From Candidatus Electrothrix rattekaaiensis (GTDB taxonomy: Bacteria; Desulfobacterota; Desulfobulbia; Desulfobulbales; Desulfobulbaceae), in assembly GCA_032595675.1 (NCBI GenBank), contig JAVQMD010000001.1:682001-746000 (forward strand): DNA of 64,000 nt, written 5' to 3'. The notes under the pieces were generated by a model. It saw only the letters and a list, made by a program, of their open reading frames with translations. It was not told where the DNA came from and did not search any database. The position numbers and the translations under genes are program-made. Shown here piece after piece: positions 1-64,000 of the stretch (position 1 is its first letter; each line of letters begins with the position of its first letter).

Positions 1-7
1 GTTGCTG

Positions 8-64
8 TAGGGCGAACCTCTGTGTTCGCCCTTTTTGTCGGGTAGACACGCAGGTCTGCCCCTA
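8..64. repeat. GTAGGGC-type palindromic intergenic repeat
   Basis: Two hairpin-like halves lie here. The first pairs gggcgaac with gttcgccc around a 6-base loop. The second runs from gggtagacac to gtctgcccctac. The same style of element recurs at 2897-2977 and 14799-14828, always between genes. This looks like a dispersed palindromic repeat family; its mobility mechanism is unknown. Confidence 0.6.
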
Positions 65-398
65 CATATTTTGCGCTGCCCTTAGGCGGGTATTTGTTCA
101 AGTAATATAACGTAATGAGTGCTTGAAAAAAGTCAAGATGGTATGAACTGTTCTGATTGAATAATCCTTCAATCGCAATCATGTTGTGTATAATATCGCG
201 AAGGATGCCTTGGGCAAAGTGAAAATTGAAAAAAGAGGGGAAAGAAGTAATATCTTGGGGGCAGTATCGACCTTGCGGAATCCTGTTCTTTTTTGTACTC
301 TTCTGCTGGTCTTTTTCTTATTTCCGTCAACAGAGAACTACGAGGTTGTATAACCTTTGCGATCTCCTCTCGTTTCAATCTGCTGGGAGCAAATAACT
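65..398. other. Leader region without a recognised gene
   Basis: I see no convincing coding frame in this stretch ahead of the EACC1-like gene. A short reverse-strand open frame (169-378) has low-complexity composition and no recognisable motif. The promoter for the EACC1-caspase pair presumably lies here, but no clear -35/-10 pair could be assigned. Confidence 0.4.
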
Positions 399-785
399 AT
401 GGATGCAAAACTCACCCTGCACCACGATGAAATATCTGAAGAAGACATTCAGGAACTGGTCTTTTCGCTCACCCGGAGCTTGAATCAGAAAACGGATGTG
501 ACAGCGAGCTTACCTGAACAAGCAGGAGGCCTTGGGACCAAGGGAGATGCTGTCACCATCGGAGATATTTTCATTGCCGCCCTGAGTTCCGGGACAGTTG
601 TGGCCCTCTTGCAGGTGCTGAAATCCTATGTTGAGCGAAAACCGACCCTGCGCATTGAAGTAGAGACCCTGGACGGCAACAAGGTTAAAATTGAGGCTGA
701 GCATCTCAGTCCGGGGCAGATAGAACAGACCACCCGAGCGGTGCAGCAGCTCTGCGAGCACAGCGGCAATGTCGGTAATGGCTGA
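399..785 (+). CDS. EACC1-like effector-associated component
   Basis: A 128-residue protein starting at MDAKLTLHHDE; an upstream in-frame ATG at 357 would add 14 residues with no family support. After an acidic N-terminal strand and helix comes a small hydrophobic segment (GDIFIAALSSGTVVALLQVL), then a beta-rich tail (LRIEVETLDGNKVKIEAEHLS). This layout matches the effector-associated constant component 1 (EACC1) family, small proteins encoded directly before caspase, trypsin or other effector genes in bacterial conflict systems. The stop overlaps the start of the downstream caspase gene, so translational coupling is likely. Family membership is from recognition of the pattern; its molecular role is not established. 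Confidence 0.65.
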   Translation: MDAKLTLHHDEISEEDIQELVFSLTRSLNQKTDVTASLPEQAGGLGTKGDAVTIGDIFIAALSSGTVVALLQVLKSYVERKPTLRIEVETLDGNKVKIEAEHLSPGQIEQTTRAVQQLCEHSGNVGNG

Positions 786-2265
786 ACAGGCCGAAGTGAC
801 TGAAAAACGCTATGCAATTCTTATTGCCAGCAGCTGCTACCCGAAAGAGCCGGGTCTGAAGGATCTGCGTTGCCCGGAGAATGATGTTGATGCGCTGGAT
901 GCCGTGTTGCGCTCGCCTGATTTCGGCGGATTCACCAAGACCTTTGTTTTCAAGAACCGGCCCAACCATGAGGTGCTGGAACGGATTGAGACCGTGCTGG
1001 GCGAGGCAGGTCAGCACGATCTGGTGCTCATCTATTTTTCTGGACACGGTAAGCTGAATCCGGCAGGACAGCTCTGTCTTGCCACGGCAAATACTAAGCT
1101 GCGGGCCTTGGGTTCCACCTCCATTCAGGCCGCAGAGATTAAATCTTATTTTGGTCATTCCGCGAGCAGGAAAAAGATTCTCCTGCTGGACTGCTGCTAC
1201 AGCGGGGCTGTGGGTAAAGATTTTGCCAGGGGGGGCGTTGACGATCAGTTGCAGCTCGTGTCCCGAGGGCAGGGCACCTTTATCATGACTGCGTCTACCG
1301 GCATTGAGGTGGCAGTGGAAAAGGAGGGCGATCAATACGGCCTGTTCACCAAGCATCTTGTGCAGGGGATTCGTTCCGGCGAGGCGGATAAGAACGAGGA
1401 TGGCTTTGTGGATATGCAGGAGCTGTATGAGTATGTCCATGAGAAGGTGCGGGGGGAAGGGGCGCAAAAGCCCATGCAATGGGGGCTTGGTGTCAAAGGC
1501 AGCATAATTATTGCCAGGAGCGGCAGGATTGCGAAAGAGAAGTGGCGACAGGAGATGGAGCGGGGCCTGCATCGCTTTGCCGCAGACGGGTTGTTGACCA
1601 GCAGGCTTGTCAATGAAGCAATACAAGTCCTGAATATCCCAAAGAAGAAACTGGTCGGCAGCGAGCAACAACGTATTGTCCTGATTGAGCAGCTCATAGA
1701 CAGCAGGCTCGGCATGGCTGATTTCATGGAACAGTGGATGGACTTGCGCTGTCTTGACTGTGCAGCGGTAGCGCAGAAAAGCTCAACAATCAAGTGTGAA
1801 TCAGCAGAGCGATATATTGGGAGGCGATATATTAATCATGGCGATGGCACGATAACGGACACGAAAACCGGTTTGATATGGAAACGCTGTTTAGAAGGTT
1901 TGTCCGGTGGTAACTGCGAAGAGGGAAAGGTGGAAACCTATACGTGGGATGTTGCCGTGAAGCGTTTCAAGAATGTTACCTACGCAGGCTTTACTGATTG
2001 GCGGCTGCCGACCATTGATGAGCTGAAAACCTTGGTGTATTGCAGCGAGGGAAAAGATAAAGAGGGCAGATGCAAGGATGGTTCTGAAAAACCGACGATC
2101 AACCAGCAGGCTTTTCCAAATATTGAGGCATTACGTGTCTGGTCCGGGTCGCCGAATGCTGACGGCTCGGGCTACGCGTGGTACGTCTATTTCGGCAACG
2201 GCTTTTCCTACGCCCTCAGCCGCAGCAACTTCAGTGCGGTGCGGCTGGTGCGCGACGGACAGTGA
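769..2265 (+). CDS. Caspase-family protease with C-terminal Lcl/DUF1566 (CLec-like) domain
   Basis: A 498-residue protein. Residues about 13-245 form a caspase/peptidase C14 domain with the catalytic His in FSGHGK (about H93) and the catalytic Cys in LLDCCYSG (about C143), so the protease dyad is intact. Residues about 260-335 are a helical linker. Residues about 345-495 form an Lcl/DUF1566 domain (GDGTITDTKTGLIWKRC, then FTDWRLPTIDEL and a final VRLVR), a C-type-lectin-like fold. The start overlaps the upstream EACC1-like gene; ATG 769 or ATG 778 are both possible. The tail has features of a DGR variable region (see 2131-2262). The likely role is a conflict effector in which the lectin-like domain senses a ligand and the caspase cuts a target. 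The function is inferred. Confidence 0.85.
   Translation: MSVMAEQAEVTEKRYAILIASSCYPKEPGLKDLRCPENDVDALDAVLRSPDFGGFTKTFVFKNRPNHEVLERIETVLGEAGQHDLVLIYFSGHGKLNPAGQLCLATANTKLRALGSTSIQAAEIKSYFGHSASRKKILLLDCCYSGAVGKDFARGGVDDQLQLVSRGQGTFIMTASTGIEVAVEKEGDQYGLFTKHLVQGIRSGEADKNEDGFVDMQELYEYVHEKVRGEGAQKPMQWGLGVKGSIIIARSGRIAKEKWRQEMERGLHRFAADGLLTSRLVNEAIQVLNIPKKKLVGSEQQRIVLIEQLIDSRLGMADFMEQWMDLRCLDCAAVAQKSSTIKCESAERYIGRRYINHGDGTITDTKTGLIWKRCLEGLSGGNCEEGKVETYTWDVAVKRFKNVTYAGFTDWRLPTIDELKTLVYCSEGKDKEGRCKDGSEKPTINQQAFPNIEALRVWSGSPNADGSGYAWYVYFGNGFSYALSRSNFSAVRLVRDGQ
2131..2262 (+). other. Candidate DGR variable region in the caspase-Lcl gene
   Basis: In the last 44 codons, constant framework codons (TGG, GCG TGG, GTC, TTC, CGC, then GCG GTG CGG CTG GTG CGC) alternate with 18 codons that all end in C or T: GAC, GGC, TAC, TAT, TTT, TCC, GCC, CTC, AGC, AGT and similar. 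Each of these can be derived from AAC or AAT by changing only A. This is the hallmark of adenine-specific mutagenic homing, and Lcl/DUF1566 tails are known DGR targets. The final GC-rich codons followed by a T-rich stretch after the stop could be the initiation-of-homing region. No template repeat or reverse transcriptase is in the window. Confidence 0.55.
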
Positions 2266-2367
2266 TTTTGTTTTTTTGTCTTTTTTCCCCGAGTAGCTGC
2301 TGGGCAGGCAGATGGATGCGCAGAGAAAAAAGAGAACGGCCTGTGTTTTTCCTGTTGCGCAGCCTGG

Positions 2368-2535
2368 AAAAATGACGAAACAGGAGAGCAAAACCACAAA
2401 GGAGTGGTGAAAAACGGCCAAACAGCCCGAAAAAATGACAGAGCGGCACGGTAAAATCATACAGAAGCGCGGAAAAATGGCCGAGGAGCAGTGAAAACCC
2501 ATGCAGGAGCACGGAAAAATCATCAAGGAGCACTA
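2368..2535. repeat. Eight degenerate tandem units of exactly 21 bp
   Basis: Eight consecutive units can be laid out with no length change. They start at 2368, 2389, 2410, 2431, 2452, 2473, 2494 and 2515. Most begin with four or five A and later carry a GGAGCA-like core. The sequence drifts strongly while the 21-bp period is exact. Read as codons the units give a K-N-x-x-x-A-R-like heptad with one TAA in unit five, so the array may be a dead coding repeat or a non-coding minisatellite. It lies between the caspase gene and the Rpn array. Confidence 0.7.
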
Positions 2536-2662
2536 CTTTGTTATTTTTCCGGCCTCTGCGTGATGCTGCGATAGGTACGGACCATTCTGCATCAGGGAAG
2601 AACGACTTTTTTCTGGCCAATGACGATAAAAAATCTGTGCAGTGTCATAATTGGCAAGTTTA

Positions 2663-2746
2663 GAAGAGTGCTGCAACGCCGAAGAATCGTTCCTCAATAG
2701 ATGAGAACGGTTCAGCAGCGTTGACGAATAATCCTGCGATAGGTCC
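2663..2746. repeat. Four degenerate 21-bp units, second family
   Basis: Units beginning GAA start at 2663, 2684, 2705 and 2726. They resemble the 12-unit array at 14884-15135 (approximate consensus gaacgatcctgcaacggtgca) more than the A-rich array 130 bp upstream. The array abuts the dispersed element at 2761-2857, the same two repeat types that occur together near 14634-15135. Confidence 0.55.
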
Positions 2747-2760
2747 AGAACGACTCAGGT

Positions 2761-2857
2761 TGCCCGCCGTTAAAACAGCAGGCTATTTTCTGCCGTCCCT
2801 TGGGGACTCTTGTCCCGGAGGGACATTCGATCATAGCCCAGTGATTTATCGCTGGGG
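2761..2857. repeat. Dispersed 97-bp REP-like element, copy 1
   Basis: This stretch is nearly identical to 14634-14730. It contains a hairpin formed by the gtccct and agggac segments, a conserved cattcgatcatagcccagtg block, and an agcccag/ctggg inverted pair at the end. Both copies lie downstream of conflict-type genes. Such elements are usually mobilised by RAYT-like transposases; none is visible here. Confidence 0.65.
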
Positions 2858-2896
2858 AGGGATAACCCTTTCAGGGTATGAGATTCTCGGATTTGT

Positions 2897-2977
2897 AGTA
2901 GGGCGCAGACCTCTGTGTCTGCCCTCCTTCATTATCCACGATAAAAGTCCGGGCGCACACACAGGTGCGCCCCTACA
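2897..2977. repeat. GTAGGGC-type palindromic repeats, two hairpins
   Basis: Two adjacent hairpins of the same family as 8-64: one pairs cagac with gtctg inside gggcg...gccc, the other pairs gggcgcac with gtgcgccc. They lie just upstream of the first Rpn gene. No other feature is seen between 2266 and 3049 apart from these repeats and the two arrays. Confidence 0.6.
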
Positions 2978-3049
2978 AACCAGCTCAGGGTAATACCCTG
3001 GGCACGCAACACATTCATGCCGTTTCCATCAGGAACGAGGAATAAAACA

Positions 3050-3988
3050 ATGAAAGTCGCAAACCCCCTCTACGATGTCGTGTTCAAATACCTGATGCAG
3101 GATATGCGAGTTGCCAAACTGGTCATATCAAACATTATTGAACAGGAGATAGAATCCCTTGATTTCGCCTTTACCGAGTTGAACAGAAAACTTCCTGACG
3201 GCGGCCTGACCGTATTGCGAATTGATTTCGCAGCAAAAATACGGGAGCCGGACGGCAGCAGCAGGCTGGTTATCATTGAGTTGCAGAAGGCTAAATTTCC
3301 CACTGATATAACTCGGTTTCGTAAATATCTCGGCAAACAGTATCAGGAAGAGTCCAATATCCATCTGGATGAGAAGACGCAGAAGAAGAAGGCGTTGCCC
3401 ATTATAAGTATTTATATACTCGGGCATAATCTCCAGCATAATGACAGCCCAGTTATCCATGTGAAAAGAGATTATTACGATCATGCCACCAAGGAGAAAC
3501 TGACCCGGAAAGAAGAATTCATAGAAAGTCTGACCCACGACAGTTATATCATTCAAGTGAGGAGGTTGCGGAGAAAACATCGCAATAAGCTGGAAACACT
3601 GTTGAGTATTTTTGATCAAAGCAATACCAGTAAAGAGAGTAAACATTTTCTTGATGTATTGGAATCCTCGTTTCCAGATGAATTTAAGGTCATCATCAGA
3701 CGGCTGCACAAGGCGTCTGCCAGTAAAGAACTTTGTGAAGATATGAATATGGAGGATGAGATTTTAGAAGAATTAGCGACTCAGGAGCGGCTTATAGCGT
3801 ACGAAAGGGCGGAAAAAGAGAAAGCGGAAGCGGAAAAAAGGAAAGCAGAAGAGGGAAAAGAAAAGGCAGAAGCGGAAAAAAGGAAAGCAGAAGAGGGAAA
3901 AGAAAAGGCAGAAGCGGAAAAAGAGAGAGTTGAAGCGGAAAAAGCTAGGCTTGAAAAACTCTTGAAACAAGCAGGTATTGATTTTTAA
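3050..3988 (+). CDS. Rpn-type PD-(D/E)XK nuclease/transposase-family protein, copy 1
   Basis: A 312-residue protein of the Rpn/PDDEXK_2 family (recombination-promoting nuclease, also annotated as PD-(D/E)XK nuclease family transposase). The nuclease core is intact: D59 in LRIDFAAKI, then E77-x-Q79 in VIIELQKAK. Residues 1-240 are almost identical in four tandem copies. Residues about 255-312 form a charged coiled coil of EKAEAEK-like heptads that ends KLLKQAGIDF. The start is MKVANPLYD, preceded by gaggaa at good spacing; an upstream in-frame ATG at 3017 is not shared by the other copies. Known members promote RecA-independent recombination; the role of this copy is unknown. Confidence 0.85.
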   Translation: MKVANPLYDVVFKYLMQDMRVAKLVISNIIEQEIESLDFAFTELNRKLPDGGLTVLRIDFAAKIREPDGSSRLVIIELQKAKFPTDITRFRKYLGKQYQEESNIHLDEKTQKKKALPIISIYILGHNLQHNDSPVIHVKRDYYDHATKEKLTRKEEFIESLTHDSYIIQVRRLRRKHRNKLETLLSIFDQSNTSKESKHFLDVLESSFPDEFKVIIRRLHKASASKELCEDMNMEDEILEELATQERLIAYERAEKEKAEAEKRKAEEGKEKAEAEKRKAEEGKEKAEAEKERVEAEKARLEKLLKQAGIDF

Positions 3989-4023
3989 GGTTACCGACTC
4001 CAATAGGTCCGAGGAATAAAACA

Positions 4024-4899
4024 ATGAAAGTCGCAAATCCCCTCTACGATGTCGTGTTCAAATACCTGATGCAGGATATGCGGGTTGCCAAGCTGGTCAT
4101 ATCAAACATTATTGAACAGGAGATAGAATCCCTTGATTTCGCCTTTACCGAGTTGAACAGAAAACTTCCTGACGGCGGCCTGACAGTATTGCGGATTGAT
4201 TTCGCAGCAAAAATACGGGATCCAGACGGCAGTAGCAGGCTGGTTATCATTGAGTTGCAGAAGGCTAAATTTCCCACTGATATCACTCGTTTTCGTAAAT
4301 ATCTCGGCAAACAGTATCAGGAAGAGTCCAATATCCATCTGGATGAGAAGACGCAGAAGAAGAAGGCGTTGCCCATCATAAGTATTTATATACTCGGGCA
4401 TAATCTCCAGCATAATGACAGCCCAGTTATCCATGTGAAAAGAGATTATTACGATCATGCCACCAAGGAGAAACTGACCCGGAAAGAGGAGTTCATAGAA
4501 AGTCTCACCCACGACAGTTATATCATCCAGGTACGGAGATTGCGCAGAAAACATCGTAATAAATTGGAAACACTGTTGAGTATCTTTGATCAGAGCAATG
4601 CCAGCAAAGAGAGTAAACATTTTCTTGATGTATTGGAATCTTCGTTTCCAGATGAATTCAAGGTTATCATCAGACGGCTGCACAAGGCTTCCGCCAGCAA
4701 AGAACTTTGTGAAGATATGGAAATGGAAGATGAGATTTTAGAAGAATTAGCGACTCAGGAGCGGCTCATAGCTTACGAAAGGGCGGAAAGAAGGAAAGCA
4801 GAAGAGGGAAAAGAGAAAGCGGAGGTGGAAAAAGAGAAAGCCGAGGCGGAAAAAGCCAGGCTTGAAAAACTCTTGAAACAAGCCGGTATTGATTTTTAA
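4024..4899 (+). CDS. Rpn-type PD-(D/E)XK nuclease, copy 2
   Basis: A 291-residue paralogue of the preceding gene, 35 bp downstream. The spacer (ggttaccgactccaa...) and ribosome binding site (gaggaa) are almost the same as those between copies 2 and 3. The nuclease residues D59, E77 and Q79 are kept. This copy has the shortest coiled-coil tail and is the only one with an ERAERRKAEEG start to the tail and EVEKEK inside it. Copies 1-3 look like one transcription unit that arose by tandem duplication, followed by loss or gain of whole heptads. Confidence 0.83.
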   Translation: MKVANPLYDVVFKYLMQDMRVAKLVISNIIEQEIESLDFAFTELNRKLPDGGLTVLRIDFAAKIRDPDGSSRLVIIELQKAKFPTDITRFRKYLGKQYQEESNIHLDEKTQKKKALPIISIYILGHNLQHNDSPVIHVKRDYYDHATKEKLTRKEEFIESLTHDSYIIQVRRLRRKHRNKLETLLSIFDQSNASKESKHFLDVLESSFPDEFKVIIRRLHKASASKELCEDMEMEDEILEELATQERLIAYERAERRKAEEGKEKAEVEKEKAEAEKARLEKLLKQAGIDF

Positions 4900-4934
4900 G
4901 GTTACCGACTCCAACAGGTCCGAGGAATAAAACA

Positions 4935-5852
4935 ATGAAAGTAGCAAATCCCCTCTACGATGTCGTGTTCAAATATCTGATGCAGGATATGCGGGTTGCC
5001 AAACTGGTCATATCAAACATCATTGAACAGGAGATAGAATCCCTTGATTTCGCCTTTACCGAGTTGAACAGAAAACTTCCTGACGGCGGCCTGACAGTGT
5101 TGCGAATTGATTTTGCAGCAAAAATACGGGAACTAGATGGCAGCAGCAGGTTGGTTATCATTGAGTTGCAGAAGGCCAAATTCCCCACTGATATAACCCG
5201 GTTTCGTAAATATCTCGGCAAACAGTATCAGGAAGAGTCCAATATCCACCTGGATGAAAAAACCGGAAAGAAGAAGGCACTGCCCATTATAAGTATTTAC
5301 ATTCTCGGGCATAATCTCCAGCATAATGACAGCCCAGTTATCCATGTGAAAAGAGATTATTACGATCATGCCACCAAGGAGAAACTGACCCGGAAAGAAG
5401 AATTTATAGAAAGTCTGACCCACGACAGCTATATCATTCAAGTGAGGAGGTTGCGTAAAAAACATCGCAATAAGCTGGAAACACTGTTGAGTATTTTTGA
5501 TCAGAGCAATGCCAGCAAAGAGAGTAAACATTTTCTTGATGTATTGGAATCTTCGTTTCCAGATGAATTCAAGGTCATCATCAGACGGCTGCACAAGGCG
5601 TCTGCCAGCAAAGAACTTTGTGAAGATATGAATATGGAAGATGAGATTTTAGAGGAGTTAGCGACTCAGGAGCGGCTCATAGCTTACGAAAGGGCGGAAA
5701 AAGAGAAAGCGGAAGCGGAAAAAGAGAAAGCAGAAGCGGAAAAAGAGAAAGCAGAAGAGGGAAAAGAAAAAGCAGAAGCGGAAAAAGAGAGAGTTGAAGC
5801 GGAAAAAGCTAGGCTTGAAAAACTCTTGAAACAAGCAGGTATTGATTTTTAA
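4935..5852 (+). CDS. Rpn-type PD-(D/E)XK nuclease, copy 3
   Basis: A 305-residue paralogue with the same nuclease core (D59, E77, Q79), 35 bp after copy 2. Small differences (REL for REP at about residue 67, DEKTGKK for DEKTQKK, RLRKKH for RLRRKH) show divergence since duplication. The tail has three EKAE-type heptads before the shared EKERVEAEKARLEK end. The longer spacer after this gene (148 bp to copy 4) suggests it is the last gene of the first three-copy unit. Confidence 0.83.
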   Translation: MKVANPLYDVVFKYLMQDMRVAKLVISNIIEQEIESLDFAFTELNRKLPDGGLTVLRIDFAAKIRELDGSSRLVIIELQKAKFPTDITRFRKYLGKQYQEESNIHLDEKTGKKKALPIISIYILGHNLQHNDSPVIHVKRDYYDHATKEKLTRKEEFIESLTHDSYIIQVRRLRKKHRNKLETLLSIFDQSNASKESKHFLDVLESSFPDEFKVIIRRLHKASASKELCEDMNMEDEILEELATQERLIAYERAEKEKAEAEKEKAEAEKEKAEEGKEKAEAEKERVEAEKARLEKLLKQAGIDF

Positions 5853-6000
5853 GGTTACCGACGCAAGCCGGTTTTTTGATGCTGAGGCGCATCCTACTGA
5901 GCTGTTTTTGCCCCAACGCGGCGTGTTAACCAGCTCAGAATAACACCATAAACCATGCCATCTGACGTTACCTTCTCCATCAAACCCGAGGAATAAAACA

Positions 6001-6897
6001 ATGAAAGTCGCAAATCCCCTCTACGATGTCGTGTTCAAATATCTGATGCAGGATATGCGAGTTGCCAAACTGGTCATATCAAACATCATTGAACAGGAGA
6101 TAGAATCCCTTGATTTCGCCTTTACCGAGTTGAACAGAAAACTTCCTGACGGCGACCTGACAGTGTTGCGGATTGATTTTGCAGCAAAAATACGGGAGCC
6201 GGACGGCAGCAGCAGGCTGGTCATCATTGAATTGCAAAAGGCTAAATTCCCCACGGATATAACTCGGTTTCGTAAATATCTCGGCAAACAGTATCAGGAA
6301 GAATCCAATATCCATCTGGATGAGAAAACGCGGAAAAAGAAGGCGTTACCCATTATAAGTATTTATATACTCGGGCATAATCTCCAGCATAATGACAGCC
6401 CAGTTATCCATGTGAAAAGAGATTATTACGATCATGCCACCAAGGAGAAACTGACCCGGAAAGAGGAGTTCATAGAAAGCCTCACCCACGACAGTTATAT
6501 CATCCAGGTACGGAGATTGCGTAAAAAACATCGCAATAAGCTGGAAACATTGTTGAGTATTTTTGATCAAAGCAATACCAGTAAAGAGAGTAAACATTTT
6601 CTTGATGTATTGGAATCCTCGTTTCCAGATGAATTTAAGGTCATCATCAGACGGCTGCACAAGGCTTCTGCCAGTAAAGAACTTTGTGAAGATATGGAAA
6701 TGGAAGATGAGATTTTAGAGGAATTAGCGACTCAGGAGCGGCTCATAGCTTACGAAAGGGCGGAAAAAGAGAAAGCAGAAGCGGAAAAAAGGAAAGCAGA
6801 AGAGGGAAAAGAAAAGGCAGAAGCGGAAAAAGAGAGAGTTGAAGCGGAAAAAGCTAGGCTTGAAAAACTCTTGAAACAAGCAGGTATTGCGTTTTAA
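6001..6897 (+). CDS. Rpn-type PD-(D/E)XK nuclease, copy 4
   Basis: A 298-residue paralogue with the conserved D59, E77 and Q79. It differs by GDL for GGL at about residue 52 and by AGIAF instead of AGIDF at the C terminus. Its upstream region (aaccagctcag... ending cgaggaataaaaca) resembles the region before copy 1 rather than the short spacers before copies 2 and 3. It may therefore have its own promoter and may derive from a duplication that included the copy 1 leader. Confidence 0.83.
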   Translation: MKVANPLYDVVFKYLMQDMRVAKLVISNIIEQEIESLDFAFTELNRKLPDGDLTVLRIDFAAKIREPDGSSRLVIIELQKAKFPTDITRFRKYLGKQYQEESNIHLDEKTRKKKALPIISIYILGHNLQHNDSPVIHVKRDYYDHATKEKLTRKEEFIESLTHDSYIIQVRRLRKKHRNKLETLLSIFDQSNTSKESKHFLDVLESSFPDEFKVIIRRLHKASASKELCEDMEMEDEILEELATQERLIAYERAEKEKAEAEKRKAEEGKEKAEAEKERVEAEKARLEKLLKQAGIAF

Positions 6898-7021
6898 GGT
6901 GACCAATTTAAGCCGGGATAACATGCAGCTGGAGTCCTTCGTTCTGTATACACCCAGACAGACCGGCAATATCTTCTTTCTTCGTTTTTCAAAAAAATAA
7001 TAAAATAAACAGCTCTTACAC

Positions 7022-10000
7022 ATGCCCATGCAATGGATCACACGACTGCACCGAATCGAACATGCCGGAATGCCGGTATACATTGATCAGGAAAAACCGG
7101 ACTGGTTTGTCCCCTCCACGCGCACTGATGAACTGCTCAGGGCCTGTCAAAAGTACGGCAACCGGGCTGTGGCTCTGGGTGAGTTCTGTAACCGTTGCAA
7201 CGAAGAACCGGATAAGGCGGGACGCCATCTTCGTCGCTTAGAGCATCTTCTGGATCAAGGGACACCGCCGCCCTACCAGGGCCGCAGTCACCATCTGCGT
7301 CTCGGCCCTTTGAAAGAGATCTGGTTTCATATCACAGATACCTGCAATCTTTCCTGTGTCCATTGCCTTTTTTCCGCCTCTCCGAGCAAAAAGGAAAGCA
7401 TGGAGCAGGAACGCCTTCATGATGCCATTGATCAGGCCACCGCGCTGGGCAGTCATCTTTTTTATTTCACCGGTGGCGAACCCTTTGTGTATCCTGATTT
7501 TTGCCAGACGATTGAATATGTCCTGCAAAAGGATCCGGCCCATCATGTGGCGATCCTGACTAATGGCCTGCTTCTTGAGGAGCATCTTGCCGAACTGATG
7601 GAGATGGACCATGAGCGGATTCATCTCCAAGTCAGTTTGGACGGTTTAAAGGAGGAACACGATTTTCTTCGGGGACGTAACACCTATAGCAGGCTTTGCG
7701 AAAATCTTGAGGCCGCTGTAAAGACGGGATTGGCCTTCACCATTTCAGTGGCTGTGAACAACGATAATGTAGGGCGGCTGGATAAAATCGCTCGTCAGGC
7801 TCATGCCTTGGGGGCAGGCGGTCTCCATCTGATGTATCATTTTGTCCGGGGCAAGGGGACAAGCGGTCAGTTTGTCCCGGTGGTTCGCCTGTTCTCTCAG
7901 ATTGTCAAGGCAGCTGAGGTCTGTCAGGAGTTGGGGCTGAAGATCGATAATCTGGAGGCCATGAAGGCTCAGGTCTTTGCTGTGCCCGGTTCCCGTTTTG
8001 ATCTGACCAATATGGCCTGGGAATCCTTGGCCGTAGCCCCGGATGGAACGCTTTCTCCTTCTCCGGCCTTGGTACGGGTGGAGGAACTTGCCTGCGGGCA
8101 TCTGGAGCAGGGGCTGGCCGATGCCTGGAAAGATAACATCGTGCTCAGGGAGATTCGTTTGATCAGCCAAGTAGATATCGAGGAACGGCAGCAACGCCCC
8201 TTGTCTCTCATTACTGGTGGAGGTGACCCGGATCATTCCTGGAACACCGGTTGTAACTTAGTGGGGCATGATCCCTATATTGACCTGTACGAGCAGCTGG
8301 CCTTGCAGCTTATTACGGATCAGGCGGCTCAATATCCTGATCAGGGCCTGTTTCGCTTGCGGATGGGCGATGTGCGCCATGATTGCCCGGACACGGAAAA
8401 CGGCTCTGACGGCTCGGTCGGACTCACCCATTGCAATTGTCTGATTTCCCTGGCTGAGCATGACGGCCATTCCTCGGTGCGGGAGTTTTACAGTGCTGCT
8501 GCCCAGCAGGCCAACACGGAGATTGTTAATCCCTTTAGCCCGGCTGCGGGACTGGGGGATTATATTCCTGAAGAGGCCAAAGAAAAATCCTACGGTTGCG
8601 GAAGTCCGGTCAAAGATGCTGCGCCTCAAAAGGGTGAAATTGTGGTGGACCTAGGCTCGGGCAGCGGGGTGGAGTGCTTTCTTGCAGCAGCAGAGGTCGG
8701 GGCTTCCGGCAGGGTATATGGTATTGATATGACCGATGCCATGCTGGAACTGGCTTGCAAATCAAAGCGGCATGTGGTGATGGACCTGGGCTATGATAAT
8801 ATCGAGTTCCGCAAAGGGTATCTGGAGGCAATTCCCTTGGCCGATGCAACAGCGGACGTGGTGATCTCCAACTGCGTGATCAATCTCAGCCCGGATAAGC
8901 GCAGAACCTATCTGGAGATCATGCGGATACTCAAGCCCGGCGGTCGGCTGGTGGTTGCTGATGTGGTTAGCGACGAATCGGTCAGCGCGGCGATCAAGAA
9001 CAGCACCAAGTATCGGGGCGAATGCCTGGGCGGGGCCATGCAGCAGGACGATCTTCTTGTCATGCTGGAGGATTGCGGATTTGCCTCGGTCTATCTTCAT
9101 AAACGCTCTCCCTATCGGGAGGTGGACGGGCATCGTTTTTACTCCCTGACCTATGAGGCGGGCAAAGCAGAAGTGACGGAATTGACGGGACTGGAGGAAC
9201 TTGTTGATGAGGAAGGGGAGAAGGTTCGTTGTCTCTTTCGAGGGCCTGCGCCAGCTCTGGAAACATCAACGGGCCGACGTTTGGAATGCGGGCGCATCAC
9301 CGAACTTCCGCGTCGGGAAGCAGAGCAGCTGGGTGATCAGGTTTTCATCCTTGATGAGGAAGGAGCTGTTGCCAATATTGAGCAGGAAGCCTGCTGTTGC
9401 GGTGTGCCGCCGGACGAGGGCAGAGGCAATGATTCAAGTAATTCCAAAAACGATTCTGTTGCTCGGCATCTCAACGGCTGTCTTGTTTGCGGGGAGGAGC
9501 TGGTCTATCAAAGTAACAGCGGTGTGTCTGCAAGTTGCTATTTTTGCGGCACAGAGACTGTTACCCCATGCAGCTGCACTGCTGACCATTATGTCTGTGA
9601 CAGTTGCCATCAACAGGAAGGCGTTGCGGTCGTCCGTTCAGTCTGCCTGAGCAGCAGGGAAAAGGATATGATTACCTTGATGACTCGCATCCGCAATCAT
9701 CCTGCTGTCCCCATGCACGGGCCTGAGCATCATGCGCTGGTGCCCGGCGTGATCCTGGCTGCCTATCGCAATAACGGCGGGAAGATCAGCAAGGATCTTA
9801 TTGCCACCGGGATTGATCGGGGCAGCAAGGTGCCCGGAGGGGTCTGCGGCTTTTGGGGCTGCTGTGGTGCGGCAGTGGGGGCGGGGATTGCCGCTTCTCT
9901 GATCCTGGAGGCGACCCCGTTGAAAGCGGATGAACGCCAGCACACCTTGGCCTTTACCGCAGCACTTTTTAAGGAGATTGCCCGAATAAAGGGGGGGCGG

Positions 10001-10234
10001 TGTTGTCAGCGGGAGACCTGGCTAGCTCTGACCCATGCCTCCCGGTTCTCTGAGAAATTTTTCGGGATTGCCCTGCCAGCAGAGTCTGTTCTTCATTGCA
10101 ACCAGTACGAGAAGAACCGGGAGTGTATGCTGACACGCTGTCCGCTCTGGGAGGAGCGGGAGTGGAAAGAAGGGCGGTGGAGAGGAAGCTGCCTCAAAAA
10201 GGCTGCCGGGGCCCTTCTTCCTTACCCTTCCTGA
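7022..10234 (+). CDS. Radical SAM / ArsM-like methyltransferase / DUF5714 fusion protein
   Basis: A 1070-residue protein. Residues about 95-400 form a radical SAM domain with the cluster motif CNLSCVHC (C108, C112, C115) and YFTGGEPF. Residues about 485-725 are an arsenite-methyltransferase-like domain with the SAM motif VVDLGSGSG and three cysteines placed as in ArsM: C526 in YGCG, C618 in SNCVIN and C668 in GECLGGA. Residues about 820-1050 match a DUF5714-type Cys-rich domain ([40 protein letters not shown]). The start at 7022 has only a weak ribosome binding site. Radical SAM plus ArsM-like chemistry suggests formation of an organoarsenical or another methylated product, but the substrate is not provable here. 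Confidence 0.8.
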
Positions 10235-10944
10235 ACATGAATCGTCATGCCCTGGCCCTCTTCGGCACGGAGGAGAACATCACCGGCCTCAGCTGCGGCC
10301 TGATCATGGCCTCGGATTATTGAGGGGAGAAAGACAACCGTTATCTTTTTACCGGTGGAGAGTCGCTCAATGGTGATAAGTTTCTCTTTAATCGTCGTGT
10401 CCAGTTCAAGAAATTTTTTATCCGTGTAGCCCTGCATAAAGAAATCGTAGACCAGAGAGGTACAGAGCGCGGCACCGTGGGTGATTTTAAAATCGCCCTT
10501 GACCGGTGTGGTATCTTCGTAGAGAAGCGGCAGGACAACCTGAAGGGTCTTATAGGCCCGTGCGGAACCGGGGCAGAGATAACCGTCCGCATTAATGAGA
10601 TCGGTAAAGCTGTATTCTTGGATTGCGGCCCCGTCCAGTACCCGGATAATCGGTAAAGTCTTCTGCCATTCCGTGGGTTCCCATCCCCAGATTGATTCGC
10701 CGGATTGCCGCATTCTTTCCTGCATCATCTTCCGCATCTTAAAGCGGAACATATATCCTTTTTCCTCTTCGCTCAACGCAGCATTCTGACGGAGATTGTC
10801 CGCCGTTTTCCTGAGCATAATGGTTTCCATCATCTCCTGCTGTTTCTGTTCCGCAGGTGAAAGGCTGTTTTGGGCATGGACTTGGGTAACTGTTGGGAAA
10901 AAGAAAACAGCGCAGGCGATAAGGCGATAAAAATGTTTGTTCAT
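10222..10944 (-). CDS. Secreted protein of unknown function
   Basis: A 240-residue protein with a clear signal peptide (MNKHFYRLIACAVFFFPTV... cleaved near VHAQ). A charged helical segment covers residues 30-90. A C-terminal region contains GYLCPGSARAYKTL and ITHGAALCTSLVYDFF. The LCPG motif and the alpha/beta pattern are faintly reminiscent of FmdE-type proteins, but this is too weak for a name. The gene converges on the radical SAM fusion gene and overlaps its 3' end by 13 bp. Its 5' end is 24 bp from the stop of the kinase gene upstream, so those two may be co-transcribed. Confidence 0.65.
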   Translation of the reverse strand: MNKHFYRLIACAVFFFPTVTQVHAQNSLSPAEQKQQEMMETIMLRKTADNLRQNAALSEEEKGYMFRFKMRKMMQERMRQSGESIWGWEPTEWQKTLPIIRVLDGAAIQEYSFTDLINADGYLCPGSARAYKTLQVVLPLLYEDTTPVKGDFKITHGAALCTSLVYDFFMQGYTDKKFLELDTTIKEKLITIERLSTGKKITVVFLPSIIRGHDQAAAEAGDVLLRAEEGQGMTIHVQEG

Positions 10945-10968
10945 GGTGAAGTGTCAGATGAAGTTGAT

Positions 10969-12036
10969 TCAGGTTACTGGTTGATTATCCAATTTCTCCG
11001 CACATCGGCGGCTGAGTGATTTAAGATAAAGGTACTCGGCTGTGGCTGTTTTGGCAAGCAGGCCGCGCAGGCTGTGCAGGGCGGGAGCCAAGTATTGCCG
11101 GAAAAAAGGTTTGCCCCGTTGCTGACCGAGAAAGGCAAAGGCCCCCAGGATCTGGAGATTGCGTTGCAGGGCCAGCAGGAGATATTCTTGTTGGAATTGG
11201 GCGCGGTCATAGGGAAGCAGGCTGGTCAGGGTATCAAGATAGTGTTCCAGCAGTTCCTCCAGAAGCAAGGCGGGCAGGGCGGCATAGGGATCAATGAGCA
11301 GGGAGGCAAGATCGTAGGCCAAGGGGCCTTGGCGGCCCGCTTGGTAGTCGATAAAGCGGACCCGCTCCTGCTGGATCATGATATTGCGGCTCTGGAAATC
11401 CCGATGAAGAAAGAAGGTGGCTTCAGCTTGGGAGGCCTTGTCCGCCAGTGCATGAAAATCCTGCGCTATTTTTTCTTCGTCAATCTCCAGTTGGAGAAAA
11501 TCACGGCACAGGGCTCGGAGAAAATAGCCGGATTCCCGTTCTAACATCAGAGCGCGGTCGTACTTTGGTGTATCCCAGCACCAGTCTGGCTTGAAGCCTT
11601 GGCTGCCTCGTACCTGCATCCGAGCGAGTTCGCTCACAGTCTGTCGATAGAGTTGAATGATCTGTTCTGAGTCATTGCCCTTTTTCTGCATCAGATCGTG
11701 CAAGCGTTGATCGCCCAAATCCTCACAAACCAGCAGACCGCTCTGTTCTTCAAAGCCGTACAGCTCCGGGACAGGGGCACCTGTGGCAAAGAGATGCCTG
11801 CCGATATGCCAACCAGCGACTGCCTCGCGCAGACCAGCAGCAGCATCAGGGGGCGGGGTCACAGCCACAGCGGTCCTGCCGTCCTCATGCGCAACCCGGC
11901 AGAAACGGCGGAGCGAGCCATCCGGGGTCAGAGGGGTGATGGTTATTGAGTCTTGTGACCATGTATCACCTGTATTGCCAATATTTTCTGAAGCGTTGAG
12001 GAGTTGGCAGGCCGTTGCGATGAAGTTTTTGTCCAT
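10969..12036 (-). CDS. Aminoglycoside-phosphotransferase-fold sugar kinase (AmgK-like)
   Basis: A 355-residue protein with the APH/choline-kinase fold. The catalytic loop FLHRDFQSRNIM and the metal-binding FIDYQAGRQGPLAYDLASLLIDPY are present. Both motifs are characteristic of the AmgK/phosphotransferase group that phosphorylates N-acetylmuramate or N-acetylglucosamine at the anomeric position in peptidoglycan recycling. I chose ATG 12036 (MDKNFIATAC). A TTG at 12099 would add 21 hydrophobic residues not expected in the family. The partner nucleotidyltransferase MurU is not adjacent, so a recycling role is inferred only from the kinase sequence. Confidence 0.7.
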   Translation of the reverse strand: MDKNFIATACQLLNASENIGNTGDTWSQDSITITPLTPDGSLRRFCRVAHEDGRTAVAVTPPPDAAAGLREAVAGWHIGRHLFATGAPVPELYGFEEQSGLLVCEDLGDQRLHDLMQKKGNDSEQIIQLYRQTVSELARMQVRGSQGFKPDWCWDTPKYDRALMLERESGYFLRALCRDFLQLEIDEEKIAQDFHALADKASQAEATFFLHRDFQSRNIMIQQERVRFIDYQAGRQGPLAYDLASLLIDPYAALPALLLEELLEHYLDTLTSLLPYDRAQFQQEYLLLALQRNLQILGAFAFLGQQRGKPFFRQYLAPALHSLRGLLAKTATAEYLYLKSLSRRCAEKLDNQPVT

Positions 12037-12086
12037 GAGGTTGCTTGTTGCGATAAAAAGAGAGGAGGCGAGGAATGGGAAAGTGG

Positions 12087-12290
12087 TTATGACCAGCAAT
12101 CCCGGATTTTTCTCTGGTATTCAACACCATCCACAGGCCATTCCAGTTGACCGGCATATTGCATGATATCAGCAGGCCGAGGCTGGCTGTTCCCTTCTAT
12201 GATTTTTATTTTATTTCTCGGTAGCCCCCTGAGCATTGAGAGTATTATTTTATACAAACTGTTATCTATTTCCAGATAAAGTGTTTTCAT
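12087..12290 (-). CDS. Small antitoxin-like protein, no toxin partner visible
   Basis: A 67-residue protein starting MKTLYLEIDNSLYKII, preceded by a good agagg ribosome binding site. The pattern is a short beta strand and amphipathic helix, a KIKIIE strand, then a tail ending QLEWPVDGVEYQRKIR. It resembles small type II antitoxin-like proteins whose C terminus carries a WPxDGxEYQxxIR segment. Such genes normally precede a RelE or PIN toxin. Here the next gene on the strand is the sugar kinase, so the toxin appears to be lost or the protein acts alone. Confidence 0.55.
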   Translation of the reverse strand: MKTLYLEIDNSLYKIILSMLRGLPRNKIKIIEGNSQPRPADIMQYAGQLEWPVDGVEYQRKIRDCWS

Positions 12291-12487
12291 GATGTGCCTC
12301 TTTGTAGATTGCCGAGCGGGTTAAATGCAAAAAAATAGGAGGAGATAATTCGTCAATATATGTGATGATTATCGCCACTCACGTAATAATATGATACTGT
12401 TGTTCCATTTGGCCTACAAGAGATATTTTTCAGGAGCGCGTGGTAACGGAAATTTATCCCGTTGAAATGATTGCAGGAGGAAAAGGA

Positions 12488-14620
12488 ATGGTGACAGGAA
12501 CAGAACCCTTGACGGTCTTTGCAAATATCAAATGGGTGAAGCCGCTGTGGAAAAAGCTACGTCAGTTGACCGGTGAGCGGGCCAAGGAGCTTGACCGCCT
12601 GCGGGACGAGTTTGTTGATCCAGAGCAGCTTCGGGGCCTGTACATAGAACCCTATCTTCAGGATCGTAATCCGGCGGATGGTCATCAGGATGACTTGGTG
12701 TCAGCGGCGCAGCAGCTCGCCTTTGAGCGAATCAACGGATTTTTTCGCGGCAGTCTTCCTCTGGAAAAGGATGGTCGCCACCAGATGTTTATTCTCTCTG
12801 ATGCCGGGATGGGCAAGACCTCTCTGCTGCTCATGATTAAGCTCATGCATCTGACCAGCTTTTGGCCCAAGGGGTATAACTGCGCGTTGTTCAAGCTGGG
12901 TGCAGATACTCTGGAGCGAGTGCAGGCTCTACCTAATAAAGGTGAAACCGTGCTCCTGCTGGATGCTCTGGATGAAGACCCCAAGGCCTGGAAGCGGATT
13001 AAGGACCGCCTGCTGGAGCTTTTGCAGGCCAGTGAGGATTTTCGGCGGGTGGTTATCTCCAGCCGGACCCAGTTTTTCCCGGAAATGGAGCCGGACAGGC
13101 TTGGTCGTCCGGAGATCAAGGTGCTGGCTGGCTATCATTGCCCGGTGCTCTATCTTTCGCCGTTTACAGATGAACAGGTGCAGGAGTTTATCCGGCGCAA
13201 GCTGCCCTTGCGCTGGTATCATTGGTTGTGCCTGCAACGCGGGCGGATCAAGAAAAAGCGGGAAAAGGCAACCTGTCTGCTGGAGCATATGCAGGATTTG
13301 CGGATGCGGCCTATGCTCTTGCATCATATCGACAAGTTGCTTGCAGCAGAATGTCGGCAGGAATGGGAATGCCGGCAAGAATGGAATGCCTATACAGTGT
13401 ATGAGGCCCTGGTTGATGAGTGGCTGGACCGTGAGGTACGAAAAATTCGGGGTCAACATGCGGATGAGCGGGTGCCGGAGCGGAAGGAGCTGTTTCATGC
13501 CTGTTTGCGGGTTGCCGAGGAGATGGAGCGGCAAGGCTCACGGGTTATCAGTGAAGATGCTTTGCGGCAGCTGATTCGGGAGGATGCAAATATTGGCTGG
13601 TTGGAGAAGTTTGAGCTGGGTGGACGATCCTTGCTGAATCGTAATTCTGACCGGGCTTTTCGTTTCAGTCATTATACGATTCAGGAGTTTTTGTTGGCCT
13701 GGGGGGTGGTGAACAAGCAGTTTGTCGGGCAAGAACCGTTGCGGGCCACAGATCAGTTGGTCCGCTTTGTTGATCTTGCTGTTGGTATATCCCGTCATGT
13801 TGATCACATTGATCTCAGCGAAATTGATCCATTGGGTTATGTGGAGAAATACAACTCGTCTTGGCCAATACAGGATCAGTTGAAGAACGGTGGGCTGGGA
13901 CCGGAAATGATGCTTCTGCCCGGAGGTCGCTTTCGGATGGGTAATATGCAGGGCAAGGAGGCAAAGGACGAGCACCCAGTTCATGAAGTGAAACTGGGCA
14001 GCTTTGCCATTGGCCGTTATCCGATTACTTTTACTGAGTATGACATTTTTTGTGAGGCTACAGGCCGGCAAAAGCCGAAAGATGAGGGGTGGGGCAGAGG
14101 GCAACGACCAGTAATTGATGTTAGCTGGCATGACGCTCAGGATTATTGTAAGTGGCTGACTTGGGAATCTGGACAAGCTTACCGGTTATCAACTGAGGCG
14201 GAGTGGGAGTATGCGTGCCGAGGAGGTACTGAAACGAGATGGTGCTTTGGTGATGGGGAGGAACGTCTAGGAGGATATGTTTGGTACAAGAATAACTCTT
14301 ATGGAATGACACAGCCGGTCGGTGAAAAGAAGGCTAACGTTTGGGGTATCTATGATATGCACGGTAATGTCTGGGAGTGGTGCCTAGATTGGTACAGCAG
14401 CGAATATTATGGAGAATGTCAGAGGCAAGGTTTGGTTAAGAGTCCCCAAGGACCTTCAACCGGAGTGGAACGTGTTACTCGTGGTGGATCTTGGTACGAT
14501 AGGGTGTCGCTCTGTCGTTCTTCTTACCGGTACAGTCACGGGTCTGTCAAACGTGGTCTCAACTTTGGTTTTCGTTGTGTGCGAGTTCAGGGGGAGCCCA
14601 AGGGGCCGAAGGCCGGGTGA
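12488..14620 (+). CDS. STAND/NACHT-like NTPase with C-terminal FGE-sulfatase (CLec) domain, copy 1
   Basis: A 710-residue protein. ATG 12488 has a perfect AGGAGG six bases upstream; a GTG at 12440 lacks one. Residues about 95-290 are a P-loop NTPase with Walker A SDAGMGKTS (K110) and Walker B VLLLDALDED. Residues about 290-460 are helical with an FSHYTIQEFLLAWG motif typical of NACHT-type proteins. Residues about 470-705 are a formylglycine-generating-enzyme-like domain (GPEMMLLPGGRFRMGN, YRLSTEAEWEYACRGG, WGIYDMHGNVWEWC). The last 35 residues, from RGGSW to GFRCV, look like a variable binding surface. It is paralogous to 15470-17551. It probably acts as a ligand-triggered conflict sensor; no separate effector domain is visible. 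Confidence 0.82.
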   Translation: MVTGTEPLTVFANIKWVKPLWKKLRQLTGERAKELDRLRDEFVDPEQLRGLYIEPYLQDRNPADGHQDDLVSAAQQLAFERINGFFRGSLPLEKDGRHQMFILSDAGMGKTSLLLMIKLMHLTSFWPKGYNCALFKLGADTLERVQALPNKGETVLLLDALDEDPKAWKRIKDRLLELLQASEDFRRVVISSRTQFFPEMEPDRLGRPEIKVLAGYHCPVLYLSPFTDEQVQEFIRRKLPLRWYHWLCLQRGRIKKKREKATCLLEHMQDLRMRPMLLHHIDKLLAAECRQEWECRQEWNAYTVYEALVDEWLDREVRKIRGQHADERVPERKELFHACLRVAEEMERQGSRVISEDALRQLIREDANIGWLEKFELGGRSLLNRNSDRAFRFSHYTIQEFLLAWGVVNKQFVGQEPLRATDQLVRFVDLAVGISRHVDHIDLSEIDPLGYVEKYNSSWPIQDQLKNGGLGPEMMLLPGGRFRMGNMQGKEAKDEHPVHEVKLGSFAIGRYPITFTEYDIFCEATGRQKPKDEGWGRGQRPVIDVSWHDAQDYCKWLTWESGQAYRLSTEAEWEYACRGGTETRWCFGDGEERLGGYVWYKNNSYGMTQPVGEKKANVWGIYDMHGNVWEWCLDWYSSEYYGECQRQGLVKSPQGPSTGVERVTRGGSWYDRVSLCRSSYRYSHGSVKRGLNFGFRCVRVQGEPKGPKAG

Positions 14621-14633
14621 GACGGGAAGCATT

Positions 14634-14730
14634 CCGCCCGGCGTTGAAACACCGGGCTATTTTCTGCCGTCCCTTTGGGACTTTTGTCCCGGAGGGACAT
14701 TCGATCATAGCCCAGTGATTTATCGCTGGG
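14634..14730. repeat. Dispersed 97-bp REP-like element, copy 2
   Basis: Nearly the same sequence as 2761-2857, including the gtccct/agggac hairpin and the cattcgatcatagcccagtg block. It starts 13 bp after the stop codon of the first NTPase-FGE gene. Confidence 0.65.
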
Positions 14731-14798
14731 CGGCCTGGGGCAATTCGTGCTCTATATTGCCCTTTCAGGGCATCGAACCCTGCGATCAGCCACCAACC

Positions 14799-14828
14799 CG
14801 TAGGGCGCGAACCCCTGTGTTCGCCCTG
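14799..14828. repeat. GTAGGGC-type palindromic repeat
   Basis: A single hairpin pairing gggcg-cgaac with gttcgccc, of the same family as 8-64 and 2897-2977. It sits between the REP-like element and the 21-bp array. Confidence 0.55.
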
Positions 14829-14883
14829 AAACATTGATGCCGGAGGCCTCATCAGTATCGAATCATCATCCTGCGGCATGTCA

Positions 14884-15135
14884 GAACGATGCTGCAACGC
14901 TGTAGAGCCTTCCTGCACCGTTGACGAATGATGCAAAGACACATAAGAACGACCCTGCGACGGTGCAGAATGATCCTGTGGAAGCTACGAACGTTCCGGT
15001 ACCGATGACGGAAGCCTCGTCACCATCGCAGAACGATCCTGCAACAGGGGATAGTCTTGCGTCACAAGGGGATAACCCTTCGTACATAGGGGATAGTGAT
15101 GATCCCCTTGGGGATTGCCTTGCGTCACCAGGAGA
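14884..15135. repeat. Twelve degenerate tandem units of exactly 21 bp
   Basis: Twelve units can be written end to end without any gap, starting at 14884 and every 21 bp to 15115. Early units resemble gaacgatcctgcaacggtgca. The last four drift to a form ending in aggggA. Read in one frame the units give heptads such as NDPATVQ and SLASQGD with a single stop in unit one. It is related to the four-unit array at 2663-2746. The stretch 15136-15469 that follows shows no convincing gene; it presumably holds the promoter of the second NTPase gene. Confidence 0.7.
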
Positions 15136-15469
15136 TAACCGAGAGATACTGATCCATCACAGCATAAACCAACCTGTTGGTCTCATCAATCCTGTGGGAC
15201 CAAAAAAACAAACAACCTCTCCTTGAGCACCTCTGGCTTGCCCATTCCCTGAAAGAGATAATTGTTGTACAAGTCTGTTCTGCTGAGGATTGAAAAGCAA
15301 ACTGAAAATAACCTGTGGAGTCGAAAGCCCATTCAGAGTACAATAAAAGATATTTTTTAAAGAGAGGAGAATGCCGTTTACCGTTTGTCGGGAAGAAATG
15401 CCAACGCTCATTTCGTTTGTGCATACAGCTACCTCGGAATCAGTTTAATCTGCTATAGCAAGAAGAATT

Positions 15470-17551
15470 ATGGGGCTGGAGTCATTATCCTTTGTCAATA
15501 TCGAGTGGATGAAGCAGCTGTACAGGCAGCTCAAACAATTCACGGATGAAAGGGCACAGGAACTGGACCAGCTAGGAGATGATTTTGTTGATCCTCTGGA
15601 GCTCTCCCGGTTCTATGTTGAGCCCTGTCTTCAGGCCTATCGACCGCTCCCTCGCCGCAACGGCGTACTCTCTCTTGATCCCTGTCAGCCTGCCTTCTCC
15701 TTGCTGAATAAGTTTTTTATCGGCGGGGTTCCGAACAATCGGGATGGTAGCCATCAGCTGATCCTCCTCGGAGAGCCGGGCTCGGGCAAAAGTTCGCTTC
15801 TCCTTATGCTCAGACTGATGAATCTGGCCGAATTCTGGCCCAAAGGCTACCATTGCCTACTGCTCAAGCTGGGTGATCAGACCTTAGATCAGATCGCGGC
15901 AGTGGATAATAAGGCAAAAACAATTTTGCTTGTTGATGCCCTGAACGAGGATAAACAGGCCCAGAATCGTCCTCTTGAACGGCTTTTTCCGTTACTGCGG
16001 GCTGGGGAGCCGTTTTTCCGGATGGTTATCTCCTGTCGCAGTCATTTCTTCCCTGCATTGATACCTGACAGCACAGGACGGCTGCGAATCAGGGCACTGT
16101 CCGGTTATAATTGCCCGATTCTCTATCTGGCTCCTTTTGCTGATCATCAGGTACGAGAGGTTCTGCACAAGCGACTTGCCCGCAATACGGATAATTATAT
16201 CGGGTTCCAGCGTTTTGGGGTAAATCGACAAAGAAAGAAGGCTGTCCAGCTCCTGACGAGGTTAGGGGAACTGGGGAGGCGTCCTCTTATTCTTCGTCAT
16301 ATTAAGAGTTTGTTGAGAATTGAGGAGCATCGAATTCGGGACGCTTATAGGATCTATGAGTCCTTGATACAGTATTGGTTGGAGCGGCAGGCTGACGTTT
16401 TGGAAAAAAGCGGGTGTCGATGTCCGCCTAAGCGGTTAGGGCTCTTCAATGCCTATGTTCGGCTTGCCCGTTGGATGGAAGAGCAGGGGGTAAGGGAGAT
16501 TGAGGAGAGGGCGTTGCAGGAATTGTTCTGCGAAAAGGCCGAGATTTGCCAGTTTGCTCATTGTTGTCATGACCCGGCCCTGTTGCGTGTAACCACGAAA
16601 CAGACCTATCGTTTCACCCATGTTACCTATTGGGAATTTCTCCTTATCCATGCCTTGGTCTATGATAACAGGCCTTTTTCAGCCCCGTTGCGTGTCACGG
16701 ATCAGATGGTCCGTTTTCTTGATTTGGTCCACGGGATCACGGATTATGTGAACCGCCTGAATCTTGTTGAATTCAACCCCTTTCGCTACGCTGAGATCTA
16801 TAGGACCATGTTTTCCTGGCAGGATCGGCTGGGGCGGATACGGAACAGGGTTGTGAGAGGCCCAGAGATGATCATGTTGCCTGGCGGGCGTTTCAAGATG
16901 GGTGATATTCAGGGGGGCGGCTCTGCTGATGCCCAACCCGTGCATGAGGTGGAGCTGGATAATTTCGCCTTGAGCCGCTATCCGATCACCTTTGAGGAAT
17001 ACGATCTCTTCTGTATAGCCACAGAAAATCGTAAACCATCAGATAACGGATGGGGCAGGGGGCGACGACCCGTGGTGGATGTCAGCTGGGAGGATGCCAA
17101 TAATTACTGTGATTGGCTGAGCATGGTCACTGGTCGCCCTTACCGCCTCCCCACAGAGGCCGAGTGGGAATATGCTTGTCGGGCCAGCACGGACACCCTC
17201 TTTTTTTTCGGGAATGATGTCTGTTTTCTCCATGAGTATGCCTGGTATGCTGAGAATGCCGGAAATACAACCCATCCGGTTGGGCAGAGAAAGGCCAATT
17301 CTTGGGGGCTGCATGATCTGTACGGCAATGTTTGGGAATGGTGTGCTGACAGCTATAAAAAAGATTATTACACGGAATTGCCGATGAATAACCCTTCTGG
17401 TGCCGAACAGGGGGGGGTAGGGAGGGTTCTGCGAGGAGGTTCCTGGGACAGTGGTGAACGGTTTATCAGCTCTTCCTTCCGGTTTCGCCTTTCACCGGGG
17501 CTACGCATTATTCGGGTGGGGTTCCGGGTTGCTCAGGGGTATCAGGAGTAG
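15470..17551 (+). CDS. STAND/NACHT-like NTPase with C-terminal FGE-sulfatase (CLec) domain, copy 2
   Basis: A 693-residue paralogue of 12488-14620. It aligns from the first residues (NIEWMKQLYRQLKQFTDERAQELDQL versus the matching segment of copy 1). Walker A is GEPGSGKSS and Walker B ILLVDALNED. The helical part carries FTHVTYWEFLLIHAL. The FGE-like domain begins GPEMIMLPGGRFKMGD and keeps YRLPTEAEWEYACR and WGLHDLYGNVWEWC. The C-terminal stretch RGGSWDSGERF...VGFRVA differs from copy 1 almost only at presumed surface positions. The ribosome binding site is weak (aagaag). The two genes are separated by about 850 bp of repeats, so they are probably independent units. Confidence 0.82.
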   Translation: MGLESLSFVNIEWMKQLYRQLKQFTDERAQELDQLGDDFVDPLELSRFYVEPCLQAYRPLPRRNGVLSLDPCQPAFSLLNKFFIGGVPNNRDGSHQLILLGEPGSGKSSLLLMLRLMNLAEFWPKGYHCLLLKLGDQTLDQIAAVDNKAKTILLVDALNEDKQAQNRPLERLFPLLRAGEPFFRMVISCRSHFFPALIPDSTGRLRIRALSGYNCPILYLAPFADHQVREVLHKRLARNTDNYIGFQRFGVNRQRKKAVQLLTRLGELGRRPLILRHIKSLLRIEEHRIRDAYRIYESLIQYWLERQADVLEKSGCRCPPKRLGLFNAYVRLARWMEEQGVREIEERALQELFCEKAEICQFAHCCHDPALLRVTTKQTYRFTHVTYWEFLLIHALVYDNRPFSAPLRVTDQMVRFLDLVHGITDYVNRLNLVEFNPFRYAEIYRTMFSWQDRLGRIRNRVVRGPEMIMLPGGRFKMGDIQGGGSADAQPVHEVELDNFALSRYPITFEEYDLFCIATENRKPSDNGWGRGRRPVVDVSWEDANNYCDWLSMVTGRPYRLPTEAEWEYACRASTDTLFFFGNDVCFLHEYAWYAENAGNTTHPVGQRKANSWGLHDLYGNVWEWCADSYKKDYYTELPMNNPSGAEQGGVGRVLRGGSWDSGERFISSSFRFRLSPGLRIIRVGFRVAQGYQE

Positions 17552-17600
17552 CTGGCTGTACTCACGCAGCTTTCACGCGGCGCATAGATTTTTTTAAAGT

Positions 17601-17880
17601 TCAGCAGGCAGAGCGAGGCACTGTCTGTCCGCAGAGGATTTTTCGTTTACAGGCAAATGATAGCAACGTTTCCGTTCTTCGCTTTGACAGGAAAGCAAAG
17701 CACATCATGCTCTTCTTAGGCTGCTCTTCGCAGGCATCACCGATATCACCGTTGTCCTGATAGCCGTTTTCATTTTCCTGATCAGGATTGGCGATCAAAG
17801 GGCAGTTGTCTTCTTCATCGGCAATTCCGTCTCCGTCATCGTCGTAATCTCCGAGGTCGCATATTCCGTTTCTCTTTGCT
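17601..17880 (-). pseudogene. Remnant of a thrombospondin type 3 repeat protein
   Basis: On the reverse strand one frame reads NGICDLGDYDDDGDGIADEEDNCPLIANPDQ, then GYQDNGDIGDACE. This is a calcium-binding thrombospondin type 3 repeat (DxDxDGIxDxxDNCP...NPDQxDxDxDGxGDAC). It lacks a start codon and any domain upstream, and is followed by unrelated sequence to a stop at 17601. The D-rich motif has decayed (NENGYQDNG for DxDGxGD). The adjacent Fe-S gene ends in another frame, so this is not its C terminus. Confidence 0.6.
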
Positions 17881-17890
17881 GAAAGTTCTA

Positions 17891-19144
17891 TTATCTCCGA
17901 AGCAAGGGAGCCGGTTCAATATAGCGGAAAAGTACAGCGATGATGAGAGCAATAAGGGCAAAAAGAATCGCGACACGTTTAAACGCAGCACCCTTGTTCG
18001 TATTTTCCCCGACGAAAGTCCTTTCACGAGATACGACCGCATCTATTCTTTTTTTGAAAGAGTTTTTGAGGAACAGGCGGTTGAGGTAGGTCCACGGAGC
18101 TTTGGAAATTGTTGCCTTCCCGGTAAGGGTCGCCTGCGGGTCAAAGAACACATCAATTATATGACTGGTTGGGTTGATAAAACCTAAAATATTGGCACAG
18201 CCTGCGCAATAGGTAATAATTCTGTTGCCGCCAGCTGCCTCTTTGCGCCGGATCCCCCAGTTTGCGGAGTAATCGGGATTGACACAGCCCACAGTTCCGC
18301 CCTCACCGCAGCAAAGGGTTTTCGTCCCGACATATTTCATTTCATCAATCGTCAACGATTTACTTTTGGCAAGCTGACGAATTGCGGCGTGGATCTGCTG
18401 TTCATCTCTGGTACTGCATGGATCATGGATTGTAATCGTTGCGGGGATGTTTGACGAAGGCGGCAAGGAGGTTTCGGCAAAATGTTCGTAGACGGTTTTT
18501 ACCCGTAAATCTTCACTGTAATCTTTAAAAACTCGGTAACAGCTCGGGCAGGCAACAAGAACTTTTTTCACCCCATGACGTTGGAGGAAATTTTCCATCT
18601 CATGAAACATGGAATGAAAATGACTCTCTCTGCCAAGATCATGAGAGGGTTTGGTACAGCAGTCCAGCACTATGCCGAGCTGCGGTATGGTTTTCTGTAC
18701 ATGCTCATAGATACCTTTGACCTTGTCATGCCGTGTGCCTGACAGGGTGCAGCCGGGGAAGAAAACTGTGTTACAGTTTTCAGGTAGAGCATAGTAGGAG
18801 TACCGTTTGGATGTCCCCCTTTTCTCATAATTGAGAATAATACTGTAGTCGGGAAAAAGTTGCACGCCTTGTGCAACCGCCTCGCGGCGCATCTCCAGAA
18901 ACAGAGCAGCAGGATTTATTTTTACCGGGCATACTGCCCGGCACAGTCCGCACAGACTGCACTCGAATGGCATCTTCAAATCTTTTGCGGAGGAAGGATC
19001 AAAGCTGTCCGCAATCTGTTTCGGGGTGCCGTATTGCTGCAAAAATTTACATTCTTTACGGCAGAGTCCGCATTCTATGCATCTCTTCGATTGTATCTGT
19101 AAGGCATCCTCAAGGGTCTGTCTTTTTATATGCCTATGCCTCAT
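17891..19144 (-). CDS. HdrD/GlpC-like iron-sulfur protein with CCG domains
   Basis: A 417-residue protein. The N terminus binds two [4Fe-4S] clusters (CIECGLCRKEC and CSLCGLCRAVCP). Two cysteine-rich CCG-type domains follow: FFPGCTLSG...LDCCTKPSH and DPCSTRD...TLCCGEGGTVGC...YCAGCANI. A hydrophobic helix near the C terminus (FALIALIIAVLFRYI) anchors it to the membrane. The architecture matches heterodisulfide-reductase-D or GlpC-type electron-transfer subunits. It starts 11 bp after the deacetylase-like gene and is likely co-transcribed with it. The redox partner is unknown. Confidence 0.75.
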   Translation of the reverse strand: MRHRHIKRQTLEDALQIQSKRCIECGLCRKECKFLQQYGTPKQIADSFDPSSAKDLKMPFECSLCGLCRAVCPVKINPAALFLEMRREAVAQGVQLFPDYSIILNYEKRGTSKRYSYYALPENCNTVFFPGCTLSGTRHDKVKGIYEHVQKTIPQLGIVLDCCTKPSHDLGRESHFHSMFHEMENFLQRHGVKKVLVACPSCYRVFKDYSEDLRVKTVYEHFAETSLPPSSNIPATITIHDPCSTRDEQQIHAAIRQLAKSKSLTIDEMKYVGTKTLCCGEGGTVGCVNPDYSANWGIRRKEAAGGNRIITYCAGCANILGFINPTSHIIDVFFDPQATLTGKATISKAPWTYLNRLFLKNSFKKRIDAVVSRERTFVGENTNKGAAFKRVAILFALIALIIAVLFRYIEPAPLLRR

Positions 19145-19155
19145 GGGGTGAATCT

Positions 19156-20172
19156 TTATAACTTTTTTTGCCCCTTAACATGCGGGCAGTCTTCTGGTGC
19201 CAACGTGACTGGAGAGCGTTGCGGTGGCGGGGAAAAAGCATTTATCTGCGCAATGGAGAGTTGTTTTTCCGGTAACAGCTTTTGTTCAATGATTTCAGAA
19301 ATTGTTCGGCTTTTCTCCCCCTGTGGGTCAACCTGATGAAGGAACTCAAGGTATTCCAAAAAAGTCTGAAGCTCTCGTGGCGAGCTATGGTTGACTGTAC
19401 CGTATACACCAGAGTGCATCGTACTGAAGACTTTTTTTGCTGGGTTTGCCTTTGCTAAGAAATGGTGGGTGAGCCACTTCCGTTCAATACCGTTATAGGT
19501 ACCAACACTGACATATTCATTCCTGCCTTTTTCAGGTATTAGATCTCTTTCAACCCGACCAACCTCGCCGTAGTTAGCAAAGCCGGAGCATGTATTGTAG
19601 ATGATCGCATCGGGCAGGGCTTTCTTGCTTGGTTTATCGTTCATGCAGCCGGATTTGACAGATGAATCAAGGAGTTGGAGCCTGGTGGTGAAGTCGGTCA
19701 AGGTGCCGTAATAACTTTCTGAACCGTAACAGGATTCATAATCATGTCCCCCCACTTTGACTCGCCATTCTTCAGCTTCCTGCCGAGACAGAGAGGAGTA
19801 GCCATCCCAGTTACCGTGCCAGACACTGTGGTGATGCCCTGCTATTTCGTGACCGTTTTTTTTCCAGCGTTCCACCGCAGCGACTCGCTCTTTGTCTGAC
19901 AAGAGAAAGTCTACCCATGCAGGGGCAAACATGAGCGTGAGCTTGATGTGATACGCATCAGCCTGAGCTATCATCTTGGTCAAATTGTCATAGGCTTTTT
20001 CCGTGAAGTAAAGGTTCCACTCATGGTTGTACGGCTCACTGTGGATAGCGATAAAGTACCAAGGTATGTTGTTGCTTTCTTCTTGGCGTTCTGCTGCCCC
20101 ACAGTAGCCTGCCACTGTCAGGAAAACGAAGAAAATAAGAAGGGTTTGTTGTATTTTTGTATTGATATTCAT
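19156..20172 (-). CDS. Secreted polysaccharide-deacetylase-like protein
   Basis: A 338-residue protein with an N-terminal signal peptide (QQTLLIFFVFLTVAGYCGAAE). It keeps a deacetylase-type NodB-like pattern: IAIHSEPYNHEW near the start, LTLMFAPAWVDFLL, then GHEIAGHHHSVWHGNW with clustered histidines that could bind a metal. The C-terminal part is hydrophilic. It precedes the Fe-S protein gene by 11 bp. Substrate and activity cannot be told from sequence; it may act on an extracellular polysaccharide. Confidence 0.6.
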   Translation of the reverse strand: MNINTKIQQTLLIFFVFLTVAGYCGAAERQEESNNIPWYFIAIHSEPYNHEWNLYFTEKAYDNLTKMIAQADAYHIKLTLMFAPAWVDFLLSDKERVAAVERWKKNGHEIAGHHHSVWHGNWDGYSSLSRQEAEEWRVKVGGHDYESCYGSESYYGTLTDFTTRLQLLDSSVKSGCMNDKPSKKALPDAIIYNTCSGFANYGEVGRVERDLIPEKGRNEYVSVGTYNGIERKWLTHHFLAKANPAKKVFSTMHSGVYGTVNHSSPRELQTFLEYLEFLHQVDPQGEKSRTISEIIEQKLLPEKQLSIAQINAFSPPPQRSPVTLAPEDCPHVKGQKKL

Positions 20173-20312
20173 TGGGATAATATGGAAGATGAGGTTGTTC
20201 TTTCGGGCTGCTATGGTTATTTGTACAAAGACACCTTGTAGAAAACGTGCTAACTATTTTGGGGCTGGTATGAGGGCTGCAAAATCTTGCACCTGAATTT
20301 GTTCGTCAATAG

Positions 20313-20931
20313 TTATATCGTCAGGTCTTCCGGTGGTTGCAAAGGGCCGTTGTAGGTTCTGACTTGAATACCTTCACCAGGAAATCTTTCATCGACATCA
20401 CGCCGAATATGGATATCAAATGCAAAGGCCTGGGTGAGAGCATTCATCATGTCACTGGTACCGGTTGGTCCCCAGATCTTTAAGGGCTCATTCCTCCTTC
20501 CCATCACCTAACCTGCAAGGAAAATATCGGGCAGCTGGACGAGATGGTCTGAATGCAGGTGCGTCAGGAAGACTTTATTGATGGATCCTAGTACACTCAG
20601 GCGCAAATTATCCTATTCTTTTTGAGAGCCGCTTTTCCACTCTTTGCAAAGAATTTTGCTCTAAAAAGAAGCGTTAAACTTACGCCGCATGTACTAGAGG
20701 AATTCCCAGTTGCCTGAGTCGAATTGTCGAACCGCGACCGCAATCAAACAGGAGGCGTTTGTCTCCTGCCTCAATAAGAGTGCTTATTCCGAACTGCTTC
20801 AGACCTACCGGAGGGCCAACAGCGGTTCCAAGGAGCGCGACTCTGAGGGTGCCGGGAGGTGGTGGGCTTAATTCAATATTGAAAGGTTGGCGGTTGTTAT
20901 TTTTGGAAATTTTTTCGGTTGAAGCAACCTT
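20313..20931 (-). pseudogene. Decayed metallo-beta-lactamase-fold hydrolase gene
   Basis: Reverse-strand pieces read TLRVALLGTAVGPPVGLKQFG, KRLLFDCGRGSTIRLRQLGIPL, then GSINKVFLTHLHSDHLVQLPDIFLAG and RRNEPLKIWGPTGTSDMM. These are the successive blocks of an RNase Z/arylsulfatase-like MBL hydrolase with the HLHSDH metal motif. Three lesions are visible. There is no start codon ahead of the first block, a 104-bp insertion lies between GIPL and GSIN, and a TAG follows FLAG where the family usually has Trp. A stop at 20313 truncates the C-terminal end. Confidence 0.75.
20591..20694. mobile_element. MITE-like insertion with TA target duplication
   Basis: A 104-bp segment flanked by TA at 20589-20590 and 20695-20696. 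The ends are inverted: gtacactcaggcg at the left, and on the other strand gtacatgcggcg at the right. Removing the segment and one TA joins CCT CTA GGA TCC in frame within the MBL hydrolase gene. TA duplication is typical of IS630/Tc1-mariner transposition. No transposase is encoded. Confidence 0.7.
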
Positions 20932-21162
20932 TCAGCTGTACTTTCAACTGTATTTTTTTGAGAAGGAATAAATAAATATTTCTGCATAGTAACAACAAGA
21001 AATGCTGCATGTAAAGAGTAAAACGAATACAGGCAGGGGGAAACCTGTTAATATTTTTTTAAAGAACTTGATGAATAGTTGGAATAAGATAACAATGAAC
21101 GTTGCCTTTGTAATAAGGTTGTGATTTCCAATCAGAATGACCAAAAACTTAAAGGAATAATA

Positions 21163-21930
21163 ATGAACAAATTCAGTTGGTTTCTTGTTTCTGCCCTGGT
21201 CAGTGTTTTTTTATTCGGCTGTTTAGAGCGTGACCTGACATTTCAAATTCAATATGAGAAACTGGAAGGCCTTAAAACTGGTAGCCTTATCTATTTTCAG
21301 GGCAATAAAATTGGGCAAGTTCAAAAAACTTCATATAGATCACAAGGTGATTATCTCGTTGATGTCAAGGTGAAATATGATTTTAAAAATGCCGTTACCA
21401 TCAATTCCAAATTCTATATCAGCGACGATCCTGTTATTGCAGAAAACAAGGCTATAGTTGTAGAACAGCAACAAGCAGGCGGAGCCGTTATTGAAAAAGG
21501 AGCCATCGTTCACGGCTCTGTTAAAGAGAAAGCCTTACAGAATGTGTTCTCTGGTATAGCTCAATCGATTGAAAATGCAGAGGATAATTTGAGGTCTAAT
21601 TATGAGAAACTCCAGGAATCCATAATTGGTACATCCCAAGAGCTGAGCACGCAACTGGAAGGAGCGTTACAAGATGTTTCCCACCAATTTGATACACTGA
21701 ATAAAAAGATACAAGGCGTGCCTGACAGTGAAGAAGTGAGGAAACTGGAGCAATCAGTAAAGCAACTCGTTGATAATCTGGAAGAATCAACGAATGATGT
21801 TCATGATAAGGTGAAAGAACAATGGGTTCCTGCTCTTCAAGAGGAGCTTGATCAACTTCGTGAACGGTTGAAACAAAGCGGTAGAGAAGAAGAAGTTGAC
21901 GATGCACAGAGGCTGATTGATGAAATATAG
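21163..21930 (+). CDS. MCE/MlaD-domain lipoprotein
   Basis: A 255-residue protein. The start MNKFSWFLV has aaagga upstream; an in-frame GTG at 21121 would prefix a non-signal sequence. A lipoprotein signal ends in LFGC. The MCE domain follows (LKTGSLIYFQGNKIGQVQKTSY), as in MlaD-type lipid-binding subunits of ABC importers. Residues about 135-250 are a long coiled coil. The gene stands alone without MlaE or MlaF neighbours. It may contribute a periplasmic lipid-transport tube or act as an orphan. Confidence 0.65.
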   Translation: MNKFSWFLVSALVSVFLFGCLERDLTFQIQYEKLEGLKTGSLIYFQGNKIGQVQKTSYRSQGDYLVDVKVKYDFKNAVTINSKFYISDDPVIAENKAIVVEQQQAGGAVIEKGAIVHGSVKEKALQNVFSGIAQSIENAEDNLRSNYEKLQESIIGTSQELSTQLEGALQDVSHQFDTLNKKIQGVPDSEEVRKLEQSVKQLVDNLEESTNDVHDKVKEQWVPALQEELDQLRERLKQSGREEEVDDAQRLIDEI

Positions 21931-22043
21931 ATGCACTTTGAAACTTCTGAGGACTGCAAGCAATTAAGTCAAGAAAGTGCCATACACCATCTTGGACTGT
22001 CTCAGGGCTAGGCTGATCACAAAGCTCTCGCCGCCGTAAAGGA

Positions 22044-22367
22044 TTAAGCTGCGTTGATCCTATAGTCAAGAACATGAGGTGATCTTTGAAGAAGATCCAG
22101 CAGCACCTTGGTAGATCCTGTCGGTTGCCGTTTTCCTTGTTCCCATTGCCGTATTGATGATGGGCTCACATTGAGCAGTTGGGCAAAGACCGTTTGACTG
22201 AGCTTAAGATTTTCTCTTATTTCTTTTATTTGGGCGGTAGTTAGGTTGATTTTCGGTATCTTAACACCAAGGGCATTAAGCTCTTTTTCGGTGAAAGATG
22301 TTTTTGCTCCAGAGTCAATGAAGTCCTGAACTGTGCTGCCGATAGCTTTTTTTATGGAATCTCTCAT
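22044..22367 (-). CDS. HigA/NadS-type antitoxin, XRE family
   Basis: A 107-residue protein. The helix-turn-helix lies at residues about 48-95 (IKEIRENLKLSQTVFAQLLNVSPSSIRQWEQGKRQPTG). The N-terminal third is a short dimerisation segment. It starts 2 bp after the stop of the RelE/HigB-like gene, in the toxin-first order of HigBA pairs. It probably neutralises that toxin and represses the pair. Confidence 0.8.
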   Translation of the reverse strand: MRDSIKKAIGSTVQDFIDSGAKTSFTEKELNALGVKIPKINLTTAQIKEIRENLKLSQTVFAQLLNVSPSSIRQWEQGKRQPTGSTKVLLDLLQRSPHVLDYRINAA

Positions 22368-22369
22368 GA

Positions 22370-22738
22370 TTACACCTCTAAATCAAAAAGGATCTGTTTT
22401 TTTAAGGATGCTGCAATTTGTTCTGTATCTAAGGCGATAAGATCATTCCCTAATTTTTTGAAATATGTTAACTCTGTCTTGTCAATATTTGATTTTTCGT
22501 TTTTTCCAAATCCATAAAGAAATATCGCCTTGTCTTCACGGCGATAAACGATAATCGTCCGAAAACCAGAACTTTTTCCTTTTCCCGAACGCTGTACGCG
22601 GACTTTGTAGAGGTTTCCTCCCAAGTCAGCTGTTGACAACCCCTTTTCGAGATTACCAACAGCCTCAAGCAGGCTTTCACTATTCAGGTTTGATTTTTTC
22701 GCCCATTTATTAAACCATTTCGTGCAGAGCTTTTTCAT
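22370..22738 (-). CDS. RelE/HigB2-family toxin
   Basis: A 122-residue basic protein with a RelE-like core: LGGNLYKVRVQRSGKGKSSGFRTIIVYRREDKAIFLYGFGKNEKSNI. The AIFLYGFGKNEK segment is characteristic of HigB2-like ribosome-dependent mRNA interferases. The antitoxin gene follows within 2 bp. An A/T-rich direct repeat lies just upstream (around 22740-22765, near actcttttgagttatac) and could hold the operator. Confidence 0.78.
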   Translation of the reverse strand: MKKLCTKWFNKWAKKSNLNSESLLEAVGNLEKGLSTADLGGNLYKVRVQRSGKGKSSGFRTIIVYRREDKAIFLYGFGKNEKSNIDKTELTYFKKLGNDLIALDTEQIAASLKKQILFDLEV

Positions 22739-22786
22739 ATATCAACTATAACTCTTTGAGTTATACTTTTCAAGTTTTGGTTTTCC

Positions 22787-23429
22787 TCACCTCACCCGCC
22801 GAACCCCAGCCCCCTGCACAACACTCTGCCCACCAGTCCCCGGAACCACCTCAAGCTGACAGGCGATTCGCTCCTTGAGTGCCCCAACATGGGAGATCAC
22901 CCCGATCAGCTTATTCTCCTTGCGCAACCCGGCCAGGGTTTCCAGAGCGGTTTCCAGGGCATCCTCATCCAGGGCACCAAAGCCCTCATCAAGACGTTCC
23001 CGGAGATCAGCAATCAGCTCTTCGCCCTGATAGATAATCTCCAGCCTGATTTTTGAGGACAAGGACTTCCTCGACCGGGGAAGAGGGCAGGGCGGCCAGG
23101 ACGTGAATATTGAGGGCGCGCAGGAGTTCTCGCGGTGCGCTGAGAAAGGTGGGGGAATCGTGGTTGCCGGCTGTCACCACCAGATGACGGCAGGACGAGG
23201 CCGCCACCCGGCAGAGAAAATCGTAATAGAGCTGCTGGGCACGGTTGCTGGGCGTGGTGGTGTGGAAAACATCGCCCGCCACCAGCAGGATGTCCACCTG
23301 CTGCTCGACTATGGTGTCGTAGAGCCAGTTAAAAAAGGCGGCGAACTCGTCGTAGCGACGGCGTCCGTAGAGGGTGCGGCCTATATGCCAGTCTGAGGTG
23401 TGGAGGATGCGGAGGGAGAGTTCTTCCAT
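22787..23429 (-). pseudogene. sbcD-sbcC deletion remnant
   Basis: From 23429 the reverse strand encodes the N-terminal 130 or so residues of the SbcD nuclease (TSDWHIGRTLYGRRR, LLVAGDVFH, VVTAGNHDSP). It then runs out of frame. From about 23030 a different frame encodes the last part of SbcC (LDEGFGALDEDALETAL, then GVISHVGALKERIACQLEV). The rest of sbcD and nearly all of sbcC, normally about 4 kb, is missing. The organism has lost this copy of the SbcCD hairpin nuclease. Confidence 0.8.
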
Positions 23430-23474
23430 TGTAGGCGATAGGGCTGAGTCGAATGGTGAGGGGAAGGGGATTCA

Positions 23475-23759
23475 TCACCCTTTTTCTGATTGTTTCGCAA
23501 TGTGTATGTCTTCTTCCGCAACCTCGGCAGCAATTATATAACCCATTGAAAAATATTCTCTTAATCTTTTTTTAAAACCGTCAAAGCTTAATCCGGATAA
23601 ATCTGCCGCAGCCTGAAAACTTATTTTGTTCGCATGATACATTCCCGCTGCCAAGAGAAAACGCGCCAGTTCGGCAGGGCTCTCAAAAAGATGAAGAGCC
23701 ATCTGGTTCAATTGCGTGAATGTTCGCTCATCTATACGATCTATCAATAATGTGACCAT
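23475..23759 (-). CDS. UPF0175-like antitoxin candidate
   Basis: A 94-residue protein. The segment ARFLLAAGMYHANKISFQAAADLSGLSFDGFKKRL matches the UPF0175 pattern of a helix followed by KIS..AA.LSG.S...F. UPF0175 members are small DNA-binding antitoxin-like proteins. No PIN or RelE toxin follows. The adjacent upstream gene, only 3 bp away, encodes an unrelated membrane coiled-coil protein, so the pair may form an unusual unit. Confidence 0.5.
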   Translation of the reverse strand: MVTLLIDRIDERTFTQLNQMALHLFESPAELARFLLAAGMYHANKISFQAAADLSGLSFDGFKKRLREYFSMGYIIAAEVAEEDIHIAKQSEKG

Positions 23760-23762
23760 GTT

Positions 23763-24584
23763 TTATTCTTGTTTTGGCTCGTTCAGCAAAGGTAAAGAAT
23801 CAACTTTAAACTTAAGCTCATCAACCTCATCAATTACTTTCTTAAAAGATTCAATAATCCTTCCTTCCACTCTATTAAACAGATCACCACTTTCTTTTCT
23901 ATTTGTTTCGCTTGCGAAGATACCCATGGTATGTATTGCATTTTCCACAAGGCTTATAAATTTATTTTGCAATATACTTTTTTCGTTATTTTTAAGTTCT
24001 ATCTTGTCAAGTTCATTTTTAATAGATTTAAGCACCACCTCGCGAGATTCACAAATATGCTTTTCATATTTTATCTGAATAGCATCTAGATATTTATTAT
24101 GTTGACTCTTTATTTCTTTTGAAATATCTCTCGCTATGTCATTCGTGTCAAATTTTAGTCTATTAACACTTGATTCCAAAGACTCTAGCTTTGATATTAA
24201 TTTCAAAATATCATCAATGCTTTGCGATGATTTTATAATCTCAATATTTTTTTCAGCTCTATATAACATCTTTCCAAATTTGACCAGCTTGTTACCAATA
24301 GCTTCATTTTTTATAGACCTTACCTCTTCAAGTATATAAAATAAAGAATGATCTGTTTTTTGTTCAAAAGTGATACCTTTTCTGTATGAAATTATATATA
24401 TGATTGGAACTGCGATTAATACCACTATGGAGCTTGGGATACAATTATATGCTAAATCCCATACAATATTATTGTATGTAGAAGGTGGGAATTTAATATA
24501 AAGCAATGATAAAATTATAGATGCAAGAAACGATATAATTACTCGATACCATTCAATTTCATCGTTGTTTTTGTCACTATTCAT
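23763..24584 (-). CDS. Two-TM membrane protein with long coiled coil, unknown
   Basis: A 273-residue protein. Two hydrophobic helices lie near the N terminus (about 15-32, VIISFLASIILSLLYIKF, and about 48-66, IPSSIVVLIAVPIIYII). About 200 residues of charged coiled coil follow. Base composition is clearly more A+T-rich than the neighbours, which suggests recent transfer. It ends 3 bp before the UPF0175-like gene on the same strand. I do not recognise the family. Membrane plus coiled-coil accessory genes of this kind occur in defence islands, but that is only context. Confidence 0.6.
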   Translation of the reverse strand: MNSDKNNDEIEWYRVIISFLASIILSLLYIKFPPSTYNNIVWDLAYNCIPSSIVVLIAVPIIYIISYRKGITFEQKTDHSLFYILEEVRSIKNEAIGNKLVKFGKMLYRAEKNIEIIKSSQSIDDILKLISKLESLESSVNRLKFDTNDIARDISKEIKSQHNKYLDAIQIKYEKHICESREVVLKSIKNELDKIELKNNEKSILQNKFISLVENAIHTMGIFASETNRKESGDLFNRVEGRIIESFKKVIDEVDELKFKVDSLPLLNEPKQE

Positions 24585-24774
24585 TAATGCTCCTCAATAT
24601 CATAGGCTCTTCGTTTTGGATTTTCGCCTTTTCTACCCATAACAACAAATATTAGCACCCTGCCCATAAAAAGCAACTCAGAAACCGTTGACCTCCTGTC
24701 TTAACTGCGCAACAGAACAGCAAAAGAGCCGGGGCTACCTGTTATCAGGTTGTACTCTGCTTCTTTTTCAAAAG

Positions 24775-25095
24775 CTTCACAAAAATATCACCACCAATAA
24801 TCCCAAGATAACCGCAAGAAACATCTGGCTGATTTCTTCCCCCGTAATCGCAACTTTCCCGAAAACAGGAATATGCCTTGGGTGCAAAACCTCAAAACCT
24901 GATTGGCAAAAAACGAAGCAATCCCCAATAAAACGAAATGCCCCATTTATCCCCGCCGGGAAACATATATAACCGACGAATAAAGAAAGGTAAAGTCCCT
25001 TGATTGGCTGCGTAGATTATATGGAGGAAGAAGGCAAAAAAGAGTACACCGAATATCGCCCAAAGGATGGTTGGTTTTCTTGCTGTGCTGGTCAT
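24775..25095 (-). pseudogene. VanZ-like membrane protein, frameshifted
   Basis: Reverse strand: an initial segment with one TM helix (ILWAIFGVLFFAFFLHIIY), then GTLPFFIRRLYMFPGGDKWG, resembles the start of small VanZ-like proteins, where GDKxGHF is conserved. The frame stops near 24892. A second frame downstream continues GKVAITGEEISQMFLAV followed by a hydrophobic end. The gene thus appears broken by at least one frameshift. Confidence 0.4.
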
Positions 25096-25298
25096 TTTTC
25101 ACCCGATATCGAAGGGCTTAAAGAGCGACTCAATACGTACTCAACCACCTCGTCATCTTTATCCCGACAGATCAGGATCCCTATGCTGCCGTTCTCCTGC
25201 TCCTTTGTAGGATAACCAGATTGTTCGACCAGGATAATTCTGTCACCACCGGGGGGCACAATTTGGAAATCAGGGTGTGTTTCGTCATGTTGACACAT
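25092..25298 (-). CDS. Small hypothetical protein
   Basis: A 68-residue protein whose stop overlaps the start of the VanZ-like frame by four bases (ATGA), which suggests it was once translationally coupled. It contains IVPPGGDRIILVEQSGYP and GSIGILICRDKDDE. I do not recognise it. It may itself be a fragment. From 25299 to 25564 I see nothing beyond A+T-rich spacer. Confidence 0.3.
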   Translation of the reverse strand: MCQHDETHPDFQIVPPGGDRIILVEQSGYPTKEQENGSIGILICRDKDDEVVEYVLSRSLSPSISGEK

Positions 25299-25564
25299 TC
25301 GGTAGAGCTTGCGCCGCTCGAAACCTTTTATTCCGTTTTTGCGATTTTTAATCGTGCATAAGGAGATTGTAGGGACAGAGTGGAGTTTTTTTTAAGCATG
25401 GTGACTGCCTGCGAGGAGGAGGTCTAGCGCATAAATATTATGTTTTTTGCGAGAAATTTTAGGCGAAGTGATATAAAAAGCTGTACGAATGGTTTAAAGT
25501 TTTGTACTCTATACTTAGAGGGAAGGTTTGTTGGAGTAGTAAATTATTGTTAAGGATTTTAAAG

Positions 25565-25690
25565 ATGGAACCTCGTGAAGCGATTCGCATATTGATGTAC
25601 AGTCCTTTTTATTTTCGGATGACGGTCAAACAACGATTGGTGTTGATAAAAGATTATTGTCGTGAAATAACTCTTCATTCGTTTTCTTGA
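25565..25690 (+). CDS. Very small hypothetical protein
   Basis: A 41-residue frame starting MEPREAIRILMYSPFYFR, with an aagga site nine bases upstream. The composition (helical, aromatic SPFYFR, then RLVLIKDYC) looks coding rather than random. Longer in-frame starts back to 25502 are possible. Function unknown. The spacer 25691-25915 contains a short direct repeat of attcattatgcc and no gene. Confidence 0.4.
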   Translation: MEPREAIRILMYSPFYFRMTVKQRLVLIKDYCREITLHSFS

Positions 25691-25915
25691 AATGACAGTC
25701 CATTCATTATGCCCATTCATTATGCCGAACCGCCCGGTTCAAATGTCTTTGTTCTGCAAGAGCCCTTTTATGTCGGGCAGAAATGCAGATCTTGCCCCTC
25801 ATTCCCGCACCTGACAGCGGCAGGTCTCTCACTATCTTTCTCGGTAGCGCAATAAAAAGGCTGTCTGGATGCAGTGAACTGTTGACAATCCCTGAAATAA
25901 ACCGTATAGAGCGGC

Positions 25916-26425
25916 ATGGAGCAATCGGGACAGGAAAGAGGTATGTATACTCCTATTGTAGGGACACTCGGCTATATCCTCTCACCAGATGCAGAAAAGG
26001 TACTGCTTGTTCATCGCAATGCACGGGACAATGATCAGCATCTCGGGAAGTATAATGGGCTTGGCGGAAAAATGCAGGCTGATGAGGATGTACAGAGCTG
26101 CATGGTGCGGGAGATTAGAGAAGAGGCCGGTATTGTCTGCCGAGATATGCAGCTGCGCGGTACAATCAGTTGGCCCGGCTTCGGACCGGACGGAGAGCAC
26201 TGGCTGGGGTTTATTTTTTTGATTACCTCCTTTGATGGGGTTCCGCGAACATACAACGAGGAAGGCGAGCTTGCTTGGCACCAGCTGGACAAGCTGGGAG
26301 AGCTTCCTATGTGGGAAGGAGATCGCTATTTTCTTCCCTTGGTCTTTGATAAAGATCCTTTCCCTTTTCATGGACATATGCTGTATGAAAAAGGGTGTCC
26401 CGTGAGTTGGCAGTTTTCTCGCTAG
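25916..26425 (+). CDS. Nudix hydrolase
   Basis: A 169-residue protein with a complete Nudix box at residues about 51-73 (GGKMQADEDVQSC, then REIREEAGI), i.e. G-x5-E-x7-REIxEExG. The upstream strand VLLVHRNARDNDQHLGKYNGLGGK is typical of MutT/8-oxo-dGTP-type enzymes that remove oxidised nucleotides. ATG 25943 (MYTPIVG) is an alternative start that fits the family better but has a poorly spaced ribosome binding site. It stands alone ahead of the zapB-zapA region. Confidence 0.8.
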   Translation: MEQSGQERGMYTPIVGTLGYILSPDAEKVLLVHRNARDNDQHLGKYNGLGGKMQADEDVQSCMVREIREEAGIVCRDMQLRGTISWPGFGPDGEHWLGFIFLITSFDGVPRTYNEEGELAWHQLDKLGELPMWEGDRYFLPLVFDKDPFPFHGHMLYEKGCPVSWQFSR

Positions 26426-26515
26426 GCAGAGGAAATTCATTATAAGGGCTTTGTAAAACCCTTGCGTTTGCCTGCGCTAGCTGGTAAGTATAAAGTCGTT
26501 ATGAGGTCGCCACAT

Positions 26516-26544
26516 TTGAAAAGAAATATTTAGGTCGCTTTATA
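26516..26544 (+). promoter_or_regulatory. Candidate sigma-70-type promoter for the zapB-like/zapA unit
   Basis: TTGAAA at 26516-26521 and TTTATA at 26539-26544 are separated by 17 bp, 49 bp before the zapB-like start. The match is moderate and judged by eye only. Confidence 0.35.
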
Positions 26545-26592
26545 CCAACCGTGTTTATAATTGGTGGAAAGATATAAAAAAGGATTTGCCGC

Positions 26593-26904
26593 ATGGATAA
26601 CGCAGAGTTTGTTCGCCTTGAACAGCTTGTCGACACCTTGATTGATAATTATAGCAGTCTGAAAAATACTTTTCGTGGTCTTGAAGAGAGACTTCGTGAG
26701 AGTGAAGACGAATGCGAATTTTTAAAGATGGAACTTGCCGAGCTACAGGAACAACGCTCAGAGGTAGGCCGTCGAGTATCCGGTCTGCTTGGGCGTATAG
26801 AACAATGGGAGTCTGAGCAGGGCGTTGGCGAACATATGGAGGTTGAGCAGAAGGAAGGGGAGAACGATGAACTCTCGGGCTCGGCTACCTCTCTGAATTC
26901 CTAA
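26593..26904 (+). CDS. ZapB-like coiled-coil protein
   Basis: A 103-residue protein. Residues 5-75 form one continuous coiled coil (LEQLVDTLIDNYSSLKNTF...LRESEDECEFLKMELAELQEQ), followed by an acidic, low-complexity tail. Size, coiled coil and position 23 bp before zapA suggest a ZapB-type FtsZ-ring accessory protein. Sequence alone cannot separate this from other small coiled-coil proteins. Confidence 0.65.
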   Translation: MDNAEFVRLEQLVDTLIDNYSSLKNTFRGLEERLRESEDECEFLKMELAELQEQRSEVGRRVSGLLGRIEQWESEQGVGEHMEVEQKEGENDELSGSATSLNS

Positions 26905-26927
26905 AGAGAAACGCTATCCACAAGGAT

Positions 26928-27239
26928 ATGGAAGAGCGCCTTATCAGCTTCACCCTTTATGGGCAGGAATTTTCGTTTTATAGCGATGTGCCTGATGACG
27001 AGGTGGAAGAGGCGGTTTCTATACTCCGTCAGGAATTGGGAGAGCCAGAGGAGTGTGGTCCGACAACAACTGTTCCGTCCAGTACCCTATTGGTTCTGGC
27101 CTGTTTGCGGATAGCTTCTCGGCAGGTGCGTTTGCAACGAGAGTTTGATGAATTTTATGCTGAGCGAAAAAAATATAAAAGGAGTAATGAGGTGATTTCA
27201 AAGCTTATTGATCAGATATCGACAGCTTTGAATAAATGA
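26928..27239 (+). CDS. zapA: Cell division protein ZapA
   Basis: A 103-residue protein with the ZapA pattern: an N-terminal beta hairpin (RLISFTLYGQEFSFYSDVPDDEVEEAVSIL), a helix (LLVLACLRIASRQVRLQREF) and a C-terminal coiled coil. ZapA bundles FtsZ filaments at the division site. It follows the zapB-like gene and precedes the 6S RNA, the zapA-ssrS order seen in many proteobacteria. Confidence 0.8.
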   Translation: MEERLISFTLYGQEFSFYSDVPDDEVEEAVSILRQELGEPEECGPTTTVPSSTLLVLACLRIASRQVRLQREFDEFYAERKKYKRSNEVISKLIDQISTALNK

Positions 27240-27287
27240 ATTATTTTTTGCCTTTTCTCCTGTTCTTTTTTAGATTAATATAACGAG

Positions 27288-27448
27288 TTTCCCTGCGCTG
27301 TTTGTGATCAGCGGAGTATTGAGCCAACTTTCATTGATAGGGTGACTTCCCTGTCGTATGCTGGAAAACTTCATTGATTTCCTAACTGCGGTATGAGTCG
27401 CCCACCTATTGCTATAGGTTTAATCATTGCGTTGACACGGCAGGGCGG
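27288..27448 (+). ncRNA. ssrS: 6S RNA
   Basis: The 5' part (ccctgcgctgtttgtgatca, then gcgg, then ttgagcc) matches the 6S signature of TGTTYGY...GCGG...TTGAGCC. The 3' part (gcgttgacacggcaggg) can pair with the 5' end through ccctgc/gcaggg. An internal hairpin acctattgctataggt lies in the 3' arm. Position just after zapA supports the call. 6S RNA binds sigma-70 RNA polymerase and down-regulates it in stationary phase. The ends are estimated. Confidence 0.7.
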
Positions 27449-27956
27449 GGGATTTTTCTTGCAGCGGTTTTCGGGGACCGTTAGGCAGTATGCACTGAGT
27501 GCTGCCTTGTCCCGTTGTATAGATTCTTGGGCAGTATTCATGATGTCCAAGGGATTCCGGTGCGGCAGGAAGGGGCTCCGGAGAAGTGAGGTATGCTTCA
27601 AAAAAGGGGCGTTTTCCGGCGCAATGTCCGGAGGACAGGATAAGATCCTGCTTCGGTTCTTTGCTGTTATGATCCACCGGTCTTTTAACGGGTATATATT
27701 CTTCCGATCTGTAAAGATTTTTTTAATATAATGTCTTTTCGTAGCGTATTCTGCTGCGTCCTTCTGATCCGTTTGAAAGCAGATTTCCATCGGCGTCCCC
27801 TGTTGGTGTATTACTTCTTCTTGCCCTTCCGTTCCAAACCTCCTATTTTTTGACCTACTATTGATAATTTATTGAATATGTGAGCCGTTTTCGTCAGTTG
27901 AGCGGGAAATATGCGGTTTACTTTCAATACAGCATAACAGATCAGGTAAATATACT
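27449..27956. other. Spacer between 6S RNA and rny
   Basis: No convincing gene. A reverse-strand open frame (27371-27790) overlaps the 6S RNA and has no recognisable motif. The last 100 bp presumably hold the rny promoter. Confidence 0.4.
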
Positions 27957-29522
27957 ATGATGATGAGTGGTGTGGCAGTACTTCTCTTTGTTCTGGCATT
28001 AATAGCCGGGGTAGTTGTCGGTTTTGTGCTGAGAAAGAAGTTTGTTGAAGGGAATCAGGCGGACATTGAGGGGCAGGGGCGCCTGATTGTAGAAAATGCT
28101 ATTCAGGAAGCCGAGCAAATTAAGAAAGAGCGTCTGCTCCAGGTCAAAGAGGAAATTTATCAGTCAAAAAAGGAAGCTGAAGAGGAAATAAAGGAGTCCC
28201 GTAAAGGGATCAAAGACGAACAGCTCAGGCTTGATCGGAAGCTTGATAAAGTCCATGATGAACTCAATGATCTGAAGAAGAAAGAGTCGGGACTTCAAGC
28301 AAGAGAAAAAAAAATCAACAGTCGTGAACAGGCTATTGTTGAGCGGGAAAAGGAACTGAGCTCTCTTATTGATCAGCAGTGCTACGAGCTGGAGAATATT
28401 TCTGGGATAACCCGTGAGCAGGCCAAAGAGTTGCTCATGGCCTCCATAGAGAGCGAAGCGCGGATGGATGCGGCCAAGCGTTTGAGCCGTATTGAAAATG
28501 AGATGAAGCTTGAGGCTGACCGGAAAGGAAAAAATATCCTCGCTCTGGCCATTGCCCGGTATGCCGGTGATTATGTTGCCGATAAAACGGTATCAATGGT
28601 GCCGCTCCCCAGTGATGAGATGAAGGGGCGGATTATTGGTCGTGAAGGACGGAATATTCGGGCAATCGAGGCAGCAACCGGGATTGACATTATTATTGAT
28701 GATACTCCAGAGGCCGTCATTCTTTCCGGCTTTAACCCTATCCGGCGTGAAGTGGCCCGCCAATCGCTGATCCAGCTGATTTCCGACGGAAGAATCCATC
28801 CTGCCCGGATTGAAGAGGTGGTTGCCAAGGTGACTGATGAGCTGGATGTGGAGATTAAAGAGGTCGGTGAGCAGGCCACTTTTGATGTCAATGCCCACGG
28901 TGTACATGTGGAATTGGTGAATCTGATCGGGCGCTTGAAATATCGGACCAGCTATGGCCAGAATATTCTACAGCATTCTCTGGAAGTAGCCTTTCTCTGC
29001 GGTGTTATGGCGGCAGAACTGGGTCTGGATGTGAAAAAGGCCAAGCGGGCTGGTCTGCTCCACGATATTGGCAAGGCTGTGGACCACGAGGTGGAAGGTT
29101 CCCATGCCATGATCGGGCGTGATCTGGTGAAAAAATACGGTGAGGCCGACGATATTGTCTATGCCGTGGGAGCCCATCATGAGGATCTGCCGCCAAAAAG
29201 CGTTCTTGATGTCTTGGTGCAATCAGCAGATGCCCTTTCAGGAGCCCGTCCAGGTGCCCGGAAAGAAATGCTACAGAGCTATGTGAAACGGCTGGAAGAT
29301 CTTGAGAATATAGCTAATTCATTTGAAGGGGTTGATAAATCCTATGCTGTGCAGGCGGGTCGTGATTTACGGATTATCGTGGACAGCCAAAAAGTGCATG
29401 ATGATGAAGCCATGCTCTTGAGTCGTGATATTGCCAAGTCCATTGAGGAGCAGCTGACCTACCCCGGCCAAATTCGAGTGACGGTTATCCGGGAAACCCG
29501 AGCTGTTGAGTATGCTAAGTAA
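27957..29522 (+). CDS. rny: Ribonuclease Y
   Basis: A 521-residue protein. An N-terminal membrane helix ([20 protein letters not shown]) is followed by a coiled coil to about residue 190. A KH domain ([25 protein letters not shown]) and an HD hydrolase domain follow, the latter with catalytic HD in [12 protein letters not shown] (about residue 368). RNase Y starts mRNA decay at the inner membrane. Length and domain order are standard. tyrS follows within 15 bp. Confidence 0.93.
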
Positions 29523-29537
29523 GGAGCTGTGAGAACT

Positions 29538-30761
29538 ATGAAACCCGTTGAAGAACAAATTGCACTCATAGAACGCGGTTGCGCCGAGCTTATTTCTCGG
29601 GAAGACCTGGAAAAAAAGCTGAGGAGTGCTATAGAAAAGAATGAACCGCTGGTTGTCAAGGCGGGGTTTGATCCTACTGCCCCTGACCTTCATCTGGGGC
29701 ATACTGTGCTTTTACAGAAACTTCGTCAGTTTCAGCAACTCGGACATACCGTTAATTTTTTGATCGGTGATTTTACCGGCTTGATCGGTGACCCGACCGG
29801 TAAGTCGGAAACTAGGCCACCGCTGACTCGTGACGATATTGCCCGTAATGCCGAGACCTATAAGCAGCAGGTTTTTAAGATTTTGGATCCGGCAAAGACC
29901 AAGGTGGTTTTTAATTCGGCATGGCTGGGAGAGCTTTCTTCCTATGAGATGGTTCATCTGGCTTCTGAGCTGACTGTGGCCCGCATGCTGGAACGGGATG
30001 ATTTTAAAAAACGTTTTGAAGGACATCGCCCGATCTCCATTCATGAATTTTTTTACCCGCTCATTCAAGGGTATGATTCTGTTGCCCTGAAGGCTGATGT
30101 GGAGCTGGGCGGGACTGATCAGCTGTTTAACCTGCTCATGGGTCGGGAAATGCAGCGTTCTCGCGGAATTCCACCCCAGGTTGTCCTGACCATGCCTCTG
30201 CTGGAGGGGCTGGACGGGGTCAATAAGATGAGTAAATCGCTTGGTAATTACATTGGTATTTCCGAATCAGCAGATGATATTTTCGGCAAGGTTCTTTCCA
30301 TGAGCGATGATCTCATGTTCCGTTATTATGAACTGCTCAGTGATCTTACTCTGGAAGAGATTGCTCTGTTAAAGCAGGATATGGAACAGGGGAAAGTCCA
30401 CCCCAAAGCAGTCAAGGTGCAGCTTGCCAAGGAGTTGGTGACCCGTTTTCATGATCAGGATGCGGCGGATGCAGCGGAAAAAAATTTTGAGCAGATTTTT
30501 AAACGCCATGAACTCCCTGATGAAATTCCGGAAAAGAATATCACCGTGGAAGGAGAAACCATATGGCTGCCCAAACTGCTGCATGAGGCCGGACTGGTGC
30601 AATCGACCTCGGACGGACGGCGAATGATTAAACAAAACGCTGTTTCAGTGAACGGTGACAAGATCGCAGATGTGGATGCTCAAATTTCCGCTGATGAAGA
30701 GGTGCTGCTCAAGGTCGGCAAACGTCGTTTTTGTAAAGTGTTCTTCTCGTCTGACGAGTAG
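29538..30761 (+). CDS. tyrS: Tyrosyl-tRNA synthetase
   Basis: A 407-residue class I synthetase. The HIGH motif is present as HLGH (about residues 52-55) and the KMSKS loop at about 230. The fold includes [12 protein letters not shown] and [17 protein letters not shown]. The C-terminal S4 RNA-binding domain covers about 340-400 ([16 protein letters not shown]). It belongs to the TyrS type with KMSKS. I prefer ATG 29538 (aaggag 11 bases upstream) over GTG 29529, which lies almost on that site. Confidence 0.93.
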
Positions 30762-30840
30762 GAAGCGAGTAAAACACGAGTAAGAAACGCAGGAGCAGGT
30801 GTCTGAGAGAAAAAGGCGATGGGAAGTAGCGGGCCTTTAT

Positions 30841-31317
30841 TCAGGCCGGATCAGCCTCCCGTACCTTGGGAGCTTGTTGTGTTGTTGCCTTTGTCCTTTG
30901 TTTTGCCTTGAGTCTTGCCTGCTGACAGGCTGGGCATTCACCGGTGAACTCCACATGATGTCCTAAGATTTCATAGGACGTATTTTCAGCAGCCTGTTTC
31001 GTCATCTTCTCCTGCACATCAACAGTGATATCCTCCAGTTTTCCGCAGACAGAACAGCGAACATGGTAATGAGGAGCGGTTGAGGCGTCAAAACGTTTTT
31101 GCGCTCCCCCGAGTTCGAGCTTGAGGATCATGCCGGAATCAGCCATGAGTTCGAGATTTCTGTACACCGTGCCCAAGCCGATTCTGGGCAGTCGTTTTCT
31201 TACCATCTCATAGAGTTCACATGCCGTTGGATGGTTATTGACCTTGGAGAGCTCTTCGAGCAAAATTTGACGTTGGGTTGTCAGGCGGATCATGGATTCC
31301 GGTGTATTCATAATCAT
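30841..31317 (-). CDS. Fur-family regulator (PerR/Zur-like)
   Basis: A 158-residue protein with the Fur fold: winged helix (RLTTQRQILLEELSKV...TACELYEMVRKRLPRIGLGTVYRNLELM), metal site HYHVRCSVCGK and second pair CPACQQ. The two CxxC pairs form the structural zinc site. The specific metal or peroxide sensed cannot be read. It is transcribed toward tyrS. Likely targets are iron or oxidative-stress genes elsewhere. Confidence 0.82.
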   Translation of the reverse strand: MIMNTPESMIRLTTQRQILLEELSKVNNHPTACELYEMVRKRLPRIGLGTVYRNLELMADSGMILKLELGGAQKRFDASTAPHYHVRCSVCGKLEDITVDVQEKMTKQAAENTSYEILGHHVEFTGECPACQQARLKAKQRTKATTQQAPKVREADPA

Positions 31318-31719
31318 TCTCTCTGGTTAATGGAAAACGATGAGCCTCAATGTGCCGTTGAGGCGGAGCACTTCCAACCTTCAGTCTGTAACGTGAGGTG
31401 GTGGGAGAAATGTGCGAAGATTTTTGTACGAGAGCACTACGACCTGTTTGTTACAATAATATATCTTGACAGACAAGACAGGTGTTGCTGTCCAGCACAT
31501 GAACGAAAAAGGTACAGCAATGAGTCAGCAGTCAGGCAGCTGGTCGAAAATTTATATGAAACAACTAGTATGTCTTATAAAACGATTTCATCAGAAGTCA
31601 AGTTTATAAAATATACAGATGGAATTTTTATACGATTTGTTTGCCGTTTGGACAGCCTGTTTCGTTTTTTTTGCTTGCGCCCCAATGAATTTTACTCTTG
31701 CTAGAGGTACCAAGCTAGA
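31318..31719. other. Spacer between fur-type gene and dus
   Basis: About 400 bp without a convincing gene. It should carry the divergent promoters for the Fur-family gene and the dihydrouridine synthase gene. No clear Fur box was identified by eye. Confidence 0.4.
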
Positions 31720-32742
31720 ATGGAAATAAAAAATCTTCAGCTTGATTCCCCCTTATTGCTGGCACCCATGGCCGGGTTGACCCATTCTGCCCTGCGTACC
31801 CTCCTGCTCCAATTCGGCGGGGTCGGGCTGTTGTCAACAGAGATGCTCGCGGCCCGTAAACTCCCTGTGGAGAATGAGCATATTTCTCCTTTTCTTATTC
31901 GGACGGACCACGAAAAGCCGCTTTCTTACCAGCTGTTAGTGACAGGGGCGGATGAGGTTGCTCCGGCTTTGGAGGCACTGCATCGTTTGCATGCGGATGC
32001 TGTTGATATCAATCTCGGTTGCCCGGCTCCCAGGGTGCGCCGTTCCGGCGGCGGCAGTTCCTTGATGGATGCCCCGGAGCTTGTGCGTGAGATTATTGCT
32101 GAAGCTCGGAGGAAAACAGCATTGCCCCTGACCGCCAAGATCCGGCTTGGTGAATCTTTTTCCGAAGAAAAATTACAGAGCTTTTGCCAGATGCTGGAAG
32201 GAGAGGGGATTGACCTGCTGACCGTGCATGCCCGCTTGCGTAAAGAGGCCTTTTGTCGAAAGCCCCATTGGGAATGGGTGGCCAAGGTCAAAGAATGGAT
32301 ATCCATTCCAGTGATTGCCAACGGTTCTGTCCTTTCAGTAGCAGATGCGAAAAAATGCCTGCACGTTAGCAACGCAGATGGGCTTATGATCGGTCGTGGG
32401 GCTGCATACACGCCTTGGCTCTTTGCTGATATAGCCAGAGAGGTGTACGGCCTTGATATTCCTAAGGTCAAGGTCTGCCGGCCTGCGGTGTACGCTGATT
32501 TTGTTGCCGCCCTTGTCCAGCGTTTTGTTCCAGAACGTCGTCTCGGCAGGATGAAAGAGTTTACCCATTACTTTGCAACAAACTATTTCTTCGGGCATAC
32601 CTTGGCCTGTGAGGTGCAAGGGGCTGGTTCTGTTGAGCAGGCTTGGCAGAGAGCCTGTGCCTTTTTTCAGCGGAATGATGAGCAAGGGGTGGTGGACGCT
32701 GAACAACGGTTGGCCGAGGTTACTGCGTTGCTGGCAAGCTGA
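31720..32742 (+). CDS. tRNA-dihydrouridine synthase
   Basis: A 340-residue FMN-dependent Dus enzyme that reduces specific uridines in tRNA. The FMN-binding start LLLAPMAGLTHSALRTL, the catalytic cysteine in NLGCPAPRVRRSGGGSSLM (about C101), and the phosphate-binding end PVIANGSVLSVADA...DGLMIGRGA are all present. Subfamily (DusA, DusB or DusC) is not certain. It is a monocistronic gene by spacing. Confidence 0.88.
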   Translation: MEIKNLQLDSPLLLAPMAGLTHSALRTLLLQFGGVGLLSTEMLAARKLPVENEHISPFLIRTDHEKPLSYQLLVTGADEVAPALEALHRLHADAVDINLGCPAPRVRRSGGGSSLMDAPELVREIIAEARRKTALPLTAKIRLGESFSEEKLQSFCQMLEGEGIDLLTVHARLRKEAFCRKPHWEWVAKVKEWISIPVIANGSVLSVADAKKCLHVSNADGLMIGRGAAYTPWLFADIAREVYGLDIPKVKVCRPAVYADFVAALVQRFVPERRLGRMKEFTHYFATNYFFGHTLACEVQGAGSVEQAWQRACAFFQRNDEQGVVDAEQRLAEVTALLAS

Positions 32743-32790
32743 GTCAGGGAGAATTCAGGAGGAATCGATAGCCGGGAAAAGCGGGGCGGG

Positions 32791-34071
32791 TCAATCCAGG
32801 CAGGGATTGAAATAACCAAATTTGAGCGCAGGGAACTGCTCTTTCAAGCTTTCCAGCCAATGCAGCATACCTAGTGGCGGATTTGTGGGTGCGTGTTGGA
32901 CCGCTTTCCGATACAGTTCCGGGTCCATATTCAGATTACGCAGTTGGATAAAATCAGGGCCAGTTGAAGCAATAAGCTCACACAGCGCATCATACTCCTC
33001 TGGATCATCCGTAAAACCGGGCAGGATGAAATAATTGAGCGAAACATGTTTGCCTGCGGCTTTCATTACCTCAATGGAACGGCGGACGTCCTTGAAGGTA
33101 AAACCCGAGGGTCGGTAATAACGCTGATGAAAATCAGGGCGGGCCGAATTCATAGAGACCCGGATGGAATCCAAACCAGCAGCGGCCAGTTTTGCCACCG
33201 CATCGGGCAGACTGGCATTGGTGTTCAGGTTGATCGTGCCTTTTGTGGTCTGCTGGCGGATCAGCTGGATTGATTTTTCCAGAGTCGGAGCCTGAAGCAA
33301 CGGTTCTCCTTCGCAGCCCTGACCGAAGCTGACCACCGGGTGGGGAGCATTTTCCAGATGCGGGATGGCAATTTCGGCGATCTCACGAGCTGTCGGGGCA
33401 AAGCGGATGCGATCCTGGGTGGACGGACAGCAGCCTGAAGGCTGAAGCGAAATACAGCCCACGCAGGCGGCATTACAGTGGGGCGAGCTGGGCAGAGGTG
33501 CTTCCCAGCGACCAAGGAAATAATTACGGGCTGCCGGACAGCCATAGGTCAGGCAGCATTTACCCAGATGCTGGATCAGGCGGTTGTCTCGGTGTTGCCT
33601 GAGTTTTTTTGCAGTCCGTTTATTGATGAGATCCTGATCAAATCCCGCAATGTCCTGGCGGATATCCTGATCGCTACGAAAGGCGGCTACCCAGAATTTT
33701 CCATCCATCCAGCCAACAGCTGTATAGGCAAAGAGGGGCAGGAGGGGAGCCTTGTCCTGGCTCTGATAAGCAGCTGTGTACACGGCTGTATGGGCCGGAG
33801 CCATAAAAGCGGCAACAGCGGATATGCCTGTTGCCCCGGTATAGGGATCAGCATCCAAAAGGGCCGGTTCCCCGGTGTCTGGTTCAATCCCAACAGGAAG
33901 CCGGTCCGGCAGGACAAAGAGCTCGCTACCTTCGGGCAGCTCTATCAGCTCTGCATGATCCGGGCAGTGAAAAAGCTCTCCACTTGCACCTGCCATGTTC
34001 AGTCCTTTATAGTCTCTTATTTCACCTTTGCTGTTGGCAAAAACCAAAGCCGGTTGACTGCCGCTACTCAC
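32791..34071 (-). CDS. Radical SAM protein of unknown function
   Basis: A 426-residue protein. An N-terminal domain of about 190 residues precedes the radical SAM core, whose cluster motif is HCNAACVGC (CxxxCxxC). FGQGCEGEPLL and LNTNASLPDAV are typical core motifs. Additional cysteines (CCLTYGCPAA) may bind another cluster. The start is GTG, one base beyond the stop of the upstream gene, so the two are translationally linked. Substrate unknown. Confidence 0.75.
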   Translation of the reverse strand: MSSGSQPALVFANSKGEIRDYKGLNMAGASGELFHCPDHAELIELPEGSELFVLPDRLPVGIEPDTGEPALLDADPYTGATGISAVAAFMAPAHTAVYTAAYQSQDKAPLLPLFAYTAVGWMDGKFWVAAFRSDQDIRQDIAGFDQDLINKRTAKKLRQHRDNRLIQHLGKCCLTYGCPAARNYFLGRWEAPLPSSPHCNAACVGCISLQPSGCCPSTQDRIRFAPTAREIAEIAIPHLENAPHPVVSFGQGCEGEPLLQAPTLEKSIQLIRQQTTKGTINLNTNASLPDAVAKLAAAGLDSIRVSMNSARPDFHQRYYRPSGFTFKDVRRSIEVMKAAGKHVSLNYFILPGFTDDPEEYDALCELIASTGPDFIQLRNLNMDPELYRKAVQHAPTNPPLGMLHWLESLKEQFPALKFGYFNPCLD

Positions 34072-34072
34072 C

Positions 34073-34492
34073 TTATTGTTTTAATTTGCTCAACACGGTA
34101 TCAACAGCCTTGTACACGTCAAGATCGTCGCCAAACACATCCTGAATTTTAGGATGCTTGATGAGATCATCAATGATATAGGCTGTCAGGTAAAGAGTAA
34201 GGATGTTAGGATCTGGAACAAGGGTTCGAATATCAGCGACTTTTAAACGAATCTCGAACTCTTCCATGTCAGCAGGCTCTCGGAGTTGTCGTTCAACCCC
34301 CTGCTGGATGGCATGGATATCGTTGGTCTCAATGATATGCTCATCCACAAGGCGTTGAACCAGGATTATTGCCATCTCCTCGGCATTATCTCTGGCCTTG
34401 TTCAAAATGAAACGACGTTCTCTTTCTCGTTTTCTATCAAGGGCGTCGATCGCTTTATTGGTTGATCTGCTTGGGTTAATATGACGGGCCAT
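34073..34492 (-). CDS. Conserved hypothetical protein
   Basis: A 139-residue all-helical acidic protein starting MARHINPSRSTNKAIDALDRKRERER. I do not recognise a domain. It lies between glgP and the radical SAM gene on one strand, with 50 bp and 1 bp spacers, so it probably belongs to one operon with them. Confidence 0.55.
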   Translation of the reverse strand: MARHINPSRSTNKAIDALDRKRERERRFILNKARDNAEEMAIILVQRLVDEHIIETNDIHAIQQGVERQLREPADMEEFEIRLKVADIRTLVPDPNILTLYLTAYIIDDLIKHPKIQDVFGDDLDVYKAVDTVLSKLKQ

Positions 34493-34542
34493 GATGTTTT
34501 TCTCCTTGTCTTTTTCCTTGCTTCCGCATCCAGTGTCCGCGC

Positions 34543-36741
34543 TCAGGCATCAGAGGTTTCACTTCGGTAGAGTTTCTGAAAGTCCTTTATACGTGCGTCA
34601 GTGTTCGCTGGAAGCTCAAGGTCATATTTGCTGACGTATTCAGCAGCCATTCGGTGGGTGTTGAATATGGGGACATTAAGTCGCAGGTTATTAACGGCAA
34701 GCTGCATGTATTCGTCATGACGCTCGTAGAACTGCTCAAGCACCTTGGGCAGGAGCCGGTAAAAGGACTGTGAATCTTCAGCATAGAGGAGGGTGTCAGG
34801 GTGTTCACTGAGGCTGTCGGCATTCAAAGGGCCATCATACCCGAATTTCCATCCTGTTGCTCCTTCGTGGTATCCTTCCACCCACCAGCCGTCCATAACG
34901 CTGAGGTTGGGGACGCCGTTCATGGCTGCTTTCATACCACTGGTTCCAGACGCCTCCAAGGGGCGTTTGGGACTGTTCAACCAGGTATGTACCCCGGAAA
35001 CCATCATCTTGGCTATTTTCATATCATAGCCTGGAATGAAAATAAGCTGGGCCAGACCGTTACTGGCTTCGTAGAGTTCTTTCTGGTTGTCTAGAATCAG
35101 TTTCAGCACGGACTTGCCCGGCTCGTCCTGCGGGTGCGCCTTGCCTGCAAAGAGAAAATTAATTCGCCAGTTGTTCTTCACCAGAATATCAGCTAACGCG
35201 GGAATATCATCAAAAATAAGATCCGCACGCTTATAGGTGGAGAATCGTCGTGCAAAACCCACTGTGAATACGCCGGGCAGCAGGCAGGATTCTTCTGGAA
35301 GCCGATGGGAGAGATAATTGGGCGGATCAATCCAGGTGGTATCCATCTGGGTACGGTGATCCAGGAGCATTTGATTGATGTATTCTATCAGCACCTGATT
35401 GTCCCGGTACCAAGCCTGCTGTAATTGCTTTCGAAAAGATTGCTCGTCACGCAGTTTCATATGGGCAAAAACACCAGGATCATCACGCCAGCCAGCCAGC
35501 TCCTCAATATTGTCAAAGAGCTCGGCTCTTGTTTCACTGATCCACGACAGATGATGGACCCCGTTGGTAATTGCTTTGATTTTGTTGGCAACGTCTGGAA
35601 ACTGTTTTCTGGTGACATCCCGGTGCAGGCGGCTGACACTGTTGATAGCCCGGTTTACCCGCATAGCAAAGGCGGTAAAATTATATTCATGGGGTGAGTC
35701 CGCATCACTGGCCAACAGGTTCAGAATATGGTGACAGGTTTCGTGACTGATGCCGGTGTAGAGTGAGCGGGCGAATCGGTCGTGCCCGGCCTTGACTGGG
35801 GTGTGGATGGTGTAGACGATATGCTGTGCAACCTCTTGAGCCGCAGCAATAATATCTTCATCACGCATAGCATTTCTGTACTCTTTGCCCAGTGTTTTTT
35901 CCAGCTGACGGAGTATCAGCTGGAGGGTCACGGTAACCCCATGCTGCTCGTTGAGATGGATGGTGTGGGGAGTCAGGCCCAGAGCCTCGGTGAGCGGCAG
36001 AATGCCTGAGCCGAGCATGCGACGTTGATTCGCCTTCATAATGGCCGATGTGGCATTATATAAGCGTAGACCTGCTTCACGTACCCAAGGCGGTGAAGAA
36101 GGAATTGAGTAGTCGAGTAAGAATTCCGGCACAAAATAATCTAGTTCCTCGCTGACTTCCATTTTCATCCAGACATGGGCCTTGGCCTCGGTGGGATGAT
36201 CGTATTCGTTGAAAAAAGGAACTGTAATTTCGAGAGGTTGCCCTATTTTTTCAGGGTCTTGCAGTTGAAAAAGAGTCGGCGTTGCTTCCGGGGACCAATT
36301 TGTGGCCTGATCAATCTGGCCGACTCGGGAGTCAACGAGTTGCGAAAAATAACCTTCTCGATACAACAGCGAAACGGCCATCACCGGTATATGGGTGTCT
36401 GCGAAACTTTTGAGAGTGTCTCCGGCTAGTACGCCCAATCCCCCACTGTAATTAGGTATTTTTCGTGGACCGTGAAGGTATTTATCCAGTATTTTTTGGA
36501 TATTCGGATCACTACTTTTTGTATATTTTTCTTCTTTGAGAAAATCCTGCACAGGATGAAAAATATCTGGATCCGCGCCGATCTCCATAGAGACATAGGC
36601 AACGGAATTCTTTTTCGGGCTGCTGAGCTCCTGCCAGACCTGATCAAAAACAGACTGGGGAACCCCGAAAAACGTACCGAATTTATTGCTACAGGTTAAT
36701 TCTTCGACTGAGTTGATGCTGATCGGTTTTTTATTGGTCAC
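34543..36741 (-). CDS. glgP: Alpha-glucan phosphorylase
   Basis: A 732-residue glycogen/alpha-glucan phosphorylase of the short bacterial-archaeal type. It keeps NYSGGLGVLAGDTLKS near the start, HLNEQHGVTVTLQ, FARRFSTYKRADLIF and the PLP-lysine motif EASGTSGMKAAMNG. It releases glucose-1-phosphate from storage glucan. The start is GTG, inside the 3' end of a transposase remnant, so the promoter may have been altered by that insertion. No other glycogen gene is in the window. Confidence 0.88.
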   Translation of the reverse strand: MTNKKPISINSVEELTCSNKFGTFFGVPQSVFDQVWQELSSPKKNSVAYVSMEIGADPDIFHPVQDFLKEEKYTKSSDPNIQKILDKYLHGPRKIPNYSGGLGVLAGDTLKSFADTHIPVMAVSLLYREGYFSQLVDSRVGQIDQATNWSPEATPTLFQLQDPEKIGQPLEITVPFFNEYDHPTEAKAHVWMKMEVSEELDYFVPEFLLDYSIPSSPPWVREAGLRLYNATSAIMKANQRRMLGSGILPLTEALGLTPHTIHLNEQHGVTVTLQLILRQLEKTLGKEYRNAMRDEDIIAAAQEVAQHIVYTIHTPVKAGHDRFARSLYTGISHETCHHILNLLASDADSPHEYNFTAFAMRVNRAINSVSRLHRDVTRKQFPDVANKIKAITNGVHHLSWISETRAELFDNIEELAGWRDDPGVFAHMKLRDEQSFRKQLQQAWYRDNQVLIEYINQMLLDHRTQMDTTWIDPPNYLSHRLPEESCLLPGVFTVGFARRFSTYKRADLIFDDIPALADILVKNNWRINFLFAGKAHPQDEPGKSVLKLILDNQKELYEASNGLAQLIFIPGYDMKIAKMMVSGVHTWLNSPKRPLEASGTSGMKAAMNGVPNLSVMDGWWVEGYHEGATGWKFGYDGPLNADSLSEHPDTLLYAEDSQSFYRLLPKVLEQFYERHDEYMQLAVNNLRLNVPIFNTHRMAAEYVSKYDLELPANTDARIKDFQKLYRSETSDA

Positions 36742-37303
36742 GTCTGTTTCTGGATGCCTCGTTAAATGAGTTTGCCTGTTGTTTGCCTGTCAATAAGTGC
36801 TTTTTAAAAGAGTTACGCTTCCGGGGTCCGGGAGCGACACTTGAGATGTCTGTAATATAAACACTGTTAAAGTAGATGGGCTGGTGCTGTTTTGCAAGTG
36901 AATTTCTAATTTCAAGAAAAATAGGAGCTACGTAGTTGTATAAAAAAAGCTCACGCATCAGTTGAACATTGATCGCATCAGCTTGCTTCGCTGTCCTTTT
37001 AAGCCACCTTAAAGCATTTTCTTCCGTTATTCCAAATACAAAACAAACTCCTGCAAGGTCAACCCGTACCAAAAACATCTTCAATACCATAATCACTTTT
37101 TCCTCAGGAGTTCCCAGATCGTAAAAGACCGTATCCCGAGTCTCTGAAAAAAAAGTTTTGCATCCCTTGCAACTAAAAATGCGTCTTCTGCCACTTTGGG
37201 TCAAATAAGTTGAAATAGCGCTTACATTTCCACGGTTCATCAGGGTATAATAATCACACTCGGGATTGGGGCACGGCTGTTTCCAGTCTCTGGGTTTCCT
37301 CAT
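36731..37303 (-). pseudogene. IS1/IS1595-like transposase, N-terminal fragment
   Basis: A 190-residue frame. The N terminus holds a zinc ribbon (CPNPECDYY...FSCKGCKTFFSETRDT) and a helix-turn-helix (VDLAGVCFVFGITEENALRWLKR), as in InsA-like or IS1595-type transposases. The catalytic DDE/DDNK domain is absent. After about residue 130 the sequence loses resemblance and ends in glgP. It is a truncated relic. Confidence 0.6.
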
Positions 37304-37570
37304 GGCCTATTCTCCTTTTTTTGATCTTCCTATCAAAATTATACAGAGAGAATGGGCCGTTTTCTATTTCAAAGTACTAGCGGGTGAGTACCGATTTTCG
37401 GGGTAGGACAACAAATCAGAGGTGCCCACTTCCCCAGTCATGATGTGAAGCCGGGGCTAGGTAGAAGGCCTGAAAAAAGATCTTGAATTCCTCCTCCGGT
37501 CGGTTAGGATAGCAGAGGCGAAAGACGAGCCCTGAACCTGTGGCGTATTTTTTTCTACATCCAAATATAG

Positions 37571-37668
37571 ATAGTTTCGTAAAAAGTCCTATTTTGCAAA
37601 ATTTCGTATCGTAACTCGTTGATTTGTCGTTAGCGATTTGCTATTTTCTGACTTTTTACCAGACCATC
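37571..37668. mobile_element. 98-bp MITE-like element with 8-bp target duplication
   Basis: The sequence aaatatag occurs at 37563-37570 and 37669-37676, immediately outside the element. The element has imperfect terminal inverted repeats: atagtttcgtaaaaagtc at the left and gactttttaccagaccatc at the right, which share gtaaaaagtc exactly. An 8-bp duplication fits IS1595- or IS1-like transposition; a remnant of such a transposase lies 270 bp away. No protein is encoded. The rest of 37304-37859 holds no clear gene. Confidence 0.65.
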
Positions 37669-37859
37669 AAATATAGGGCTTATAGAGCAGTCTTTCCGCA
37701 TCCGATGATCAGACTTTCGGTAATTCTATTTCAACGGCATTCTTTGTAAGGCAACGTAGTCGTTTCTGTGCAGGCTAGACCCCTGCCGGATCGATTGGAC
37801 GCAAGACTATAATCTTGGCAAGAAAGGATGCTGATAACATTTTTTAAAGGAGCTTGGCT

Positions 37860-38381
37860 GTGAAACGAACGAGTGTGCTGATTTTGTCATCTGTTTTTTT
37901 CTTCCTTACTGCTTTTACTGTTGTTTCAGCTAGTGCTGCTCCCAGTGTCGGTGTGGTTAACTTGCAGCAGGTTCTGGATAAGTCCAGTGCTGGGGTAGCG
38001 GCAAAGAAAAAGATGGAAGCAAAAATGAAAGAGTTCAAATCCTCCCTTGATAAGGAAAAAAACGCTGTTTTGGCTCTTCAGAAGGAGATGGAGAAAAAGG
38101 CCGATGCTTGGAACGAGGCAACCAAAAAGGAAAAAGTACTTGAATTGCAACGGAAAAAACGTGATTTCAGAGTGAAGCAGGATGATGCCAATCTGGAAAT
38201 GAGAAATTTGCAGGAAAAACATCTTGCCCCGATCATGAAGAAACTGGAAGTTGTTGTCCAGAAAGTGGCCAAGGAGAAAGGTGTGTTAGTGATTATGCCG
38301 AATACAGCTGTTCTTTACTCTGACAAGTCTGTGGATATGACTGATGATATTACAGCGGCCCTGAATAAGGAAATGAGGTAA
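37860..38381 (+). CDS. Periplasmic chaperone Skp/OmpH family
   Basis: A 173-residue protein with a signal peptide (LILSSVFFFLTAFTVVSASAA). It then has VGVVNLQQVLDKSSAG and a long coiled coil, ending VLVIMPNTAVLYSDKSVDMTDDITAALN, the standard OmpH/Skp layout. It escorts outer-membrane proteins through the periplasm. GTG 37860 sits seven bases after AAAGGAG; a TTG at 37854 is too close to it. Confidence 0.85.
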   Translation: MKRTSVLILSSVFFFLTAFTVVSASAAPSVGVVNLQQVLDKSSAGVAAKKKMEAKMKEFKSSLDKEKNAVLALQKEMEKKADAWNEATKKEKVLELQRKKRDFRVKQDDANLEMRNLQEKHLAPIMKKLEVVVQKVAKEKGVLVIMPNTAVLYSDKSVDMTDDITAALNKEMR

Positions 38382-38442
38382 GCTCTTTTTTGATGGGCTT
38401 AACTCGTAAGATATCTGGTCAGGCTGAAGGAACTTGCCTCTG

Positions 38443-39312
38443 ATGACACCGCATGAGTTTTTGAAATATATCCCGGCAACAAACTGTGGCGAGTGCGGCT
38501 ATGCAGCCTGTCTCGCCTTTGCCGTTGCTGTGACCAAGGGCGGGGTTAGGGCGGATCTTTGCCCCTATGTGCAGGAAGATATGCTGCCTGCCGAGTTTCG
38601 TGCCGCACAAGGTGAAGCTGGTTTAGATCGCGTGGAACGTGGCCAGGACGAGCGGGATATGACCTTAGTTGCTCATTTGAAATCCAAGGTGCAGGCTCTT
38701 GATTTTTGTCAGCTCAGTCGTCGCCTTGGGACTGATTGGTCTGCGGACAACCCAGATCTGCTCAGCTTTAGCTATCTTGGTCGCTCGATTCTCTTGGGAC
38801 GAGATGAGGTTGTGATGGATGGGGAGCAGCTTGTTGATCCCAGGGATCAGATTCTGCTTTATAATTATGTTGCTTTTGGTGGCAATGCGAGCGGCGGGGC
38901 TGAGGAGAGGTTACCGGACGGCACCTGGGTGGGCATGGAAAGCCTGCCCAACTCCATTGCCAAAATTCGTACCTTGGCAACCTATTGTGAAGGTAGGTTG
39001 GCTGAAAGATTTGCCGGGCGCATTAAAGAATTTACACCGCTCTGCGATAAGGTCGGGGGGAAAAGAGGTGATGATGAACAAGGGCAGAGTGCAGATTTTG
39101 CTGTTGTTCTTCCTGTTCTTCCCTGCGTACCCCTGTACCTTTTATTTTGGGATAAGGATGTGGAAGACGGATTTGAGGCCCGAGTAAAGATTTTGTTTGA
39201 TCAAAATGTAATGGACTTCCTTGATGTAGAATCCTTGGTTTTTGCTGCCGAACGGATGGCGGATCGTCTCATGGAGCTGGATAGGGAACTGGACAGAGAG
39301 TCGGGAAGTTGA
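38443..39312 (+). CDS. [4Fe-4S] DUF3786-domain protein
   Basis: A 289-residue protein. The N terminus has the 4Fe-4S motif NCGECGYAACLAFA...LCPY of the corrinoid/CO-dehydrogenase-associated type. The remainder matches DUF3786 (LLYNYVAFGG, VPLYLLFWDKD, FLDVESLVFAAERMADRL). Such proteins are common in sulfate-reducing and acetogenic anaerobes, but their role is unknown. ATG 38443 is preferred to TTG 38434 on ribosome-site spacing. The stop overlaps the start of rfaE1. Confidence 0.75.
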   Translation: MTPHEFLKYIPATNCGECGYAACLAFAVAVTKGGVRADLCPYVQEDMLPAEFRAAQGEAGLDRVERGQDERDMTLVAHLKSKVQALDFCQLSRRLGTDWSADNPDLLSFSYLGRSILLGRDEVVMDGEQLVDPRDQILLYNYVAFGGNASGGAEERLPDGTWVGMESLPNSIAKIRTLATYCEGRLAERFAGRIKEFTPLCDKVGGKRGDDEQGQSADFAVVLPVLPCVPLYLLFWDKDVEDGFEARVKILFDQNVMDFLDVESLVFAAERMADRLMELDRELDRESGS

Positions 39313-40307
39313 TGAGTGATGTCAAAATATTACGGGGACAGGTGGAGCGTTTTTCCGATACCCGTATTCTGGTGATCGGTGATGTGATTCTGGATCAGTT
39401 TATCTGGGGAACAGTGTCCCGAATTTCTCCAGAAGCCCCTGTGCCAGTGGTCAATGTTACCCGCGAGGAACTGCTGCTCGGCGGCAGTGCCAATGTGTTG
39501 CGCAATATTATCTCACTGGGCGGCTCCTGTGCCCTGTGCGGTATTATCGGCGATGACCCGATGGGAGACGAGTTGCTTGCGCTCATGGATAAAGTCGGGG
39601 CCCCGGTGGAGGGCCTGATTAAGGGGGAACGGCCCACGACCATAAAAACCAGGGTGGTGGCTCAAGGACAGCAGGTTGTCCGGTATGATCGGGAAAAGGC
39701 TGGTGCTCCGAGCCGACAGACCCTGGCAAGCATGTTGCAATACCTGACGGATCATCTTGCGGAGTTTGACGCAGTTATTGTTTCGGATTATGCTAAAGGG
39801 GTGGTGAATGAGGAGCTGATGACCCGGCTGCATCTTTTGCTGAAAGAATTGCGTCATTCCAGCGGTCGAAGGATTCCCCTAATTGTTGATCCAAAGCCGG
39901 ATAATCTCCATCGTTTTGTCGGTGCCACCGTCATTACCCCAAATAATTTTGAAGCTTCCCAGATCAGCGGTATAGATATCAGAGGTGAGGACACCTTGCT
40001 TGCTGCTGCACGTCAGATTCGGGAAGAGATTTTTTGCGAGGCCGTGCTGATCACTCGGGGTGAGGCTGGTATGGCTTTGCTGGAAGGGGATAATGACCGG
40101 CTTGTGACGGTTCCGACTATGGCGCAGGAGGTCTATGATGTGACCGGAGCAGGGGATACGGTTGCCGCCACCTTGGCTCTTGGGCTTGCAGCCGGATGCT
40201 CAATGACCGAAGCGGCTGTATTGGCCAATCATGCTGCCGGTATTGTGGTGGGTAAGATCGGGACAGCCTCGGTGAGCTGTGATGAGTTGCTTGCTACGCT
40301 CGCCTGA
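39312..40307 (+). CDS. rfaE1: D-glycero-beta-D-manno-heptose-7-phosphate kinase (RfaE1)
   Basis: A 331-residue PfkB-family kinase. RILVIGDVILDQFIWGTVSRISPEAPVPVV is the RfaE domain I start, GGSANVLRNI the sugar-binding loop, and DVTGAGDTVAATLALGLA the catalytic anion hole with Asp. The cytidylyltransferase domain of bifunctional HldE is absent, so this is the kinase-only form. It makes heptose-1,7-bisphosphate for LPS inner core. ATG 39312 overlaps the preceding stop. Confidence 0.88.
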   Translation: MSDVKILRGQVERFSDTRILVIGDVILDQFIWGTVSRISPEAPVPVVNVTREELLLGGSANVLRNIISLGGSCALCGIIGDDPMGDELLALMDKVGAPVEGLIKGERPTTIKTRVVAQGQQVVRYDREKAGAPSRQTLASMLQYLTDHLAEFDAVIVSDYAKGVVNEELMTRLHLLLKELRHSSGRRIPLIVDPKPDNLHRFVGATVITPNNFEASQISGIDIRGEDTLLAAARQIREEIFCEAVLITRGEAGMALLEGDNDRLVTVPTMAQEVYDVTGAGDTVAATLALGLAAGCSMTEAAVLANHAAGIVVGKIGTASVSCDELLATLA

Positions 40308-40409
40308 TCCTTCTCTTTTTTTTATCTCTATAGAATAATAAGGATTTATCTTTGAGTCCTTTTATTCTTCTTTTTTTACTCTTCATTAATTTCTACAGAA
40401 AAAAAATAT

Positions 40410-41291
40410 ATGCGTCCACGTAGTATGACTGGCTTCGGTCGCGGTGAATCCGGCAATGCCGAACGAACTTGGATTGTGGAAATTCGGGCTGTCAATCATC
40501 GTTTTCTTGATCAACGGGTGGTTATTCCTTCAGCCTTTGCCGCCTTGGAGGAACAAATTAAGAAAACCGTTGCCGGGCAGCACGATCGCGGTCGGCTTGA
40601 TATCTCTGTGACCCTTCGCGGAGAGACCTCTGGAGGTTCACAGCTGCACCTTGATCTGGACTTGGCTCGCCAATACCATGCCTGCTTGCAGGAGATGATC
40701 ACCGAACTCAGGCTCGGGGCGAGTATTCAGATTAGCGATATGCTGACGTTGCGCAATATTATTGCGGTTCAAGAGCAGAACCCGGATGTTAAAGAGGAAT
40801 GGCCTCTGCTAAAGGAGGCCTTATTGGCAGCTCTTGCTGATTGCGCCTGTATGCGGGAGCGAGAGGGAAGCAGCCTGAAAGAAGAGCTTTTGCAGCGTTT
40901 GGATAATTTTGCCGCTCTTGTCGGAGAAATTAAAAAAATGGTCCCGGAGGTTCTTGAGCAGCGACAACAGGAGTTGAAGAACCGGATAACAAAGCTGCTT
41001 GAGGGTATGGACATTGATCCCGTGCGCTTGGCTCAAGAAACAGCTATCATGGCGGACAAGGCTGATGTGACTGAAGAAGTGGTCAGGCTCGCCAGCCATA
41101 TAGATCAATTTCGCGGGTTTATGGAAAGCGAAGAATCGGTTGGGAGACGTCTTGATTTTCTTTTGCAGGAGTTTTTGCGTGAAGTCAACACCTTGGCATC
41201 AAAGATTTCCAATTCAGCCATAGCGCATCTTGGTGTTGAAATGAAAAACGAGATTGAAAAACTGCGTGAGCAGGTCCAGAATATTGAATAG
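40410..41291 (+). CDS. yicC: YicC-family endoribonuclease
   Basis: A 293-residue protein with the family start MRPRSMTGFGRGE and end GRRLDFLLQEFLREVNTLASKISNS...VEMKNEIEKLREQVQNIE. YicC proteins are endoribonucleases involved in RNA decay and stress. It precedes remA and gmk, the usual yicC-remA-gmk order. Confidence 0.9.
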   Translation: MRPRSMTGFGRGESGNAERTWIVEIRAVNHRFLDQRVVIPSAFAALEEQIKKTVAGQHDRGRLDISVTLRGETSGGSQLHLDLDLARQYHACLQEMITELRLGASIQISDMLTLRNIIAVQEQNPDVKEEWPLLKEALLAALADCACMREREGSSLKEELLQRLDNFAALVGEIKKMVPEVLEQRQQELKNRITKLLEGMDIDPVRLAQETAIMADKADVTEEVVRLASHIDQFRGFMESEESVGRRLDFLLQEFLREVNTLASKISNSAIAHLGVEMKNEIEKLREQVQNIE

Positions 41292-41368
41292 CATAGGGCG
41301 ATTTTTTTGCTGGCTGCTGAGTGAAGACATTTTTTATGAACATCCGGTTATATGGACAATAATGGACA

Positions 41369-41677
41369 ATGATGGACAATAGGCTTGTTAATATAGGCTT
41401 TGGTAATGCCGTGAAAATTAACCGTATTCTGGCAGTAGTCAATCCCGGCTCGTCACCGATCAGGAAACTCAAGGAAGAGGCCAGACAGGGGCACCGACTC
41501 ATTGATGTCACAGAAGGGCGGCGTACCCGGGGGATTGTTATCCTGGACAGCGGTCATCTGGTACTGTCCTCTGTTCAGCCGGAAACCATTAATCAGCGTT
41601 TAGCTGCTTTGGATAGAGAGCAAACCGGTTTAGGGCTTCTGCAGAAGCATGCCGAGGAAGGGGAAAATAATGGCTGA
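41369..41677 (+). CDS. remA: RemA/DUF370 family regulator
   Basis: A 102-residue protein with the DUF370 core RLVNIGFGNAVKINRILAVVNPGSSPIRKL and the GRRTRGIVILDSGHLVLS strand pair. RemA is a DNA-binding regulator in Firmicutes. In Proteobacteria it is linked to gmk. The start region is ambiguous because a 10-bp motif (tggacaat plus two bases) is repeated three times at about 41352-41381 and gives several ATG codons. The stop overlaps gmk. Confidence 0.85.
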   Translation: MMDNRLVNIGFGNAVKINRILAVVNPGSSPIRKLKEEARQGHRLIDVTEGRRTRGIVILDSGHLVLSSVQPETINQRLAALDREQTGLGLLQKHAEEGENNG

Positions 41678-42275
41678 GGGTATTCTTTTGGTTGTCTCTG
41701 CACCTTCTGGATGCGGCAAGACCACTATTTTGAAAAAGCTCATGGCAAAGGTCTCCAGACTGGCGTTTTCCGTGTCGCATACAACACGTCAAGCACGGCT
41801 TGGTGAGCGGGACGGAGTCGATTATCATTTTGTCAGTAAGGAAGAGTTTCTTGCTCTTCGTGATCAGCAGCCTTCCGGCTTTCTGGAATGGGCCGAGGTG
41901 CATGGAAATTTCTATGGTACCTCACGCCGGTCCGTAGACGCATTATTGGCCGCAGGCAAGGATGTTGTGCTTGATATTGATATCCAAGGAGCTGAGCAGG
42001 TCAGAAAGAACGCTGATCCTGTCACGATTTTTATCAGCCCTCCAACCTTGGCCGAGCTGGAACGGCGTTTACGGGGGCGTGGAACCGAGAGCCCGGAAAG
42101 CTTGGCTGTTCGGCTTGCCAATGTGGAAAAGGAGATGGCCGCAGCTGATAATTATCACTATCTCATTATCAATGATGTGCTTGAACAGGCTGTTCGGGAC
42201 TTGCAGGCCATTATTACGGTGGAACGGCGACGGCGAAACACGGCCCAGGTCAACAGGACAGTCCCGCGAGACTGA
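41670..42275 (+). CDS. gmk: Guanylate kinase
   Basis: A 201-residue enzyme that makes GDP from GMP. P-loop SAPSGCGKTT, FSVSHTTRQARLGERDGVDYHFV and VLDIDIQGAEQVR are standard. I chose ATG 41670, which overlaps the remA stop and has gaggaagg upstream; ATG 41649 is within remA and without a site. Confidence 0.93.
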   Translation: MAEGILLVVSAPSGCGKTTILKKLMAKVSRLAFSVSHTTRQARLGERDGVDYHFVSKEEFLALRDQQPSGFLEWAEVHGNFYGTSRRSVDALLAAGKDVVLDIDIQGAEQVRKNADPVTIFISPPTLAELERRLRGRGTESPESLAVRLANVEKEMAAADNYHYLIINDVLEQAVRDLQAIITVERRRRNTAQVNRTVPRD

Positions 42276-42337
42276 CCCGCGAGACTGACTTTTTCTGATA
42301 TTATTTTCTCTTTTCCACCCTTGGTCGCTGAAGACTT

Positions 42338-43162
42338 ATGGCAGCATTGCGCAAAAAAACAGCTTGGTCTGATAAAAAGAAAAACACCGAAGAAGATGCG
42401 TCTCTTCCTGAGATGACGGCAGATGATTTGTTGTGGGGGATCAATACAGTCCTTGAGGCCTTACGGAGAAATGCCCGCTGCTTGGGCGAACTTCTTGTTC
42501 AGAAGGGAAAGGCCGGGCCAAAGGTACAGGAGATTATTGATTTGGCTCGCCAGCATAAGGTTCGAGTCCGTTTTGTTGAGGCGGAGCACCTGCCTGTGCC
42601 TCGCAATTGCCGACATCAGGGGGTAGTGGCCCGGCAGACCGAAGCGGAGTTGTTGTCGTTGGAGGAGTTGCTGGAGCAGGTCGATTTTGATCGGATCCTG
42701 ATCCTGGATTCGATTCAAGATCCCCGTAATCTTGGTTCAATTCTCCGCTCCGCCTTGGCAGCAGGGTTTCGGAGCATTATCCTCACCCGTGAACGCAGTG
42801 CCCCTTTGTCCGGGACGGTGGCCCGTACTTCAGCCGGGGCAATCTCCCATCTCCGTATCGCGCAGGTGGTGAACCTAGTCACTACCTTGGAATTGCTGAA
42901 AGAGCGCGGTTTCTGGATTTACGGCTCAGTGGCTGAGCCAACAGCACCGTCTATTTACAGCACGGATTTTAGCGGTCAGCTTGGTTTGGTGATCGGCAGC
43001 GAAGGCAAGGGGATTCGTCCGCTGGTGCGGAAGCACTGTGATCAGCTGGTCACGATTCCCATGTCCACGGATTTTGATTCCCTGAATGCCTCGGTTGCTG
43101 CGGCCTTGATTATGTTTGAGGTGGTGCGGAAGGAAAATACTGTTGAGGAGCAACAAGCATAG
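42338..43162 (+). CDS. rlmB: 23S rRNA 2'-O-methyltransferase (RlmB-like, SpoU family)
   Basis: A 274-residue protein. An N-terminal substrate-binding domain (LLWGINTVLEALRRN) precedes the SPOUT domain with motifs ILDSIQDPRNLGSILRSA, LGLVIGSEGKGIR and IPMSTDFDSLNASVAAALIMFE. It methylates a ribose of 23S rRNA, probably G2251 (E. coli numbering). The last 40 bases before the C-terminal codons have a partial duplicate at 43218-43256. Confidence 0.85.
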   Translation: MAALRKKTAWSDKKKNTEEDASLPEMTADDLLWGINTVLEALRRNARCLGELLVQKGKAGPKVQEIIDLARQHKVRVRFVEAEHLPVPRNCRHQGVVARQTEAELLSLEELLEQVDFDRILILDSIQDPRNLGSILRSALAAGFRSIILTRERSAPLSGTVARTSAGAISHLRIAQVVNLVTTLELLKERGFWIYGSVAEPTAPSIYSTDFSGQLGLVIGSEGKGIRPLVRKHCDQLVTIPMSTDFDSLNASVAAALIMFEVVRKENTVEEQQA

Positions 43163-43217
43163 CGTTCAGTTGCGTAGGGCTGGTGAAACGAAATCAGACG
43201 ATTGTGATAAATGAGTC

Positions 43218-43256
43218 GTCTTGGTTGCTGCGACCTTGATTATGTTCGAGGTAGTT
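43218..43256. repeat. Partial duplicate of the rlmB 3' end
   Basis: This 39-base stretch matches 43088-43126 inside rlmB at 33 of 39 positions. It lies 55 bp beyond the rlmB stop and immediately before the end of the PIN gene (stop at 43259). It may be the scar of an integration or recombination event that brought in the ATPase-PIN pair. Confidence 0.6.
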
Positions 43257-43765
43257 GGTTATTTTCTTCTTCTGGGCTGAAGTAGAGTAGCACTTGGTTG
43301 ATATGCTTTCAGACCTTGATCTCCAGTAAGAATTTCAACTTCAAAATGGGCACTTGCATAATAATCAGCAACATTTTTTATTGTAGCATCGCCTATGCCA
43401 AGTCCTTGCTGAGCAAGAGTAGGCCAATTGTCAGCGAGTTCTTGGAGTTTTTTATCTTTCCAGAGGAGACTTTGCTGCGCAAACGCAGCCCATGGTTCTG
43501 TTTCTGTAGCTGCTTTTCTTATGATATCTGCTAACGATTCAGCAATATTATATCTGTCAGCCCTTGTTTGCGCTATATGGTTTCCTGTTTCAATTATTGT
43601 CGCTAAAGGTAAAACAAACGTACTTTTTCGGCTCAGCTCTTTTTGAATTTTTTTATCGATTCTATTGAAATCCCATAGATCACGTTTGGGGCCGCATGTA
43701 TCCTTCCCAGGGACTTTCAGCCAACAGCATAATACAGGTAACTACTCAGCCAGCCGCCAAGCCTC

Positions 43766-45274
43766 TTGACAAAATCAATGGGTGAAGATTATTCTGTTGT
43801 TATGAATTTCAGTATTCCCGATCATAAAGCAATCCGCAAGGCCTTCGCGGAAGGAGAAGAAGCGGTTGTTACGCTGTTCGACAGCGTAACCGTACAGGTT
43901 GAAGAACTTGCCGCTCAGTTGGAAAAGCAGGCCGGAATGTTGAAGGATTTGCAGGCCCGACTGTCGAAAAACAGCCGCAACAGCGGGAAACCGCCTTCAA
44001 GCGACGGATACAACAAACCGAACAGAACGAACAGCCTGAGAAAACCCGGTCAAAAGCCGAACGGCGGGCAGCCCGGTCATAAGGGGCATACTCTTGAGCG
44101 GTCAGAAACCCCGGATCATACAGCAACGCATAAACCTGACGAATGTACAAACTGCCGGACGTCGCTTGAGGACGTCTCCGCCGTCGGAGAGGAGGAACGG
44201 CAGGTTTATGATATTCCGGCGATTCGAATTGAAGTAACCGCGCACCGGGCGGAAATAAAGATCTGTCCTGGATGCGGAACTGAAAACCGGGGTGAATTCC
44301 CGGAAAGCGTCAAACGGGGCGTTAGATATGGCACAGGGGTAAAGACATGGGCCGCGTATTTCGGGAATCAGCATCATATTCCGCTTGAACGCACCGCACA
44401 AATTATTGAGGATCTGACCGGGCACGGAATTTCGGAGGGTTCGCTGCTCAAGGCTTCCGAAGAGCTTTCCGAGTGCGTTCGGCCCTCGACCGAGGCAACT
44501 GCGGAGCTTCTCCGTAATGCTGAGGTTCTGAATGCGGACGAAACCGGACTGCGTGTCAAAGGAAAACTTCATTGGCTGCATGTCGCTTCGTCGGACCTGC
44601 TCACTCATTATAACGTGCATGAAAAGCGAGGAAAAGAAGCGATGGATGCAGCTGGCATCCTCAGCGAATTCAAAGGCAAGATGGTGCATGATCACTTGAA
44701 ATCGTACTTCGGATATAAAAAATGCCGTCATGGGCTGTGCAACTCGCACCACCTTCGCGAGCTTGAATTCATAGGCAAACAGTATGAACAGGCATGGACC
44801 GGAGACATGGCCGACCTGCTGCTTGAGATAAAAGAGGCGGTCGAAAAACTGAAGCCGGATCGGGACAGTTTTGGCTCGGAAGAAATCGAAAACTTCGAGC
44901 GAAGGTACGATGAAATCGTCTGCCGGGGCTTCGCGGACAATCCCTTCACTCCGCCGAAAGAGAAAAAAAGAGGCCGGGTGAAGAAAACCCCGCCGCTCAA
45001 CCTTTTAACAAGGCTTCGGGATTACAAAGCGGAGACCCTCGCCTTCATGTACGATTTTCGGGTGCCGTTTGATAACAACGCAGCGGAAAGGGATGTGCGC
45101 ATGATGAAGGTCAAGCAGAAGGTTTCGGGCTGCTTCCGAACTTTTGAAGGTGCGGAACGATTCGCCTGTATCCGGGGATATATCTCCACGGCCCGTAAGA
45201 ATTCCCAGAATATTTTTGAGGCGATCAGAGATGCTTTCCTCGGAAATCCTTTTATTCCCGACGCAGCAGCATAA
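43766..45274 (+). CDS. IS66-family transposase (single-ORF type)
   Basis: Up to 502 residues. An N-terminal coiled coil and SKNSRNSGKPPSSDGY, a zinc-finger region (CTNCRTSLE...IKICPGCG), and the DDE domain (VLNADETGLRVKG, MVHDHLKSYFGYK, FDNNAAERDVRMMKVKQKVSGCFR) are intact. Accessory TnpA and TnpB genes are absent, as in the ISBst12-type group. TTG 43766, ATG 43778 or ATG 43802 could be the start. The element looks potentially active. Confidence 0.87.
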   Translation: MTKSMGEDYSVVMNFSIPDHKAIRKAFAEGEEAVVTLFDSVTVQVEELAAQLEKQAGMLKDLQARLSKNSRNSGKPPSSDGYNKPNRTNSLRKPGQKPNGGQPGHKGHTLERSETPDHTATHKPDECTNCRTSLEDVSAVGEEERQVYDIPAIRIEVTAHRAEIKICPGCGTENRGEFPESVKRGVRYGTGVKTWAAYFGNQHHIPLERTAQIIEDLTGHGISEGSLLKASEELSECVRPSTEATAELLRNAEVLNADETGLRVKGKLHWLHVASSDLLTHYNVHEKRGKEAMDAAGILSEFKGKMVHDHLKSYFGYKKCRHGLCNSHHLRELEFIGKQYEQAWTGDMADLLLEIKEAVEKLKPDRDSFGSEEIENFERRYDEIVCRGFADNPFTPPKEKKRGRVKKTPPLNLLTRLRDYKAETLAFMYDFRVPFDNNAAERDVRMMKVKQKVSGCFRTFEGAERFACIRGYISTARKNSQNIFEAIRDAFLGNPFIPDAAA

Positions 45275-45289
45275 AAAGTAAAAAACAGG

Positions 45290-45327
45290 AAAGGCCGTTT
45301 TCATCACTCCTGAAAGCGGCCTTTTTT
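45290..45327 (+). terminator. Rho-independent terminator of the IS66 transposase
   Basis: aaaggccg and cggcctttttt form a stem, extended by ttttca/tgaaa, around a short loop and followed by six T. It lies 15 bp after the transposase stop inside the element. Confidence 0.8.
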
Positions 45328-45383
45328 ATTGGGCTGAGTAGTTACTAATACAGACGTGTCGAATATTATTATTTTTCGACTCA

Positions 45384-46661
45384 TCAGATAGTACCGTATT
45401 TTTTTTGGGAGAATTGTAAAGCCCCTTCTATCTTTCCTTCTGAAGAAAGTTTCCCGATAGAACCACCGGCTAGTAATTTCGGAAGAGATTCAATTTCTTC
45501 CAGAAGTGTCAATTTGCTGAAGCCGTTTTGGGAGTCTCGATGAGTAATCGTAACAAATGGAATCATTTCTTCTCCGAGGCTGTCCAGTAGTGCCGGATTG
45601 TGGGTCGTTATCAATATGTCCACAGCACGTTTTTGGCCTATTTCCTTCAATACCTTAACCAGTAATTGTGAACGAGAAGGATGAAGTCCGTTATCAATTT
45701 CTTCCACAACCAGCAAACTGTCATGAGGCCTTGTCAAAAGAGCAACTAATATAGCAAGGAAACGGAGAGTTCCGTCGGACATACCTTTCGCGTCAATTAT
45801 GGTTTTTGATTCAGCGGAGTCCACCCATTTTTCTTCGCAGTAAAGCATCGCATCGGCTTCAAATTTTCCAACATGCTCAGAATAAACAGATATCACGTCT
45901 TTTTCAGGTAGGTTTTTTATATAATGAGTTAATGTCCTCTCAATATTGTTCTTTGATTCTTTAGGAAGAGCGGCAATAACCCCGGCTATATTGGATGCAT
46001 CAGGCTTCAATTCTTCCGATAAAGAAGAATAGTCTCTCATATGTGATGGAATGGGATCTAAAATGAAAATGCTTTTAAGTCCTTTGCTTATCGACTTAAC
46101 TCCATGAGATATTTCTTTTCTCAGTCCTGCATCGGCTTGAATGAACAGTTGCGCAAGTACACTATGTGTTCTGGCGCATGGACGAGGGGAACCTTTCTTC
46201 TCATTATATAGGCGGACGGTTATTGAAGGGGAGTCTTTTATACAATCATCTGTCCAAAAAAGTCTTATTTCATAAGGATTTTTTTCTGTTTTCGGACGAA
46301 ATTTTCTCCTGATCAAGCTCTCATATTTAATCTGACATCGTTGTTCTATAATTTCGATTTCAATACTGTAGATAAACTCTGTACGCTCTTCCGGTAAGCT
46401 CACCACTGATTTCAATGTAAAAGAATTTTGTCCTCGTCGATTAGCCCAATCTACACCACCTCTGATTTCAGAGATAGTTACATCACCTTGTAGAGAGGAG
46501 GTCAATGCTACACCTGAAGAGATTCTTTGTAGAAAAACTAGTGCATCCAGGGCATTAGATTTTCCACTTGCGTTCGCTCCGATTAAGATTGTCAGAGGAT
46601 CAATAAATAAGGTGGCCCTTTTAAAACTCTTCCAATCTATCAGTTCGATTTCTTTGATCAT
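45384..46661 (-). CDS. AAA-family (ABC/SMC-like) ATPase of a defence-type module
   Basis: A 425-residue protein with Walker A LIGANASGKSN (K34), a signature-like segment GMSDGTLRFLAIL, Walker B LLVVEEIDNGLHP and a switch histidine in ITTHNPALLD. This is the AAA_15/AAA_21 type found in RloA-, PtuA- and AriA-like defence ATPases. Its TGA overlaps the ATG of the PIN gene. The paired gene order suggests a nuclease module in which the ATPase senses a trigger and controls the PIN RNase. The exact system is not one I can name. Confidence 0.8.
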   Translation of the reverse strand: MIKEIELIDWKSFKRATLFIDPLTILIGANASGKSNALDALVFLQRISSGVALTSSLQGDVTISEIRGGVDWANRRGQNSFTLKSVVSLPEERTEFIYSIEIEIIEQRCQIKYESLIRRKFRPKTEKNPYEIRLFWTDDCIKDSPSITVRLYNEKKGSPRPCARTHSVLAQLFIQADAGLRKEISHGVKSISKGLKSIFILDPIPSHMRDYSSLSEELKPDASNIAGVIAALPKESKNNIERTLTHYIKNLPEKDVISVYSEHVGKFEADAMLYCEEKWVDSAESKTIIDAKGMSDGTLRFLAILVALLTRPHDSLLVVEEIDNGLHPSRSQLLVKVLKEIGQKRAVDILITTHNPALLDSLGEEMIPFVTITHRDSQNGFSKLTLLEEIESLPKLLAGGSIGKLSSEGKIEGALQFSQKKYGTI

Positions 46662-46744
46662 ATCGTTCTTGCCATTAGCCGTAGAGCCAAATGTCTCACT
46701 CGATTAGATTTCCATTTGTGGTTGAGTTTTTTTCCAATACAACA

Positions 46745-46779
46745 GATCCCGCCGTGTTCAACGAGCCCCCGGCGGGATC
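46745..46779. terminator. Perfect 10-bp hairpin between the ATPase and Usp genes
   Basis: gatcccgccg (46745-46754) pairs with cggcgggatc (46770-46779) around a 15-base loop. T-rich sequence follows on the plus strand. It lies after the stop of the Usp gene on the minus strand and upstream of the ATPase gene. It could terminate the Usp transcript; the T tract is not adjacent in that direction. Confidence 0.4.
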
Positions 46780-46806
46780 GTATAATATTTTTTGATAAGC
46801 GGAAGG

Positions 46807-47712
46807 CTATTCGCTGCTCTCCGGGGTGCTCATCTCCTCCTCCTTATCATCATCCTTTTTCTTCTCAAGCACAAGCACAGCACAGTGGGTCTTTCCGATG
46901 ACCTTCTCGGTCACATGGCCCATGAGCAGTTTAGACAATCCTTTGCCATGCCCGCCGATGAGGATCATGTCCACTTCTTTTTCCTCAGCTGTTTGAGCAA
47001 TAATGTCAGCGGCAGATTTGCCGACTAAGGCCAGGGGATAAAAGTTTGTTGACGGTGCCTGTTCCCGTCCTTTGGTGCAGACCGTTTCCGCCACGACCTG
47101 AGCCTGTTCAAGCTCGTCCTCGGAACTTGCCACGGAAAGGACATGGATCTCTCTCAGGTTGGAGCAGTTTTTTCCCATGCTGATAGCCGTTTCAACCGCT
47201 GTTTCACCTGTTTCCGAGCCGTCGGTCGCTACCAGGATTCTTTCTCCTTTGATAGAACACTCGTGAGGAACCACCAGGACCTGAGGAAAGCCCTGCCCGA
47301 TTACTTTGGAGGTCATGCTGCCCACAAGTAGCTTCAGTAGGCCTTTTTTGCCGTGCCGGCCCATGACCAGGACATCCGCGTTGTGCTTGTACGCCAAGTC
47401 GACAATGGTCTTTTCTGGTCGGTAAAACGACCCCTCAATAACAATATCGCACTCAATGCCGCTGTCATCGGCCATCTTTTTGATGTTGTCAAGATAATCG
47501 CTCACTTCCTGGCTTAGGGCTACGGAGGAGGCGCGAAGGCCGGTTGCTGATTCCGAATCAACGGCGATAACATTCAGGACAACAATTTTTGCTCCGCATC
47601 CCTGGGCTAGGAAGATCGTTTCCTGCACTGCCCCATCTGTGTACGAAGAACCGTCCGTGGCAAGGGCGATAATTTCAGCTTCGCCCAGCAGGTGTGTATT
47701 GTGCTCTGGCAT
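46807..47712 (-). CDS. Tandem-domain universal stress protein, copy 1
   Basis: A 301-residue protein of two Usp domains. Domain one has ALATDGSSYTDGAVQETIFLA and the nucleotide-binding GRHGKKGLLKLLVGSMTSKVI. Domain two has ILVATDGSETGETAVETAI and GGHGKGLSKLLMGHVTEKVI. The short C-terminal tail is charged. Usp proteins bind ATP and help survival under stress. The gene is a close paralogue of the next one and probably shares its regulation with the SulP transporter. Confidence 0.85.
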   Translation of the reverse strand: MPEHNTHLLGEAEIIALATDGSSYTDGAVQETIFLAQGCGAKIVVLNVIAVDSESATGLRASSVALSQEVSDYLDNIKKMADDSGIECDIVIEGSFYRPEKTIVDLAYKHNADVLVMGRHGKKGLLKLLVGSMTSKVIGQGFPQVLVVPHECSIKGERILVATDGSETGETAVETAISMGKNCSNLREIHVLSVASSEDELEQAQVVAETVCTKGREQAPSTNFYPLALVGKSAADIIAQTAEEKEVDMILIGGHGKGLSKLLMGHVTEKVIGKTHCAVLVLEKKKDDDKEEEMSTPESSE

Positions 47713-47889
47713 GATGTCTGTATCCTCTCTGATAATGAAAATAATAGGATCTGCGGTTCCTGATGGTTGCGGGACCGCCGTAGGGCTTTACTGCTTATTG
47801 AGGGTCAGGGCGGTATTGACAAACTCCTGGGTTCCTGGTTCAGCGTAATGACTCACTGCGGAAAAGACCACAATGTCAAGAGGAAGGGT

Positions 47890-48753
47890 TCATCCGGGCT
47901 GTTCTCTTTCTTTTTCAATCACCAGCACAGCACAATGAGCCCGACCGATGACCTTTTCAGTCACATGGCCCATGAGCAGCTTGCTGAGTCCCTTGCCGTG
48001 TCCGCCGATCAGGATCATGTCCACTTCTTTCTCCTCAGCTGTCTGAGCAATAATATCAGCGGCAGGCTTGCCGACTAAGGCCAGAGGATGGAAGGTAACT
48101 GACGGTGCCAGTTCCTGTCCTCTCTTACAGGTCGCTTTTGCGAGTGCCTCGGCCTCCTCAAGCCCGCTCTCGGAAGAGGTAACGGATAGGGCATAGACCT
48201 CTTTCAGGTTGGAGCAATGGATCCCCATAGCAATGATTTCATCGGCAGCGGCTTTGCTGGCTTTGGAGCCGTCAACGGCAAGGAGCACTTTATCTCCGCC
48301 GATGGAAAAATCTTTGGGCACAACCAGCACCTTAGGGAAGCCGTGGCCAATAACCTTGGAGGTCATGCTGCCCACCAGCAATTTGAGTAATCCTTGCTTG
48401 CCGTGCCTTCCCATAATCAGAATGTCTGCCTGATGTTTATAGGCCAGTTCAACAATGGTTTTATCGGGCCGGTACGATTCCTCAAAAAGGACTTCACAGG
48501 GAATTTCAATATCATCAGCAAGCTTTCTGATGTTGTCTATGTACTCTTTGGTCTCTAGGCGAGCGGCTGTAGACGAGGCATGAGCACCGGTTGCGGTCTC
48601 TGAATCAATAGGGATGACATGGAGGACCACGATCTTTGCCCCGCATGACTGGGCCAGAAAAATTGTTTCCTGCACGGCCCCGTCTGTATAGGAGGAGCCG
48701 TCTGTGGCAAGGGCGATGACCTCTGATTTATTCGTGACTTGTGTACTGTTCAT
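47890..48753 (-). CDS. Tandem-domain universal stress protein, copy 2
   Basis: A 287-residue paralogue of the previous gene. Domain one repeats ALATDGSSYTDGAVQETIFLA and GRHGKQGLLKLLVGSMTSKVIG. Domain two has VLLAVDGSKASKAAADEI and the same GGHGKGLSKLLMGHVTEKVIG. The two genes arose by duplication. The SulP gene is upstream on the same strand (48803-50965). Confidence 0.85.
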   Translation of the reverse strand: MNSTQVTNKSEVIALATDGSSYTDGAVQETIFLAQSCGAKIVVLHVIPIDSETATGAHASSTAARLETKEYIDNIRKLADDIEIPCEVLFEESYRPDKTIVELAYKHQADILIMGRHGKQGLLKLLVGSMTSKVIGHGFPKVLVVPKDFSIGGDKVLLAVDGSKASKAAADEIIAMGIHCSNLKEVYALSVTSSESGLEEAEALAKATCKRGQELAPSVTFHPLALVGKPAADIIAQTAEEKEVDMILIGGHGKGLSKLLMGHVTEKVIGRAHCAVLVIEKEREQPG

Positions 48754-48802
48754 AGTTTTTCCTCTCTGTACATGAGAAAACAGGATGTCTGCTCAAAAAA
48801 AA

Positions 48803-50965
48803 TCAGGCAGCAGGGGTAAAATGCGTCAAGGGGCAGTCGGGGCAGCAGTCCTTGGGCAAGAGAGAATCTCTGTGTATTTCTTCCGTCAGGGAGGCAACAG
48901 CCGTCTTAGTGTCTGGATAGATATGCTCCATACCAATTTTGTCAAGGAGGTGGGTCCGTTCCATTACCGCCATAACCTGACCTTTGACGCTGCTCATGGC
49001 AAAACTCAGACCAGCCGCACGCAGACGCTCCACAATCATGGCCAAAGCCTCTTCGCCGGAGGCATCCATATCGTTAATCCCTCGGGCATCCAGCAGGATA
49101 GCACGTAAGCTCGGATGCTCGGACCGAAATTTTGCGACCTGCTCATCAAGATAGCTGGCATTGGCAAAGAAGAGTGCTCCGTCAAAACGAACCACCGAGA
49201 TATGGCGGCAACCCTTGAGTCGGTAATGCTCGGAGTTCTTGAGGACGTTTTCTTCGTTGAGAGCAAGCTCGGCAACAACCGGGCGCATGGATTTATAGAG
49301 AAAAACACCCATAGACAGAGCAAAACCGACCAAAATACCTTTGTCCAAATGGGGTGCAGCGTAGAGGGTCACCACAAAGGTGATCACCGAGATAATACCG
49401 TCATAGCGCTGGGCTTTCCAGGCATGGATAAAACCGCTGGTGTTGAGCAGGCCGATAACCGCCATCATGATAACCGCTGCGAGGGTTGCCTGGGGCAGAT
49501 GGTAGAGCAGCGGGGTGAAGAACAGCAGGGTCAATACCACCATCAAGGAGGTGATCACCGAGGAAATACCTGTCACCGCACCAGCCTGGAGGTTAACCGC
49601 AGAACGGGAAAAGGAGCCGGATGCGGCGTAACTCTGTCCCATTGAGCCTAAGATATTCGCCAGTCCTTGACCGATCAGTTCCTGGTTAGCATCAATCTGC
49701 TGACCTGTCTTGGCCGCCATAGCCTTGGCAATGGCAATCGCCTCCATGAAACCGAGCAGCGAGATAATGATCGCGGTGGGCAGCAGTTTCATCACACTTT
49801 TCATATTGATTTCAGGAAGACTGAAAGAGGGGAGGCCTTCCGGTACTTGGCCGACAACAGCACCACCTCCGGTTAGGGTGAGCTTTTCCATGTCCAGCGG
49901 AGAGGCGCCGACCTTGATGCGCCAGGTGTGACCGTCAGTCTTGATTCCGGCCGGAATGGCATCTCTGGCATAAAAGGAGTACTGGTCTTCGTGCTGCATA
50001 GCCTCAAATTTCATCCGTCGGAGTTCGGTACGGATTAAATGGGCATCATGTTTGGCATGGTCCATTTTTCTGGTCAGCATGGCGACTTCATTTTCGATCT
50101 GAAGCAGCTCAAGAGGAGGCGGTGCATTGTGTGCCTCCAGTTCCGCCTTGTGCAGTTCTTCAGCAGCCTTGCCGAGATCAGTCCGTTCTTGACCGTGATG
50201 CCCGACAATGCTGACAACTTCATTAAAGTCTTTTATTTTCTTCTCAAGCCCCGGAGAATGGAGAGCGGCAAGGGGAACCTGAGCATCTCTATGAAAGCCG
50301 GTTGCCCAGGAGAGCAGGGTGGTAATGGTAACCGCAACCAGCACAGCCGGAATCTTCGGATTGATTCGTTTGGACACCACCATAATGATGACCGCTCCTA
50401 TGCCGTAGAGCAGGGTCGGCCAATGGGTGTAATCCCAGGCCGCCTGCACCACCCGGACCATGGTCTGGTAATGATGCGGAGCCTTGTCCACTGAGACGCC
50501 GAAAAACTTGGAGAACTGAGATGAGGCGATAATGATGGCGGCGGCATTGGTGAAGCCGTTGATAACCGGATGGGAAAGAAAATTCACCACCATTCCTAGG
50601 CGCAGCACGCCCAGAGAGAACTGAAAAAGTCCAACCACCAGGGCCAGCAAAATGGAGTAGGCAATAAATTCCGGTGAACCTGCTGTGGCCAGGGGTTCCA
50701 GAGAGGCTGCTGACATCAGTGAGACAACCGCGACCGGTCCGGTGCCTAATTGGCGACTGGAACCGAACAGGGCTGCCACCATAGGAGGGAGAAAGGCCGC
50801 ATAGAGACCATAGTAGGCAGGAAGCCCGGCCAACTGCGCATAGGCCATAGACTGCGGGATTAAAACCAAGGCAACCGTTATACCGGCGACCAGATCCTGT
50901 TTCCAGAACATTTCCGTCGTATACCCTTTAAACCAGAGGAGGAACGGAAAGATTTTAAAAAGCAT
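48803..50965 (-). CDS. SulP-family anion transporter with STAS domain and large inserted loop
   Basis: A 720-residue protein. The SulP core opens with QDLVAGITVALVLIPQSMAYAQLAG and continues GSSRQLGTGPVAVVSL. A C-terminal STAS domain covers about 575-690. Between two membrane segments, residues about 230-370 form a hydrophilic insertion with coiled-coil character (EELHKAELEAHNAPPPLELLQIENEVAML...). The core resumes at VVGQVPEGLPSFSLP. Ordinary SulP proteins are about 550-580 residues. Substrate may be sulfate, bicarbonate or another anion. Confidence 0.85.
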   Translation of the reverse strand: MLFKIFPFLLWFKGYTTEMFWKQDLVAGITVALVLIPQSMAYAQLAGLPAYYGLYAAFLPPMVAALFGSSRQLGTGPVAVVSLMSAASLEPLATAGSPEFIAYSILLALVVGLFQFSLGVLRLGMVVNFLSHPVINGFTNAAAIIIASSQFSKFFGVSVDKAPHHYQTMVRVVQAAWDYTHWPTLLYGIGAVIIMVVSKRINPKIPAVLVAVTITTLLSWATGFHRDAQVPLAALHSPGLEKKIKDFNEVVSIVGHHGQERTDLGKAAEELHKAELEAHNAPPPLELLQIENEVAMLTRKMDHAKHDAHLIRTELRRMKFEAMQHEDQYSFYARDAIPAGIKTDGHTWRIKVGASPLDMEKLTLTGGGAVVGQVPEGLPSFSLPEINMKSVMKLLPTAIIISLLGFMEAIAIAKAMAAKTGQQIDANQELIGQGLANILGSMGQSYAASGSFSRSAVNLQAGAVTGISSVITSLMVVLTLLFFTPLLYHLPQATLAAVIMMAVIGLLNTSGFIHAWKAQRYDGIISVITFVVTLYAAPHLDKGILVGFALSMGVFLYKSMRPVVAELALNEENVLKNSEHYRLKGCRHISVVRFDGALFFANASYLDEQVAKFRSEHPSLRAILLDARGINDMDASGEEALAMIVERLRAAGLSFAMSSVKGQVMAVMERTHLLDKIGMEHIYPDTKTAVASLTEEIHRDSLLPKDCCPDCPLTHFTPAA

Positions 50966-51060
50966 AGTCTGTTTTTCTCCTTAATACGGGTTGGGAAATG
51001 TTATTCTGATACGGTGTGGGATATTTTTGCAGCGTAAAAAAATTTAAAAGAAATGTCAAC

Positions 51061-52149
51061 TCAGCTTGTGTATTCAGGGAACAAAGTGAGCAGGGCTTCC
51101 TTATTTGCCTTGCAGACTCCCCGTTCAGTGATCAGGCCGGTGACCAAACGGGCCGGAGTCACATCAAAGGCCGGATTGGCTGCCTTGGTCTGTTCCGGTG
51201 CTATCCGTACCTGCCGCACTTCGCCGTCTGCGGATACACCGGAGACCAGGAGCACCTCTTCTTGGTCTCGTTCTTCAATAGGAATCGCGGCTCCGTCCTC
51301 CAGGGTCCAATCAATAGTGGAAGAGGGCAGGGCCACGTAAAAAGGAACATTATTATCTGCTGCTGCCAAGGCTTTCAGGTAGGTGCCGATCTTATTACAG
51401 ACATCGCCGGTGCAGGTTGTTCGGTCCGTGCCCACAATGCAGAGATCAACCTTGCCCTGTTGCATGAGATGACCACCGCTGTTATCCACGATCAGGTGAT
51501 GGGCAATACCCGCTGACGCCAGTTCCCAGGCCGTGAGATGGGCACCCTGATTACGGGGCCGTGTTTCATCCACCCAGACATGCACCGGAATCCCGGCTGC
51601 ATGGGCCTTGAAGATCGGCGCCAGAGCGGTGCCCCAGTCCACGGTTGCCAGCCAGCCAGCATTGCAATGGGTCAGGATATTAACGGTATCGCCCTTTTCC
51701 GCGTATTTCTCTTGAATAAGCTTCAGGCCGTGTTCACCAAGGGATTCATTGACCTGGACATCTTCATCGCAGATGGATGCTGCCTCCTTATAAGCTGCCT
51801 TCAGCCGTTGTTCCGGGGGCAGGCTTCTCAGCAGGAAGCGCATCCGTTCCACGGCCCAGCGCAGATTCACCGCTGTGGGTCTGGCCGCAATCAGGGCCGC
51901 GCAGACAGCATCCAGGCGGGCATCCGAACAATCGTCATTCAGGCCGAGACAGACACCGTAGGCGGCAGTGGCTCCGATCAGGGGGGCACCGCGCACCAGC
52001 ATATCGCTGATAGCAAGCACCGCATCACTCAGGGTGCGCAGGGTAACCGTTTCAAAACGATGGGGCAGCTTGGTTTGATCAATAATACCGACAGAACGTC
52101 CGTCAGCTTCAGGCCAGATGCAGCGATAAGGAGTTCCGTTGACGTGCAT
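51061..52149 (-). CDS. mtnA: Methylthioribose-1-phosphate isomerase
   Basis: A 362-residue enzyme of the methionine salvage pathway. [41 protein letters not shown] with the catalytic Cys, and the [26 protein letters not shown] segment are diagnostic. It converts methylthioribose-1-phosphate to the ribulose form. No other mtn gene is adjacent. Confidence 0.9.
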
Positions 52150-52180
52150 GATGATATCTTGCTGTTATATATGAAAGTGA

Positions 52181-52717
52181 TTAATGACTGGTTTCAATAT
52201 GCTTAATTACCCGTCCCGAGCTGGTAAAGGAAAGCCCCTGCGTGCCTGAATTGCTCAGCATTAAGGTTTCCACAACCGGCTCGTAAACAGGCTGTTCCGC
52301 CACCCACTCGACAATGAAGTTCGTTCCGACCCCGCCGGTCTGCTGGCCAGTGTCTACAAAGAAATCCGTTGAGGCCATCGGGCCTAAGCGTTGCGGCTTG
52401 GGCAGGTATTCCTTCACCATCTTTCCCTTTGTATTATAATAACGGACTGATGTGACGATAATAGGATGGGTGAAATCTGTATTATGGATGGTCAGGGTTA
52501 CGGCCAGTTTCATGGTGATGTTTTTACCGGCATAATGTACTTCCGAATAGGCCGGGACAAAGATGGTCTGGCCGGTGGTGATGCTGATATCATGAATAAA
52601 GACTGTTTCCTCCTCCGGTGATTCCGACGGAGGTGCCTCATCATCCTGGGGGCTGCAACCGAAGAAGACAAGAGTCGCCAGGAGCAGGCACATTGTTGTT
52701 ACTGAAAAGAAGCGCAT
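52181..52717 (-). CDS. DUF3124 lipoprotein
   Basis: A 178-residue lipoprotein. The start MRFFSVTTM has a ggaga site upstream; ATG 52744 adds nine residues before the signal. The lipobox is LVFFGC. The body (FVPAYSEVHYAGKNITMKLAVTLTIHNTDFTHPIIVTSVRYYNTKGKMVKEYLPKPQRLGP) is DUF3124. Function unknown; probably periplasmic. Confidence 0.75.
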   Translation of the reverse strand: MRFFSVTTMCLLLATLVFFGCSPQDDEAPPSESPEEETVFIHDISITTGQTIFVPAYSEVHYAGKNITMKLAVTLTIHNTDFTHPIIVTSVRYYNTKGKMVKEYLPKPQRLGPMASTDFFVDTGQQTGGVGTNFIVEWVAEQPVYEPVVETLMLSNSGTQGLSFTSSGRVIKHIETSH

Positions 52718-52891
52718 TTGGTATCTCCAATCATTCCTACTCACGGAGCCTTGTCAGCAGGATATAGAAATTCTAATCTCCTGTCAGCTTACGGAGCATA
52801 CCCTCCTATGTCAACAGGAAAACACCCCGGTACTCTCCATTGTTACACGAGAGAAGCACCTGCCATTATACTCTCTATCAAGCCTCCCTTC

Positions 52892-52983
52892 ATAGCACTA
52901 TAAACTCCTCGTTTATAGCACTATGAACGATCTGTTTATAGCGTTATAAACCCTCGGTTCATAGCACTGTAAACTGCCGGGCA
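52892..52983. repeat. Four degenerate tandem units of exactly 23 bp
   Basis: Units begin at 52892, 52915, 52938 and 52961, each starting atagc. All are 23 bp with a shared pattern of atagcact-taaac followed by a more variable half. They occupy the middle of the 430-bp spacer between the DUF3124 gene and the DUF4469-like gene. Nothing else is visible in that spacer. Confidence 0.6.
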
Positions 52984-53147
52984 TTTATCTGTTCCGCCTC
53001 TCCGAACTGTTCCCTGTCAGGGGGTATTCTCACCGGCATCGTATCATCCGCTGCTTTTTATCTTGACAAACGTTTTTTATCGCTTTACTACTGCCTGAAA
53101 CAGTTTGTTTTCCTTCCTCATCATCCTCTTCTTAAAGGAGAATTCTC

Positions 53148-54221
53148 ATGGCTACTACACAATGGCGTCCGCAGGTCAACGCACTCACCAAACCCGTTTC
53201 CTACCGTATCCAGATCGTTCCCCGAAACATTGCGGGCTACGACGAAATGGCCGTTGATATCTCCACCGCGCATCCTGTGTATAACGCCGATCTGGTGCGC
53301 TCGCTCGCCCCGCTGATTATGGAGTGGATTCAGGGGAGGATGATCAACGGCGACCAGGTCACCCTGACCGATGCCTTTATCTTCCGCGTGTCGGCCCAAG
53401 GGCGGATGGACAGCCCTAACGACCCCCTGCCCAATGACAAGGATATGTTGCAGGCCAGCATCATCGGCACCCGTGATTTTATGCGCAGGCTGCGCACGGA
53501 AGCCCGGCTTGAACGCCTGCCCATGAACGAGAAACTCCCGCACATCAACTCGGCTGACGACACCAAACTCAAGCTGGCCGACGTGCTCAATCCCGCAGGT
53601 CTCCTGCATTTGAGCGGCAGCAATCTCTATTTTGAAGAGGATGACCCGCAGTGTAGTTGCGTGATTCAGGGTACGGAGAGCGGCGAGATCAAGCAGACCA
53701 CCTTCGGTATCATCTCCAACTCTGAAATCCTGCTGGCACCCGACATCCCTGCCCAGGCAAACCCTTGGAATAACGAGTACACCCTCAGTGTGACTACCCA
53801 GTACACCGAACACGGCACCCCGCGCACCGGCACCTATCAGCGCAGACTGCGCACGCCCTTGGCGGTCCCCGGCCTGGGACACCCGAACCCGCCCGAGACC
53901 GGTATCCTGACCAACAGCGCGGCTGCGCCCTATGCCGTGGTCAGCGGCGGTTCGGCCTCGGCAGACGAACGCCTGCGCATCCTGGTGATTCAGGATCTGG
54001 CGGAAGAGCGGCTGCTCTTCTCGCTGATCGACATGAAGGACGGAGGGACGAGCGGGGCGGAAATCCCGGTGACCCAGAACGGGGCATACAGCATACCGGG
54101 TTTTGTTGGTTCTGCCGTGAGTAGCCTGGAAATTACCGTGAATGATTACGAAACCCTCTGGGAGATGATCCGCAATGATTATCAGGGCAGGCTGGTGGAT
54201 ATTTTGGAGGTGGCAGTGTAG
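53148..54221 (+). CDS. DUF4469/HU-like domain protein
   Basis: A 357-residue protein preceded by a strong aaaggag site. The N-terminal half ([22 protein letters not shown]...[25 protein letters not shown]) resembles HU-like DNA-binding domains found with DUF4469. The C-terminal half has two immunoglobulin-like beta segments. Role unknown. A structural or phage-associated DNA-binding role is only a suggestion. Confidence 0.5.
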
Positions 54222-54283
54222 ATGCCTGTGCCCCGGTCTTGCAGGGCCGGGGTATGTGTATAGATTCAACAAAGGAATCAAAA

Positions 54284-55177
54284 ATGAAAAAAACTCTTTG
54301 TTTGCTTGCAGTTTCGCTTTGTTTTCCAGTTACGGCGGCCCTTTCCGCTCCGATTGACATTGACACGGTTACTGTGGATCAAACTTCCGGTGAACTTTAT
54401 ATTACCGGAACGAATCTCATTCAGCCCGATTTTACACCGTCCGTAACTTTAGGCGGACAATCTTTGTTTGTCTGTTCTTCCTGTTACAGTGACACCTTGA
54501 TTACGGCATCTCTTCCCCCTGCATTACAGGATGGTGATTATGTTTTACGAGTTTTCACCGCTAAGAATAATTCTTATGAATATGATTTAACTGTAGGTGC
54601 GGTTGGTCCTCAAGGGGAGAAGGGCGAAAAAGGAGATACAGGTGATACCGGGCCTCAAGGCCCTGCCGGTCCCCAAGGTACACAAGGCCCTGTCGGTTCT
54701 CAGGGGCCTCAAGGCCCTGCTGGCCCTCCGGGTGCTGATGGTTCTGTTGGTCCTGCCGGTCCGCAGGGTCCGCAAGGGTTTGGAATAAATGGTTTTACGT
54801 GTGACAAAGGAGAGTATGTCATAGGATTTAAGGACAATGTACCGGTGTGTTCGCAGAGTACAAACTCTTGCAAAGCTGCGGAGTCTGATGCACATTTGAT
54901 TGCTGCCAGCCTTGCGGACTATTTTGCCATTCCTACTCATATGACATTAGGAACTATGCCTATTGTACTTAATCCTGCTGGTGGGTCTCCAGAATCTGGT
55001 GGTGCTGCTGATATGACCTTTCCCGCTCTCTCAGAAGATAACACAGCACTCATTAAGGGGGATATTTCTAAGATTATTATTGAAGTATCAGATGCCAGTG
55101 ATCGTTGTCCTGTAGAGTATCAGGACGCACATGCTGATTGGAATGGCGCAGGAATACACACTAGAACTCTGCAATAG
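54284..55177 (+). CDS. Secreted protein with IPT/TIG-like and collagen-like domains
   Basis: A 297-residue protein. A signal peptide ends near ALSAP. Residues about 25-105 form an IPT/TIG-like beta domain ([20 protein letters not shown]). Residues 108-164 are 19 uninterrupted Gly-X-Y triplets ([19 protein letters not shown]...), able to form a collagen-like triple helix. The C-terminal domain includes four cysteines and a helix ([13 protein letters not shown]). ATG 54284 has aaagga upstream. It is probably an extracellular or surface adhesin-like fibre. Spacing of 62 bp suggests co-transcription with the DUF4469-like gene. Confidence 0.75.
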
Positions 55178-55297
55178 ATTTCATGCTCGCGTCCCGTATC
55201 AGTCTTTCTGGTGATACGGCGGCGGGCGAGTGAGTATGACAAGGAACTTGTCCTTGATTTAGCATGACGAAAAGAACCCGCAGCCTGCTCCTCTCCC

Positions 55298-56362
55298 TCA
55301 ATACAACCGCCGAAAGGCCGAAGCCTTAAACACGGCCACCACCTCGCTGCCCGGTCGGATATCCAGCTCATCAACCGACTGCGGCACAATCTCCGCAATC
55401 AGGCTCTGCCCCTGACAGCCCCGGCATTCCAGCTCAATTCCCACCAGCCAATCCGTTTCGTAGGTTCTGCGCACCGTGCAGGACAGCATATTGCGGGCAC
55501 TGGAAGCCTCAGGATGCTTCTTGAACAGGAGAATATCACGACCGTTCAGGGAGAATTCGCCGGGACGTTGATCCGGGGCCTTGACCAGCATCACGGGAAT
55601 GCTTCCCCAGCGGCAGCGGAGCAGCTTGCCCAGATCCTCCATCTCGTCAAGATGGAGCAGATTGGTATAGCCCTGCCCGCCCGTGCCAAAGCTGGTCCGG
55701 GCAAGTTCTTCCGTAGCAAGCTGCTGAACAAGCTGTCCCTTTTGCATCACAAGCACCTCCTCGGTCATCATGCGCAGCTCTTGCAGGCTGTGGCTGATAA
55801 AGAGCATGGGAATGGAAAACTCGGCAAAGACCTGCTGGAGCTGAGGGATGATCTGATATTTGAGCATGCCGTCCAGCCCGGAGAGCGGCTCGTCCAGCAG
55901 GATGAGCTGGGGACAGGCCAGGATGGTGCGGCCCAGGGCCACCCGTTGTCGTTCTCCGCCGGAGAGCTTGCTCACGCTGCGGGCCAGCAGCTTGTCGATC
56001 TGAAGAACCTCGATCAGGTGCGCCGGATCAATATGACGCTCCTCCTTGGGAAGCCGGTTCATGCCGTAGAACAGGTTGCGCTGCACGCTCATATGCGGAA
56101 AAAGGTGGGCATGCTGAAAGACCACGCCCACCTGTCGCTGATCCGGCGGCAGGCTGATCTTCTGCTCCCGATCAAACAGGGTGCGTCCGTTCAGGCGGAT
56201 AAAGCCCTTGTCCGGTTCCAGCAACCCGGCCAGCATGTGCATGAGAGTGGATTTGCCGCTGCCTGACGGCCCGAAGACCCCGCATTGTTTCGTCTTCAGG
56301 GTAAAGGCGGCATGACAGGTGATGCCGGGAAAGTTCTTGGTCACATTTACTTCGAGCAGCAT
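55298..56362 (-). CDS. modC: Molybdate ABC transporter ATP-binding protein
   Basis: A 354-residue ATPase. Walker A FGPSGSGKST, signature KLSGGERQRVALGR, Walker B LILLDEPLSG and H-loop FISHSLQE are intact. The C terminus is a TOBE molybdate-sensing domain. It energises molybdate or tungstate uptake. It starts 3 bp after modB. Confidence 0.92.
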   Translation of the reverse strand: MLLEVNVTKNFPGITCHAAFTLKTKQCGVFGPSGSGKSTLMHMLAGLLEPDKGFIRLNGRTLFDREQKISLPPDQRQVGVVFQHAHLFPHMSVQRNLFYGMNRLPKEERHIDPAHLIEVLQIDKLLARSVSKLSGGERQRVALGRTILACPQLILLDEPLSGLDGMLKYQIIPQLQQVFAEFSIPMLFISHSLQELRMMTEEVLVMQKGQLVQQLATEELARTSFGTGGQGYTNLLHLDEMEDLGKLLRCRWGSIPVMLVKAPDQRPGEFSLNGRDILLFKKHPEASSARNMLSCTVRRTYETDWLVGIELECRGCQGQSLIAEIVPQSVDELDIRPGSEVVAVFKASAFRRLY

Positions 56363-56365
56363 CGC

Positions 56366-57046
56366 CTACCTCCTTGCCAGAGTGCGGTTGGCTGCCTCGC
56401 CGATCAGGAGCACGGCAAAGGAAAGCAGGATGGAGATCAGGCAGAGAGACAGGGCCATGCTGTCGCCGCCCGGCGTGCTGGTGTACTCATAGATAGCCAG
56501 CGGGATGGTCTGGGTGATACCGGGGATGTTCCCGGCCAGCACGATGGTGGCCCCGAACTCGCCCAGGCTGCGGGCAAACATCAGGGTCATGCCCGCTAGG
56601 ATGGCCCGGCTGCACAGGGGCACGGTGATGGTGAACAGGGTGTCCCACCACTTTGCACCCAGGGTTCTGGATGCCTGGATGTACTGGCGGTCAATGCCTT
56701 CCATGCCGATGCGGATGGAGCGGACCAGGAGGGGGAAGCCGACCACGGCTGAGGCAATGACCGCTCCCCGCAGGGTGAAGATAATTCGGATGTCGAACTT
56801 GTCCAGCAGTTCGCCGATCCAGCCTTTGCGCCCAAAGAGCAGGAGGAGCAGGTAGCCGGTCACCACCGGCGGCAGAACCAGGGGCAGGTTGACCAGCCCT
56901 TCCAGTAGAGCCTTGCCGCGCATATTACTCAGGGCCAGCAGGTAGGCCACGGCAAAGCCGGGCGGCAGAGCAATCACGGTCGCGGTGATCGCCACTTGCA
57001 GGGAGAGCTTTATGGCTTGAATGTCGTCGGGGGACAGGGTGAGCAT
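56366..57046 (-). CDS. modB: Molybdate ABC transporter permease
   Basis: A 226-residue permease with five to six membrane helices and the EAA loop ASRTLGAKWWDTLFTITVPL. PLVLPPVVTGYLLLLLFGRKGWIGE is diagnostic for ModB. I chose ATG 57046 (MLTLSPDDIQAIKLSLQ), which aligns with other ModB starts; ATG 57127 would add 27 charged residues. Neither has a strong ribosome binding site. Confidence 0.88.
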   Translation of the reverse strand: MLTLSPDDIQAIKLSLQVAITATVIALPPGFAVAYLLALSNMRGKALLEGLVNLPLVLPPVVTGYLLLLLFGRKGWIGELLDKFDIRIIFTLRGAVIASAVVGFPLLVRSIRIGMEGIDRQYIQASRTLGAKWWDTLFTITVPLCSRAILAGMTLMFARSLGEFGATIVLAGNIPGITQTIPLAIYEYTSTPGGDSMALSLCLISILLSFAVLLIGEAANRTLARR

Positions 57047-57141
57047 GAGGTGGTCTTTCGTAAAGTTACTTGGAGCCGGTAGAGACCGTTCTTCTCGAAT
57101 GGTTTTAGTTTTTGCGGGAGAATGCACCCTATAATATACCG

Positions 57142-58107
57142 TTACCAGTCTCGCTCTTTCTCAGAAATATGATCGCAATACGAGCATAATCCCTCGAAAA
57201 TCTGCTCATTAATTGATATCCCGCTACCACATCTCAGACACTCCTTATATTCGCGTTCATACAAACATGCGGCGCAGAAATCAGCTTCAATGAGATAAGT
57301 AGTTAAACCACAGTCTGGACATGTCTCATAGGGAGGTTCTCCGCCTTCCTTGGCTGCAATATAGGCTTCACCTCCAAGATAGTCATCTATACTCGCCTCT
57401 ACTATATCTTGAAATGGATTTAGGGCACCGCAGGAGGTGCATTTAAAAATAAGCTCGTATAGATCTTGCGCGTTTGGGTCTTGCGGTTTAAGTAACTCGG
57501 AATGGCAAGTAGCGCAACGTAGATACTTAGAGATAGGTTGTATCGCGTCTTTCGGCCACACTATCTTGGCAGTCTCTGCATGGCACTCTGACAGTTCCTT
57601 TTGATAAACTTCTTGAACATCCAGCATTTCATTCCAGATTGTTTCATCAAGTAGTTCTGCTGGCTCCATATCCAACTGTGTTGTTAGAAAATCTCGAATT
57701 ACCAAAAAAGTATCGGTAATTAATTCGCGCATCCGGGCATCAGATTCTCCTGCATAGTAGTGTTCAATATTGTTGCGAAGTTTAACGATCTTCTTTACCC
57801 GTGTCCAGTCAACCGAGACCCCCAGAGAGTTAAATCGCTCCTCTATTTGGTGTACGTTTACTGTTTTCTTGCCGCTACCTTTGAAGCTGACAGTATCGCT
57901 ATCAGCAATAACTGGCTTAATTGTCTCCTTCAGAAGCACTTCATTCGAATCAGTTGGCGATAGAATTCTAAGCTTTTCTTTGAAAAGCAATAGAACACCT
58001 GCAGTTATGTTCCGGACGGAAGAAAGTGCTCGTTCTGGTTTAGCTGATTGGTAATCCTCGATACCCAGTTTGAGCGAAAGAGTGGCATTCTTTATTAATG
58101 AATCCAT
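57142..58107 (-). CDS. HEPN-like domain protein with C-terminal zinc ribbons
   Basis: A 321-residue protein. Residues about 1-150 are helical with RNNIEHYY at 111-118, a HEPN RNase-type R-x4-H motif. Residues about 195-315 carry a set of CxxC pairs (CATCHSE, CTSCG, CPDCG, CAACL, CLRCG, CSYCD) that form three or so zinc ribbons. It may be an RNA- or nucleic-acid-binding conflict protein. It separates modB from higBA on the same strand. I do not know the exact family. Confidence 0.55.
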
Positions 58108-58277
58108 AGCTAATAAGTAATTGTAGTATTTCTTCTGTGGAGGATAGCAGAATCAATCAGAGTCGCTGCATGGCGAATGCGTCAGCAGGTACTGCTCCAG
58201 TGCTTCTGTAACCACCTTGTTCAGATTTGAACCGCATCCCAGCAGCGCATACATTGAAGTTCCCTTTGAAAGGGCAC

Positions 58278-58619
58278 TCAAATCTGAGCGGAATGTGCTG
58301 TTGAAGAATATGGTTGTATACGGCGTAATTCTTTTTCTTCAGTTTTTCTTACCTTGTATAGATCCCAACGCAATTGCATATTCATCCAGAAATCCTCACT
58401 CATCCCAAAATATTTTGCCAAACGCAAAGCAGTGCTGGGAGTTATTCCGCGCCGCCCATTTATAATTTCATTTATCCTCTGATATGGCACATGAAGAGCT
58501 TGAGATAATTCACGTTGAGTTATTTTCATCGGCTCAAGAAATTCTTCCATCAACATCTCACCCGGATGAATCGGCTCTCTGAATTTTGGAACTCTAACCA
58601 TTGTATCCTCCAAACTCAT
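58278..58619 (-). CDS. higA: HigA-family antitoxin
   Basis: A 113-residue XRE protein with the HigA/VapI pattern: PIHPGEMLMEEFLEPMKITQRELSQALHVPYQRINEIINGRRGITPSTALRLAKYFG. It begins within the stop of higB (ATGA) or at ATG 58601, which gives the usual family start. It probably represses the pair and neutralises HigB. Confidence 0.85.
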   Translation of the reverse strand: MSLEDTMVRVPKFREPIHPGEMLMEEFLEPMKITQRELSQALHVPYQRINEIINGRRGITPSTALRLAKYFGMSEDFWMNMQLRWDLYKVRKTEEKELRRIQPYSSTAHSAQI

Positions 58620-58912
58620 TGATGATAATCTGTAATTTCTACTTGTTCAGCATGACCATCGTGCCAAATAAAACATACACGATATTGACTATTGATCCGA
58701 ATGCTATATTGACCGGTTCTATCACCTGACAACTGTTCAAGTTTATTTCCCGGGGGAACCTTCAAATCATCAATGGTTGCAGCCGAATCAATTTGTTCAA
58801 GTTTCTTCGTTGCAAGGCGCAACAGGTTCCTGGGGCACAACTTTCGTGCATGTTTACTGTTTTTTCCGTCATAAACATCTTCTGTGCCTCGATTTTTGAA
58901 CGATTGTATCAT
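58616..58912 (-). CDS. higB: HigB-family toxin
   Basis: A 98-residue RelE-superfamily mRNA interferase: MIQSFKNRGTEDVYDG, then LEQLSGDRTGQYSIRINSQYRVCFIWHDG, ending VEITDYHQ, which is typical of HigB. It overlaps higA by four bases, toxin first. The pair sits inside what was probably a continuous mod locus. Confidence 0.87.
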   Translation of the reverse strand: MIQSFKNRGTEDVYDGKNSKHARKLCPRNLLRLATKKLEQIDSAATIDDLKVPPGNKLEQLSGDRTGQYSIRINSQYRVCFIWHDGHAEQVEITDYHQ

Positions 58913-58984
58913 GGTAACATGATAGCACGGGATCCATGCTCTTTCAATTGAAGATTCAAGTCACGCAGAACAGTGTCCAAGTCT

Positions 58985-60445
58985 CTACCCAAGAAACTTC
59001 CGAATCAACGCAGCCCGCACCAGCATATCCGTGATGTGCGCGGAGTCCCCTCGCTGAAGATCGCTACGCATCCGCCGGACAATGGCAAGATGTTCCTCAT
59101 TCGTGGTCCATTGCAGGCCGGATCTGTCCAGCGCGGCACGCAGGGCATCGGTCATGAATGGACTATCAAGATCAGCGAAGGAGAGGGCATCCTGGATTTT
59201 TGCACCAAAGGACGGATACACCTCCAGCATAAAGGCAAGGTCATCCTTACTGAGTTCCTCAAAGGCGATGAGTTCGGGAGGGAATCCTAACGAATACAAG
59301 GCACAGGTAAAGGAAATCGCACGCGGCAGGCTCATTCCGCCGATATCCCGAGCGTATCCGAACAGACCCACATGCAGCTTGCGTGCGCGACGGGCCGGAA
59401 TATATTTGGCCATCCGGTTGATATGGGGTGCAAGCTCAACAAGGCTATGTCGATAAACCTTGCTGTAGCGCCAGATGATTGACTCGGCGCGTTCAATATC
59501 TATGGGAGCGGCTGGCCCTATGGTGCGTTCCCTGAGATACTTGCATGCAGGCCGCACTTCATCAATGGGATAGTCGAATTTGAAGGCCGATTGGATGGAG
59601 AAGGTGGGCACACTGGGATACTCGCGTCCCACCCGTTCAACGGTGCGAGGGGAGAGCCCACCACGAAAGGGGGCCGACCCCATGCCGAGGATCGGATGAA
59701 TGCGTACCCCGCTATGCTGAGAAAGTTCGTCTAGGCGTTCCAGCGCGATTTTATTGGTCAGTGCGGCTGCAACCAGCCCGTAGTTCATAGCCGTGTCGGA
59801 ACGAGCTAGGAACACTCGCTGGTCCTCCACGTCCTTGCCTGCAAGGTAGTCGGCAACAATATCAGCAGCCTTGAGCATGGTGTCCACATCCTCGAACAGC
59901 GGGATAACCTGAATCCGGGAAGGGGCAAAGTCACCGATCCATTCGGCGATGGTGATGTCGTCACAGCTGAAGCGTTCGTGCTGCCGACCGATAATGTGGT
60001 CTGCATAGTACCGGTAGATGCGGTCGATGCAGCATGCTGAGGTCGTCATGGGCAGGATGACCTCGAAGATCGGGGGCACGTCCCGTTGGTAGAACAGTCG
60101 GGCAGCATCGTAGGAGCGCGGGATGCTTTCCAGGGTCTCCAGGAGGATCTTTCCTTCTGTTTTCTCTACTGTCGGATTGGGCACACGAAGCGTGAGGCGC
60201 AGGTCTTCGCCAAGGACATTCTCTCGGAAGTACTCGGGATAGTAGGAGAGCAGCTTCTTGACCACGTAGGTGTCGATTTCCTTACCCTCGACATCCCACA
60301 TCTGTTCGTCACAGCCGAGATGCGAGAAGGCGTAGTAGGCCTCGCGGATTTCATCTTCGCCGACTAGGGCTGATCCTGAAGCAAAAAACGGTATTGAGGC
60401 GTTGTCAGGATGCTGGGTGCTCATACAACGAGGAATGATCGTCAT
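58985..60445 (-). CDS. ppcA: Archaeal-type phosphoenolpyruvate carboxylase
   Basis: A 486-residue protein with the PEPcase_2 start MTIIPRCMSTQHPDNASIPFF and conserved GSAPFRGGLSPRTVERV. This compact archaeal-type enzyme makes oxaloacetate from PEP and bicarbonate. It is much shorter than the usual bacterial enzyme of about 900 residues. It is found in some archaea and a few bacterial lineages, so it is probably an old transfer. It lies 44 bp after modA. Confidence 0.9.
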   Translation of the reverse strand: MTIIPRCMSTQHPDNASIPFFASGSALVGEDEIREAYYAFSHLGCDEQMWDVEGKEIDTYVVKKLLSYYPEYFRENVLGEDLRLTLRVPNPTVEKTEGKILLETLESIPRSYDAARLFYQRDVPPIFEVILPMTTSACCIDRIYRYYADHIIGRQHERFSCDDITIAEWIGDFAPSRIQVIPLFEDVDTMLKAADIVADYLAGKDVEDQRVFLARSDTAMNYGLVAAALTNKIALERLDELSQHSGVRIHPILGMGSAPFRGGLSPRTVERVGREYPSVPTFSIQSAFKFDYPIDEVRPACKYLRERTIGPAAPIDIERAESIIWRYSKVYRHSLVELAPHINRMAKYIPARRARKLHVGLFGYARDIGGMSLPRAISFTCALYSLGFPPELIAFEELSKDDLAFMLEVYPSFGAKIQDALSFADLDSPFMTDALRAALDRSGLQWTTNEEHLAIVRRMRSDLQRGDSAHITDMLVRAALIRKFLG

Positions 60446-60489
60446 GCTTGCTCCTTAGAATTTTCAGGTTTAAACGCTCCAACTCGGAG

Positions 60490-61251
60490 TTACTCCGTGA
60501 GTTCATCTTCTACTTCAAAACCATATTTCTTGAATACAGCCTTGGCCTCTGCGCTTTTCATATACTCGTACAAGGCTGTGGCTGACTTGTTTTTTGCCCC
60601 AGAAGTGGTCAGCCCCAGAGGATAAGCCACCCGATCATACGAGTCATCCGGCACTGTAAAGAGAATCTCTGCATTGCGAGCCAGCAGGGCATCAGTTTGG
60701 TAAACAAAGGCACCGTCCACCTCACCCCGATCTGCATAGAGGAGAGCCTGACGCACATCCTTGGCCATGACCAGCTTTCTCCCCTGCTCAAGTACTGCAT
60801 AGAGGTTAGTATGTTCCAGGGCTTGCTTACTGTACTGACCAGCAGGGACGCTTTTGGGGCTGCCTATGGCAATGCGCTCAAGCTCGGTAATTTTTTTCAA
60901 GGTCAGGGGCGCAGAACGTTTTTCCCCGACAAAAACCAATTTATTATAGGCAAAGATGCGATCAGTTCCCGGAGCAATGAGCTTCTTCTCCACCAGATAT
61001 TTCATCCATTTTGGATTGGCTGATATATAGAGATCTGCCGGTGCGCCCTGGTCAATCTGTTTAGCCAGTGAGCCGGACGAACCAAAATTATTCTGTATTT
61101 TTACTGCTGGATGGCCCGCATTAAAGCTGGTGATGATCTCTTTCAGGGCATCGGTCATACTGGCAGCAGCAGAAAGATAAACAGTCTCTGCTGAAGCGGC
61201 AACTGTAAAAAATTGTAAAACAAGAACAATAAGAAGAGCTTTCAGTTTCAT
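60490..61251 (-). CDS. modA: Molybdate-binding periplasmic protein
   Basis: A 253-residue protein with a signal peptide (LLIVLVLQFFTVAASAE). The ModA pattern follows: SAAASMTDALKEII, NNFGSSGSLAKQIDQGAPADLYISAN, and YPLGLTTSGAKN. It delivers molybdate or tungstate to ModBC. It is separated from modB by ppcA, higBA and the HEPN gene. Confidence 0.9.
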   Translation of the reverse strand: MKLKALLIVLVLQFFTVAASAETVYLSAAASMTDALKEIITSFNAGHPAVKIQNNFGSSGSLAKQIDQGAPADLYISANPKWMKYLVEKKLIAPGTDRIFAYNKLVFVGEKRSAPLTLKKITELERIAIGSPKSVPAGQYSKQALEHTNLYAVLEQGRKLVMAKDVRQALLYADRGEVDGAFVYQTDALLARNAEILFTVPDDSYDRVAYPLGLTTSGAKNKSATALYEYMKSAEAKAVFKKYGFEVEDELTE

Positions 61252-61288
61252 GATTATTTTTTTTGTTGTGAGAGAACGTTTTTTTGCT

Positions 61289-62095
61289 TCAGGCTATAGC
61301 CAGAAGCACATCCGAGGCCTTAATGATTGCGGATATCGGTTTGCCGATGGACAGTTCCAGTCGTTTGACGCTGGTCGAGGTGATGATTGAGGTCACCGTG
61401 TTGCCGCCGGGCAGTTCAATGGTGATTTCGTCGTTGACTGCACCGGGAATGATATTGCTGATGATACCGGACAAGATATTACGGGCCGAGAGAGTTTGCG
61501 GGTCGATATCCATGCCGAGCAGGACATTGGAGGCCTTGACAATGGCCATCACCTCGCTGCCTGATGTCAGTCCTAAGCGCTTTACTGACGCATCGGTAAT
61601 CACTGAGGTGATGTGGTCGTTGCCTTTCAGCTGAATATGCACCACGCTGTTGACGGCACCCTGTTCAATCTCCGTCACCTGGCCGAGCCAGACGTTCCGG
61701 GCACTCAGTTGCATTTTTATTCTCCGTAAGGTTTTAATGGTTGTCAGGGCCTCCTGAGGATTATCAGCGGCAAAATATTTGAACTGGGTAAATTCGCGCT
61801 GGAGCAGTTTGATCCGCTCTAGCAGTTGCCTGCCCTCATCTGTCAGAACAGATCCGCCTCCGCCGCTGCCGCCGATCCGTTTGCTGAGCAGAGGGTAGGG
61901 GAGCAGGTTGTTGAGCCGACAGATTTTTTGCCAAGCTGTTCTGTACTGTATCCCCATTGACTGGGCTGCCTTATTGATGGAGCCGGTTCGTTCCAGGGCC
62001 TGAAGCAGGGCGATGGTCGGTTGTTCTTCAGCCCAGCCCATGATTTGATAGAGGATATTTTCAGGCATCATATTCTGTGTGACATGTTCCGACAT
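61289..62095 (-). CDS. modE: ModE-type molybdate-responsive regulator
   Basis: A 268-residue protein. The N-terminal winged helix (TIALLQALERTGSINKAAQSMGIQYRTAWQKI) binds DNA. Two TOBE/MOP domains follow (about 130-195 and 203-268) and bind molybdate. In E. coli, ModE represses modABC when molybdate is plentiful. modA follows 37 bp downstream, so the regulator heads the operon. Confidence 0.88.
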   Translation of the reverse strand: MSEHVTQNMMPENILYQIMGWAEEQPTIALLQALERTGSINKAAQSMGIQYRTAWQKICRLNNLLPYPLLSKRIGGSGGGGSVLTDEGRQLLERIKLLQREFTQFKYFAADNPQEALTTIKTLRRIKMQLSARNVWLGQVTEIEQGAVNSVVHIQLKGNDHITSVITDASVKRLGLTSGSEVMAIVKASNVLLGMDIDPQTLSARNILSGIISNIIPGAVNDEITIELPGGNTVTSIITSTSVKRLELSIGKPISAIIKASDVLLAIA

Positions 62096-62228
62096 GATGG
62101 TTTATGTTTATAGTTGCTGAGTTATCCGGGGGAGTGCTTTGACTGAACAAAGTACGAGACAGGGTGCAACAGGTCATGAAAAGTTATCTCCTCATTTTGT
62201 ATTGCTTTTCTTGTTTGGAGTGGTACTG

Positions 62229-62249
62229 TTTTTATGCGTTGCATAAAAA
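62229..62249. promoter_or_regulatory. Inverted repeat upstream of modE and the dehydrogenase gene
   Basis: tttttatgc and gcataaaaa form a perfect 9-bp inverted repeat with a 3-bp spacer, in the divergent intergenic region. It does not match the E. coli ModE consensus, so it is a candidate operator for an unidentified regulator or for a diverged ModE. No gene is seen elsewhere in 62096-62285. Confidence 0.45.
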
Positions 62250-62285
62250 ATTTATTTCGTCAATATTTTATCAGGAGAGCTTCTT

Positions 62286-63173
62286 ATGGATACACAAGAG
62301 ATCGCCTATCTCGGACTCGGCATGATGGGCCGAGAAATGGTTCTCAATCTCGCAGAAGACGGAGTTCAAGTCGTTGTCTGGAATAGAACCCAGGAGAAGG
62401 CTGATGCCCTTGTTGGCAAAAATATTCGTGCCGCTGCAACACCTCACGATGCAGTTACTTCCGGAGGCGTTGCCGTTTCCTGTCTTGCTAATGATGAGGC
62501 GGTCGAAGCCCTGTGCAGCGACGACTTTCTTCAGGCCCTAGGACAGGGAGGTGTGCATATTTCTATGTCCACCATCTCGCCAGCAGGAGCGGAAAAATTA
62601 AGTGAGCGTCATGCCGCATACGGCGTTGATTATGTTGCTGCTCCTGTGCTTGGACGGCCTGATCTTGTGAAGGCTCGTATGCAGCGTTTTCTTCTTTCAG
62701 GTCCGGCTGCGGGCTGTGAGCGTGCACAGCCGATTCTAGAATCATTGGGTTCCCGTGTCTTTTATCTCGGCGAAGAAGCCCGCGCCGCCCATGCTGCGAA
62801 ACTTGCCTTTAATTACACCATTGCCACCTCCATTACCCTGATGAGTGAGGCATTTGCCCTTGCCGAAAAAAACGGTGTTGATCGTAAGGTGATGCATAAT
62901 CTCATGGTTGAAACAGTCTATGATTGCCCTCTGTTTCAGGGCTACGGTCAGCAGATCATTGATGATAAGGTTGATGATCCGCTTTTTAAACTCTCTCTTG
63001 GGTTCAAGGATGTGTCCCTTGTCGCCGATTTAGCTCGGGAATCCCTTGTGCCTATGCCTGTCGGTCTTGCTGTGTACGAAACGTATCAGCGGGCAATGGC
63101 CGCCGGTATGCAAGACCTTGACTGGTGCGGCGTGAGTCGGATTGTCCGTCAGGGAGCTGGGGAGAAAGAGTAG
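62286..63173 (+). CDS. NAD(P)-dependent beta-hydroxyacid dehydrogenase
   Basis: A 295-residue protein of the 3-hydroxyisobutyrate/glyoxylate-reductase (GLYR1-like) family. The Rossmann motif is YLGLGMMGREMVLNLAEDG. The substrate loop is STISPAGAEKLSE and the catalytic region is AKLAFNYTIATSITLMSEAF, with Lys in AKLAFNY. Likely substrates are succinic semialdehyde or glyoxylate; the exact one is unknown. agagctt lies upstream as a weak ribosome site. Confidence 0.85.
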   Translation: MDTQEIAYLGLGMMGREMVLNLAEDGVQVVVWNRTQEKADALVGKNIRAAATPHDAVTSGGVAVSCLANDEAVEALCSDDFLQALGQGGVHISMSTISPAGAEKLSERHAAYGVDYVAAPVLGRPDLVKARMQRFLLSGPAAGCERAQPILESLGSRVFYLGEEARAAHAAKLAFNYTIATSITLMSEAFALAEKNGVDRKVMHNLMVETVYDCPLFQGYGQQIIDDKVDDPLFKLSLGFKDVSLVADLARESLVPMPVGLAVYETYQRAMAAGMQDLDWCGVSRIVRQGAGEKE

Positions 63174-63194
63174 ATCTTCCTTGCTCGCTTGATA

Positions 63195-63506
63195 TCAACG
63201 GAGCGAAATGGTTACGCCCAGATCAGCAGGTTTTGCATGAAAGACCGAACTGAGCACAATGCCGTCTACTCCGGTACGGGCGTAGTCCTGCACATTCTTC
63301 GGTCCGACTCCGCCTGCGCTTAAAATAATCAAACCGGGGAAGCGTACTTTCAGATCCACGCACCAGACCGTAAGTTGCTCCGGCGGAACCTTGTCGAATT
63401 GTACTGCGTCTGCTCCAGCCTTTGCCGCTTGTACGGCTTGGTCCAAGTTATCGCATTCCACCGTGATCTTCTGTTCACAGGCTACCGCCTTCATGTCAGC
63501 AAGCAA
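63195..63506 (-). pseudogene. modD C-terminal fragment
   Basis: A 103-residue frame matching the C-terminal third of ModD/NadC-type phosphoribosyltransferases: ITVECDNLDQAVQAAKAGADAVQFDKV, LIILSAGGVGPKNVQDYARTGVDGIVLSS. A full protein is about 280 residues. Only a TTG is available as a start and a TGA lies three codons before it. It follows a porin gene directly, at the site of a deletion. modD genes normally accompany mod operons. Confidence 0.65.
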
Positions 63507-63515
63507 AAAATATCA

Positions 63516-64000
63516 TTACAGTTCCTTGTTAAATGTATAGGTTACCTGAAAGAAACCGGAATAAGCGGTCTCATCGCTGATGAAATCCTGCCCTCCGGCC
63601 ACGGCCTCCTCAATAGCATTGCCCGGCAGAAAGACCCCGGCTCCGGCATAGAATTTCCAGGTCGGATTGAGTTTCCATTTTGCGACCAGATCAATCTCAT
63701 TGCCGTAATGGTCGCTGTCCGCAGCCAGACCGTTTTTGTAGGCCCGCCACTTATCGTTCATCTGATCAGCGGAGAATTGATGATATTCCGCCTGTATTTC
63801 AATCTTCTTTCGCGGTCGGAAGTTGATCAACGCCCCGTAATCCAGCAGATTCGACCAAGCCATAAAGTTCATCAGGCCGTAATACTTATCCGACGCACCG
63901 TAGACCGCATCAAAGCGTTCGTTATCAGGGGTGGCTTTGTCGTCTCCCGTGGCAAAGCTGTAGGTAGTGCCGACAGCCCATTGCGGATTAAAGCGGTATT
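63516..64000 (-). CDS. Outer-membrane alginate-export-type porin, partial
   Basis: The gene runs off the window end, so its start is not seen. About 160 C-terminal residues show alternating beta strands (YRFNPQWAVGTTYSFATGD, WSNLLDYGALINFRPRKKIEIQAEYHQF, WKFYAGAGVFLPG, YSGFFQVTYTFNKEL). The final aromatic-rich strand is typical for an outer-membrane beta-barrel of the alginate-export family. Substrate unknown. Confidence 0.65.
   Translation of the reverse strand, partial: YRFNPQWAVGTTYSFATGDDKATPDNERFDAVYGASDKYYGLMNFMAWSNLLDYGALINFRPRKKIEIQAEYHQFSADQMNDKWRAYKNGLAADSDHYGNEIDLVAKWKLNPTWKFYAGAGVFLPGNAIEEAVAGGQDFISDETAYSGFFQVTYTFNKEL

Follow-up and report, generated by a model that had tools for sequence, protein, structure and literature searches.

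A strictly 21-bp tandem array behind a caspase gene of Candidatus Electrothrix rattekaaiensis represents a dispersed non-coding element in gene-less form

How can a tandem array keep the length of its units exactly while their sequence drifts? The question is posed by eight A-rich units that follow a caspase gene in Candidatus Electrothrix rattekaaiensis, within the 64,000-nucleotide stretch of DNA analysed here (the window). An initial annotation, made from the sequence of this stretch, described eight degenerate units of strictly 21 bp and proposed either selection on spacing, as two helical turns or as seven codons, or rapid turnover of the units. The periodicity was confirmed (Table 1). 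Identity at a lag of 21 bp is 0.59, compared with 0.32 ± 0.04 in dinucleotide shuffles of the array; in this control, fixed beforehand as the test of the claim, comparable 21-bp periodicity appeared in 0 of 2000 shuffles, and the best of all lags from 10 to 42 was likewise unmatched by any of the 2000. Identity does not fall at lags of 42 and 63 bp (0.63 and 0.64), and the mean pairwise identity of the units is 60%. The frame read from 2368 contains, as described, one stop codon, TAA at 2452.

Table 1. Positions of the array and of the features that surround it in the window.
Feature	Positions	Strand	Remarks
EACC1 gene (PF19953)	399..785	+	context
Caspase gene, EACC1-associated type, with Lcl_C C-terminus	769..2265	+	NF047832, PF00656, PF07603
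5′ module CGGCCTGTGTTTTTCCTGTTGCGCAGCCTGG	2337..2367	+	contains an inverted unit-like T-tract; common to eight W-type copies
Tandem array, eight units of 21 bp	2368..2535	+	contiguous, exact length
Last unit and inverted 3′ unit, imperfect hairpin/palindrome	2512..2551	+	part of the element
Weaker 21-bp-periodic stretch	2557..2760	+	different consensus; 0/1000 shuffles
First of four tandem paralogous genes downstream of the array	3050..3988	+	set runs to 6897

The window array (W) begins 103 bp beyond the end of the caspase gene. Upstream of the 5′ module the DNA of the W-type copies mostly differs, arrays B and G1e sharing 14 bases and W and G4d about 30, and the start of the weaker periodic stretch, to a point between 2602 and 2691, is common downstream of W, B, G4a and G4d. 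Another non-coding-looking 21-bp-periodic stretch is found at 14860–15050 of the window (units like GCAGAACGATCCTGCAAC; 0/1000 shuffles); its consensus differs from that of the main array, and similar units occur at 2557–2760. Arrays of 21 bp may be more widespread in this genus. The four tandem paralogues, which we take to be Rpn-like, carry at their 3′ ends 21-bp repeats that are coding and rich in K, A and E; these have the period of the non-coding array but run in frame. Neither of the first two has a Pfam match, and the first has none in NCBIfam. A search of window positions 1–9000 against Rfam returned only Acido-Lenti-1, on both strands at 2763–2856, outside the array and just under the gathering score.

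Further arrays were sought by DNA search and with two sequence models derived from the arrays, R1 (three units) and R2 (four units). The genome of the window holds at least ten array loci, that is, nine besides that of the window, and one further borderline model match (E 0.008). Among 57 related genomes, strong matches were obtained in six of the eight of the same genus (G000, G001, G002, G004, G006 and G007), and G016 and G026, which are two of the three genomes searched from one other genus of the family, have one array each; weaker matches turned up in other genomes. In a search of 84,980 species genomes, a collection that may omit records very near the genome of the window, a two-unit pattern matched solely ‘Desulfobulbaceae bacterium isolate S24.Bin023’. 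The element is attributed to one genus of the Desulfobulbaceae, with two genomes of another genus in addition. The 48 arrays collected, many of them orthologous or of shared descent and thus non-independent, fall into the subfamilies W, D, F and L, all of which fit a shared 21-column consensus of roughly G-R-R-A-A-A-A-Y-S-R-Y-N-C-W-G-N-A-G-C-R-G; the consensus of W and D units is [AC]AAAA[TC][GC]AYNNAG[GC]AGCASGG. With a crude gene caller, 44 of the 48 overlap no gene, and the other four overlap weak or fused calls. The internal module number varies among these intergenic copies, while the ends are common. The window array is a W-subfamily copy of this dispersed non-coding element, one that has no gene attached.

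Unit spacing was followed with a chain that allowed 19–23 bp and penalized departures from 21. Of 345 unit steps in the 48 arrays, 314 are of 21 bp, 27 of 20 bp, most of which occupy a single constant position in the D and L arrays, and four of 42 bp, each a skipped weak unit; steps of 19, 22 or 23 bp are absent. In 17 related array pairs (2659 aligned bases, 285 substitutions), the gaps comprise 12 of 21, 42 or 63 bp and one of 20 bp, equal in length to a 20-bp unit present in that array. The homologous flanks of the same pairs, taken where they had less than 25% mismatches and at least 50 aligned bases, contain 15 gaps and 275 substitutions in 3176 bases. Gaps that are not multiples of 21 are thus rarer in arrays than in flanks (Fisher p 4e-4), in a comparison in which the downstream flanks include coding DNA and the repeats can draw the aligner to 21-bp gaps. 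The D/G1c pair, which consists of copies at different loci rather than orthologues, was kept in this test and left out of the column test below. Some copies may have recombined, since W also resembles G4d over 1823–2602, although pairs were matched by locus. The uniform steps and the depletion of small gaps relative to the flanks indicate that array spacing is conserved, which supports the proposed selection on spacing. Slippage can explain the whole-unit gaps, but not the scarcity of small ones.

Constraint on sequence was assessed by ranking conserved columns from the other subfamilies and counting mismatches; here, as in the unit-matching and synonymous comparisons, unit pairs under 70% identity were excluded. 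Gene-less W copies have 26/280 mismatches in conserved columns versus 51/280 (p 0.003), and D arrays linked to a gene (described below) have 7/120 versus 18/120 (p 0.03). There is a trend in the L subfamily, both in gene-less copies (28/350 versus 42/350, p 0.1) and in gene-linked arrays (12/120 versus 20/120, p 0.18), and no constraint in F in the columns of the other subfamilies (15/190 versus 13/190). When columns were ranked by W alone, the gene-linked arrays are strongly constrained (6/180 versus 35/180), and the gene-less L and F copies are not (21/220 versus 25/220 and 15/190 versus 17/190). The comparison of W with D, in which the D-G1c copies were counted, gave 5/180 versus 31/180 and 21/280 versus 56/280.

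The gene in question encodes a protein of ~215–220 residues, and seven arrays, in two subfamilies, lie 74–76 bp upstream of it. It is present in 5 of the 57 genomes as seven copies, each with an array upstream; the six copies free of an N stretch match the NCBIfam family NF052641, ‘PQLLE family protein’ (about 1e-60, best 1e-61). In these two subfamilies, the complete element of phased 21-bp units and an inverted last unit is the upstream region of the PQLLE gene. A profile search of 395 genomes sampled from the phylum found the gene in one, that of the window. The protein has no convincing match in Pfam, PHROGs or the PDB (one copy was also run through PADLOC), and no mention of the PQLLE name was found in the literature searched. 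A single-sequence model of 171 of 219 residues is all-helical, at low confidence (mean pLDDT 55).

Several copies of the complete unit are found in different surroundings. Similarity among the four D units (E, G1b, G4b and G4c) extends from about −340 to the stop codon; their outer flanks largely differ, except that E and G4b are alike out to −507 and that G1b and G4c share a region further downstream. Complete units occur in at least four settings, and the unrelated outer flanks suggest that the units are mobile. Moreover, similarity over the unit reaches 86% between G26 and G1x, which come from different genera, a hint of transfer. As to the origin of such units, plasmids and phages were rejected: neither the array nor the PQLLE protein matched a plasmid or phage, the two-unit pattern occurs in 0 viral contigs, and one viral match to PQLLE (29% over 61 residues) lies within a 625-aa ORF read as an unrelated ATPase.

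Arrays also persist apart from the gene. No PQLLE gene was found in the array-bearing genomes G002, G006 and G007. The gene-less L arrays retain part or all of the PQLLE leader, and two of them (L096 and L181) retain the first 28 PQLLE codons at 93–96% identity, so that these arrays look like decayed PQLLE units. At the window array and its seven W-type relatives, tblastn (E to 0.05) detected neither the gene nor a remnant; the kinship of the W subfamily with the gene-linked arrays therefore rests on the resemblance of the arrays. Judged by its sequence, the window array fits the 21-bp array with an inverted last unit, but not the complete PQLLE unit.

The alternative of rapid turnover fails for the window array, whose units correspond one to one with those of arrays B (95%) and C (80%) in the same genome; this correspondence indicates that the units are old and move as a block. 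W, G4a (in G004) and G1e (in G001) lie downstream of closely similar caspase genes (86–88% over the first kilobase), and the intergenic similarity of W and G1e is confined to −31 to +15 around the array. In G001, alignment at the B locus places the array without the caspase-EACC1 genes or the neighbouring ORF that flank it in G000; the array edges there (L009 and L084) coincide with two gene gains or losses. The C array is missing in four relatives (a count that leaves out G002 and G005), the adjoining genes being 71–84 bp apart in the matches versus 848 bp in G000; in G001 there is no array match before gppA. For the D array, no counterpart was found beside hpt in six relatives. The contrasts at these loci indicate that blocks were gained, or flanking genes exchanged, at the block edges. 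Elsewhere, two short-array copies (L183, 2413–2516, and L191, 2025–2128) run into the end of a toxin-like ORF, presumably a PIN-like toxin of the DUF3368 type.

It had also been suggested that such arrays might cluster near conflict genes. A conflict-type gene adjoins 8 of 10 array loci in the genome of the window, compared with 6 of 17 random gaps in the same genome (3 of 20 random regions, which lacked a gap of 250 bases, were dropped), with a one-sided hypergeometric probability of 0.03, calculated by hand. The neighbours of the arrays comprise caspase-EACC1 (two, the B-locus caspase being judged by similarity to the gene in the window), a PDDEXK_2 remnant, HicB, type I restriction, AbiEii, SLFN-AlbA and GmrSD; those of the random gaps are Trypco1, PIN/Fic (twice), DUF4411, YoeB/ParE and Unstab_antitox. 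The excess is as expected from the suggestion, but the labels were assigned after the data had been seen and the genome is rich in such genes, so that the clustering is suggestive only.

Which property of the DNA the spacing serves was considered in terms of peptide, helix and RNA. The proposal of seven codons did not hold: the open frame pointed out initially has no synonymous excess, and stops interrupt 35 of the 48 arrays. That the array encodes a heptad-repeat peptide on either strand is hardly credible; one minus-strand frame is stop-free in 39 of 48 arrays and has a slight synonymous excess (attained, in the four groups, by 8, 3, 24 and 51 of 200 null runs), but the unit composition can account for its openness, a plus frame with 69 stops shows an excess of comparable size in three of these groups (14, 63, 8 and 8 of 200), and the conserved 20-bp steps would shift a coding frame. 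Two helical turns are consistent with the wedge model, in which the predicted bend of the window array, 174 degrees, ranks third among 63,833 segments of 168 bp, which average about 45, and drops to 64 or 71 degrees at unit lengths of 20 or 22 bp. All eight W-type arrays are predicted to bend beyond their shuffles (z 3.0–4.1; at most 1 of 200 shuffles reach the value), and D and F arrays are moderately bent. However, most L arrays, the gene-linked ones included, are not clearly bent, so that bending is not the common denominator of the arrays. Intrinsic curvature alone, with the array bound by general nucleoid proteins, would account for the bend of the W-type arrays and its loss on altered spacing; it is nevertheless very improbable, given the unbent L arrays, the conservation of the AG-AGC columns as well, and the dependence of the bend on the wedge parameters used. 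As for RNA, the inverted unit follows the last unit in W, D and most L arrays. In 33 of 48 array ends, selected for having an inverted end (of the remainder, 13 end differently or lack such an end, and two that have it, L181, a duplicate of another row, and L195, were not counted), 77.9% of hairpin cells are paired. These ends are palindromic, with few independent compensations. The array could function as RNA, as the leader of the PQLLE mRNA or, when gene-less, as 3′-untranslated RNA with a 3′ hairpin, although this is improbable. A promoter-like TGGACA-17-TATTCT precedes the array of unit E (1 found, 0.3 expected), so the array may fall inside a transcript, and similar promoter-like bases occur in the other three D units; 34 of 47 arrays, which are not independent cases, share the strand of the gene upstream, and the fold z is −2.5. 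Hairpin cells changed on both sides number 58, versus 30.7 in shuffles (0/500). Counted as pairs, however, the changes on both sides number 8 versus 7.2 (196/500 shuffles reach this) and the pair types 23 versus 22.4 (231/500), and the double changes thus reflect few events, mainly between subfamilies. Moreover, G-T and A-C oppositions are equal (50 versus 52 cells), which gives no strand preference of the kind that would tell an RNA strand from a DNA palindrome, and the minus strand folds equally well (z −2.8).

Each unit contains two conserved blocks, an A-tract and, about 11 bp later, AG-AGC. From these blocks, the fixed two-turn spacing and the inverted end we infer protein sites on one face of the helix. 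The array can tentatively be read, with slightly less than an even chance, as a phased multi-site protein platform within a dispersed non-coding element that has mobile PQLLE units. Each 21-bp unit would be one putative protein site, possibly for the PQLLE protein, with protein occupying adjacent sites along the same helix face; a spacing of 21 bp, as two turns, would keep these sites in phase, and unit sequence would drift while length does not because the phase of the sites is what matters. In the W subfamily, phased A-tracts would add strong predicted curvature. Gene-less copies, including that in the window, keep the array and would act as stand-alone binding or bending sites. A fuller scenario, speculative and in our estimate unlikely, is that a mobile PQLLE gene seeded the stand-alone arrays and that the encoded or another protein polymerises along the helix face, in an organising or regulatory system that selects for spacing and persists after the gene is lost. 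A functionless dispersed repeat of BOX or MITE type, grown by old tandem duplications and kept in register by whole-unit slippage, is rather unlikely but has an appreciable chance: arrays differ by whole units, the 20-bp steps are inherited at constant positions, gene-less L and F copies show little or no column constraint, and many L copies have damaged or cut gene starts, as decaying copies do. Against it stand the depletion of small indels relative to flanks of similar substitution load and the column constraint in W and in gene-linked D arrays, with columns taken from other subfamilies.

Sequence is the usual basis for grouping dispersed repeats; in at least four subfamilies here, unit length is kept while sequence drifts, a pattern that the further 21-bp consensus in the same window perhaps follows. 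This makes selection on helical phase testable in non-coding DNA and points to a candidate cis-element of the uncharacterised PQLLE protein family. The decay of gene-carrying units into stand-alone arrays also becomes readable.

The array was compared with several known classes of repeat. A CRISPR array is excluded by contiguous units that are only 60% alike, rather than near-identical repeats with unique spacers. A link to diversity-generating retroelements (DGRs), suggested by the Lcl_C end of the caspase, was rejected, since no DGR-type reverse transcriptase was found in the genome of the window (96% complete); of its only two RVT_1 matches, we take one to be of group II intron type and the other, an ORF of 1841 aa near a contig end (G000:C2:284-5809, L103), to be a fusion of a primase-like part with a reverse transcriptase. 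MITE-type termini, TGCGCAGCCTGGAAAAATGAC versus GTTATTTTTCCGGCCTGCGCA, were composed by eye from several copies; other copies, among them that of the window, lack them or have them altered. For a target-site duplication, the flanks of the empty site at C are not alignable, and no transposase common to the copies was seen. Among the literature matches listed, no title concerns such arrays, and where PMC10580974, on cable bacteria, treats repeats, these are repeats in proteins.

The arrays resemble the REPINs of IS200-like (RAYT) transposases in that dispersed palindromic repeats occur in the same genomes, and an IS200-like gene lies beside the array in G1e and G4d. An origin from them was rejected, because the array is tandem and the transposase gene is accompanied by REP-type repeats of a different sequence (AATGCCCCAACGGGGCTG..., for which the name REPIN is our own reading). 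The transposase gene and REPIN-type repeats lie beside an array in two relatives, at L085 2730–3793 and L093 2300–3160, and one REP half ends, by eye, at the start of the array element in G1e and in array B. Iterons and multi-site transposon ends have direct sites of about 19–22 bp in helical phase with an inverted site at one end. The arrays share these phased direct sites and the inverted site at one end, but they are dispersed, and no common replication gene or transposase was seen among the copies. The nearest analogue found is the BOX element of Streptococcus pneumoniae, organised, as outlined in PMC3049150, as boxA-(boxB)n-boxC. To judge from that outline of their organisation, the two are alike in being dispersed, intergenic and modular, with distinct ends around a variable number of modules; BOX elements likewise have predicted stem-loops and are thought to be mobile. 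Compared with BOX as described there, the modules of the present element are 21 bp long, strongly diverged within an array and fixed in length, and two of its array subfamilies precede one specific gene.
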